DNA of 37,234 nt from a virus. This document shows positions 1 through 37,234 of this stretch, piece after piece; within the stretch, counting starts at the first letter, position 1, and each line of letters opens with the position of its first letter. Both the position numbers and the translations under genes were made by a program. Location of the stretch: positions 1-37,234 of IMG/VR virus record IMGVR_UViG_3300025818_000063; one strand, given 5' to 3'. Under the pieces are notes generated by a model, which was not told the origin of the DNA, searched no databases, and worked only from the letters and a program-made list of their open reading frames with translations.

Positions 1-510
1 GAATGGAAGTCGCAGTTTGACACCGTCGTGCAGGTTGGGCTCGGCACCACAGACGACGAGACGAAGATCGCCTTTCTGACACAGGTCGCGGCGAAGCAGG
101 AACAGATCCTGATGCAGATGGGGCCGCAGAACCCTATCGTCTCGGTAGAGCAATACGTCAACACGCTGCGCTCGATTGCTGAGATCGGCGGCTTCAAGGA
201 TGTCGATCAATTCTTCAATTCGCCTCAGATGATCCGCCAGCAGATGATGATGCAACAGCAGCAACAACAGGCTCCGCAGCCTGACCCGGAGATGGTCAAG
301 CTACAGCAGGAGATGGAGATGGACCGCGCCAAGGCGCAGGCCGACATCCAGCTTGCCCGCGAGAAGATGGAGGCGGAGATGCAGCTAGAGCGTGAGAAGA
401 TGGCGATGCAGATGGAGTTGCGCCGGCAGGAGCTTCAGGCTGAGGCAGAGCTTCGTATGGCAAAGGCTGTCACTGACGCCGAAATTTCAACTAACCTGCC
501 GAGGAATTAG
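1..510 (+). CDS. Portal protein, C-terminal fragment (first haplotype)
   Basis: The frame is open from base 1 and ends at TAG 508-510, giving 169 residues that match the last part of the 679-aa portal at 32894-34933 almost residue for residue. It is cut by the window edge, so no start is expected. The visible part begins inside the wing/stem region and ends in a long Met/Gln/Glu/Lys-rich helical tail that probably forms the portal barrel or crown. Differences from the full copy are mostly silent, with a few conservative changes in the Gln/Met-rich stretch. The next gene starts 3 bases after the stop. It is a boundary fragment, not a pseudogene. Confidence 0.93.
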   Translation, partial: EWKSQFDTVVQVGLGTTDDETKIAFLTQVAAKQEQILMQMGPQNPIVSVEQYVNTLRSIAEIGGFKDVDQFFNSPQMIRQQMMMQQQQQQAPQPDPEMVKLQQEMEMDRAKAQADIQLAREKMEAEMQLEREKMAMQMELRRQELQAEAELRMAKAVTDAEISTNLPRN

Positions 511-512
511 GG

Positions 513-1535
513 ATGGCGCGCAACGACACAGATTGGTCTCAGCCCCAGCCTAGCGCCCGTCAGGAGCGTGAAGCGCAGCAGATGGCGGAACAGATCGCCG
601 CTGACTACGGTGGTGACTATGGGGCGGGCTTCTTTGATTACGGCCCGATGACAGCGCCCCAGCCCGCCAGCCCATATCAGGGCGCGATTAACGCCGCCGA
701 CACGGCGCTGACTAACCTTGCGGCGCAGCAATATGCGTCCGAGCAACGTCAGAGGCGCTTTGCAGATCAGACGTCGATACAGGACGCGCTGGCCCTGCAA
801 CGTCAGCAGGCCGAGCGAATGGCCGCAGAGCAGTATCAGCGCCGCATCGCGGACCAAGCCGCTGCTCGATATGGGCTAGCCCTTGAGCGCGGTATGTTAA
901 ACAATCAAATAAGATCAGATATGGCGAAGGCATACTCTGACGTCACCAACTTCGGTATGGGCCCGGCGGTTCCGATGGGTTCTGACATATACCCGGCCGC
1001 GTTCTCAACCTTCACCCCCGGTCAGCAGGCATCCCTGAACCAATACCTCCAGCGCGGTCCGAGCAAAGACTACAGCTTCGGGGTGCTGCCAAAGGTTATG
1101 GGCTTGCTCGGCGCGCCGTCTAAATATGACCAACTTACCAGCGGCGACTACCGCCCGGTCTTCGTGGGCGATGAGCTTTACGGGAGCTTCGGCGCTGGCC
1201 CGTTCGGCGGTCAGGTTTACACTGGCCGCACGTTGCCGTCAGACGTTGCGGCGGAGTACGGCATCCCCGGCTTCGCGCCCGAGGAAAGCGAGGGCTTTGT
1301 TCCCCCCATCGCTGACCCCGTGACAGACGAGAAGAAGTGCCCCGAGGGCTACATCTTCGACGAGGACTTGCAGGCGTGCCGCCTAGACACTTCCGCGCCC
1401 ACCGCGCCAGCCCTTGCGGCTCGTGCGCCGCTTCCCACATATAGCCTGTTAGATCAAGCGCCTGACGGGCTTCTGGAGTTTCAGCGCCGGTACGGGTTGC
1501 CCCAACAGCAAGTGGATTTCAGTCTACTGACATGA
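513..1535 (+). CDS. Variable structural protein after portal (340 aa)
   Basis: I do not recognise a named family. The protein is Gln/Ala-rich at the N-terminus (residues about 1-130), has a Gly/Tyr-rich middle with a GSFGAGPFGGQVYTGR stretch, and carries a paired-cysteine motif CPEGYIFDEDLQACR near residue 275. Its C-terminus ends DFSLLT and overlaps the next ATG as ATGA. It matches the 293-aa protein at 34936-35817 at both ends. The middle (about 805-1015) differs: this copy has an extra, unrelated Met/Arg/Gln-rich segment. Its place between portal and scaffold suggests a minor virion protein; that is inference from context. Confidence 0.8.
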   Translation: MARNDTDWSQPQPSARQEREAQQMAEQIAADYGGDYGAGFFDYGPMTAPQPASPYQGAINAADTALTNLAAQQYASEQRQRRFADQTSIQDALALQRQQAERMAAEQYQRRIADQAAARYGLALERGMLNNQIRSDMAKAYSDVTNFGMGPAVPMGSDIYPAAFSTFTPGQQASLNQYLQRGPSKDYSFGVLPKVMGLLGAPSKYDQLTSGDYRPVFVGDELYGSFGAGPFGGQVYTGRTLPSDVAAEYGIPGFAPEESEGFVPPIADPVTDEKKCPEGYIFDEDLQACRLDTSAPTAPALAARAPLPTYSLLDQAPDGLLEFQRRYGLPQQQVDFSLLT

Positions 1536-1810
1536 ACGAAAACAAGGTAAGGCAGCGGCAGGACCGCGCCGCAAAGGCAGAGGCACTGCTGAGAAATGAG
1601 CTTTTCGTCGAGGCTTTCGAGTATCTCGACGAGCAATTCATCGACGCTTGGAAGACCTCCAACATTGATGATGCAGACGCTCGCGAGAAATTGTTCCACC
1701 TGATGCAGGCACTTGGCGCTGTCAAGGGGTACTTCTCGAGCGTCGTTGAGGATGGTAAATTGGCAAAGGCCCAGCTTGACGAATTCAGGCGCTACGGCCG
1801 CATAAACTAG
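1532..1810 (+). CDS. Conserved 92-aa protein upstream of scaffold
   Basis: This is a small, mostly helical, charged protein without membrane segments or cysteines. It overlaps the previous gene by ATGA and lies 9 bases before the scaffold gene. The second copy at 35814-36092 is the same length and nearly identical in protein despite many silent base changes, so it is under purifying selection. Position among portal, scaffold and capsid genes suggests a role in head assembly, but no function can be read from the sequence. Confidence 0.85.
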   Translation: MNENKVRQRQDRAAKAEALLRNELFVEAFEYLDEQFIDAWKTSNIDDADAREKLFHLMQALGAVKGYFSSVVEDGKLAKAQLDEFRRYGRIN

Positions 1811-1819
1811 GAGTTTTTT

Positions 1820-2827
1820 ATGTCCGACAATCCGCAAGGAACCGGCCCGATTTCTTTAACTGATGCAGTTTCTCTTCTGAACACACCCCCAGCGGACACC
1901 GTGACAGAAGAGATCACAGAGGCACAAGAGCCTCAACAGCCTGAGACTGAGGCGTATGAACCGGAGGCGGAGACCGCAGACGCGACCGTCGAAGAGGATT
2001 ACGAAGAGGACGATGAGGGCGAAGACGCCTACGAGGCGGATGACGACGAAGAGCACGAAGAGGAACCCCCGGAGGTCTACACCGTAAAGGTTGACGGCCA
2101 AGAGGTAGAGGTAACCCTCGACGAGCTTCAGAGCGGTTATTCGCGACAGCAGGCGTACACTAAGCGCTCGATGGAGTTAGCCGAACAGCGAAAAGCCTTT
2201 GAGGCGGAACAAGCTGAAACGAGACAACTTCGAGACGCTTACGCGCAGCAACTTGATCAGTTGGCTGCCCAAATCCAGCAGGCAACCCAACAGGAACCTG
2301 ACTGGAGAGCATTGGCCGAGACGATGTCCGAACGTGACTTGTTTCTGGCGAAGGCCGAGTTTGACCAGCAGAAGGAATATCAGAAGCAGGTCGAGGCCGA
2401 ACGTCAGCGCATCGCGTCGGAGCAATCTCGCGAACAAGAGCAAAACCTGCGTCAGCACCTTGAGGTGCAACGCGGCGAGATGCTCAGTCGCATCCCTGCG
2501 TGGCAGGATGATGACACTCGCGAGGCTGAGCGCAAGGAAGTGATTTCCTACGCTCAGAAGCGGATCGGGTTTAGTGAGGAAGAGATCGCAAATGCGTCTG
2601 ACGCGCGCGCGATTGAGCTTCTCTATAAGGCGTGGCGTTGGGACCAGCTTCAAGACAAAGCCCCCGCCGCCAAGAAACGCACCCGCAAAGCACCGAAGAT
2701 GGCCAAGGCAGGGCGACCAAAGACCAAGCGCGAAGTTGCTAATCGTTCTCAGCGTGACGCCAGAAAGCGCTTTGAAAGCGCCGGGACGGTGGACGCTGCT
2801 GTTGAGTATCTTATGGGGCGGAAGTAG
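1820..2827 (+). CDS. Putative capsid scaffold protein (335 aa)
   Basis: The role as scaffold is inferred from composition and position: it lies directly before the major capsid gene and has the usual layout of phage scaffolds. Residues about 30-90 are extremely acidic (Glu/Asp/Pro), residues about 115-230 are a Gln/Glu/Lys/Arg-rich predicted coiled coil, and the C-terminal 60 residues are strongly basic (KKRTRKAPKMAKAGRPKTKR). In P22 the basic C-terminal helices of the scaffold bind coat protein. TAGGAG precedes the ATG by 7 bases. A second haplotype copy lies at 36103-37110, differing mainly in the acidic region. Confidence 0.85.
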   Translation: MSDNPQGTGPISLTDAVSLLNTPPADTVTEEITEAQEPQQPETEAYEPEAETADATVEEDYEEDDEGEDAYEADDDEEHEEEPPEVYTVKVDGQEVEVTLDELQSGYSRQQAYTKRSMELAEQRKAFEAEQAETRQLRDAYAQQLDQLAAQIQQATQQEPDWRALAETMSERDLFLAKAEFDQQKEYQKQVEAERQRIASEQSREQEQNLRQHLEVQRGEMLSRIPAWQDDDTREAERKEVISYAQKRIGFSEEEIANASDARAIELLYKAWRWDQLQDKAPAAKKRTRKAPKMAKAGRPKTKREVANRSQRDARKRFESAGTVDAAVEYLMGRK

Positions 2828-2852
2828 CCCCGCAACTTGAAAGGACAAAGTC

Positions 2853-4013
2853 ATGACGACTTTCGCGACTAGCGCCGCCGTAGGTGAGCGCGAACAGCTT
2901 GCCGATGTGATTTACCGCATTAGATAGGGTAGGTGCGGTCTAAACCGGATGAACTGCTGGAACCCTAAGGCGCAAGCTATGGCAATCAGCATCCAAGCCC
3001 TCGGTACACCGGGGGAAGGTTCAGAGACTACCTGAGGGGTGAAGCCCCCTTAATAACAGGCTAGAGCGTCCGGCACTCCAACCCGGAGTGATGATATAGT
3101 CCACCCCCACCGAAAGGCTGGGATAGAATGCGACCCTGCTGAAACACCGATCTTCTCCAACGTCAAGAAGGAGACCTCGAACGGCATCTTCACCGAGTGG
3201 CAAGTTCAGGAACTGGCAGCCGCCAGCACCACGAACTACCACAACGAAGGCGCTGACACCTCGACTGCTGCGGCCACGCCGACCAGCCGTGTGGGTAACT
3301 ACCACCAGATTTCCAAGAAGGTCTTCGCGACCTCCGGCACTCTGGATGCAGTTGACACCGCAGGCCGTGAGCGTGAACACAACTACCAGAAAGTCCTCAA
3401 GGGCCTTGAGTTGCGTCGCGACATCGAAAAGATGATCGGCGACACTGACGTTGCACGTTCCGCGTCTGATCCTCGCAAGTCCGCTTCGCTGTCTTGCTGG
3501 ATGACCAACGGCTCGGTCGGTGCTGGCGACGGCGCCTTCGGTACTGGTGACGGCACTGACACCATCACTGGCGGTACTGACCGCGCACTGACGCTCGCCC
3601 TCATTGAGGACGCGCAGCAGGACGCTTGGACCGACGGTGGTAACCCGCGCATGATGGTCATGTCGGCGACTAACAAGGCGAACTTCTCGGACCTGTCCGC
3701 GACTGGTAACCTTGTCAGCAACGACGTGAACATGACTGCGGCCAAAGAGACCACCTATGTCGGTTCGACTTCGGTGTTCCTCGGCGACTTCGGCACGGTT
3801 GAGGCCACGCCGTCTCGCTTTATGGGCAACGACCGCATCTTCCTGATCGACCCGGACTTCGTGTCGCTTTGCACGCTGAACGGTCGTAACTTCCTTGAGG
3901 AAGACCTCGCCAAGACCGGCGACGCGACGGACAGCCACATCCTGTGCGAGTGGGCGCTCAAGCCGACCGCGCCGAAGGCGCACGCCGCGATCTTCGATCT
4001 CAGCGGTTCCTGA
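2853..4013 (+). CDS. Major capsid protein, DUF5309/SU10-like, split by an intron: join(2853..2920,3131..4013)
   Basis: Exon 1 (68 nt) starts at ATG 2853 behind AAAGGA; exon 2 (883 nt) ends at TGA 4011-4013. Joined they give 317 codons, i.e. 316 aa, in frame. The restored junction reads ADVIYRI-DPAETPIFSNV, which matches the usual N-terminal pattern of DUF5309 capsid proteins (DVIY-x-I-x-P-x-ETP). Without splicing, translation stops at TAG 2925-2927 after 24 residues. The body contains HK97-fold-like mixed alpha/beta sequence, including the stretch GREREHNYQKVLKGLELRRD, which in this family probably includes the long spine helix. The gene follows the scaffold by 25 nt and is followed by a terminator-like hairpin, fitting a highly expressed coat gene. 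Confidence 0.9.
2921..3130 (+). ncRNA. Group I self-splicing intron, 210 nt, without ORF
   Basis: P1: exon ACCGCAT (2914-2920) pairs with GTGCGGT (2933-2939), ending in the U-G pair at the 5' splice site. P10: AGGGT (2926-2930) pairs with exon-2 ACCCT (3133-3137). P7: GACTA (3026-3030) pairs with TAGTC (3097-3101) inside the classic R-type TTCAGAGACTA and S-type ATAGTCC elements. P8: CACTCC (3074-3079) with GGAGTG (3085-3090). P9: CCCACC-GAAA-GG-C-TGGG (3106-3122). The intron ends in the expected G (3130). The core with TATGGCAATC and CCAAGCC resembles compact tRNA-type IC3 introns, but the extra GC hairpin at about 3035-3050 recalls IA types, so the subclass is left open. Confidence 0.93.
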
Positions 4014-4021
4014 TCTAGCTA

Positions 4022-4049
4022 GGGGGCGGCTTCGGTCGCCCCCTTCTCT
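4022..4049 (+). terminator. Terminator-like hairpin after capsid gene
   Basis: GGGGGCG (4022-4028) pairs perfectly with CGCCCCC (4037-4043) around a GCTTCGGT loop and is followed by TTCTCT. The T-run is weak, so it may act as a partial terminator or mRNA stabiliser separating capsid from downstream genes. Confidence 0.6.
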
Positions 4050-4060
4050 ATGAGGGCAAA

Positions 4061-4384
4061 ATGAAACGATACCTCTGGACTGACCCGAACACCCGCAAGG
4101 AGGTATCCTTGCACCAGAACAGCGACGGCACGACTTACGTCGAGCAGCGGCAGGAATTTGGCAACCTGCTGAAAATCAACAAGCAGATGTCCGACGAGTA
4201 CCGCCCCGGCTCTATGCGCGGCAACACGCAGCGCCACCTACAGCATGTGGCGGAAATCCCGAACGTAGTGTATGCTCATCTTGTTGAGAAGTTCGGCCCG
4301 ATCCGCGAGAACCCGAAGGCGTGGAAGGCTTGGCTGAACGACAGCGAGAACCGAGCATTTAGGACAGGCGGCGGACACCTCTGA
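4061..4384 (+). CDS. Conserved phage protein (107 aa) after capsid
   Basis: The ATG follows GAGGGC at good distance, and the stop overlaps the next ATG as TGATGG. The sequence is charged and soluble, with a Tyr/Trp-containing N-terminus and a C-terminal segment rich in Trp and Lys (ENPKAWKAWLNDSENRAF). No cysteines or membrane segments are seen. Its position between the coat protein and the head-tail adaptor is typical of small conserved proteins of marine podovirus-like genomes. Function is unknown; a minor head or connector role is the natural guess. Confidence 0.8.
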   Translation: MKRYLWTDPNTRKEVSLHQNSDGTTYVEQRQEFGNLLKINKQMSDEYRPGSMRGNTQRHLQHVAEIPNVVYAHLVEKFGPIRENPKAWKAWLNDSENRAFRTGGGHL

Positions 4385-5028
4385 TGGCGATCACGAACTA
4401 CACAGAACTAAAAGCCGCAATCGCGAACTTCTTGGCAAGAGATGACCTCACCAGCGTCATCCCCGACTTCATTTCTTTGGCTGAGGGGCGCTTGAGCCGC
4501 GAGCTAGAGACGCGCAGCCAAGAGAAGCGAGCCACCGCCACGCTGACTGTTGGCGACGAGTACACCGCGCTGCCGACCGATCTGCGCGAGTTGCGGATGG
4601 TGAAGTTGAACGGCGACCCTGAGATCGTTTTGGAATATATGTCGCCAACCGCCTTGCATAGCTCTTATTCGTCCGGCGGAAATAGCAGGCCGCGCGCTTA
4701 CTCGCTTGTCGGGCAAGAGCTAAAGCTGCGGCCCAAGCCCGACAGCGCCTACACCGTTGAGATTATCTACATCGGCTCTCTGTCTGCTTTGTCGGACAGC
4801 AACCTCGTCAACAACGTCTTGACCCGTCACCCAGACGCCTACCTGTACGGCAGCTTGGCTGAGGCTTACGCCTATCTTCTCGACGAGCAGCGCGCCAACG
4901 CCTACATGCAGCGCTTCACTATGGCGATCAACGAGATCAAGCTGGATGAAGAGCGCGCCAACTACGGCACGTCGTCTCTCCAGATCAGCAGCATTTACCA
5001 ACGGCAAAACTCAGCAGGAGCAAATTGA
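4384..5028 (+). CDS. Head-tail connector / adaptor protein (214 aa)
   Basis: The protein opens with NYTELKAAIANFLARDDL, followed by FISLAEGRLSREL, a pattern typical of phage adaptor proteins that sit under the portal (P22 gp4 / SU10-adaptor type). A beta-rich middle (LPTDLRELRMVKLNGD) and a helical C-terminus ending in an Arg/Glu-rich region follow. Length (214 aa) fits the group. It is coupled to the upstream gene by TGATGG and to the downstream gene by TTGATGA. The family call comes from the N-terminal pattern and position, not from an alignment. Confidence 0.75.
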   Translation: MAITNYTELKAAIANFLARDDLTSVIPDFISLAEGRLSRELETRSQEKRATATLTVGDEYTALPTDLRELRMVKLNGDPEIVLEYMSPTALHSSYSSGGNSRPRAYSLVGQELKLRPKPDSAYTVEIIYIGSLSALSDSNLVNNVLTRHPDAYLYGSLAEAYAYLLDEQRANAYMQRFTMAINEIKLDEERANYGTSSLQISSIYQRQNSAGAN

Positions 5029-5414
5029 TGAGCGCGCTTAGTGACTACGCAGAGAATAAACTCTTGGATCACATATTATCGACCACAGCCTTCACAGCGC
5101 CGGCCGCTGTATATCTCGGCCTGTCTACGGGCAGCTTTGGCGATGACAACAGCGGCACCGAGCTTACCGGCAACAACTACAGCCGCGTGGCTGTAACCTT
5201 TGACAGCGCCGCTTCTGGCACCGCTGACAACGCCAGTGCAATCGAGTTTGCGGCTGCTACTGGAAGCTGGGGCAGTATCAGCCACTTTGGTCTTTTCGAC
5301 GCAAGTAGTGGCGGCAACCTGCTCATTCACGGTGCGTTTACAGCAGCGAAGACGATTGCTTCGGGCGATGTCTTGAAGATCGACGCTGGCGATTTGGACA
5401 TTTCTGCTGACTAA
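5028..5414 (+). CDS. gp80-like tail/virion structural protein (128 aa)
   Basis: The ATG at 5028 overlaps the preceding TGA and has CAGGAG upstream. The protein has an N-terminal helix (LSDYAENKLLDHIL) and then a beta-rich domain with YLGLSTGSF, NYSRV and IASGDVLKIDAGDLDIS. This is the pattern of small phage tail-fibre-type proteins annotated as gp80-like. It ends at TAA 5412-5414, yet the same frame continues after the stop with a recognisable fibre-type motif (next entry), raising readthrough or a recent stop mutation. Confidence 0.72.
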   Translation: MSALSDYAENKLLDHILSTTAFTAPAAVYLGLSTGSFGDDNSGTELTGNNYSRVAVTFDSAASGTADNASAIEFAAATGSWGSISHFGLFDASSGGNLLIHGAFTAAKTIASGDVLKIDAGDLDISAD

Positions 5415-5417
5415 GGC

Positions 5418-5552
5418 GTGACGTATGGCTCTCGTTCTGCCGGTAGCACAAACGCCGACACAGTAGACAACAAGCATGTTTCGGTGCTGTCGCAGTCTTC
5501 TTATGACGCGCTCACGACGGACGCAAACACGCTTTATTTCATAACGGGGTAA
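5418..5552 (+). CDS. Small in-frame extension with tail-fibre C-terminal motif (44 aa)
   Basis: This short frame (GTG 5418, TAA 5550-5552) is in the same frame as the preceding gene, one codon after its TAA. It encodes a Ser/Thr-rich peptide ending SQSSYDALTTDANTLYFITG, a motif common at the ends of phage tail-fibre and upper-tail proteins. No ribosome-binding site is seen before the GTG, so it is more likely to be made by readthrough of TAA, or to be the separated C-terminus of an originally longer gene, than as an independent protein. Confidence 0.5.
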   Translation: MTYGSRSAGSTNADTVDNKHVSVLSQSSYDALTTDANTLYFITG

Positions 5553-5556
5553 CGGA

Positions 5557-5742
5557 ATGTATCACGGGTTAGGAGAATACTGGGAGGTATCAACGGCAGA
5601 GCTTCCAGCCATTAAAATTATTTGCCGGGACGGTGGCGCCAAAGAAGAAATCACGGTGACTGAAGATGCAACAGGTTGGCCTTTTTCTAAGGTGATGGAC
5701 GCTTGTCAGGCGAGAGCTATTGAGTGGAGGGGCAGTCAATGA
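5557..5742 (+). CDS. Hypothetical small protein (61 aa)
   Basis: A short acidic-to-neutral protein with two cysteines and a Trp-rich flavour, beginning 4 bases after the previous stop and overlapping the following fibre gene by ATGA at 5739-5742. The upstream GGGGTAACGGA gives only a weak ribosome-binding site, which fits coupling to the upstream frame. No family recognised; position suggests an accessory of the adjacent fibre. Confidence 0.6.
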   Translation: MYHGLGEYWEVSTAELPAIKIICRDGGAKEEITVTEDATGWPFSKVMDACQARAIEWRGSQ

Positions 5743-7841
5743 CCGTTTTTTGGGCTGACCCGTTTCTTGAGGCCACCACACAGGGCAACGGCACAACCGA
5801 CACAACGACAAAGGACGGCACTTATGCGGCGCCTTTTTCTATAGCCGATATTATATCAACCGTTACCACTTCGGTTGGTAGTGTCAATGGCGTCACTATA
5901 GCCGACGGCGATGAGGTGCGCTTAAAAGGGCTTTCTTTTTCTGATCTTTTCGCAAGCGAAGGCAATGTCTACGAAGCCTTAGGGGGGGATGCTTCAACGA
6001 TAAAACTGAACGGCTCTCTTAGGCCGGTAACAGGCAATAGCACGGCAGATTTTGCTTTAGCTGGCTCTGACACCAATAAGTCCAACATTTACGCCTTTCA
6101 GAATAGCGACATCTCTTCGTTCATGAATGGATGGACACATCCACTTTTTTTCGCGGCGCGTCATGACTCAGTCACTGGCGAACTCAATCACAATCTAATG
6201 CCCTTCACTTGGGCTGTCGTTTACGCACAGCTTGGTCACGATTCTGCTAGTGACACTGGTATTGAGGTGTTCCGGCTGAAAGATACCTATGCAAATCGGT
6301 ATTCAATAAACAGCTACAGATACGCATTTAATTTTTCATCCGATGTAAAAATAAGCGCAGGCTGGACGAGTGAAACTGTGCAGGACGGCTACAGCATTCT
6401 GGAGATAATGCCGACCGACTCCTTTGAAAGGTTTTACATTGGCGGGGGCGATAGCTCCACAGACACTTACTTTGACTTGGGGCGCTTGGTCACTCACATC
6501 GGGACTAACACCAGCAGCGTAAGATACGGCAGAATTTATACTGATTTTATTCCCAGCACAGACGGCGGCACTGGCGTTCTGACTGCACCTATGTTCTTGG
6601 TCAGTGATTTTTACGACAATATCTACCAAAACGCGCGGCCAGAAAACACTGAGGTAAAATTCCCCTTAATTTCTGGATGCAATACCCAATCTAATGGCAT
6701 TATAAGTTTTACTGGCGGCGGCGCTGACACTGGGCCACATACATTTGAAAATCTAATCGGCGCAAGTCCTATAAGGGCGGGTTCCTATAATATTGGCTAC
6801 ACTACGATAAAGGTGGGTAATGTATATGCTAGGGCAGAACTAGGGGCTGATGGCTTCAGAAGGTTTACCGACATCCCTTCACAGATTCACGATATAGACT
6901 GCGAGTTTTTAAGCGGCAGTGTTTATTACATACATGATCCAGACGGTGAAAATAATATTTCGCTGTCTTATAGTGCTGTAGGAGACAACACTTATGGAAC
7001 AAACCTGAAGGCACCGGGCGTAGCCCCACTCGATAGTTCTGCGTTCAATACAAATGCCTCAGATCACGGCCCACATTTCGGGCCGTTTTTCAACAGCGGC
7101 AATGATATATTTTTAAGTGAAAAGTCAATAGCCACAACAAATAACTGGTTTGACCCTCTTTTTTTGCGACAAGGCTCACGCTCACGCCCCATTGAATATG
7201 ACAGTATAGGCAAATTGACATCAAGTTCAGACTTCAGGACTGCGACTCACAACATTAATTATGTAACAACGATCGCTGCGTCAGCTACTGGCGCACCGCG
7301 TTATCACATCATTAGCGGAGAGCATAACACTTACGACGGCACACCTATTTCTTTGCTGACTGACCCATACACAGAAGGTCTTAGTTACGCATCGTTGATG
7401 TACAACGACACGGTCAGCAGCACAAATGTACTTGTAGGGCAATGGGCTGGGACAACCGGCGGAGCATCATCGCAGGCGTGGATACCGCTTGAGCTAAGTG
7501 TTCCGAGCTACACCGCTGCGAGTGACAACCTGCGCGCGAAGATTACCGTAGCTTACGCGGACGGCGCTAGTGACACTGCCGATGGCTCAGTGCTTCTGAG
7601 AGCGTGGCACCGTGACACTACTCAAAGCACAAACTTCAGGGTGTATAGCTCATCGGCCACAACTGTAACCGCAGGCGGCGATCCGACATCGACAACTGCC
7701 GTCACCTTGAATTTGAGCAACGTCGCGACGAGTGGGCAGGACGACATCACGAGCGTGCTTTTAGGCATCCGTCTTGACTTTACTGACAACACAAACATTC
7801 AGAAATATTACATCGTTTCGGCTGAGATAGAGACGTACTGA
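5739..7841 (+). CDS. Large tail fibre/spike-like structural protein (700 aa)
   Basis: The ATG at 5739 lies behind GTGGAGGGG and overlaps the upstream TGA; an earlier in-frame start at 5724 lacks better support. The protein is rich in Ser, Thr, Asn, Gly and aromatic residues, with almost no Cys and few long helices, as expected for beta-structured fibres. The N-terminus (WADPFLEATTQGNGTTDT) looks like a conserved attachment region. The C-terminal 200 residues contain a beta-sandwich-like stretch with two ASDTADG/TDNTN type turns. Base composition is clearly more AT-rich than its neighbours, suggesting a module exchanged for host recognition. Enzymatic (depolymerase) activity cannot be judged. 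Confidence 0.72.
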   Translation: MTVFWADPFLEATTQGNGTTDTTTKDGTYAAPFSIADIISTVTTSVGSVNGVTIADGDEVRLKGLSFSDLFASEGNVYEALGGDASTIKLNGSLRPVTGNSTADFALAGSDTNKSNIYAFQNSDISSFMNGWTHPLFFAARHDSVTGELNHNLMPFTWAVVYAQLGHDSASDTGIEVFRLKDTYANRYSINSYRYAFNFSSDVKISAGWTSETVQDGYSILEIMPTDSFERFYIGGGDSSTDTYFDLGRLVTHIGTNTSSVRYGRIYTDFIPSTDGGTGVLTAPMFLVSDFYDNIYQNARPENTEVKFPLISGCNTQSNGIISFTGGGADTGPHTFENLIGASPIRAGSYNIGYTTIKVGNVYARAELGADGFRRFTDIPSQIHDIDCEFLSGSVYYIHDPDGENNISLSYSAVGDNTYGTNLKAPGVAPLDSSAFNTNASDHGPHFGPFFNSGNDIFLSEKSIATTNNWFDPLFLRQGSRSRPIEYDSIGKLTSSSDFRTATHNINYVTTIAASATGAPRYHIISGEHNTYDGTPISLLTDPYTEGLSYASLMYNDTVSSTNVLVGQWAGTTGGASSQAWIPLELSVPSYTAASDNLRAKITVAYADGASDTADGSVLLRAWHRDTTQSTNFRVYSSSATTVTAGGDPTSTTAVTLNLSNVATSGQDDITSVLLGIRLDFTDNTNIQKYYIVSAEIETY

Positions 7842-9061
7842 TGGCGTTACCGAAGGTCGGCGCGGTTGGCTTCTTCGACAGTCTTACGGTCAGCGCATTA
7901 GGTTTTGTTGATGAGGTTTTGGCCGCTGCCGCTACCGAAGTTGTGCGTTTGCCGAAGGTCGGCGCGGTTGGCTTCTTCGACACTTTAACCGTCAGTGCGC
8001 TGGGCTTTGTTGATGAGAATGCGGCTGACGGCACGCCGATAAGACTAGTGCTTGCAGATGGCTCCGCGTCCACAGCGTTTTCTGCTGTGGGGCAAGGCAC
8101 GCGCATTCAGTTTGCGGATGCAAGCGTCACAGGAGCGGCTTCTGTTTCTGCGGTGGCAGCGTTTATCGCAAGGATGTCTGGCGCAGTCTCGCTGCAAGTG
8201 ACGGCTGACGGCACGCCGATAAGACTAAGGCTTGCAGATGGCTCCGCGTCCGCAGCGTTTTCTGCTGCGAATGCCTTCACTCGCAGGCGCTCCGTTGACG
8301 GCACCGCAGCGACAGCAATATCTGCGGCAAACGATTTCACTAGAAGGCGCTCTGTTGATGCGGCGGCTTCGACAGCGCTCACTGCTTCGGGCGTAGGCAC
8401 GCGCGTCCAGTTTGCAGGCTCCAGCGTTTCTCTAGCCGTCACCACTTCGGGTGTGGCGACGAGAATACAGTTTTCTCTCGGCTCTGCCGACGCAAGCCTA
8501 ACGGCGGCATGTCAGGCCATCAGGTTCGCCGGAGTATCCGCATCTGTGGACGCCTCGATGTCCGCAACGTCTGAGGCGGTGCGTATCCAGTTTGCAAGTG
8601 CAAGCGTGACCGGCGCAGCGTCTGTGTCCGCTATCGCGGTGTTCATTGCGCGCATGTCCGGCGCAGCGTCGCTGTCTGTGACGACGACATCTGCTTCGGG
8701 TCGTATCCGCCTCGTGAGCGCCGCAGCAAGCACGGCTGTGACTGCCGTCAACGCCTTCTCACGCATCAGGGGGATGGACGCCAGCGTTGAGGTTGTCACG
8801 ACCGTTGATGGTCAGGCTGTCGGAGTTTTCGTGACGAGCGGCGGCGTCAGCTTCGCGCTCAATCAGGTGTGTCTTGCGAACATTCTCGGCGATGCGTGGA
8901 CTGAGGTGGCGGAGGGTACAGAAATTTGGGCGGACATAGCCGACGGCACGGAGACTTGGGCGACGCAAGCAGACGGCAGCGAGACGTGGCAAAGCGTCTC
9001 GTCACAAGACGAGACTTGGAGTAATGTGTCTGAAGGCTCAGAAAGTTGGAGGCCGCAGTGA
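7841..9061 (+). CDS. Repetitive beta-repeat structural protein (406 aa)
   Basis: Start and previous stop overlap as TGATG. The N-terminus has two copies of PKVGAVGFFDSLTVSALGF, then about 15 degenerate units of roughly 20 residues of the type R-I-x-F-A-x-A-S-V-x-x-A-x-S-A. The C-terminus holds five tandem 10-residue units ending in Trp (AEGTEIW, ADGTETW, ADGSETW, SQDETW, SEGSESW). At the DNA level the repeats at 7846-7915 and 7950-8015, and at 8026-8089 and 8203-8266, are nearly identical. An elongated repeat fibre or tail accessory is likely; no named family. Confidence 0.7.
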   Translation: MALPKVGAVGFFDSLTVSALGFVDEVLAAAATEVVRLPKVGAVGFFDTLTVSALGFVDENAADGTPIRLVLADGSASTAFSAVGQGTRIQFADASVTGAASVSAVAAFIARMSGAVSLQVTADGTPIRLRLADGSASAAFSAANAFTRRRSVDGTAATAISAANDFTRRRSVDAAASTALTASGVGTRVQFAGSSVSLAVTTSGVATRIQFSLGSADASLTAACQAIRFAGVSASVDASMSATSEAVRIQFASASVTGAASVSAIAVFIARMSGAASLSVTTTSASGRIRLVSAAASTAVTAVNAFSRIRGMDASVEVVTTVDGQAVGVFVTSGGVSFALNQVCLANILGDAWTEVAEGTEIWADIADGTETWATQADGSETWQSVSSQDETWSNVSEGSESWRPQ

Positions 9062-10512
9062 TACAGTTCGGCGAGTTCCTGCCTGATCAGGCTGATATCC
9101 TAAACCCCGGCGTGACGGTAGCGACGAACGTCATGCCTAGCGCCGTGGGCTATCACTCGATGAACAGCTTCGTGCCGTACTCGAACGCGGCGGACGGAAC
9201 CATTCGCGGCATCTTTGCGGCGAAGGATAGCGCTGGAAATAACAAGTTATTTGCCGGTGACGACGCCAAGCTCTACCTGCACAACACCTCCACCAACAAT
9301 CTCGACGACATCAAGAAGACCGGCGGCTATGACCTGACCGGCGGAGAGCGCTGGCGGTTTATTCAGTTCGGCGATTATGTTATCGCCGCAGGCGGTATCG
9401 GCGAGGAACTTCAGTATTTCCAGCTAGGCACGAGTTCTGTGTTCGCAGACCTCGCCGGGTCGCCGCCAAAGGCTGACTTTATTGCGGCCGTGCGCGATTT
9501 CGTCTGGGTCGCCAACGTGGACAGCGGATCGGGGCGCATACCGTATCGCTGCCAGTGGTCCGGGTTCAACGATGTGGACGGATGGACTATCGGCACCGAC
9601 CAGTCCGACTTCCAAGACTTGCCTGACAGTGGCGAAATCACCGGCTTGGTCGGCGGCGAGTACGCGACGGTTCTGACCGAGCGCGCCATCTTCCGCGCCA
9701 CCTACACCGGCCCGCCGCTGATCTGGCAGTTCGACAAGGTCGTGTCCGAGCGCGGGTGCAACTTCAAGAACTCGGTGTGCAACGCCGGAAACCTTGTGTT
9801 TTTCCTGTCATCCGACGGCTTCTATGCGTTCGACGGTCAGCGCATCTCGCCGATTGGAAGCGAGCGCGTCAATCAATTCTTCCTAGACGACTTCGACAGC
9901 AACTATGACAACCGCATGTCTGCGGCGGTTGACCCGCTGAACGAAGTCGCGATGTGGTCTTATACGTCCACGTCCTCGCCGTCAGGCCAGCCCGACAAAA
10001 TCCTGATCTACAATTACACGCTGAACAAGTGGTCGGTGGCTGAGGTCGAAGCGGACCTTCTCGCGCCAATGTTCTCGGCTGGCTACACGGTCGAGGGTCT
10101 CGACAATCTGTCCGCCACGGTTGACGGCCTCAGCACTCAGCTAGACAGCCGCTTCTTCAAGGGCGGCCAGTATTTCTTCGGCGGTGCATACGGCGATAAA
10201 ATCTACACCTTCACCGGCTCGGTTCTGCCCGGCACTATTGAGACGGCTGAGGCACCACTGTCTACCGGCAAGCATTCCATCGTCACGCGCGTCTACCCCT
10301 ATTATGAAGACGGAGACGTGACGGTCGCCATCGGCACTCGCGAGACGCAGTCTCAGGTGCCTACATTTACCAGCGACGTGGCGGTCAATGCCTCGGCGTT
10401 TTCGCCGTTCCGGGCGCAGGGGCGCTACCATCGGGCGCGCGTCAAGTTTACCGGCGACTGGGACAAGGCGCTTGGCATCGAGGTTGAGGCGAGGGACATC
10501 GGTAGACGATGA
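9058..10512 (+). CDS. Packaged-DNA stabilisation / tail hub protein, P22 gp10-like (484 aa)
   Basis: The GTG at 9058 overlaps the previous TGA (GTGA) and gives the start VIQFGEFLPDQ; an in-frame TTG at 9046 is less likely. The protein shows repeated beta-strand units typical of a propeller-like tail protein, including LVFFLSSDGFYAFDGQ followed by IGSERVNQFF, a pattern seen in phage stabilisation proteins of the P22 gp10 kind (about 470 aa). Such proteins plug the portal-adaptor channel and link it to the tail needle or fibres. Position between fibres and ejection proteins fits. The call rests on pattern memory and needs a profile search. Confidence 0.65.
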   Translation: MIQFGEFLPDQADILNPGVTVATNVMPSAVGYHSMNSFVPYSNAADGTIRGIFAAKDSAGNNKLFAGDDAKLYLHNTSTNNLDDIKKTGGYDLTGGERWRFIQFGDYVIAAGGIGEELQYFQLGTSSVFADLAGSPPKADFIAAVRDFVWVANVDSGSGRIPYRCQWSGFNDVDGWTIGTDQSDFQDLPDSGEITGLVGGEYATVLTERAIFRATYTGPPLIWQFDKVVSERGCNFKNSVCNAGNLVFFLSSDGFYAFDGQRISPIGSERVNQFFLDDFDSNYDNRMSAAVDPLNEVAMWSYTSTSSPSGQPDKILIYNYTLNKWSVAEVEADLLAPMFSAGYTVEGLDNLSATVDGLSTQLDSRFFKGGQYFFGGAYGDKIYTFTGSVLPGTIETAEAPLSTGKHSIVTRVYPYYEDGDVTVAIGTRETQSQVPTFTSDVAVNASAFSPFRAQGRYHRARVKFTGDWDKALGIEVEARDIGRR

Positions 10513-10832
10513 CGATTGAGCAGCGCACCACCAACTTCCGTATCCTGAACCCAATCACCGCGACGACGCGCGAGATCGCCGAGGTTCTGAACCGCACAAT
10601 CAACGGTGGTCTGAACAGCGTCGGGTATGTGACGCTCCCGGCAAACACGACGCAGACTACCGTCGATGACCCGCGATATTCCGTGTCGTCGCTGGTGTTT
10701 TTCACGGGTGTGGATCACGACCCGTGGCATCATAACCCATACATCGACAGCACCAGCGTCGATGGCACGATGGTGATCAACCACGACAATCAGGGACACG
10801 ATGCGCCATTCGCCTACCTTATTATCGGGTGA
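10509..10832 (+). CDS. Conserved phage protein (107 aa)
   Basis: Begins inside the last codons of the previous gene (ATGACG overlapping TGA). The sequence has a helical N-terminal third (TTREIAEVLNRTINGGLN) and a C-terminal His/Asp-rich beta region (FFTGVDHDPWHHNPYIDS). No catalytic motif can be claimed from the His cluster. It sits in the tail/ejection block, so a virion or tail-assembly role is plausible. Not recognised as a named family. Confidence 0.75.
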   Translation: MTIEQRTTNFRILNPITATTREIAEVLNRTINGGLNSVGYVTLPANTTQTTVDDPRYSVSSLVFFTGVDHDPWHHNPYIDSTSVDGTMVINHDNQGHDAPFAYLIIG

Positions 10833-10839
10833 CGACCGT

Positions 10840-11202
10840 ATGGAAGACAACTGGCGGCGCTGTCGGCGCTACATCGAGGACGCGCTTGAATATGCGGGCG
10901 GATCGCACACAATCGAGGATGTGTGGCAGTCAATACAGGAAGGCAAGGCCCAGTTCTTTCCGCTGGATAAGTCTGCTATAGTGACGGAGATAGTGGACTA
11001 CCCGCAGAAGGCGATGTGCCGGATTTGGCTTGCGGGTGGTGACTTGGACGAATTACTAGAAGCGGAAGTCGCACTTTCCGCGTGGGCCAAGACGCAAGGG
11101 TGCGACGGGATGGAGATCATCGGGCGCAGGGGTTGGTCTCGACAACTTAAAGACTACCGGCAGACGGCGGTGGTGCTAATGAAGGATTTCAGCGATGAGT
11201 AA
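10840..11202 (+). CDS. GNAT-like-fold conserved phage protein (120 aa)
   Basis: I chose ATG 10840 (MEDNWRRCRRYIEDALEY) because related phage proteins begin this way; an in-frame ATG at 10801 behind AGGGACACG would add 13 residues and overlap the previous gene by 32 nt. The middle VTEIVDYPQKAMCRIWLAGG followed by AWAKTQGCDGMEIIGRRGW resembles the strand-helix pattern of GNAT acetyltransferase folds, as in small proteins found beside ejection genes in many podoviruses. Whether it binds acetyl-CoA cannot be told. The stop overlaps the next start by 8 nt. Confidence 0.68.
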   Translation: MEDNWRRCRRYIEDALEYAGGSHTIEDVWQSIQEGKAQFFPLDKSAIVTEIVDYPQKAMCRIWLAGGDLDELLEAEVALSAWAKTQGCDGMEIIGRRGWSRQLKDYRQTAVVLMKDFSDE

Positions 11203-11947
11203 AGGCGGCGGCACGACTAGGCAGGTCACGCAGAGCATTACGGACCCGACCACGGCTCCGTTCAAGGAGTTCGGGCTTTCCGAGGCGAAGCGTCTCTACG
11301 GGCAGGGGCCGATGCAGTATTACCCCGGTAGCACGGTTGTGGGCTTCTCGCCTGAGACTGAGATGGCGCTGTCGGGCTTGCGCCAGCAAGCAATCACCGG
11401 ATCGCCATTTATCGGCGCGGTTCAGGATGTGGTGATGCAAAACCTGATGGGGACGAACCCGCTTCAAGCCGCTGCGTTCCGCCCTGCGGTTGAGCAAGTC
11501 GAGGCGCAGTTTGGCAAGGCCGGGCGCTACGGCTCCGGCTACCAGCAGGGCGCGGTCGCATCCGCGCTTGCGCCCTATGCGTATCAGGCACAACAGGCAG
11601 CCATTCAGCAGGCCCCTGCGGCGCGCCAGTTTGGCTTCGCTGACCTTGAGACGCTTGCCGGTGTCGGCGCGGCCCGCGAGGCGCAGGAGCAGGCTGAGCT
11701 TGCGTCTGACATTGAGCGCTTCCAGTTCGAGCAGCAGGCACCGCAGGCGGCGCTTGCGAACTACCTCGCCTCGGTTCAGGGCGGCCAGCTTGGCACGCAG
11801 CAGATCACGCCGTACTACAGCAACCCGCTGGCGAGTGGGCTTTCCGGCGCGCTTGGCGGCGCGATGCTGGCCGGACAGGTAGAGGGGTTTGACCCTCTGC
11901 TGGGCGGCCTCCTCGGCGGCGCGGCAGGACTTTTTGGAGCTAGATAA
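11195..11947 (+). CDS. Internal virion (ejection-type) protein, 250 aa
   Basis: An Ala/Gln/Gly-rich protein: N-terminal Gly/Thr segment, a helical middle with repeated AQQAAIQQAP and Glu/Gln-rich stretches (about 120-190), and a hydrophobic Gly/Leu-rich C-terminus (SGALGGAMLAG, LLGGLLGGAAGLFGAR) that could insert into membrane. This is the composition of head-internal proteins that leave the virion with the DNA, such as P22 gp7/gp20 or their marine equivalents. Its start lies inside the previous gene and its stop overlaps the next ATG (TAATG). Confidence 0.6.
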   Translation: MSKGGGTTRQVTQSITDPTTAPFKEFGLSEAKRLYGQGPMQYYPGSTVVGFSPETEMALSGLRQQAITGSPFIGAVQDVVMQNLMGTNPLQAAAFRPAVEQVEAQFGKAGRYGSGYQQGAVASALAPYAYQAQQAAIQQAPAARQFGFADLETLAGVGAAREAQEQAELASDIERFQFEQQAPQAALANYLASVQGGQLGTQQITPYYSNPLASGLSGALGGAMLAGQVEGFDPLLGGLLGGAAGLFGAR

Positions 11948-13326
11948 TGGCGATTAGACCCGGACAGCTTGCTTTTATGCCGCCAGAGATGGCGCGACGC
12001 CTGTTCGCGCAGGGCGCGCGCCCAGCAGCGCCGACATCTCAGGTGCAGCGGCGCACTTACCCGACCTATGGCCCGGGGCCGAGGGCTGGGCAGCCGAAGC
12101 CACCCTATATGGACGCGGCCCAGCTTGCCGCCGCTGCCGCTCAGGCGCGCACTCCGACGCGCCTTCCTATGCCGATGGAGCAAGCCGCAATGCGTGCGGC
12201 GCAGATGGGTCCGGGCGCGCGGCCGACAAGGGGCGCAGCACCCGCACCACCAGCCCCCACTATCGGCCAGCGCCTCGGCACGGCCTTCCGCCAGCCCCTG
12301 ACTTCACCCACGGGTATGGGCATCATGTCCGCCGCCCTGACCGGGCTTGAGCAGGCTGGCCCGCAGCCCGTGCCAACCTCGACCGGGCAGATACTGGCGC
12401 GGATGGGCGCGGCTGGGTTGCAGGCTTATGGCAGCGCTCAGGAGGCTGAGGCGGCGAAGAAGATGGCGGAGCGCAAGTTGGGCCTTGAAGAGCGCAGGCT
12501 TGACATCGATCGCGTCAGAGCAATGGCCGCAATGGCTCCTAATAAGACGACGCTGGAAAAGAACCTTCTTGCGGCCGGGTACAAGCCGGGAACACCGGAG
12601 TACGAAGAGGCGGTTCGCGCGTTTCTTCAGAAGCCATCTGGAACGACTATCACGCTAGACCAGAAGACCGAAGAGGAATATCAAAAGCGGGCGGTTGAGT
12701 ATGCCTTCAAGAGATTGGGAGAGGCCGACAAGGCCGTTAACAACTTGCGTGCTATGGAAGGCGAGTTGCAGACCATCGTTAATATTACCTCTATCGACGG
12801 AAAGGCTGACACCGGCCCTATGAAGGAGACTATCCTTGGTGTTAGGCAAATTGCCGCAAGTTTAGGGCTGTTAAGCGACGAGGAGATGGAAAAACTTTCT
12901 GACGAGGAACTTCTTCAAAGGTCTATGTATAAGATCATTCCGAATATGCGAGTTAGCGGCTCCGGTTCATCCTCTGATAAAGACATGAACAATTTCCGTA
13001 TGGCTGCTCCGAACTTCTCTAGAACTGCCTTGGGCAACAGAAAAATTGCTCAGGGTATGCTTCAGATTATCGAGCAAGAGAAAAAAGCTCGAAGGTTAAT
13101 GGATCAGTACATGAAGGACAACAAGGGGAGCCTTGTGGGGTTTGACGAGTATGCCGATGAGCAGCTTGGCGATATTTTCAAAAAGTACGACATATATGCA
13201 GACGAAGAGGCCGCAGCGAAGAAATACGAAGAGGATTACAAGGCTGGTCGAATTGAGATCGGCGACCTCTACTTTAACGGCAGAGATTATGTTTTCGTGA
13301 CGCCTGAAAGCGTGGAGGGTTACTGA
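11947..13326 (+). CDS. Internal virion (ejection-type) protein, 459 aa
   Basis: The first 150 residues are Ala/Pro/Arg/Gln-rich and low-complexity; residues about 155-300 are long charged helices (AEAAKKMAERKLGLEERRLD); the C-terminal half is Lys/Glu-rich and helical. No enzyme motif is seen. It is coupled at both ends to other ejection-type proteins (TAATG, TGATGG). The second half is visibly less GC-rich than the first, suggesting a mosaic join near 12540. A head-internal or DNA-ejection role is inferred from composition and position. Confidence 0.6.
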   Translation: MAIRPGQLAFMPPEMARRLFAQGARPAAPTSQVQRRTYPTYGPGPRAGQPKPPYMDAAQLAAAAAQARTPTRLPMPMEQAAMRAAQMGPGARPTRGAAPAPPAPTIGQRLGTAFRQPLTSPTGMGIMSAALTGLEQAGPQPVPTSTGQILARMGAAGLQAYGSAQEAEAAKKMAERKLGLEERRLDIDRVRAMAAMAPNKTTLEKNLLAAGYKPGTPEYEEAVRAFLQKPSGTTITLDQKTEEEYQKRAVEYAFKRLGEADKAVNNLRAMEGELQTIVNITSIDGKADTGPMKETILGVRQIAASLGLLSDEEMEKLSDEELLQRSMYKIIPNMRVSGSGSSSDKDMNNFRMAAPNFSRTALGNRKIAQGMLQIIEQEKKARRLMDQYMKDNKGSLVGFDEYADEQLGDIFKKYDIYADEEAAAKKYEEDYKAGRIEIGDLYFNGRDYVFVTPESVEGY

Positions 13327-14849
13327 TGGCTGGGCCTGAAAAAACAGATGCGGAGATCCAAGCGCGAGTAGGCGACAGAACGAGTATGGACATCTTTATG
13401 GATGTCGCTCGAGCCGCCGCGCAAGGTGCGACCCTTGGCTTTTCGGACGAACTTTACGGGCTATATTCGGAGTTTTTTGCCGGTAAGGATTACGATACGG
13501 CGGTCCAAGAAATACGCCAAGGTCTGGAGGAGTTCAGGGAATTAAACCCCACGGCAGCATATGGTGCTGAAATTCTAGGCTCAATGGTTACTGGCGGCGC
13601 AGGTGCAACGCGCGGCATAGGCGCTGCCGTTGGTCGCGAGGCTGTAAAGCGGGCCGCAGGGATAGGGGCGCTTGAGGCAGGAATATATGGCGCAGGAACT
13701 GGCGAGACAATGGAAGAGCGCGCAAGGCAAGCTATGTTGTCTGCCCCTATTGGCGCAGTTGGTGGCGCAGCGGGCGAAGCCCTTTTGCCCAAAATTAGTG
13801 CCGCCGCCGCTGAAGCCTTAAAAAAGGGATATAAATTGTCCCCCGGACAGCGTCTTGGCGAGGGCATAAGCAAGGTTGAGCAAGCGATGACAACCCAACC
13901 CTTTGTCGGAAGTATGGTTCAAAAAACAATGGAAAGGCCAGCGGCCCAATTCCGCCGGAAAGTGGTGGAGGAGGCTCTTGGGCCATATGCCTCGAAACTC
14001 CCGCCGGGCATCTCTGGAAACCAACTTGTGGAAGAGGCAGATCTTGTTGTCTCTGAGGCGTATCAAGACATCGTGCCGCAACTTTCAATAGCGTCTCGGC
14101 CATTTGCGCTTGGCGCAAAAAGGGTGCTGGGCGTGGCAAAGAAAAACAAAGAATTGGATGAGGTTGATCTTGCCAAGATTGAAAAAATTATTGCAGGGAC
14201 TGTCAAAAGGCGTCTGGAAAAAGATGGGCGTCTCACAGGCAATGCCCTAAAGAAAGCAGAAAGTGATTTAACGACCGAAATACGCAAACAATTCATGCCG
14301 TCAGGTGACAGTAACATAGGGCGCGCCCTGCGTGATGTTCGTGATGTTTTGCGCCAGCAGATAACAATTCAAAATCCAGATGTTCCAGAACTTCAAACTG
14401 TAAATCGTGCGTTTGCCTCGTTGAAACCTATAACTAAGGCCAAGGATGCTGCCGTAGGTGCGATGGGGGAGTTCACTCCAACGCAATACTTGCGTCAGAT
14501 GAAAGACATGCCCCCAAGTACGCCGGGCAAGGTTATGGCCCGCGAAATACAACCTCTTGTCAGGCAGACCTTGCCATCATCCGGCACCGCTGAGCGCGCC
14601 GCCGTTCAACGTCTGATCGAGGAGCCGGGTCCGTCGATTATGGGAATGGCAAAATATATCCCGACAGCACTTACATACGGAACTGGGGAGCCGGGCAGAG
14701 TTGTCGCTACGCGCATGTATCAAGCGCCCGGAGGTCTTCTGCGGGCTGGCGCTCCAGCAATAGGCGAGTATGGGGCGGGCTTCCCAGAGATAGCCAGTGG
14801 TCCCCCCAATATTGTGCCTCAAAGCCTCCTCGGACCGGCATACCCATAA
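13326..14849 (+). CDS. Internal virion / ejection-type protein, 507 aa
   Basis: The N-terminus is charged; residues about 85-160 contain Gly/Ala-rich, weakly hydrophobic segments (GAEILGSMVTGGAGATRGIG, APIGAVGGAAGEALLP) able to interact with membrane. The rest is helical, with a Lys-rich region at about 265-330, and the end is Pro/Gly-rich. Glycine-zipper-like segments of this kind are common in phage ejection proteins that form a trans-envelope conduit. It closes a tightly coupled three-gene run, after which 46 nt separate it from a fibre gene. DNA is more AT-rich than in the flanking genes. Confidence 0.6.
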   Translation: MAGPEKTDAEIQARVGDRTSMDIFMDVARAAAQGATLGFSDELYGLYSEFFAGKDYDTAVQEIRQGLEEFRELNPTAAYGAEILGSMVTGGAGATRGIGAAVGREAVKRAAGIGALEAGIYGAGTGETMEERARQAMLSAPIGAVGGAAGEALLPKISAAAAEALKKGYKLSPGQRLGEGISKVEQAMTTQPFVGSMVQKTMERPAAQFRRKVVEEALGPYASKLPPGISGNQLVEEADLVVSEAYQDIVPQLSIASRPFALGAKRVLGVAKKNKELDEVDLAKIEKIIAGTVKRRLEKDGRLTGNALKKAESDLTTEIRKQFMPSGDSNIGRALRDVRDVLRQQITIQNPDVPELQTVNRAFASLKPITKAKDAAVGAMGEFTPTQYLRQMKDMPPSTPGKVMAREIQPLVRQTLPSSGTAERAAVQRLIEEPGPSIMGMAKYIPTALTYGTGEPGRVVATRMYQAPGGLLRAGAPAIGEYGAGFPEIASGPPNIVPQSLLGPAYP

Positions 14850-14895
14850 CCCCCGCGCCGTGATAAACTGAGCGCAGTAACGAAGGAATATACAG

Positions 14896-15300
14896 ATGGG
14901 CGCAGGCGACACCTTACGCGAATACGACAACACGGCGGCGAGCAACACGTCTCTGGGCGGCATTAACCTGTCCGAGGGGGTGATGGTCCCCTCTGATTTG
15001 AACAACGCGCTCAGGGAGCTTATGAGCCACCTCGCGGACTTCGCGGATGGCACCGAGGCGGTTGACGTTATTAACTCGCCCATCGTCAAGGCCACCAACA
15101 CCAACGCGGCTGACGACGGCACCGACGTGTCAATCCAGATCGGCGAAAGCACTGACTGGACGGTGGTTGTCACATCGTCAGACGAGCTTGTCTTCCGGCA
15201 CAATGCGGTCGCCAAGATGCTGCTGACGACGACAGGCCACCTGAAAGTCATCGACGACATCACCGCGTTCGCTGACTTGTCTAGCTACGATGGGGCGTAG
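14896..15300 (+). CDS. Tail fibre N-terminal-type protein (134 aa)
   Basis: ATG behind GAAGGA at good spacing. The short protein combines a helical piece (VPSDLNNALRELMSHLADF, typical of the segment following the virion-binding part in phage tail fibres) and beta-structured SIQIGESTDWTVVVTSSD with FRHNAVAKMLLTTTGHLKV, which resembles the repeating strand pattern of fibre shafts. It stops at TAG 15298-15300, and the glycine-rich protein follows at once, so the two may form one fibre from separate chains. Confidence 0.62.
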   Translation: MGAGDTLREYDNTAASNTSLGGINLSEGVMVPSDLNNALRELMSHLADFADGTEAVDVINSPIVKATNTNAADDGTDVSIQIGESTDWTVVVTSSDELVFRHNAVAKMLLTTTGHLKVIDDITAFADLSSYDGA

Positions 15301-15302
15301 TG

Positions 15303-16331
15303 ATGGCGGTTGACGGCGGTGCAGGCAACCCGATTTCGTTTAGCGAGGTTCAGACCTACTACGGTGGGGAGAACCCGATTAGCATTTCCGAATATTATCG
15401 CGGCGGCGATGAAGTCCCTGACCTGCAATCGATATACGATACCGGTACCGACATCACGGCCTTCTCAGGCACCGCCGCGCCGAAGTTCGACGCCTCAGTG
15501 TCTAACAACATGCAGGTGTTCGAGGGCATCGAGAACACGAAGTCGCCCGGCACAATCACCAACAACAAGGCACCCCAGAGAACTGGCCTGACGTACACTA
15601 CTGATTACGCGGGGACACTGTACGTCCTCGCCGTCGGAGGTGGCGCTGCCGGCTCTTGGTGGGGCGGCGGCATCGGTTACGCTGGCAGCGGCGGGGCAGC
15701 GCTTCTTGTGTCGAAGACCGTGTCGTCCGGCGAGGAGTATTCGGTCACCGTGGGCGGGGGAGGCGCCGGCCACGGGCCTAACAATGGACACGGTCAGGGC
15801 GGCTCGAACTCCGTAGTCACCGGGCCGGGGTCATTTAGCGTCACCGCTGGCGGTGCAAGCCACACAAGCCCATACGGCTCCGGCAACGCGGGCGGAACTG
15901 CCAGTATTTCCGGCACTGGAGTTACCACGATAGCGAGTGCCTCCGGCGGGACCGGCGCAAGCGGCAACGGGCAAACAGGCGGCGCGTCTGGCGTGACGAG
16001 CCTGTCAAATGTAACTGTGTCGCCCATCAACGGCGGCGACACTCAAATATGGGCGCAATCCACCAGAAACTCCCCTCTGACCTCCACCACTTACTACTGG
16101 GAGCCGGGGTCATTCAATACAGGAACGGGCGCGTGGACTTTCTCCAATACTTTGAAGATGGGCGGATGGGGGCAGGGCGGATACGGTTTGTTCGGCGATT
16201 TTAACGGCGGACACGGTGCTGGTGGGCTGGTCATCATGTGGATGGATGGTAAGGTTCTGAACACCAACGTCCCAACGTCTGGGACTATCAATATGGATAT
16301 TTTTAACGCGCCGGGAACGGCCACGCCATAG
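15303..16331 (+). CDS. Glycine-rich tail fibre / adhesin-like protein (342 aa)
   Basis: ATG 15303 directly follows the previous TAG; a GTG at 15300 is an alternative. Residues 1-45 contain two copies of NPISFSEV/NPISISEY. Residues about 95-270 are a glycine-rich domain with repeats such as GGGAAGSWWGGG, VGGGGAGHGPNNGHGQGG and SASGGTGASGNGQTGG, like the Gly-rich adhesins and tip proteins that decide host range in tailed phages. The C-terminus carries GGWGQGGYGLFGDFNGGHGA. It would be expected at a fibre tip; receptor unknown. Confidence 0.7.
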   Translation: MAVDGGAGNPISFSEVQTYYGGENPISISEYYRGGDEVPDLQSIYDTGTDITAFSGTAAPKFDASVSNNMQVFEGIENTKSPGTITNNKAPQRTGLTYTTDYAGTLYVLAVGGGAAGSWWGGGIGYAGSGGAALLVSKTVSSGEEYSVTVGGGGAGHGPNNGHGQGGSNSVVTGPGSFSVTAGGASHTSPYGSGNAGGTASISGTGVTTIASASGGTGASGNGQTGGASGVTSLSNVTVSPINGGDTQIWAQSTRNSPLTSTTYYWEPGSFNTGTGAWTFSNTLKMGGWGQGGYGLFGDFNGGHGAGGLVIMWMDGKVLNTNVPTSGTINMDIFNAPGTATP

Positions 16332-16340
16332 GGGGCAAAG

Positions 16341-16505
16341 ATGCCAGAGGAACAGAAAGTCCTGATTGACGTAGCCGCTGGCAGCGGGACTTTCGCTGCG
16401 TGGATAGGTATGGCCCCGGACTTTGTCGCGGTGCTGACCGGCGTCTGGGTGGTCATCCGCATCATCGAGACCGAGACCGTCCGCAAGCTGATGGGACGCG
16501 ACTGA
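16341..16505 (+). CDS. Small one-TM protein, possible holin (54 aa)
   Basis: ATG 16341 lies 9 bases after the fibre gene behind GGGGGCAAAG. The 54-residue product has an acidic N-terminus (MPEEQKVLID), one hydrophobic segment at about residues 13-42 (Ala/Gly/Trp/Val-rich) and a charged C-terminus (ETETVRKLMGRD). Small phage holins have this shape, and a lysozyme gene follows 1.2 kb downstream. Two other holin candidates exist in the same cassette, so which one triggers lysis is open. Confidence 0.55.
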   Translation: MPEEQKVLIDVAAGSGTFAAWIGMAPDFVAVLTGVWVVIRIIETETVRKLMGRD

Positions 16506-16506
16506 T

Positions 16507-16701
16507 GTGGAGCCTGCGGTCGCGTTTGTGCTTTACGTCTTCCTCGGCACGGGCGAGGACAAACGCAAGGTCAGCGACGACCTAGCCTTTCGGGATTTGA
16601 CGGAGTGCGTCTGGTACGCCCAGACCCTCCACAAACAGGGCAGTCAGATCACGGCATATTGCTTGCCGCAGATGGTGCCATCAACGCGGAAGGTGTATTG
16701 A
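16507..16701 (+). CDS. Hypothetical small protein (64 aa)
   Basis: Starts at GTG 16507, one base after the previous stop, and ends as TGATG overlapping the next start. It begins with a hydrophobic stretch (VEPAVAFVLYVFLGTG) followed by a soluble, charged domain with two Cys (ECVWYAQTLHKQ, AYCLPQM). This could be a signal-anchor type protein exposed outside the inner membrane, such as a lysis accessory. No family recognised. Confidence 0.58.
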   Translation: MEPAVAFVLYVFLGTGEDKRKVSDDLAFRDLTECVWYAQTLHKQGSQITAYCLPQMVPSTRKVY

Positions 16702-16778
16702 TGATCGCAGTCCCGATGATTGACCTTATTCAGGTCGGGCTATTGCTGGCGATCCTTGTCATTGTGACGAGGCGCTGA
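16701..16778 (+). CDS. 25-aa single-membrane-span micropeptide
   Basis: ATG 16701 overlaps the preceding TGA and its own TGA overlaps the next ATG, so the frame is stitched into the operon by TGATG on both sides. It encodes only 25 residues: a hydrophobic helix (IDLIQVGLLLAILVIV) ending TRR, i.e. a positive-inside anchor. The double coupling argues that it is translated. A lysis-related membrane peptide is plausible; this is inference. Confidence 0.5.
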   Translation: MIAVPMIDLIQVGLLLAILVIVTRR

Positions 16779-17254
16779 TGGTCGATCCAGTTACCGCCGC
16801 AGCGACGGCGGCGTCAGCCTTTCGAGTGATTAAGGCCGGGTTCTCGGTCGGGCGCGACATCGAGCAGATGGCGGGCGACATCTCGCGCTGGATGGGTGCG
16901 CTCAGTGATCTCGACGAGGCAGACCGGCTCGCGAAGAACCCGCCGATCTTCAAGCAGCTTTTCGCCGGGCAGTCCGCCGAGGCGGAGGCTGCGTCGATCT
17001 GGGCCGCAAAGCGTAACGCGATAGAGCAGCGCGACCAACTCCGCACATACATCCAGTATACGATGGGCCAGAGCGCGTGGGACGACCTCGTGGCGACTGA
17101 GGCGCGCATCCGCAAGGAGCGCAAGGAGACGCTATATCGTCAGGCCGAGCGCCGCAGAAAATTCCTTGAGATTGCGGCGATAGTGGCGTTTTCTATTGTG
17201 ACGTTGGGCTTCTTCGCCCTGATCATCTGGCTGTATTTGGAGAAGAACAAATAA
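16778..17254 (+). CDS. Conserved phage protein with C-terminal membrane anchor (158 aa)
   Basis: The protein begins VDPVTAAATAASAFRVIKAG, continues as a long charged helical domain (residues about 30-130), and ends with one hydrophobic span (IAAIVAFSIVTLGFFALIIW) followed by LYLEKNK. Tail-anchored helical proteins of this type sit next to endolysin genes in many marine podovirus-like genomes. A lysis-accessory role (spanin-like or lysis regulator) is inferred only from context. TGATG coupling to the upstream micropeptide. Confidence 0.68.
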   Translation: MVDPVTAAATAASAFRVIKAGFSVGRDIEQMAGDISRWMGALSDLDEADRLAKNPPIFKQLFAGQSAEAEAASIWAAKRNAIEQRDQLRTYIQYTMGQSAWDDLVATEARIRKERKETLYRQAERRRKFLEIAAIVAFSIVTLGFFALIIWLYLEKNK

Positions 17255-17277
17255 CGGGATCGGCGACCACGACCGGG

Positions 17278-17676
17278 TTGCAGGGGGAGTACCTGACAGC
17301 GGCGGCGATATTGGGTTTGGGTTGGCGTGTATCTCCGGCACAGCAGGACAGCGTCGACCTTGTGGCGTGGAATGGCGACGGCGTGTTCATGCGCGTTCAG
17401 GTGAAGTCGGCGCACCTGCGGAGGCAGAAGCACCACAACCCCTGCTACCAGTTCCAGAACGGGTCCGGGCGGATCAAGAAGACGCTGCCGTCGCTGGACA
17501 AGTTCGACATCCTCGCGCACTGCGCTATCGACGCGAGGAAGGTACATTTCCAAGCAGCGTGCTGCGTGAACCAGTATTCGCAGCGCAGGCCGCCGGGCTG
17601 GTTCGAGACGCCCGATCTGGAGCTAGATAGCTGGGAAAAGGCGTATCAAATCATTATGGAGACGCGCAATGAATAA
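17278..17676 (+). CDS. PD-(D/E)XK nuclease-like protein
   Basis: With the conventional TTG at 17278 the protein has 132 aa. The frame continues upstream to an ATA at 17251 that overlaps the previous TAA and lies 8 nt after GGAG (17239-17242), and this extension (ITGSATTTG) completes the conserved TTGLQGE start of the family. Counted from the TTG, the core is E4 of GEY, D27 of DSVDLV and the QVKS motif (Q41-x-K43), the layout of PD-(D/E)XK endonucleases such as Holliday-junction-resolvase-like enzymes, with Gln replacing the Glu of ExK as is seen in some members. It overlaps the lysozyme start by 8 nt, an odd place for a nuclease. Confidence 0.72.
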   Translation: MQGEYLTAAAILGLGWRVSPAQQDSVDLVAWNGDGVFMRVQVKSAHLRRQKHHNPCYQFQNGSGRIKKTLPSLDKFDILAHCAIDARKVHFQAACCVNQYSQRRPPGWFETPDLELDSWEKAYQIIMETRNE

Positions 17677-18088
17677 ACTGATCGAGATGATCAAACACCA
17701 CGAGGGTGTGGTGCCGCACGCCTACAAGGACAGCCGTGGGTATCTCACCATCGGCGTGGGGCGGCTCATTGACGAAGAGCTAGGCGGCGGGCTGTCCGAT
17801 GACGAAATCGACTACCTGCTGGCGAATGATCTCAAGAGGTGTAAGGCAGAGGCTGACACATACCCGTGGTTTTCTGGCCTCTCAGAGCCGCGTCAGGCGG
17901 TTGTGATCTCGATGCTGTTCAACCTAGGCAAACCACGCTGGGACGGCTTCAAGAAGGCTCAGGCGGCGATTGAGGCGGGTGATTACGGCGAGGCTGCGGC
18001 GCAGATGCTTGACAGCAAGTGGGCGGCGCAAGTTGGTAAACGCGCCGAGGATATGGCGGCGATGATGATAAGCGGAGAGTGGATGTGA
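17669..18088 (+). CDS. Endolysin, T4-type lysozyme (GH24, 139 aa)
   Basis: A muramidase that would cleave peptidoglycan between MurNAc and GlcNAc. The active-site triad of T4 lysozyme (E11, D20, T26) is present as E12 (HHEG), D21 (AYKDS) and T27 (TIGVGR) at exact spacing. A FNLG motif and the WDGFKKAQAAI helix follow, as in the family. There is no signal peptide, so it depends on a holin for export; holin candidates lie on both sides. Length (139) is at the short end of the family. It starts within the previous gene (ATGAATAA). Confidence 0.93.
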   Translation: MNKLIEMIKHHEGVVPHAYKDSRGYLTIGVGRLIDEELGGGLSDDEIDYLLANDLKRCKAEADTYPWFSGLSEPRQAVVISMLFNLGKPRWDGFKKAQAAIEAGDYGEAAAQMLDSKWAAQVGKRAEDMAAMMISGEWM

Positions 18089-18142
18089 TCGTGTGGGATA
18101 TGCACAACCGCACGACGCCAGAGCAAGCTAGGAGAAACAGAG

Positions 18143-18340
18143 ATGAGCAAACTAATCCTAGAATACAAGATCATCCCACGGCTGATGATCCTGATCATGA
18201 CCGGCGTGTATGTGCGCTGCATCGAGTGGGCGCTACAGCAGCCCGACCTCAGCACGCAGCAGGCAAGTCTGATTAGCGTCGTGACGGGCGCGATGACGGG
18301 CAGTCTGGCGGTGTTCCTCAACTCGGAGACGAAGAAATGA
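18143..18340 (+). CDS. Putative holin / small membrane protein (65 aa)
   Basis: ATG behind AGGAG at 8 nt. The protein has two candidate membrane segments (IIPRLMILIMTGVYVRCIEW and LISVVTGAMTGSLAVFL) separated by a polar Gln-rich loop, and a short charged tail (NSETKK). Small two-span proteins with the YKIIPRLM...TGAMTG pattern recur beside 3TM holins in alphaproteobacterial phages. It overlaps the next gene by ATGA. Role as holin is inferred. Confidence 0.65.
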   Translation: MSKLILEYKIIPRLMILIMTGVYVRCIEWALQQPDLSTQQASLISVVTGAMTGSLAVFLNSETKK

Positions 18341-18711
18341 TACAGGCGCTGATTGGCCCGGTGACGGGCATCCTCGACAAGTTCATCGAGGACAAGGACC
18401 AGAAGGCAAAGCTGGCGCACGACCTTGCGACGATGGCGGAGCGTCACGCGCAGGAGCAGATACTCGCGCAGATCGAGGTGCTGAAGGCCGACGCGAAGGG
18501 CAACTGGTTTCAGGCGTCGTGGCGTCCGCTGATCGGATGGATCTGCGGCCTGAGCCTCGGCATCAACTATATGGTCAGCCCGATCTGCGCCGGGTTCGGC
18601 GTCGTGATCCCGCAGGCTGATATGTCTGTGATGATGCCGCTGATGTTCGGGATGCTCGGCATCTCCGGCATGCGGTCATACGACAAGATGAAGAAGACCG
18701 ACACGAAATAA
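18337..18711 (+). CDS. Holin of the 3TM (GTA-type) family (124 aa)
   Basis: The N-terminal half is a charged helix (IEDKDQKAKLAHDLATMAER), followed by the family signature NWFQASWRPLIGWICGLSL and two further hydrophobic stretches (YMVSPICAGFGVVI, MMPLMFGMLGISGM). This order, a soluble helix, then SWRP-L-x-GW and the membrane segments, is that of the 3TM holins found in gene transfer agents and alphaproteobacterial phages. It would permeabilise the inner membrane for the lysozyme encoded upstream. It is the last plus-strand gene before the convergent terminator. Confidence 0.83.
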   Translation: MIQALIGPVTGILDKFIEDKDQKAKLAHDLATMAERHAQEQILAQIEVLKADAKGNWFQASWRPLIGWICGLSLGINYMVSPICAGFGVVIPQADMSVMMPLMFGMLGISGMRSYDKMKKTDTK

Positions 18712-18741
18712 AAAAAGACCCGACGGTTTCAAGCCGCCGGG
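18710..18741 (-). terminator. Intrinsic terminator for the minus-strand block
   Basis: Read on the minus strand, CCCGGCGG (18741-18734) pairs with CCGTCGGG (18726-18719; one G-U) and is followed by TCTTTTTT. On the plus strand there is no T-run after the hairpin, so it mainly ends leftward transcription at the convergent junction. A second stem, GCGGGA/TCCCGC (18760-18777), lies close by. Confidence 0.7.
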
Positions 18742-18781
18742 CCAGTTTCGGAGGAACGCGGGACAACGCTCCCGCAGGCGA

Positions 18782-18964
18782 TCACTCAAAAGGATCGTAA
18801 CTCTCGGCAACCTCCTCGTCAACCTCGCCCGATCCCTCGCACAGGCGGCACTCCATCTCTGCCTCGTCGATGTAGCCACCGCGCCAGTCTCCCGGCGCGG
18901 CGACCCTCACCTCGTACCACGCGACGCCCTTCCCGTCGCAGGATGGGCAGGTGGTGCTAGGCAT
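18782..18964 (-). CDS. DnaJ-type zinc-finger small protein (60 aa)
   Basis: The start at 18964 overlaps the previous stop by 8 nt; longer in-frame starts run into the neighbour. The two motifs CPSCDGKG and CRLCEGSG, about 28 residues apart, are the CxxCxGxG repeats of the DnaJ zinc-binding domain, and form a single zinc site. The C-terminus is acidic (EVDEEVAESYDPFE). Such mini zinc proteins may act as adaptors or redox/chaperone mimics; the role here is unknown. Last gene of the minus block. Confidence 0.75.
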   Translation of the reverse strand: MPSTTCPSCDGKGVAWYEVRVAAPGDWRGGYIDEAEMECRLCEGSGEVDEEVAESYDPFE

Positions 18965-19247
18965 CGACTTCAAGTTCCCTTGGGTCAACCAGCCCCTCTC
19001 GGATGTCCATATCCTCAAAGCTGTCGGTGTATTGGTCCAGCAGGTCGATCAGGATAAACAGGCGCTTCTGGATAGCGGTGAACTCCTCTTGCATCGGCGC
19101 AGCGCCCATTCCGGCTTCGTGGAAGCGCGACAGCGCGGCGTCAGCGCGACGCAGGTTTGTGCGTGCCTCGTCGAGGCGGCGCTTTGACTGATCGTCCCTG
19201 ACGACCCAGACGCCGTCCTTGTGCAGAAGTGTGTGTGGATTTTTCAT
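18957..19247 (-). CDS. Hypothetical charged helical protein (96 aa)
   Basis: Preceded by the repeated leader with AAGGGAG 8 nt before the ATG. It starts MKNPHTLLHKDGVWVVRDD and then forms a long amphipathic helix with heptad-like spacing (RLDEARTNLRRADAALSRF), ending acidic. Probably coiled-coil and self-associating. No family recognised; an early regulatory or host-takeover role is inferred from the block it sits in. Confidence 0.7.
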   Translation of the reverse strand: MKNPHTLLHKDGVWVVRDDQSKRRLDEARTNLRRADAALSRFHEAGMGAAPMQEEFTAIQKRLFILIDLLDQYTDSFEDMDIREGLVDPRELEVDA

Positions 19248-19265
19248 CGTGTGTCTCCCTTCGAT
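19248..19265 (-). promoter_or_regulatory. Conserved leader/RBS, copy 1
   Basis: Minus strand reads ATCGAAGGGAGACACACG directly before the ATG at 19247. The Shine-Dalgarno AAGGGAG is embedded in a longer sequence shared with three other minus-strand genes. Confidence 0.7.
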
Positions 19266-19282
19266 GATGGTGAGGGGTGGCG

Positions 19283-19558
19283 CTAGGCCACCGCCTCCAG
19301 TGCGTTGTGGCTTTCGGCTGCGCGAATGATCGCCTCCTCCACCTCTTGGACCCCAGCGGCCCAGTCATAGCGACCCCAGCGACCAGCCTTCGGGATCATC
19401 GCCACCATTTGTACGCTTTCGGCCCACTCGCCTTGGGGGTCAGCCATATAGACGTTGTAATGGTAATGGGTGTGGATGATGGTGAACCTAAGACCCGCAT
19501 GCTCGACCTGAGTGCCGTCAGCGATGATCGGGGTGTTTTTGTTTTTGAATGTGAACAT
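19283..19558 (-). CDS. Hypothetical protein (91 aa)
   Basis: First gene after the SOS-box-like operator and its own leader. Contains a His/Tyr-rich strand (FTIIHTHYHYNVYMADPQGEW) followed by a helical C-terminus (VQEVEEAIIRAAESHNALE). No catalytic motif can be assigned to the His-x-His pair. Its stop lies in the loop of a small hairpin GGTGGC/GCCACC (19276-19292). Its placement behind a dedicated promoter/operator suggests an early, repressible function. Confidence 0.72.
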   Translation of the reverse strand: MFTFKNKNTPIIADGTQVEHAGLRFTIIHTHYHYNVYMADPQGEWAESVQMVAMIPKAGRWGRYDWAAGVQEVEEAIIRAAESHNALEAVA

Positions 19559-19575
19559 CGTGTGTCTCCCTTGAT
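19559..19575 (-). promoter_or_regulatory. Conserved leader/RBS, copy 2
   Basis: Minus strand reads ATCAAGGGAGACACACG before the ATG at 19558; one base shorter than copy 1 but otherwise the same. Confidence 0.7.
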
Positions 19576-19579
19576 GAAT

Positions 19580-19619
19580 GTCCTAGTAATGTTCTACTAA
19601 ATCATGCAAACCCTGTAAA
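19580..19619 (-). promoter_or_regulatory. Promoter with SOS-box-like operator O1
   Basis: On the minus strand TTTACA (19619-19614), 17 nt, then TAGAAC (19596-19591) form a plausible sigma-70-like promoter. Overlapping and following the -10 is GAAC-ATTACTA-GGAC (19594-19580), i.e. GTCC-N7-GTTC on the plus strand, close to the alphaproteobacterial LexA site GTTC-N7-GTTC. A protein bound here would block the promoter. Confidence 0.55.
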
Positions 19620-19620
19620 C

Positions 19621-19649
19621 AAAAAAAATGAAGGGGGCCGAAGCCCCCT
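19621..19649 (-). terminator. Strong intrinsic terminator after the LexA-like gene
   Basis: Minus strand: GGGGGC-TTCG-GCCCCC (19648-19633) with an outer A-T pair, followed by TTCATTTTTTTT. This is a classical UUCG-loop terminator right after the LexA-like gene, so the next operon (19558 leftward) needs its own promoter, which is found at 19580-19619. Confidence 0.88.
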
Positions 19650-19651
19650 CC

Positions 19652-19858
19652 CTACACCAGTTCAATCGCGCGGTGCGTATACTTGTCGCGCTTGATTGCG
19701 CCACGCCTCTCAAGCGTCACAAGCATCGAGTGCGCCGCAGTCTTCGAGCGCCCCGTTGCCTCGGCCAACTCCTTGATGCTCGGCGCGTAACCGTAGCGCC
19801 GGATGTGCCGGGATAGATAGGCCAGCACGTTGAGCTGCTTCTGTGTCAAAGCCTTCAT
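19652..19858 (-). CDS. Mini-LexA: LexA-type winged-helix DNA-binding protein (68 aa)
   Basis: The whole protein corresponds to the LexA N-terminal domain: LTQKQLNVLAYLSRHI, then YGYAPSIKELAEATG (the G-Y-x-PS-x-x-E-L signature), a recognition helix region SKTAAHSMLVTLERRG and the wing AIKRDKYTHRAIEL. The S24 autopeptidase/dimerisation domain is absent and the frame ends with a proper stop before a terminator, so it is a stand-alone DNA-binding unit and not a truncation in this window. It would not be inactivated by RecA-stimulated cleavage. It ends the operon that begins at 22411, and two SOS-box-like sites overlap the block's promoters, so autoregulation is likely by inference. Confidence 0.85.
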   Translation of the reverse strand: MKALTQKQLNVLAYLSRHIRRYGYAPSIKELAEATGRSKTAAHSMLVTLERRGAIKRDKYTHRAIELV

Positions 19859-19859
19859 G

Positions 19860-20819
19860 TCACGCCTCCTTCACGGTCAGGGTTTTGGCGCGCACCTGCC
19901 GGGCAGGCTTGGCCTCGGTGGTCTTGGCTGGCTGCGCCTTGTAGTTACGCATCGGCCACTTGACGTAATAGGTCGAGCCGTCAACGTGGACCTGACCCTC
20001 CTCGTGATTTCCGAGCATCTCCTTCAGCATCGTCTCCGCCTCGTCGATCTCAGCCTCGGCTGCGCGCTTCTGGTCACGCGCCGCGATCAGGATGCTCGCC
20101 CAGTGGTCAGCATCCGCGACGCCGTTCAGGTCAAGTGCGGGTGCGCCGTCATCGACACGGTCCCACGCCACGTTCGCGTCGTCGGACGACAGCGGCGGAT
20201 ACCAGTCGATGTCGCGCTTGCGGCGCTCGAAGTCATGCACCGCATCCTCGATCTGCGACTGCATGTCCGGGTCTTGCCGGTACAGGAACAGGCGAAGCTC
20301 CGAGCCGCGATACAGGACGCACACGGCGCCCCACGACGCGTCGGTGACCATCATCTGTGCCTGTAGCTGCCACGGCCCCCTGTGCGGCGCAGGCGCGTCT
20401 TCCGGGGCTGCGCTGGTGTTCTTCGCCTCTAGGCAGCCGAGACGGCCCTTGGTGTCCACCACGCCGCCCTGCGGGACGTAGATGCCCATCGCCGGGTTAT
20501 GCTCGAACAGGACGCTGCCACGCCCGCGTCCGTCGAGCGAACACGAGAGCGGCAGGTCCGGGTGGAAATACGGCTCGTTGATGTCGACGTTGACATCGTC
20601 AAGGTCGAGCCGGTACGCGGCTTCCCGCAGGATCGTGGGTTCGAGCAAGTCGCCAAGCCGCATCTGCTCGGTCTGGCTGAGCCGCGACGGGGGGATGCCG
20701 TTGGCTGCGTCGATGGCTTCCTTCAGAAGCTCGTTCGGCGTCTTGTATGGCGACAGGCCCAGCAGGGCGGGGATGCGCGACGCGCTCATCATGTCGTCGG
20801 GTGTGAGTTTACCTACCAT
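19860..20819 (-). CDS. YqaJ-type viral recombinase / exonuclease (319 aa)
   Basis: ATG 20819 has AAGGAGA 7 nt upstream and overlaps the previous gene by 11 nt; a longer frame to 20858 is less likely. Motifs of the lambda-exonuclease-like PD-(D/E)XK family are seen in order: SRIPALLGLSPYKTPNEL (residues 14-31), LLEP (E60), a Ser-Leu-Asp with D96, LEAKNT with E131 and K133, and WQLQAQMMV (150-158). This supports a 5'-3' exonuclease that makes ssDNA for annealing recombination. A Lys/Ala-rich tail follows. A presumed ssDNA-binding partner is encoded at 23571-24209. Confidence 0.85.
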   Translation of the reverse strand: MVGKLTPDDMMSASRIPALLGLSPYKTPNELLKEAIDAANGIPPSRLSQTEQMRLGDLLEPTILREAAYRLDLDDVNVDINEPYFHPDLPLSCSLDGRGRGSVLFEHNPAMGIYVPQGGVVDTKGRLGCLEAKNTSAAPEDAPAPHRGPWQLQAQMMVTDASWGAVCVLYRGSELRLFLYRQDPDMQSQIEDAVHDFERRKRDIDWYPPLSSDDANVAWDRVDDGAPALDLNGVADADHWASILIAARDQKRAAEAEIDEAETMLKEMLGNHEEGQVHVDGSTYYVKWPMRNYKAQPAKTTEAKPARQVRAKTLTVKEA

Positions 20820-21345
20820 TGTCGGTCTCCTTGTTTGCAAGATAGTCTTCGTTCTCAAAAGTCTTGAGGCGGTGGCAGCGGACGCACAAAAGCTGATAAA
20901 CCAGAGCCGGGTCTTCGCCGTCCTTCACCATCTTGTTGATGGCGTTTGGGTTGTGTTGGCCGTTCGCCTTCTCACCGGCAGAGCGCCAACCGACCGGCTC
21001 AATGTGGTCGAAGTCGAGGAGCCGGATGTCCGCCTCCCCACACTGGACGCACTCCCCGCCAAGAGCGTCCGCCGCATCTTGACGGCGCTTGAGGCGTGAC
21101 TTCCTCTGGCGGTCTCGCTGTCGCTCTCGGTGGTCAGCCCTCATCTCTCTCAGACACTCGATCACCTCAAGGTCATCAGGCGAGCGCAGGCAGCTTTCAA
21201 ATCTCGACACCTCGTCAAGTTCCTTGTCGGTTGGCGTGAACTGCTGCCACACCTTCTTTGCATGTGCCGCGATGCTATGCTCTCGATGCACCTCTCTCCA
21301 CTCTTCGATTTTGAGCGCGAGGCTGGATACCTTTCTCATTTCCAT
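20809..21345 (-). CDS. HNH endonuclease-like protein (178 aa)
   Basis: Two ATGs fit: 21345 (after GGGAGG) and 21339, which overlaps the previous stop as ATGA. The N-terminal 90 residues are charged helices, very Arg-rich at 72-90. The HNH core is C99-x2-C102, DFDHIEP with D113-H114, and C154-x2-C157-H158, which is the zinc-supported HNH form. The enzyme could nick or cut DNA, as a packaging helper, host-DNA nuclease or free-standing homing endonuclease. It is not next to the intron, so a link to intron mobility is only a hypothesis. Confidence 0.8.
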   Translation of the reverse strand: MEMRKVSSLALKIEEWREVHREHSIAAHAKKVWQQFTPTDKELDEVSRFESCLRSPDDLEVIECLREMRADHRERQRDRQRKSRLKRRQDAADALGGECVQCGEADIRLLDFDHIEPVGWRSAGEKANGQHNPNAINKMVKDGEDPALVYQLLCVRCHRLKTFENEDYLANKETDNGR

Positions 21346-21476
21346 TTCCTGCCTCCCTTCAAGACTGGTGTTGTCGGTTTCCACTTCGGCGCGACGAGCT
21401 TCATCCAGCACGGCGCGCACAACGCCCGGCCATCCTCTTTCGTGACAGCCGGGCGCTTGCATTGGTCGCAGGTCAT
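21336..21476 (-). CDS. Tiny zinc-ribbon protein (46 aa)
   Basis: A short frame from ATG 21476, overlapping the previous TGA as ATGA, to TGA 21338-21336. The 46 residues begin MTCDQCKRPAV and contain a second pair CAPCW, giving CxxC-x13-CxxC, then a basic, Trp/Lys-rich end (WMKLVAPKWKP, KGGRKWK). Looks like a small nucleic-acid-binding zinc finger. Its frame covers a stretch otherwise left empty, and both ends are coupled to neighbours. Confidence 0.68.
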   Translation of the reverse strand: MTCDQCKRPAVTKEDGRALCAPCWMKLVAPKWKPTTPVLKGGRKWK

Positions 21477-21778
21477 GCGGCAGCTTCGAGGCGCTTGGCC
21501 TTGGCGCGCCAGATGCCCATCTGACGGCGCGACACAGTCACGCTGCGCGTCTCCTCGTCCAGACGCTGCTCAAGATGCGCCTCTCGATCACGAAGCGCAT
21601 CAACCTGCGCCTTCATCGCGTTGACGCGGTCAGCCATCTTTCGGTGGTTCTCGCTGGCCTCATGCGTCAGCATCCGCAGCGCGGCGAGCAGGCGGTGAGC
21701 CTCCGGTGTCATCGGCGCGCCAGTCATGACGCGCTCGTCCATCTCCAGAAGCAGAGCTTCATATCGTTGCAAGTCCAT
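21473..21778 (-). CDS. Coiled-coil protein (101 aa)
   Basis: AAAGGGAGACC precedes the ATG. Residues about 20-100 are a single long heptad-type helix (MADRVNAMKAQVDALRDREA, LEQRLDEETRSV), ending WRAKAKRLEAAA. No enzymatic motif. Probably oligomeric. No named family; the block context suggests an early accessory function. Confidence 0.72.
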   Translation of the reverse strand: MDLQRYEALLLEMDERVMTGAPMTPEAHRLLAALRMLTHEASENHRKMADRVNAMKAQVDALRDREAHLEQRLDEETRSVTVSRRQMGIWRAKAKRLEAAA

Positions 21779-21792
21779 TTCGGTCTCCCTTT

Positions 21793-21912
21793 CTAGTTAC
21801 CGAAGTGGGCGATGAGCGCCCACCAAGTGTATTGCGGCCCGAACAGGTCGAGCCACCCTAATGCGAAGACGGCCAGCACGACCGCCCCCGCAATCTCTGA
21901 GCGCCAGTTCAT
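21793..21912 (-). CDS. 39-aa single-span membrane protein
   Basis: ATG 21912 overlaps the previous TGA (ATGA); TAG is at 21795-21793. The product is MNWRSE, then a hydrophobic helix (IAGAVVLAVFALGWLDLF) and an aromatic end (TWWALIAHFGN). The coupling and clear membrane helix argue for translation. A small inner-membrane peptide of unknown role, possibly in superinfection control or host interference. Confidence 0.58.
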   Translation of the reverse strand: MNWRSEIAGAVVLAVFALGWLDLFGPQYTWWALIAHFGN

Positions 21913-22103
21913 GACGTGGCCTCGCGGTGGGCGATGTTTGCCTCGAACCGCTGCTGCCTCTGACGCAGCACCAGACGGATGGTTGCCTTCATGAACGGCG
22001 TCAGGCGAGCGTGCATGATCGGCGTTTCGATGATTTGGACAAGCGCCGCTGTCGAGAGCTTCTGACAGGAGCCGTAGTATTCGCGGTGTGTAAGTCGTGA
22101 CAT
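21909..22103 (-). CDS. Hypothetical basic protein (64 aa)
   Basis: Preceded by the conserved leader. An Arg/His-rich helical protein (MSRLTHREYYGSCQKLSTAA, LRQRQQRFEANIAHREATS) without paired cysteines or membrane spans. Its basic charge would fit nucleic-acid binding, but nothing specific can be claimed. Confidence 0.65.
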   Translation of the reverse strand: MSRLTHREYYGSCQKLSTAALVQIIETPIMHARLTPFMKATIRLVLRQRQQRFEANIAHREATS

Positions 22104-22122
22104 CGATTTGTCTCCCTTCGAT
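22104..22122 (-). promoter_or_regulatory. Conserved leader/RBS, copy 3
   Basis: Minus strand reads ATCGAAGGGAGACAAATCG before the ATG at 22103; same core CGAAGGGAGACA as the other copies. Confidence 0.65.
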
Positions 22123-22126
22123 GGTG

Positions 22127-22411
22127 TTAGGCGTGATACTTGATGAAAGTTGCCTCAGCCTCTTTGGACTGGGCGGTGTCTTCGCCGATGATGTTGAGCA
22201 GCGCCTTGGCTGCCCTCACCAGATGCGGCTCGTCAACGAGGCCGTCGGCGTAGAAGGTGGCGTTGCTGCGAAGCTCGGCCATCTCGTCAGTCTCAGCCGC
22301 GTCGATGAAATAGTGCGACTTGGTCTCGCGGATGATCGCCGGGGCTGGCAGGTCGCAGCACTCGACGTGGTCGTCGTAGAACCGCTTCGGAATTTTGTAG
22401 GCGTCGGTCAT
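22127..22411 (-). CDS. Hypothetical protein (94 aa), first gene of the minus operon
   Basis: First gene behind the divergent control region, with the conserved leader before its ATG. The sequence has a beta-rich N-terminal half with two adjacent cysteines (DDHVECCDLPAPAIIRETKS) and a helical, acidic C-terminal half (VRAAKALLNIIGEDTAQSKE). The first-position gene of an early operon is often a host-takeover protein; that is inference and no family is recognised. Confidence 0.72.
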   Translation of the reverse strand: MTDAYKIPKRFYDDHVECCDLPAPAIIRETKSHYFIDAAETDEMAELRSNATFYADGLVDEPHLVRAAKALLNIIGEDTAQSKEAEATFIKYHA

Positions 22412-22428
22412 CGGTGTCTCCCTTCGAT
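22412..22428 (-). promoter_or_regulatory. Conserved leader/RBS, copy 4
   Basis: Minus strand reads ATCGAAGGGAGACACCG before the ATG at 22411. Confidence 0.7.
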
Positions 22429-22430
22429 GT

Positions 22431-22476
22431 GTTCTATCAACGTCCTATTTATCGCATGATAGACTTATGATATCAA
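22431..22476 (-). promoter_or_regulatory. Promoter with SOS-box-like operator O2 in the divergent region
   Basis: On the minus strand TTGATA (22476-22471), 17 nt, GATAAA (22453-22448) is a plausible promoter. Just downstream lies GGAC-GTTGATA-GAAC (22445-22431), i.e. GTTC-N7-GTCC on the plus strand, matching O1 in spacing and in distance to the start codon. The rest of 22412-22519 is AT-rich and must also carry the plus-strand promoter for 22520, which I cannot place with confidence. Confidence 0.58.
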
Positions 22477-22519
22477 CAGCTAAATAGCATTTTGCTACAA
22501 CTTTTTTCACGAGGCTCAA

Positions 22520-22699
22520 GTGTCTGATATCGAACAACAATTACTGCGTCTTCGGGCATCGACCCGGCAGATGCTGCGCGAGGAACTTGAGCTTTCGCCG
22601 CATCGGAGCATCTCGGCGTTGGCGGATGAGTTGATCGAGGGCGCGATCTTGGCGCGGCGCGATGAGCGGTTCCGGGCGGGGGAGCGTGACGATGGTTAA
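22520..22699 (+). CDS. Small helical protein (59 aa), first gene of the plus block
   Basis: Starts at GTG 22520, 6 nt after GAGG, and ends TAA 22697-22699 with the next ATG inside its last codons. The product (SDIEQQLLRLRASTRQMLRE...ALADELIEGAILARRDERF) is entirely helical and rich in Arg/Glu/Leu. Being the first rightward gene opposite the repressible minus operon, it might be a regulator or DNA-binding helper; no motif proves this. Confidence 0.62.
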   Translation: MSDIEQQLLRLRASTRQMLREELELSPHRSISALADELIEGAILARRDERFRAGERDDG

Positions 22700-23141
22700 T
22701 GGGCGCCAGAAGGGGGCGGCTGCGGAACGCGAGATCGCGAAAATCCTGCTCGACGAACTGGGCATGACGTTCAAGCGCGACCTCGAACAGTACCGAGCAG
22801 CGGATCACGGCGACCTGATCTGCGACGAGCCGTTCCCTTTCGTCATCGAGGTGAAGCGATACAAGACCGGGTGTGCGCCGCAGCCCGCGTGGTGGGATCA
22901 GGTGTGCAGTGCGGCACAGGCGTGCCACAAGCAGCCGCTGCTCGTTTACAAATACAATCACCAGCAGTGGCGCTGGCGTATCCCGGCGCAGGTGCTGATC
23001 GACCTCGGCCACCCGCACGGCAATATGGGTATGCGCGAGGACGTGACGCTCGACTGGGGCTATGCGGTGGAGATGGACACGCGCACGGCGATGACGTTGA
23101 TCAGGGAGGTGCTGGCTCATGCGTCCGAAATACGAGACTGA
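22692..23141 (+). CDS. PD-(D/E)XK nuclease, Holliday-junction-resolvase-like (149 aa)
   Basis: ATG 22692 follows GGGGGAG by 8 nt and overlaps the previous stop. The start GRQKGAAAEREIAKILLDEL is the N-terminal helix of resolvase-like nucleases; the catalytic set is E12, D41 (HGDL) and E53-V-K55 (VIEVKR). The C-terminal half with two Cys and PLLVYKYNHQQWRWRIP is beta-rich. It probably cuts branched DNA during replication, recombination or packaging. It is transcribed with a second PD-(D/E)XK protein that starts inside its 3' end. Confidence 0.83.
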   Translation: MVNGRQKGAAAEREIAKILLDELGMTFKRDLEQYRAADHGDLICDEPFPFVIEVKRYKTGCAPQPAWWDQVCSAAQACHKQPLLVYKYNHQQWRWRIPAQVLIDLGHPHGNMGMREDVTLDWGYAVEMDTRTAMTLIREVLAHASEIRD

Positions 23142-23544
23142 TCACGACATCAAGAATGAGCGGCTGGTCGCTGACGCCTTGCAGAACATCGGCGTCGAGG
23201 TTTACAAGCTGCCGGTGCAGTACCGCCTCGACTGGCTGCTGCGGCGCGACGGTCAGCCAATAGGCTTTGCCGAGGTGAAGGCGCGCAACTGCGACCTCAA
23301 CACATATCCAAGCGTGATGATCAGCCTGTCGAAGGTGATCCACGCAAAAATGCTTAGCGAGGCGACGGGCTTGCCCTGTCACCTCATTCTGCTTTACCGT
23401 GATGCCCTCGCGAAGTTGGACTTTGCGTCGGACTTCACGGTAAATCCGGGCGGCAGGTCAGACAGAGGCGATCCACAGGATCAAGACGTCTGCGCCTACT
23501 ACCCGGTCGAGCGGCTGACAGTGATCAGCCAAAACAGCAACTGA
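23119..23544 (+). CDS. Second PD-(D/E)XK nuclease-like protein (141 aa)
   Basis: The start overlaps the previous gene by 23 nt. Core residues: E14 (NERLVADALQNIG), D38 (LDWLLRRDG) and E52-V-K54 (GFAEVKARN), followed by SVMISLSKVIHAKMLSEATG, the typical helix after the ExK motif in small phage nucleases. The C-terminus is Asp/Gln/Asn-rich. Different enough from the neighbour to be a separate enzyme, perhaps with a different DNA structure as substrate. Confidence 0.75.
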   Translation: MRPKYETDHDIKNERLVADALQNIGVEVYKLPVQYRLDWLLRRDGQPIGFAEVKARNCDLNTYPSVMISLSKVIHAKMLSEATGLPCHLILLYRDALAKLDFASDFTVNPGGRSDRGDPQDQDVCAYYPVERLTVISQNSN

Positions 23545-23570
23545 CGTTAGCGTTAAGGAGTTATGGTGCT

Positions 23571-24209
23571 ATGGCGTTGGGATTTAACCTTGAGACTAGA
23601 AGCGGCGGGGACATCCTGCCAATCGTGAAGTGGGACGCAAAGGCGGGCGACCTCATCAAGCAGGACCGCTATCAGGCCGGAGACGGGACTTGGCAGAAGG
23701 ATGAGCAGGAACTGGGGCTTCCCCTACAGGTCGCGATGGACTTGGGAAACATCGAAATCGGATGGCTCTCGTTCGCCGCAGGTGCGCCTGACTTTCAAAT
23801 GGTCAAGGCAGGCGAGCCTCTCCCGGCACAGCCAAGCCCGGACCACAAGCAGGCGTTCCGCGTTCGGATCGCGTCCAATGACCTTGGCCTTCGCGAATTT
23901 TCACATTCTGCGAAAACTGTATTGCGTGCGATGGACACTCTTTACAATCATTATGAGGCGGAGGCTCCGGCAAATCCGGGCAAGGTGCCGGTGGTGACAA
24001 TCTCCGGCACCGAGCGGATCAAAATCAACTCGCCGCAGGGTGAGTTGACGTTTAAGGTTCCGCAGTGGTCGATCACATCGTGGATTGATCGGCCAGCAAT
24101 GATGGACGGCGGTGCCACCGCTCCATCCCAACCCGCGCCAGAAGTTGCTGCGGCCGCAGTCGCGCCGCAACCTCCGGCGGCAGCGCCAGCAGGCAGCAAC
24201 CTGTTCTAG
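23571..24209 (+). CDS. Putative ssDNA-binding protein (212 aa)
   Basis: AAGGAG lies 10 nt before the ATG. The N-terminal 160 residues are beta-rich (GDILPIVKWDAKAGDLIKQD, AFRVRIASNDLGLREFSHSA, VVTISGTERIKINS), consistent with an OB-like fold, followed by an Ala/Pro/Gln linker and a short end GSNLF. A flexible linker with a defined tip is the shape of single-stranded-DNA-binding proteins, although the tip here is not strongly acidic. Location directly before the primase-helicase and in a genome with a YqaJ exonuclease supports the role. Family membership is inferred. Confidence 0.55.
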   Translation: MALGFNLETRSGGDILPIVKWDAKAGDLIKQDRYQAGDGTWQKDEQELGLPLQVAMDLGNIEIGWLSFAAGAPDFQMVKAGEPLPAQPSPDHKQAFRVRIASNDLGLREFSHSAKTVLRAMDTLYNHYEAEAPANPGKVPVVTISGTERIKINSPQGELTFKVPQWSITSWIDRPAMMDGGATAPSQPAPEVAAAAVAPQPPAAAPAGSNLF

Positions 24210-24216
24210 CGCGGTA

Positions 24217-24252
24217 GCTCCCGGCGGTGTTTCTCCCTTCGCCGCCGGGAGC
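24217..24252 (+). other. Perfect 11-bp hairpin between ssDNA-binding and helicase genes
   Basis: GCTCCCGGCGG (24217-24227) pairs exactly with CCGCCGGGAGC (24242-24252). No T-run follows, so it is not a standard intrinsic terminator; it may protect the upstream mRNA end or attenuate transcription. The loop contains TCTCCC, complementary to the GGGAGA Shine-Dalgarno of the helicase gene 20 nt downstream. Confidence 0.6.
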
Positions 24253-24282
24253 GTCTACCCAAGGGGGAAAGGGAGAACGTCA

Positions 24283-26130
24283 ATGACACAGAATATTACG
24301 GCGCACGCGGAGAGGATTGCCCGGCACTACTGGGGCGAGCCGAACGCGAAGCTGTCCGTCAAGGGGCGCACGCTGCGCTGGGGGACGAAGGGCAGCAAGG
24401 AACTCGACCTGATCAAGGGCGCTTGGTACGACTTCGAGGCCGGCGAGGGCGGGGGCTGCGTCGACCTCGTGAAGAAGTACGGCAAGCTCGGCATATCCGG
24501 CTCAGTGGCCGACGTGCTTGAGCGCGAGTTCGGGATACAGAAGCAGGCGCAGAAGGCGCTGGAGCCGAAGCAATACATACAGCGCATCTATTCGTACTTC
24601 GACGCTGACGGCGCAGAGGCTTATCAGGTGTGCCGCATGTACCCGAAGACGTTCCGCCAGCGCAGGCCGGACGGACGCGGCGGGTACATCTACAAGATGG
24701 ATGGCGTCGAGCCACTCCCGTACAATCTTCCGAAGATCATGCAGAACCCGGACCAGCCGGTGTTCGTCGTCGAGGGCGAGCAGTGCGCCGACGCGCTCAT
24801 CGAGGCCGGGCTGGTCGCCACGACAAATCACGGCGGGGCGGGCAAGTGGCTGGACGCGCACGCGCAGCACTTGGAGGGCCGCAACGTGATCGTCATCCCC
24901 GACAACGATGAGGCGGGGCTGAGGCACGCGGACAAGGTGGTGGCGTCCCTGTGGGGCATCGCGGCGCACATTAAGCGCGTCGACCTGCCGGGGCTACCGG
25001 AGAAGGGCGACGTCGTGGACTTCCTGCGCGAACACACGCTCGGCGAACTGGTCGAGATCGTACAGAAATGTACGCCGCTCACCGAGGCGCCGGAAGTCAG
25101 CGATGGCGAGATAGCAGATGAGGGCGATTACTTCGCGGTGCAGCGGCCGGGCGAACTCAAGCGCATGCCGCCGGTCGAGTGGGTCGTGGACGGGCTGCTG
25201 ACGCAGTACGGGTTCAGCGTGATGTACGGCGCTCCGGCCAGCGGCAAGTCCTTCATCGCGCTCGATATGGCGCTCAGCGTCGCCACAGGGCGTCCGTGGC
25301 AGGGTCAGCCGGTGAAACAGTCTGCGGTGTGCTACATCGCCGCAGAGGGCGTTGGGGGCTTCGGCAAGCGCATAGCAGCGTGGGACGCTCACAACAACGT
25401 CAACTCCGACGACGCGCCGATGTTCCTGATCAATACGGCGGTCAAGTTCCGCGAAGAGGAGGACGTGACCAAGCTGCTCGCCACTATCGACAAGGTGGCG
25501 GAGGATGAGGGCGTCACGTTCGGGCTGGTCATTGTCGATACCGTGGCGCGGGCGCTGCTGGGCGGTGACGAGAACAGCGCCACCGATATGGGGCTGTTCG
25601 TCGAGGCGTGCGACGTAATTAAGGCGCACACGGGCGGTGCGGTTATGGGCGTGCATCACGCCGGAAAGGACGCCACACGCGGCATGCGCGGCTCTACGGC
25701 GCTTCTGGGCGGCGTTGACACATCACTGCTGGTCGGCAAGAGCGAGGAATACGTCACGCTGCGTACCGAGAAGCAGAAAGACGCCGAGCCTATGGGTGAC
25801 ATCGTGATGAAGCTGACACCAATCGCGACGCTGTCCGATCCGTCTGCGGTGCTGGTGCGCCAAGACGGTGACGCGCCAGCGCCGAAGAAAAAGAAGGCGT
25901 GGAGGCCGTCCGGGCATCAGAAAATGGCGCTGAGGGCGTTTGAAAACCTCTGCGTTGATCGCGGCTCTCCGAAGGTCTCCTACCGTGATTGGGGGGCCAA
26001 AATGGTGGCGGAAATGCCCGACGCAGCCGACAGTTCGAGGAAAACGGCGCGAGATGCACTGATGAGGGAGGAATGGATCATCTGCGTTGATGGTGTATGT
26101 TGGAAAAACAAAGAGTTAACTAGTGATTGA
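24283..26130 (+). CDS. Primase-helicase: TOPRIM plus RepA/DnaB-type ATPase (615 aa)
   Basis: ATG 24283 has AGGGAG 8 nt upstream; the frame is open further upstream but lacks such a site. An N-terminal region with WYDFEAGEGGGCVDLVKKYG resembles the zinc/CHC2-adjacent part of phage primases. TOPRIM: FVVEGEQCADAL (about 161-172) and VIVIPDNDEAG (about 203-213). ATPase: Walker A GAPASGKS (about 316-323) and Walker B LVIVDTVARALLGGDE (about 414-429), with VMGVHHAGKD after it, as in hexameric RepA-like helicases. The C-terminal 90 residues look like a winged-helix. It would unwind and possibly prime phage DNA; without a phage polymerase gene the host replisome is presumably recruited. Confidence 0.88.
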   Translation: MTQNITAHAERIARHYWGEPNAKLSVKGRTLRWGTKGSKELDLIKGAWYDFEAGEGGGCVDLVKKYGKLGISGSVADVLEREFGIQKQAQKALEPKQYIQRIYSYFDADGAEAYQVCRMYPKTFRQRRPDGRGGYIYKMDGVEPLPYNLPKIMQNPDQPVFVVEGEQCADALIEAGLVATTNHGGAGKWLDAHAQHLEGRNVIVIPDNDEAGLRHADKVVASLWGIAAHIKRVDLPGLPEKGDVVDFLREHTLGELVEIVQKCTPLTEAPEVSDGEIADEGDYFAVQRPGELKRMPPVEWVVDGLLTQYGFSVMYGAPASGKSFIALDMALSVATGRPWQGQPVKQSAVCYIAAEGVGGFGKRIAAWDAHNNVNSDDAPMFLINTAVKFREEEDVTKLLATIDKVAEDEGVTFGLVIVDTVARALLGGDENSATDMGLFVEACDVIKAHTGGAVMGVHHAGKDATRGMRGSTALLGGVDTSLLVGKSEEYVTLRTEKQKDAEPMGDIVMKLTPIATLSDPSAVLVRQDGDAPAPKKKKAWRPSGHQKMALRAFENLCVDRGSPKVSYRDWGAKMVAEMPDAADSSRKTARDALMREEWIICVDGVCWKNKELTSD

Positions 26131-26173
26131 ACGTAGAAACGAAGGTGCTGCGTTGTCGACGTAGCTCCTGCGT

Positions 26174-26206
26174 TCGCTACGTTCCTCCCTTAGGGGAACG
26201 TAGCGA
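26174..26206 (+). other. Strong hairpin in the leader of the 196-aa gene
   Basis: TCGCTACGTTCC (26174-26185) pairs perfectly over 12 bp with GGAACGTAGCGA (26195-26206). The surrounding 26128-26240 contains several ACGTAG/GAACG and CGAAGG repeats and no other gene. No T-run follows. Possibly a regulatory leader, an mRNA processing site or a protein-binding site. Confidence 0.6.
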
Positions 26207-26243
26207 CGAAGGCTACAGCGAAGGTAGAGAAGGGAGAAAGCAA

Positions 26244-26834
26244 GTGGCAAAGAGACAGAGAGTGCCGAAGGGCAAGACATCGAGGGACTGGCGGTTCTAT
26301 CCGTCAGAGCGAGACGCTGACAAGTGCCGTGCTGCGCTTGCGACATATGACGCTGTCGTGCGTGCGTCGGAGGTGAAGTGGGGCATCGACCGATTGCCGC
26401 TTCTAGTTGAGGCGGAACTGCGGGATCGCTTCTGGGCGCAGATGGAGTTGCTCAACGCGGCGCTGGAGAAAGGCAGCGGCGTCGAGGTTGAGGAGGCTGT
26501 CGCGGCAACGGTGCGCGGCGTGCAGGCTCTGGAGCGCAGGGCGGAGGAGCTTGGCGCGCAGCCGGTGACGGGCGAAGTGTGGGAGGAGACCACGCCGAAC
26601 GGCGCCGTCGTCGCCGTGTGCCGGGACGCGAGCGAGATTGCGAAGATACGCGATGACGGCAGGATCGACCGGGTGTACACGATGAGCGAGGTCGCGGCTA
26701 TCGTCGAGGCGTGGGAGGAAAGCAAGCCCGGTCAGGCGGTCAACAAGGTGAAATCCCTGTTCGATGGTGCTACAATCGAGAGCGTGAAGCCAAAAGCGGT
26801 TGAGAGCGACCTCAATGACGAGATACCGTTCTGA
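26244..26834 (+). CDS. Hypothetical protein (196 aa)
   Basis: GTG 26244 lies 7 nt after AGGGAG and is preferred over an upstream in-frame start at 26127 because the extra 39 codons would cover the hairpin leader and read as low-quality Arg/Gly-rich sequence. The N-terminus is basic (MAKRQRVPKGKTSRDWRFYP if GTG is Met), then a helical region (about 25-115) and an acidic end LNDEIPF, a short acidic tip reminiscent of those on single-stranded-DNA-binding partners. No family recognised. Confidence 0.65.
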   Translation: MAKRQRVPKGKTSRDWRFYPSERDADKCRAALATYDAVVRASEVKWGIDRLPLLVEAELRDRFWAQMELLNAALEKGSGVEVEEAVAATVRGVQALERRAEELGAQPVTGEVWEETTPNGAVVAVCRDASEIAKIRDDGRIDRVYTMSEVAAIVEAWEESKPGQAVNKVKSLFDGATIESVKPKAVESDLNDEIPF

Positions 26835-27091
26835 TGTCGGGCAACGAGAAATGGCAGGAGAAGATGAATATCCTGTACACGGACGAGGAGTATCAGTTGC
26901 TCGGCAATCATGCGTGGGTCGATGTCCACACGCTGACGGTTCACATTATGCGTGGCAAGCACGGTGTGAAGGTCGAGATATTCCCTGCGGCTCATGATGG
27001 CGTCAGCGACGCCTTGGCGTCGTGCGAGGCGCGGTGGGAAAAACCTGACGCGGCTCACAGGACAAGGGTGGTGAAGCGATATGTTCGATGA
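26834..27091 (+). CDS. Hypothetical protein (85 aa)
   Basis: Coupled to the upstream gene by TGATG. A soluble protein with mixed strands (WVDVHTLTVHIMRGKHGVKV) and a basic C-terminus (AAHRTRVVKRYVR). Its 3' end overlaps the start of the following zinc-ribbon frame by 11 nt. No family recognised. Confidence 0.62.
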   Translation: MSGNEKWQEKMNILYTDEEYQLLGNHAWVDVHTLTVHIMRGKHGVKVEIFPAAHDGVSDALASCEARWEKPDAAHRTRVVKRYVR

Positions 27092-27353
27092 GGGTGATGG
27101 CAGCTTCGCGAAGTGGCTTGACCGCGATTGCTGCCCGAAGTGTCAGAGCGGACCGCTCAAGGGCGCTGAGGGCGTCAGGAAGTGCGGTTCGTGCGGTTTG
27201 GTGATTGGAGGTACATATGGACAAGGTAGAAGCTCTGCGGGAAGCAATAAGCGCCGTGGAGGAACGTGGCGAGAGTTATGGCGACGTGCGGGAGAACCAT
27301 CAGCGAATAGCGGACCTGTGGTCGGTCGTGCTTGGGCAGACCGTGACGCCTGA
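27081..27353 (+). CDS. Zinc-ribbon protein (90 aa) with an unusually long overlap
   Basis: Residues 17-45 form a zinc ribbon, CCPKCQSGPLKG ... KCGSCGLVIGG, which looks genuine. After residue 45 the frame overlaps the next gene out of frame for 137 nt and turns into Arg/Gly/Ser-rich sequence without conservation features. The original gene may have ended near 27217, and the present tail may be a by-product of a lost stop. It probably binds nucleic acid. Confidence 0.5.
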   Translation: MFDEGDGSFAKWLDRDCCPKCQSGPLKGAEGVRKCGSCGLVIGGTYGQGRSSAGSNKRRGGTWRELWRRAGEPSANSGPVVGRAWADRDA

Positions 27354-27492
27354 GCAGGTGGTGCTGTGCATGACGTGCCTAAAGGTGGCTCGTCTTATCG
27401 AGACGCCGGACCACGAAGATAGCTGGGTCGACATCGCCGGGTACGGCGCTTGTGGCGCAGAGGTGGCAACGGAATGGGAAGATGATGGCTGA
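27217..27492 (+). CDS. DUF6378-like phage protein (91 aa)
   Basis: ATG 27217 is 5 nt after GGAGG. The sequence has the recurrent phage pattern ENHQRIADLWSVVLGQ, CMTCLKVARLIETP and HEDSWVDIAGYGACG, which I recognise as the DUF6378 type, widely carried by phages near replication genes. Function is not established. The acidic end is EWEDDG. Confidence 0.75.
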   Translation: MDKVEALREAISAVEERGESYGDVRENHQRIADLWSVVLGQTVTPEQVVLCMTCLKVARLIETPDHEDSWVDIAGYGACGAEVATEWEDDG

Positions 27493-27694
27493 CGTGATCA
27501 ACCTCGAAGAACAGGAGCGCGACTGGGTGCGCTTCTTCCGTGAACACTGGGACTGCGACTGGTGTGGCATGCCGACACGCGGCAGGGTGTACGAAGAGAC
27601 GCAGACAGTCGTGTGTAGCGCCTGTCGTAAGCCTCTGCTGGAGATAGACAGCGATCCGCAGCACTACATTGCGTTCGAGGAGGATTTGGACTGA
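27485..27694 (+). CDS. Small zinc-ribbon protein (69 aa)
   Basis: Two adjacent ATGs (27482, 27485) follow GGGAAG; 27485 is chosen. It overlaps the previous stop. The zinc site is CDWCGMP and CSACRKP, i.e. CxxC-x17-CxxC, and the C-terminus is acidic (FEEDLD). A putative nucleic-acid or protein-binding adaptor, placed directly before the small terminase gene. Confidence 0.65.
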   Translation: MADVINLEEQERDWVRFFREHWDCDWCGMPTRGRVYEETQTVVCSACRKPLLEIDSDPQHYIAFEEDLD

Positions 27695-28173
27695 TGGCGT
27701 ACCCGAAGATCAAGGAAGAGGTCTGGGACGAGTTTCTTGAGCGCCTGACGAACGGCAGCACGATCACAGCAATCGTGAAAGACAAGTCGATGCCAAGCTG
27801 GACATCCATCTCGAGGAAGTTGGCAGCCGAACCGGAGTTCGAGCGTCAATACCGTCTGGCGCTGGAGTTCAGAGGGATGCTGCTTCAAGAGGAACTGGAG
27901 GACATCAAGCGCGACGCGAAGATGGGGATGGGTGATCCGCAGGGCTTGCGTCTTGCGGCGGACATCACGAAGTGGCAGGTCGCACGCATGACGCCAAAGA
28001 TTTACGGCGATAGGCAGCAGCTTGAGGTGACGCCGTCGAAGGGCGGGTCGTATCTTGAGGCGCTAACGCAAGTCAACGCGACTGAGCCGGTAGTGATCAC
28101 GGACGAGAGAGACACACAACCGAAAGAACTACGCGCGCGTGATGGCGATGGCGGTCAACCGAAATCCGGTTGA
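27694..28173 (+). CDS. Terminase small subunit (159 aa)
   Basis: Coupled to the previous gene by TGATGG. The N-terminal part (EEVWDEFLERLTNGSTITAI ... MPSWTSISRKLA) is a helix-turn-helix for binding the packaging start site; the middle is a helical oligomerisation region, and KWQVARMTPKIYGDRQQ is the typical motif of terminase small subunits in tailed phages. The C-terminal tail is polar and charged. It precedes the large subunit with 213 nt in between, which contain repeats that could be its binding site. Confidence 0.85.
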   Translation: MAYPKIKEEVWDEFLERLTNGSTITAIVKDKSMPSWTSISRKLAAEPEFERQYRLALEFRGMLLQEELEDIKRDAKMGMGDPQGLRLAADITKWQVARMTPKIYGDRQQLEVTPSKGGSYLEALTQVNATEPVVITDERDTQPKELRARDGDGGQPKSG

Positions 28174-28255
28174 TCGCGTGTTCCGAACGCGACACATTGC
28201 GATGTTGTTATGGTGCAAAATGTTATATCACTGAAAACGCACAATAAAAAAATTC

Positions 28256-28271
28256 CATAATGGACATTATG
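28256..28271. promoter_or_regulatory. 16-bp perfect palindrome in the terminase intergenic region
   Basis: CATAATG-GA-CATTATG. A dyad of this size in a non-coding AT-rich stretch between the terminase genes suggests a protein-binding site. Confidence 0.5.
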
Positions 28272-28277
28272 CGACAT

Positions 28278-28301
28278 TTCCGTGAAACATTCCGTGAAAC
28301 A
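28278..28301. repeat. Tandem 12-bp direct repeat before the large terminase gene
   Basis: TTCCGTGAAACA occurs twice in a row (28278-28289, 28290-28301). Together with the adjacent palindrome and two long C-runs (nine C at 28306-28314, eight C at 28360-28367), this region is a candidate packaging recognition site or operator. 28174-28255 holds a hairpin CGCGT/ACGCG (28175-28191) and AT-rich sequence without genes. Confidence 0.55.
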
Positions 28302-28386
28302 TCGACCCCCCCCCGTCTCGCGCAGGCGACCGGGGCCGAAGAAAAATATATACCCCTCACCCCCCCCGCCCTCCCGGAGATAACGC

Positions 28387-29799
28387 ATGACACCCAGCGC
28401 CGCCGAAAATAATGATCTCGTAGCGATGATCGCGCAGTTCCGCGACGATCCGCGCTTTTTCGTGCAATCCGTCCTCGGCGCGACGCCTCAGCGCTGGCAG
28501 GGCGAGGCGCTCGACGCTGTGGCGCAGCACGATAAAGTCGCGATCAAATCGGGCCACGGCGTCGGGAAGACGGCCTTCGAGAGTTGGGTCGTGTTGTGGT
28601 GGCTGTTGACCCACTACCCCTGCAAGGCCGCCGTGACCGCCAACAGCGCCCACCAGCTTTCGGACGTATTGTGGACCGAAATCGACCGCTGGGCGCGAAA
28701 TATGCCGCAGGCGTTCAAGGATTTGCTCGATTTCAAGTCAGACAAGATCGCGCTCAAGGGCGCGTCGGACAGCTTCGCCGTCGCGCGGACCAGCCGCCGG
28801 GAGAACCCGGAGAGCCTCGCCGGATTTCACTCCCCCCACATGCTTTTTGTGATCGAGGAGGCATCCGGCGTGCCGAACGTGATTTTCGAGACTGCGTCGG
28901 GTGCGCTGTCCACCCCCGGCGCGAAGATTATCATGTGCGGTAACCCGACCCGGTCGGACGGGTATTTTTACGACGCATTTCACGCCGATCGCGAGAAGTG
29001 GCACTGCATGACCGTGTCGTGCGAGGACGGGGACTATGTGGACCCGAAGTTTATCACCGATATGGCCGAGAAGTACGGCGAGGCGAGCAACGTGTTCCGC
29101 GTGCGCGTCTTGGGCGAGTTCCCGACGCAGTCTGACGACGTGTTGCTGCCGCTGCATTTGGTGGAGGATGCGACGCACCGCGACGTGGAGGCGGGGCCGA
29201 CCACGCCTGTGACGTGGGGGCTTGACGTTGCGAGATTTGGCTCGGACAGGTCCGCTCTGGCGAAGCGGCAGGGGAACGTGCTGGTTGAGCCGATCAAGAC
29301 GTGGCAGAACAAGGATTTGATGGAATTGGCCGGGATCGTGCTTGCGGAGTACGACGCGGTTCCGTACAGCAAGCGCCCGCAGGCGATCTACATTGACGCC
29401 ATCGGGCTGGGAGCCGGTCTGGCGGACCGACTGCGCGAGTTGGACATGCCAGCGGTCGCGGTATCGGTCAGCGAGACCGCGTCCCTGAAGGATCGCTTCA
29501 ATCGCCTGCGGGACGAGTTGTTCTGGGCCGCGCGCGAGTGGTTCGAGGCGCGGGACTGCAAGATACCGCAGGACGACACGCTGATTTCGGAGTTGACCGG
29601 CATCAGATACAAGTACCTCTCCAGCGGCAAGTTGAAGATTGAGAGCAAGGACGAGATGAAGAAGCGCGGCCAGCGCTCACCCGACGTGGCGGACGCGTTC
29701 GTGCTGACGTTTGCGGCGCAGGGTGCGGTTGCGGGTGGCTACTCAAGGGGTTACAATAGCAACCGCGTAGTCAAGCCGAAAACGAACTGGGTGGTGTGA
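28387..29799 (+). CDS. Terminase large subunit (470 aa)
   Basis: The packaging motor and nuclease. GGAG is 7 nt before the ATG. Walker A SGHGVGKT is at residues 55-62; Walker B MLFVIEE is at 152-158 with the catalytic Glu. The coupling motif region IIMCGNPTR follows at about 180-188. The RNase-H-like nuclease domain begins at about 275 with GLDVARFGSDRS (D280), and the C-terminal catalytic acid is probably in SPDVADAF. Length is typical. The stop overlaps the next start. Confidence 0.92.
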   Translation: MTPSAAENNDLVAMIAQFRDDPRFFVQSVLGATPQRWQGEALDAVAQHDKVAIKSGHGVGKTAFESWVVLWWLLTHYPCKAAVTANSAHQLSDVLWTEIDRWARNMPQAFKDLLDFKSDKIALKGASDSFAVARTSRRENPESLAGFHSPHMLFVIEEASGVPNVIFETASGALSTPGAKIIMCGNPTRSDGYFYDAFHADREKWHCMTVSCEDGDYVDPKFITDMAEKYGEASNVFRVRVLGEFPTQSDDVLLPLHLVEDATHRDVEAGPTTPVTWGLDVARFGSDRSALAKRQGNVLVEPIKTWQNKDLMELAGIVLAEYDAVPYSKRPQAIYIDAIGLGAGLADRLRELDMPAVAVSVSETASLKDRFNRLRDELFWAAREWFEARDCKIPQDDTLISELTGIRYKYLSSGKLKIESKDEMKKRGQRSPDVADAFVLTFAAQGAVAGGYSRGYNSNRVVKPKTNWVV

Positions 29800-32078
29800 T
29801 GAACCCCGAAGACGATTTCTTACTGGGGCCGATGGGGACGCCATCCGCTGTGGGCCAGATTTCGGGCGATTTTGCGCGCGGATTGAAGTTTTCGCCGTTT
29901 GATTTGCTCGGTGCGCCGGTTGACCTTGTCAATATGGGCTTGCAGGGTGTGGACGCTATGTTCGGGCGTCGCAACGTGCTTGGCTCCGAGCGCCCCCTCC
30001 TCGGCGCGGATGATCTGATCAACCGATACGCCGATTTCGTTGAATATATGGGCTACGACTACGGTCGCCCGACTAACTCGCCCGGAGAGATCGCTGGTCG
30101 CGTCACAGGCGGCATTCTAGCGCCCACAGGCGGCGCTGCGACGCTTGGGAGGGGTGTTGACCTGCTAGAGGCCGGAGGGCGCGCCTACGCCGCCGGAGCG
30201 CCTGCGCGGGTCGCAGAGCGCGCCCGGACCACCACGCTTGGATCGGGGATTGATCCGACTGCGATTGTCGATGACATGATCGTGGCGCGTCAGGGTGGTG
30301 TGGCTGGCCCGGATATTGACGAGCTTGGCTTTGTCAGTCAGGCGCTTGAGACCGCGAAGGGCTTGCGGCAGCCGAAAGGCTCTGGCGAGCAATATCGCAG
30401 CATGCTTCTGAAGGGCGGCGTCAAGCCCGACGAGATCGCCTTTACCCCCGGACTTGAGGGGCTTTTGAGCCAGCCTCGCGTCACCCGCGACGAACTGGTG
30501 GGGCTGTTGGAGCAAAACAGAATTAGCCTTGATGAATATATTACCACCGGCGATGAGTTTCAAAATTCTGCTATGAACTTCCCGGCCACGGCAGATGTTC
30601 TTGATATGGACGTTGCTTATGGGCCTGACTTTATTGAAGACGAAGTTGACATGATTTTGGAGACGGATGCAGACGCTGTCCTTAGTCAGCTTGAAGCGCG
30701 CAACCCCGGAGAATATGTGGATGCTGACGGCGACCAAAAGTTGCAAGTCATAAAGCAGGCTATTGAGGAAAACCTTTTTGAGGAACTGCCCGGTTATGTT
30801 CAAGATGAGGTCCGCGATATTGCAAAGGAATTTGCGATAGAGAGATATTCCTACGACCCTGTCTTACGCTTGCAAGACCCTGACACCGGCTATGAGATAG
30901 TAGGCACAGACGATATGGGTTACTCAATCCGAAATGAGGCAGGGGAGTTTGTTGATACCGGGGACAATACTCCGTTTTCTCTTTCTGAGGCTCGCATCCA
31001 AGCTGAAACTGATGCTATTGACAGGGGTGTCGTGGGGTATAGCGGCGGCGACACTCGATATGCTGAATACACAGAAGATGGCGGAACAAACTATCAAGAA
31101 ATACGCCTGACTGCCCCAGTTTTTGAGGGACGAGGCGACTTTTTCCAAGGCGACCACTTTGAAGAGCCAAACATTGTCGTTCATCTTCGCACAACAGACC
31201 GCACTATGGCGAAAGATGCTGGGGACGTTTTGTATGTAGAGGAGCTTCAGTCTGACTGGGGTCAGCAGGGCAGGGGCATGTTCATCAAGCCCGGAGACAG
31301 GGAAGCCCTCCCGGACCTTATGAAAAAAAATGATGATTACCTTAAGACTTTGGCTGGAATTCATTCAGAAGACGCGAAGGCTCGCGCTGAAATGATGAAG
31401 CGCCTACAAAAAGAGATAGGCGGCGAATATGAGTACTACAAAGGTTCTTCAGACCTATATGAAAATGTTGGTGGGCAACGAGTTAGCAAGGTCAGCAACG
31501 AAGAGCTAATGATGGAGATGCGCCGAGCAAAAGACGGTGTTTTAAGGATAGCGGGGGCTGAAATAGAGGCGAAAGACCTGCTTGATAAGTATGCGGCCCT
31601 TCAAGACAGGTATTACAAAGTAGATGAAGAGCATATGAAGGTTCTTGAGGACATAAACAGAATTAAACGAGGCTTTGATCCCGCTCCTTTTGTAGGAAGC
31701 TCCAAAAAGTTTGCTGAGGTTGCTATAAAGCGCCTGCTTGCCAAAGCTGTTCAAGAAGACAAAAAATATGTTTCTTTTTCTCCCGGTGAGGTTCAGTACG
31801 ACCGATGGAATGAAGAAGGGCTTGAGACATTTTATGACAACATCATCCCGAAGGCAGCGGCGGGGGTTGTTAAAAAGTTAGACCCGGAGGCCACTGTTGG
31901 GAACATGCAAGTGCGAATGACCGGCCCTGCCGACAAGGCGTCGCGCCTCACCATCGAGATCACGCCGAAGATGCGAGAGGCGGTCAAGAAGGGCATACCG
32001 CTTTTCAGCGCTGGCGGCGCTGGCCTTCTTGGCCTCGGTATGCAGGACGAGCCACAACCCGCCGGAGGCATCCTGTAA
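29799..32078 (+). CDS. Large internal/polyvalent protein (759 aa)
   Basis: ATG 29799 overlaps the TGA of the terminase gene; a GTG at 29796 is an alternative. The N-terminal 240 residues are Gly/Leu-rich and GC-rich in DNA. The middle contains the stretch NYQEIRLTAPVF, then HFEEPNIVVHLRTTDRT and LYVEELQSDWGQQGRG, a module found in large polyvalent proteins of phages and mobile elements. After a second helical Lys/Glu-rich region, a further PDDEXK-unlike beta stretch and a Gly-rich end (GGAGLLGLGMQ) follow. The middle third (about 30530-31900) is clearly more AT-rich than both ends, so it is probably an inserted module. Likely packaged with the DNA. Confidence 0.65.
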   Translation: MNPEDDFLLGPMGTPSAVGQISGDFARGLKFSPFDLLGAPVDLVNMGLQGVDAMFGRRNVLGSERPLLGADDLINRYADFVEYMGYDYGRPTNSPGEIAGRVTGGILAPTGGAATLGRGVDLLEAGGRAYAAGAPARVAERARTTTLGSGIDPTAIVDDMIVARQGGVAGPDIDELGFVSQALETAKGLRQPKGSGEQYRSMLLKGGVKPDEIAFTPGLEGLLSQPRVTRDELVGLLEQNRISLDEYITTGDEFQNSAMNFPATADVLDMDVAYGPDFIEDEVDMILETDADAVLSQLEARNPGEYVDADGDQKLQVIKQAIEENLFEELPGYVQDEVRDIAKEFAIERYSYDPVLRLQDPDTGYEIVGTDDMGYSIRNEAGEFVDTGDNTPFSLSEARIQAETDAIDRGVVGYSGGDTRYAEYTEDGGTNYQEIRLTAPVFEGRGDFFQGDHFEEPNIVVHLRTTDRTMAKDAGDVLYVEELQSDWGQQGRGMFIKPGDREALPDLMKKNDDYLKTLAGIHSEDAKARAEMMKRLQKEIGGEYEYYKGSSDLYENVGGQRVSKVSNEELMMEMRRAKDGVLRIAGAEIEAKDLLDKYAALQDRYYKVDEEHMKVLEDINRIKRGFDPAPFVGSSKKFAEVAIKRLLAKAVQEDKKYVSFSPGEVQYDRWNEEGLETFYDNIIPKAAAGVVKKLDPEATVGNMQVRMTGPADKASRLTIEITPKMREAVKKGIPLFSAGGAGLLGLGMQDEPQPAGGIL

Positions 32079-32371
32079 TGGCCCCACGCGCCCCTAAAGA
32101 CCCCCGCCTAGCGCGAGCCGGTGTTTCCGGCTACAATAAGCCGAAGCGCACTCCGAACCACCCGAATAAGTCGCATGTGGTTGTGGCGAAGGAGGGCGAC
32201 AAGGTTAAGTTGATCCGCTTCGGCCAGCAGGGCGTCAGCGGGTCGCCGAGAAGAGAGGGCGAGAGCAAGTCAAGCGCCGCGAGGCGCAAATCGTTCAAGG
32301 CGCGTCATGCGAAGAACATCGCAAAGGGCAAGATGTCAGCCGCGTACTGGGCGGATCGCACCAAGTGGTAA
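32078..32371 (+). CDS. Basic conserved phage protein (97 aa)
   Basis: Start overlaps the previous TAA (TAATGG). A Lys/Arg-rich protein with the pattern GVSGYNKPKRTPNHPNKSHV, then IRFGQQGVSG and FKARHAKNIAKGKMSAAYWA. I have seen this pattern in many podovirus-like genomes next to the portal, without known function. High positive charge suggests binding to DNA inside the head or to acidic scaffold. Confidence 0.75.
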   Translation: MAPRAPKDPRLARAGVSGYNKPKRTPNHPNKSHVVVAKEGDKVKLIRFGQQGVSGSPRREGESKSSAARRKSFKARHAKNIAKGKMSAAYWADRTKW

Positions 32372-32375
32372 CCCG

Positions 32376-32474
32376 ATGGCCGCGTCACTTCGCGGCTTCG
32401 GAAAACAAATCGTGAAGCCGCGCAAGGGGCGTGGCTCGTATTCAAGGAAGGACAAACACGATGGCATACGGTAA
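32376..32474 (+). CDS. Small basic peptide (32 aa)
   Basis: ATG 32376, TAA 32472-32474. The product is Arg/Lys/Gly-rich (GFGKQIVKPRKGRGSYSRKD). It overlaps the next small frame by 14 nt. Only composition and context (in a run of basic proteins) support it. Confidence 0.45.
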   Translation: MAASLRGFGKQIVKPRKGRGSYSRKDKHDGIR

Positions 32475-32532
32475 GGGCAAGGGCGGCAAGAAGTCTGGCG
32501 GACACAACACCAAGACCGGGAAGTACTGCTAA
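32461..32532 (+). CDS. 23-aa Gly/Lys-rich peptide
   Basis: ATG 32461 has a strong Shine-Dalgarno, AAGGAAGGACAAA, about 10 nt upstream. The product starts MAYGKGKGGKKSGGHNTKTG and ends with Lys-Tyr-Cys. The good ribosome-binding site and the coupling suggest translation. Function unknown; charge suggests DNA condensation or binding. Confidence 0.5.
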   Translation: MAYGKGKGGKKSGGHNTKTGKYC

Positions 32533-32534
32533 CA

Positions 32535-32693
32535 ATGCCGCGCGGTCTCTACGCGAACATCAACGCCAAGCGCAAGCGCATCGCCGCTGGCTCTGGCGAG
32601 AAGATGAGAAAGCCCGGCGCGAAGGGCGCGCCGACGAACGCCGCGTTCAAGAAGGCGGCGAAGACGGCGAAGAAGAAAAAGGCGAAAAAATGA
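32535..32693 (+). CDS. Small basic protein (52 aa)
   Basis: ATG 32535 follows the previous stop by 2 nt. The sequence MPRGLYANINAKRKRIAAGS is a conserved start seen in short phage proteins located between terminase and portal; the C-terminus is almost pure Lys/Ala (KKAAKTAKKKKAKK). Its stop overlaps the next start by ATGA. Histone-like composition, role unknown. Confidence 0.68.
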   Translation: MPRGLYANINAKRKRIAAGSGEKMRKPGAKGAPTNAAFKKAAKTAKKKKAKK

Positions 32694-32893
32694 TCACCTG
32701 CAATAACTGCGGACACCCGCGCCGCTGCGCCACTATGGATCGCTGCATTATGGGCAAGATGCCCCCGGCACCCGAACCCCCGAAGGAGCCAGCGGTGAAG
32801 AACGTCAACACGACCAGCGGAAACGTCCTGATGAAGGGTGAGAAGAGGGTCGAGGCCGCTCCGAAGAAGGCCGCGAAGAAAAAGGCGAAGTAA
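32690..32893 (+). CDS. Zinc-finger plus Lys-rich tail protein (67 aa)
   Basis: The N-terminus MITCNNCGHPRRCATMDRC has four Cys and a His in zinc-finger spacing; the middle is Pro-rich and the end basic (APKKAAKKKAK). It ends TAA immediately before the portal ATG. Probably a nucleic-acid-binding virion component or assembly helper. Confidence 0.68.
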   Translation: MITCNNCGHPRRCATMDRCIMGKMPPAPEPPKEPAVKNVNTTSGNVLMKGEKRVEAAPKKAAKKKAK

Positions 32894-34933
32894 ATGTCAG
32901 AGATGGACGACGTACAGCTTGGTTCGATTGTCAGCGGCGAGATCACTGACGCGCTGAACCACTTCGACAGCGAATACACGCAGGACCGCCTGCGCGCGCT
33001 GGACTTCTACCTCGGTGAGCCGCTCGGCAACGAGGTGGAGGGTCGATCTGCCGTCGTCGACACCACCGTCTCGGACACCGTCGAGGCTATCATGCCGAAC
33101 CTGATGCGGGTGTTCACGACGAACGACAAATATGTGCGCTTCGCCCCGCGCTCCGGCGAGGATGTCGAGGCCGCAGAGCAGGCGTCCGATTATGTCAATT
33201 ACATCATCCAGAACCAGAACGACGGCTACAAGCTGCTGCATAACTTCTTCAAGGACGCGCTGCTGTTCCGTATGGGCGTCATCAAATATTTCTGGGAAGA
33301 GACCGAAGAGGTTGACGAGGAAGAATATAACGGCCTGAGCGAGCCGGAAATGGTGATGCTGCTCAACGACCCGAACATCGAGATCGTCGAGCAGAGCGAG
33401 ACCGTCATGTCGAGCTACACCGACGACGACGGCACCGAGGTGCCGGTTGACGTGATGTATGACCTGTCGGTCCGGGTGAAGCGCAAAACGGGCCAGATTA
33501 AGGCAATCAACGTGCCGCCCGAAGAGTTCCTGATTTCCCGCCACGCCGTCTCGCTGGACGAGGCGCACTTCGTGGCGCACCGCACGTCGCTGACCGTCAG
33601 TGAGCTTGTGGCGATGGGTTACGACCGCGACATCATCGAACAGTACGCGGGCGAAAACGAACTGGACACCGACCGCGAGGTCAATAACCGTTTTCAGGAT
33701 TTAGAGGCTGCGACCGGGGTTGACCCGGCTGACCCGACCCTGCGCTCGGTGATTTATCACGAGTGCATCATGAACGTGGACTTCGACGGCGACGGCATCG
33801 CAGAGCGGCGCCGGATTTGCGCGATTGGCGGAGACGGCGCGTACATCTTGCACAATGAGCCGTGGGATCACATGCCCTTCGCGGTGTGTTCCCCGATCCT
33901 GATGCCGCACCGCCTGATCGGGCGCTCGCTCTACGACCTGACCGAGGACTTGCAGGTCATCAAGACCACGCTGATGCGCCAGTACCTCGACAGCGTCTAC
34001 AGCAGCACGCTGCCGCGCATGATCGCGGTTGAGGGGCAGGTGAACCTCGACGACCTGCTGGACGGCTCCGCAGGCGGTGTCATCCGCACGCGCCAGCCGG
34101 GTATGGTGCAGCAGATTACCGGCGCGTCGGTGGGCGGCGAGATACGCCCGCTGATGGATTACATCGACGGGATGAAGGAAAACCGCACCGGCATGAGCCG
34201 CGCGTCTCAGGGACTGTCGCCCGACGCGCTCCAGTCTTCGACCGCCAGCGCGGTCGCTGCGACTGTTCGCGGCGCTCAGGTGAAGCTGGAAAGCTACGCG
34301 AGGACGATGGCTGAGACCGGCGTGAAGGACTTGTTCAAGGGCATCCTGCATCTTGTCTTGAAGCACGACAACAAGCCGAAGGTCTTCCGCCTGCGTAATA
34401 ACTTTGTGCCTATTAATCCGGCGGAGTGGAAGTCGCAGTTCGACGTGATGGTGCAGGTCGGGCTTGGCACCACGGACGACGAGACGAAGATCGCGTTCCT
34501 GACGCAGGTCGCTGCGAAGCAGGAGCAAATCCTGATGCAGATGGGGCCGCAGAACCCGATTGTGTCGATGGAGCAATACGTCAACACGCTGCGCTCGATT
34601 GCGGAAATCGGCGGCTTCAAGGATGTCGATCAGTTCTTCAATTCGCCGCAGATGATCCGCCAGCAGCAGATGATGCAGCAGGCGCAGCAGCAGGCTCCGC
34701 AGCCTGACCCGGAGATGGTCAAGCTACAGCAGGAGATGGAGATGGACCGCGCCAAGGCTCAGGCCGACATCCAGCTTGCCCGCGAGAAGATGGAGGCGGA
34801 GATGCAGCTAGAGCGCGAGAAGATGGCGATGCAGATGGAGTTGCGCCGACAGGAGTTGCAGGCTGAGGCCGAACTGCGTATGGCCAAGGCTGTCACCGAC
34901 GCCGATATTTCAACCAACCTGCCGAGGAATTAG
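32894..34933 (+). CDS. Portal protein, P22-like (679 aa)
   Basis: The dodecameric channel for DNA entry and exit. Length and order fit P22-type portals: an acidic N-terminal clip/wing region (EITDALNHFDSEYTQDRLRA), the SAVVDTTVSDTVEAIMPNLM and PEEFLISRHA segments, the stem region with RTGMSRASQGLSPDALQSST (about 430-450), and a long helical Met/Gln/Glu/Lys tail (about 590-679), probably the barrel. It starts directly after the preceding stop. Its last 169 codons are duplicated in diverged form at 1-510. Confidence 0.9.
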   Translation: MSEMDDVQLGSIVSGEITDALNHFDSEYTQDRLRALDFYLGEPLGNEVEGRSAVVDTTVSDTVEAIMPNLMRVFTTNDKYVRFAPRSGEDVEAAEQASDYVNYIIQNQNDGYKLLHNFFKDALLFRMGVIKYFWEETEEVDEEEYNGLSEPEMVMLLNDPNIEIVEQSETVMSSYTDDDGTEVPVDVMYDLSVRVKRKTGQIKAINVPPEEFLISRHAVSLDEAHFVAHRTSLTVSELVAMGYDRDIIEQYAGENELDTDREVNNRFQDLEAATGVDPADPTLRSVIYHECIMNVDFDGDGIAERRRICAIGGDGAYILHNEPWDHMPFAVCSPILMPHRLIGRSLYDLTEDLQVIKTTLMRQYLDSVYSSTLPRMIAVEGQVNLDDLLDGSAGGVIRTRQPGMVQQITGASVGGEIRPLMDYIDGMKENRTGMSRASQGLSPDALQSSTASAVAATVRGAQVKLESYARTMAETGVKDLFKGILHLVLKHDNKPKVFRLRNNFVPINPAEWKSQFDVMVQVGLGTTDDETKIAFLTQVAAKQEQILMQMGPQNPIVSMEQYVNTLRSIAEIGGFKDVDQFFNSPQMIRQQQMMQQAQQQAPQPDPEMVKLQQEMEMDRAKAQADIQLAREKMEAEMQLEREKMAMQMELRRQELQAEAELRMAKAVTDADISTNLPRN

Positions 34934-34935
34934 GG

Positions 34936-35817
34936 ATGCCGGTAACGAAGCCATCGGGCGCTGACTGGTCAGCAGGCGCCAGCGCCCCATCGAACGGAGA
35001 GGCGCAACAAATAGCGGAAGAAATCGCCGCATCCTACGGCGACGACTACGGCGCGGGTTTCTTTGATTACGGGCCTATGGCCAATCCATATCAAGGCGCA
35101 ATTAATGCCGCCGACACGGCACTAGCGAACCTTGCGGCGCAGCAGTATGCGTCCGAGCAGCGCCAGCGCCGCTTTGCTGATCAGGCGGCGATACAGGACG
35201 CGCTGGCCTTGCAACGTCAGCGGCAGGCGCAGCAGGGACTTGGCTTCGGGGCGTCTCTTGGTGCCGTGACCAACCCGCAGGTGTATCCGACCCTTACCCC
35301 CGGCCAGCAGGCGTCTTTGAACCAATACCTCCAGCGCGGCCCCGGCCAAGACTACAGCTTCGGCATCGTGCCGAAGATTATGGGCCTCCTCGGCGCTCCG
35401 ACCAGATACGAGCAGATAACAAGCGGCGACTACCGCCCGGTCTTCGTGGGCGATGAGTTTTACGGCAGCTTCGGCGCTGGCCCGTTCGGCGGTCAGGTTT
35501 ACACCGGGCGCACGCTGCCTTCCGACGTCGCGGCGGAGTACGGCATCCCCGGCTTTGAGGACACCAGCAGCGACCCCGAAGTTGTCGCGCCGGTGGCGGA
35601 TGTCACGGGCCAGCCGCGCTGCCCGGAGGGCTACATCTTCGACGAGGACTTGCAGGCTTGCCGCTTAGACACCAGCGCGCCGGTCATACAGCCCCTTGAA
35701 CAGCGCACGCCAACGCGCACATATAGCCTGTTAGATCAAGCACCTGACGGCTTGCTGGAGTTCCAGCGCCGCTACGGTCTGCCGCAACAGCAAATGGATT
35801 TCAGTCTACTGACATGA
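34936..35817 (+). CDS. Variable structural protein after portal (293 aa, second haplotype)
   Basis: Same gene as 513-1535 but 47 codons shorter. Here the central region after residue about 95 reads AQQGLGFGASLGAVTNPQVY, whereas the other copy carries a longer unrelated segment; the N-terminal 15 residues also differ. Conserved features: GAGFFDYGPM, the YGSFGAGPFGGQVYTGR stretch, CPEGYIFDEDLQACR and the end DFSLLT. The mix of fixed and variable parts suggests a protein exposed on the virion. Confidence 0.8.
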   Translation: MPVTKPSGADWSAGASAPSNGEAQQIAEEIAASYGDDYGAGFFDYGPMANPYQGAINAADTALANLAAQQYASEQRQRRFADQAAIQDALALQRQRQAQQGLGFGASLGAVTNPQVYPTLTPGQQASLNQYLQRGPGQDYSFGIVPKIMGLLGAPTRYEQITSGDYRPVFVGDEFYGSFGAGPFGGQVYTGRTLPSDVAAEYGIPGFEDTSSDPEVVAPVADVTGQPRCPEGYIFDEDLQACRLDTSAPVIQPLEQRTPTRTYSLLDQAPDGLLEFQRRYGLPQQQMDFSLLT

Positions 35818-36092
35818 ACGAAGGCAAAGTAAGAGAGAGGCAGGACCGCGCCGCTAAGGCTGAGGCGCTCCTGCGAAATGAACTTTTTGTCGAGGCGTTC
35901 GAGTACCTCGACGAGCAATTCATTGATGCGTGGAAGACCTCCGCTATCAATGATGCAGAGGCCCGCGAGAAGCTGTTCCACCTCATGCAGGCACTTGGCG
36001 CTGTCAAGGGGTACTTCTCTAGCGTGGTCGAGGATGGTAAGTTGGCAAAGGCCCAGCTTGACGAGTTCAGGCGCTATGGCCGCATAAACTAG
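35814..36092 (+). CDS. Conserved 92-aa protein upstream of scaffold (second haplotype)
   Basis: Counterpart of 1532-1810, with the same length and only a few substitutions (NEGKVRERQ versus NENKVRQRQ; SAINDAEAR versus SNIDDADAR). ATGA overlap with the preceding gene is preserved. A helical charged protein of unknown function in the head-assembly run. Confidence 0.85.
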   Translation: MNEGKVRERQDRAAKAEALLRNELFVEAFEYLDEQFIDAWKTSAINDAEAREKLFHLMQALGAVKGYFSSVVEDGKLAKAQLDEFRRYGRIN

Positions 36093-36102
36093 GAGCTTTT
36101 TG

Positions 36103-37110
36103 ATGTCCGACAATCCGCAAGGAACCGGCCCCATTTCTTTAACTGATGCAGTTTCTCTTCTGAACACGCCCCCAGCGGACACCGTGGCGGAAGAGACCAC
36201 CGAGGCGCAAGAGCCTCAACAGCCTGAGACCGAGGCGTATGAGCCGGAGGCGGAGACCGCAGAAGCGACCGCCGAAGGGGATTACGAGCAGGACGACGAG
36301 GGCGAAGACGCCTACGAGGCGGATGACGGCGAAGAGTACGAAGAGGAACCCCCGGAGGTCTACACCGTGAAGGTGGACGGCCAAGAGGTAGAGGTAACCC
36401 TCGACGAACTACAGAACGGTTATTCGCGGCAGCAGGCGTACACTAAGCGCTCGATGGAGTTAGCCGAGCAGCGCAAAGCCTTTGAGGCGGAGCAAGCTGA
36501 GACGAGACAACTTCGAGACGCTTACGCGCAGCAACTTGATCAGTTGGCTGCCCAAATCCAGCAGGCAAACCAACAGGAACCTGACTGGAGAGCATTGGCC
36601 GAGACGATGTCCGAGCGTGACTTGTTTCTGGCGAAGGCCGAGTTTGACCAGCAGAAGGAATACCAGAAGCAGGTCGAGGCCGAACGTCAGCGCATCGCGG
36701 CGGAACAGGCTCGTGAGCAGGAGCAGAACCTGCGCCAGCACCTTGAGGTGCAGCGTGGCGAGATGCTCAACCGCATCCCTGCGTGGCAGGATGACGACAC
36801 TCGCGAGGCCGAGCGCAAGGAAGTGATTTCCTACGCTCAGAAGCGGATCGGGTTTAGTGAAGAGGAAATCGCAAACGCATCTGATGCGCGCGCGATTGAG
36901 CTTCTCTATAAGGCGTGGCGCTGGGACCAGCTTCAAGACAAAGCCCCCTCCGCCAAGAAACGCACCCGGCAAGCTCCGAAGATGGCCAAGGCAGGGCGAC
37001 CAAAGACCAAGCGCGAAGTTGCTAACCGTTCTCGGCAAGAAGCCCGCAAGCGTTTTGAAAGCGCTGGCACGGTGGACGCCGCTGTTGAGTATCTTATGGG
37101 GCGGAAATAG
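36103..37110 (+). CDS. Putative capsid scaffold protein (335 aa, second haplotype)
   Basis: Counterpart of 1820-2827. ATG 36103 is used; the TTG at 36100 only adds one codon and arises from a one-base difference in the spacer. Acidic N-terminal region, central Gln/Glu coiled coil and basic C-terminus are all preserved; substitutions cluster in the acidic part (ATAEGDYEQDDEG). The scaffold role is inferred from layout and from its place before the capsid gene. Confidence 0.85.
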   Translation: MSDNPQGTGPISLTDAVSLLNTPPADTVAEETTEAQEPQQPETEAYEPEAETAEATAEGDYEQDDEGEDAYEADDGEEYEEEPPEVYTVKVDGQEVEVTLDELQNGYSRQQAYTKRSMELAEQRKAFEAEQAETRQLRDAYAQQLDQLAAQIQQANQQEPDWRALAETMSERDLFLAKAEFDQQKEYQKQVEAERQRIAAEQAREQEQNLRQHLEVQRGEMLNRIPAWQDDDTREAERKEVISYAQKRIGFSEEEIANASDARAIELLYKAWRWDQLQDKAPSAKKRTRQAPKMAKAGRPKTKREVANRSRQEARKRFESAGTVDAAVEYLMGRK

Positions 37111-37135
37111 CCCCGCAACTTGAAAGGACAAAGTC

Positions 37136-37203
37136 ATGACGACTTTCGCGACTAGCGCCGCCGTAGGTGAGCGCGAACAGCTTGCCGATGTGATTTACCG
37201 CAT
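37136..37203 (+). CDS. Major capsid protein exon 1 (second copy, cut by window end)
   Basis: Identical to 2853-2920. The frame enters the intron and the window ends 31 nt later, so this is an incomplete copy at the contig end, not an independent gene. Confidence 0.9.
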
Positions 37204-37234
37204 TAGATAGGGTAGGTGCGGTCTAAACCGGATG
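37204..37234 (+). ncRNA. Start of the group I intron (second copy, partial)
   Basis: Identical to 2921-2951, including the P10 strand AGGGT and the guide GTGCGGT. The window ends here. Confidence 0.85.

Follow-up and report, generated by a model that had tools for sequence, protein, structure and literature searches.

What serves as the start codon of a phage gene whose reading frame offers no standard start codon ahead of its conserved beginning? This question is raised by a nuclease-like gene directly preceding the lysozyme gene in the IMG/VR virus record IMGVR_UViG_3300025818_000063, of which positions 1-37,234 (37,234 bases, hereafter the window) were analysed. Its frame is open from a TGA at 17167 and contains no ATG, GTG or TTG until TTG 17278, and an earlier note on this DNA had proposed that translation begins at an ATA overlapping the stop codon of the preceding gene. 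The features concerned are as follows.

16778 to 17254, plus strand: upstream gene of 158 amino acids from the ORF list, with stop codon TAA at 17252-17254 and C-terminus ...LIIWLYLEKNK
17239 to 17242, plus strand: Shine-Dalgarno-like GGAG within the upstream gene, 8 nt before the ATA
17251 to 17253, plus strand: proposed nuclease start codon ATA, at the aligned start of the homologues
17251 to 17676, plus strand: nuclease-like gene of 141 codons plus stop TAA, of PD-(D/E)XK type according to Pfam, AF2, structure match and invariant residues
17252 to 17254, plus strand: TAA that ends the upstream gene and creates the 4-nt overlap ATAA, as seen in the sequence and in the junctions of relatives
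17260 to 17277, plus strand: codons 4-9 (S-A-T-T-T-G), conserved at the protein level and located 5' of the first standard start codon
17278 to 17280, plus strand: TTG (Leu10), the earliest standard start codon of the frame, considered not to initiate translation
17669 to 18088, plus strand: downstream lysozyme gene (Pfam Phage_lysozyme, E 1e-12), with an ATG start and GGAG at 7 nt

With respect to its surroundings, the upstream gene matches phrog_32327 (unknown function, E 3.8e-8) and has a C-terminal hydrophobic segment, judged by eye from the sequence to be a membrane segment. At the window ends, 1-2811 and 34424-37234 represent two diverged versions of one sequence (two BLAST pieces of 85 and 89% identity, offset by about 34.3 kb), as if the record exceeded one genome and joined two strains. 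Direct repeats of 66 nt (spacing 180) and 69 nt (spacing 102) are found at 7847-8267, at the start of gene 7841-9061.

At the junction itself, the ATA shares two bases with the TAA, and sequence and frame were found as the earlier note had described them, including the GGAG 8 nt upstream. This spacing is ordinary for the window, as the four ORFs having GGAG as their best Shine-Dalgarno match show 7, 7, 8 and 7 nt. Also the remark that ATG overlaps TGA elsewhere in this genome was right: in the mechanical, uncurated list of 52 window ORFs there are six overlaps of -4 nt, all with TGA (ATGA at 1532, 10509 and 35814, TTGA at 5025 and 26127, GTGA at 29796). The ATAA pattern alone is nevertheless weak evidence and exceeds chance only once homologues are added. 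Four other ORFs in the list end in ATAA, an A directly precedes the stop codon in 9 of 27 window genes, and internal ATA codons make up 75 of 8899 (0.8%). Because ATAA at stop codons is not rare in the window, the case for the ATA start rests on the relatives. In a predicted fold of 120 nt the A and U that open the AUA are base-paired; a predicted hairpin around the Shine-Dalgarno motif was set aside, its stem, by eye, not being kept in contig L004.

Relatives were collected by protein and profile scans of viral_contigs, drawing on 80 each of the 222 nuclease and 146 upstream-gene matches, and comprise at least 117 nuclease records, including the window and repeat copies of the same contigs. 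Removal of near-duplicates (up to 3% different) and of loci too short at the start left 57 rows, of which 53 were used after L050, L076, L173 and L180 had been dropped as remote or offset. In the remote relative L173 (3001-3405) the overlap is arranged differently, with the upstream stop, a TAG, at +4 and a TTG at aligned codon 4. A DNA similarity search of 16778-18090 in the 'phages' set gave no match, and a protein search of the same set returned a single record, Phage C72C1 (OQ984150.1), with 44.9% identity. The homologue there is annotated as hypothetical with ATG in its annotated start region, and a lysozyme-like match follows some 630 nt from its start; the terminase large subunits of C72C1 and of the window (28387-29799) are 73% identical. 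In the genome_contigs set 28 stretches matched a pattern, none of which encodes a relative.

In the 53 non-redundant rows, the codon aligned to the ATA is GTG in 24, CTG in 11, ATA in 6 and TTG in 3, while the remaining 9 have a standard start one or two codons off (ATG at -1 in 6, GTG at +1 in 1, GTG at +2 in 2). The comparison of base 17253 in sibling phages, for which the earlier note had held that an ATG would be telling, thus did reveal start codons at this position, mostly GTG and many CTG; ATG itself was not simply found there but only at an adjacent codon, in 7 of the 53 rows. One of the CTG rows, L023, has ATG as its next codon. The CTG rows further include L001, L005, L006, L008, L010 and L071, where the codon forms a CTGA overlap with the upstream stop, and L140, L166, L175 and L176, in which the nuclease frame has a stop four codons before the CTG and offers no standard start ahead of codon 10. 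The GGAG is found at equal distance from the start in L001, L004 and their kind.

A standard start is missing between the last in-frame stop and the end of codon 9 in 11 of the 53 nuclease rows (the window, L004, L005, L006, L007, L010, L011, L140, L166, L175 and L176). Among those of the 57 rows giving a usable match, ATG, GTG or TTG was present between codons -6 and +2 relative to the aligned start in all 46 lysozyme rows and all 24 upstream-gene rows, a test not identical in form to that applied to the nuclease. By this comparison the nuclease stands apart from both controls in its start-codon usage.

Since restarting ribosomes may be imprecise, translation might also begin at ACG 17254 or another nearby codon. 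ACG is near-cognate to AUG and here lies one codon downstream of the ATA, behind the same Shine-Dalgarno motif. However, it is not conserved, codon 2 being GCA in L072 and AAC in L147, and the GTG, TTG and CTG starts of relatives align at codon 1 and not at the ACG, so that this reading is unlikely.

A start at the standard TTG 17278, which would shorten the protein by nine residues, has in its favour that this is the first ATG, GTG or TTG of the frame. However, as the earlier note had pointed out, no Shine-Dalgarno-like match precedes it, and such a start would cut off the conserved beginning, namely SATTTG at codons 4-9, and with it the first turn of the helix predicted for residues 7-22. 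Codons 4-9 encode SATTTG in 34 of 39 distinct 18-mers, with variation almost only synonymous, in third positions. The TTG itself is found at codon 10 in just 16 of 53 rows, another leucine codon standing there in 35, and it is absent from L007 and L011, where the next standard codons after the ATA are codons 38 and 21, respectively. Homologues starting at the TTG, which would have spoken against the ATA, have accordingly left no sign, and a start at this codon is very unlikely. Purifying selection on the predicted nuclease protein is evident from codon 4 onwards.

ATA at the aligned start position is not confined to the window but recurs in at least 12 other IMG/VR contigs, namely L004, L007, L011, L024, L072 and the seven contigs of the L147 kind. 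At 99.9% identity to the window, L024 is perhaps not an independent case, as both may stem from one sample or from neighbouring ones; L004, L007 and L011 are 91, 90 and 87% identical to the window, respectively, over the stretch holding the gene. Three types of ATA junction can be distinguished: LYLEKNK* with ATAA in the window, L004, L007 and L011, LYMERNG* with ATAG in L072, and ATAA behind an unlike upstream sequence in L147 and six near-copies. In L004, L007 and L011 no start further upstream is possible because an in-frame TAA directly precedes the ATA at codon -1. L072 and the L147 kind carry less weight, as an in-frame GTG at -8 and -6, respectively, is a possible alternative start; by eye, no Shine-Dalgarno motif precedes this upstream GTG in either.

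A sequencing error, or a dead gene with a decayed start, might likewise account for an ATA in a single record, and the diverged repeats at the window ends do hint at a mixed assembly. Against this stand the recurrence of the ATA in the other contigs and a dN/dS of 0.10-0.16 in the six pairs among the window, L004, L007 and L011, in which the frame has been kept open. The ATA genes therefore appear to be maintained, and error or decay is highly improbable. Hardly conceivable, in turn, is that ribosomes shift by -1 ahead of the TAA and so make the nuclease as an extension of the upstream protein: the two frames do differ by -1 at the junction, but no classic slippery heptamer is seen by eye, and the nuclease frame is closed by the TAA directly before the ATA in L004, L007 and L011 and by the stop four codons before the start in L140, L166, L175 and L176.

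Supported by the aligned starts of the 53 homologues, by the at least 12 further contigs and by the conserved codons 4-9, the ATA start proposed in the earlier note is well supported by comparison. Very probably, the nuclease gene starts at ATA 17251, with ribosomes that end the upstream gene restarting on the overlapping AUA. According to the mechanism proposed here, a ribosome terminating at the TAA would be held by the GGAG, step back 1 nt and, using the usual initiator tRNA, restart on the AUA, yielding fMet-TGSATTTG... as product. No tRNA gene was found in the window, so that nothing points to an unusual initiator tRNA encoded by the phage. Such a restart would be inefficient and tied to translation of the upstream gene, so that the level of the nuclease would be kept low. 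An overlap of -4 nt would moreover force the codon, TGA requiring NTG and TAA or TAG requiring NTA, and of the NTA codons only ATA would still begin with AU.

In line with this scheme, where the stop at +1 ends an upstream ORF of 50 or more codons (the only cases counted), all 18 TGA rows have C or G as the first base and all five TAA/TAG rows have A; L007, cut at the contig end, likewise has ATAA. Given that 9 of 27 window genes have A ahead of their stop, finding A in three of three junction types by chance has a probability of about 4%, and that the ATA has been kept for its function is suggestive only. A survey of -4 overlaps in all DNA studied disregarded those followed directly by ATG or GTG; its other NTAR overlaps with a Shine-Dalgarno motif were by eye taken for chance frames or terminators and rejected. 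The nuclease junction was the only one with ATA and a Shine-Dalgarno motif judged real, and such an overlap does not look general in these phages.

Comparison of close relatives further points to exchange at the junction. The nucleases of L007 (ATA) and L002 (GTG) share 98.1% DNA identity, yet the 84 nt preceding them match at only 31% (ungapped), and L011 has an L004-type junction (96%) yet a nuclease nearer to that of L015 (82%) than to that of L004 (78%). On the nuclease tree ATA needs six changes, four of them forced by starred branches, which is no fewer than with shuffled labels. We read this as suggesting that junction swapping, more than repeated mutation, explains the distribution of ATA.

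As for the gene product, the window protein matches Pfam PDDEXK_5 (PF11645) below the cut-off (E 2.6e-4; 21.4 bits against a gathering threshold of 26.1), and 28 of 35 aligned proteins match this family at E<=0.01. The AF2 model has a pLDDT of 90.1, with residues 1-4 below 50, and its helix 7-22 begins before the TTG codon. Its best match among solved structures is the PD-(D/E)XK homing endonuclease I-Ssp6803I (2ost; Z 13.6, 131 aligned residues, rmsd 3.7, 20% identity; Foldseek E 6.4e-7), followed by a tie between the Holliday junction resolvase Hjc (1gef; Z 9.4, 101 aligned, rmsd 2.6, 19%) and the nuclease part of SPARDA (9qcc; Z 9.0, 121 aligned, rmsd 3.8, 14%); the predicted nuclease thus has the fold in common with proteins to which its sequence identity is low. 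When the alignment was searched against the sequences of solved structures, the best E was 0.52, which is not meaningful. E13, D36 and Q50-x-K52 are invariant in the alignments, and by motif we take E13, D36, Q50 and K52 to be the catalytic residues. With the fold, the acidic residues and the Q/E-x-K motif all present, the protein models as a putative PD-(D/E)XK nuclease nearest to I-Ssp6803I. It is perhaps a junction resolvase, and in rows where the nuclease adjoins the upstream gene and a lysozyme match was found, the lysozyme directly follows, an order of nuclease before lysozyme which presumably resembles that of T7 genes 3 and 3.5; alternatively, the protein may be a free-standing homing enzyme.

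That ribosomes can terminate and reinitiate at -4 overlaps is established for ATGA and GTGA pairs (PMC6728339, PMC10666635). With these coupled pairs, as described there, the nuclease junction shares a 4-nt overlap of stop and start on one strand (ATAA, 17251-17254), a nearby Shine-Dalgarno motif inside the upstream gene and co-directed neighbours; it differs in the ATAA or ATAG overlap and the AUA start. The main text of PMC6728339 does not contain the string 'ataa', and PMC10666635 contains neither 'ata' nor 'aua'. AUA starts with a Shine-Dalgarno motif are in turn described for infC, ccpN and citZ of Staphylococcus aureus, expression of ccpN and citZ being below that with AUG (PMC13009471). 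However, those genes are cellular, and infC and ccpN have extended Shine-Dalgarno sequences, whereas the nuclease gene lies in a phage gene row and its best match is GGAG, 4 nt only; also, unlike in the S. aureus genes as described there, its AUA overlaps a stop and relatives vary between GTG, CTG, TTG and ATA. In S. aureus reporters AUA starts reach about 10%, and up to 30% (ccpN), of AUG (PMC13009471). For E. coli, CUG is given as 0.86% of AUG (Hecht 2017 as cited in PMC11497404), and AUU is put at about 0.3% of AUG (Hecht 2017 as cited in PMC10666635). The output from the AUA may therefore be very small, and a low output of nuclease is to be expected.

Neither AUA starts nor 4-nt overlaps are new by themselves; what is new is their combination, with TAA or TAG as the stop. 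Among openly licensed PMC papers, titles and abstract openings revealed no phage ATA start and no ATAA/AUAA overlap, which is no proof of absence. A predicted CTG start is already in print for ORF10 of phage phiB124-14 (PMC3338817), and for Mecenats66 no such start was assumed (PMC9503643). Tentatively, ATAA and ATAG might represent an overlooked class of -4 overlaps, in which a change of the stop forces NTA and ATA is kept because reinitiation and the Shine-Dalgarno motif tolerate it, the weak starts GTG, CTG and ATA acting as a brake on nuclease expression and being swapped by recombination at the junction. Gene callers limited to ATG, GTG and TTG cannot see -4 overlaps with TAA or TAG, and such genes would therefore be truncated or dropped. 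The nuclease family, in turn, provides natural start variants (GTG, CTG, TTG and ATA) on close relatives, one pair being 98% identical, and thereby a ready test of how reinitiation relaxes the choice of start codon.
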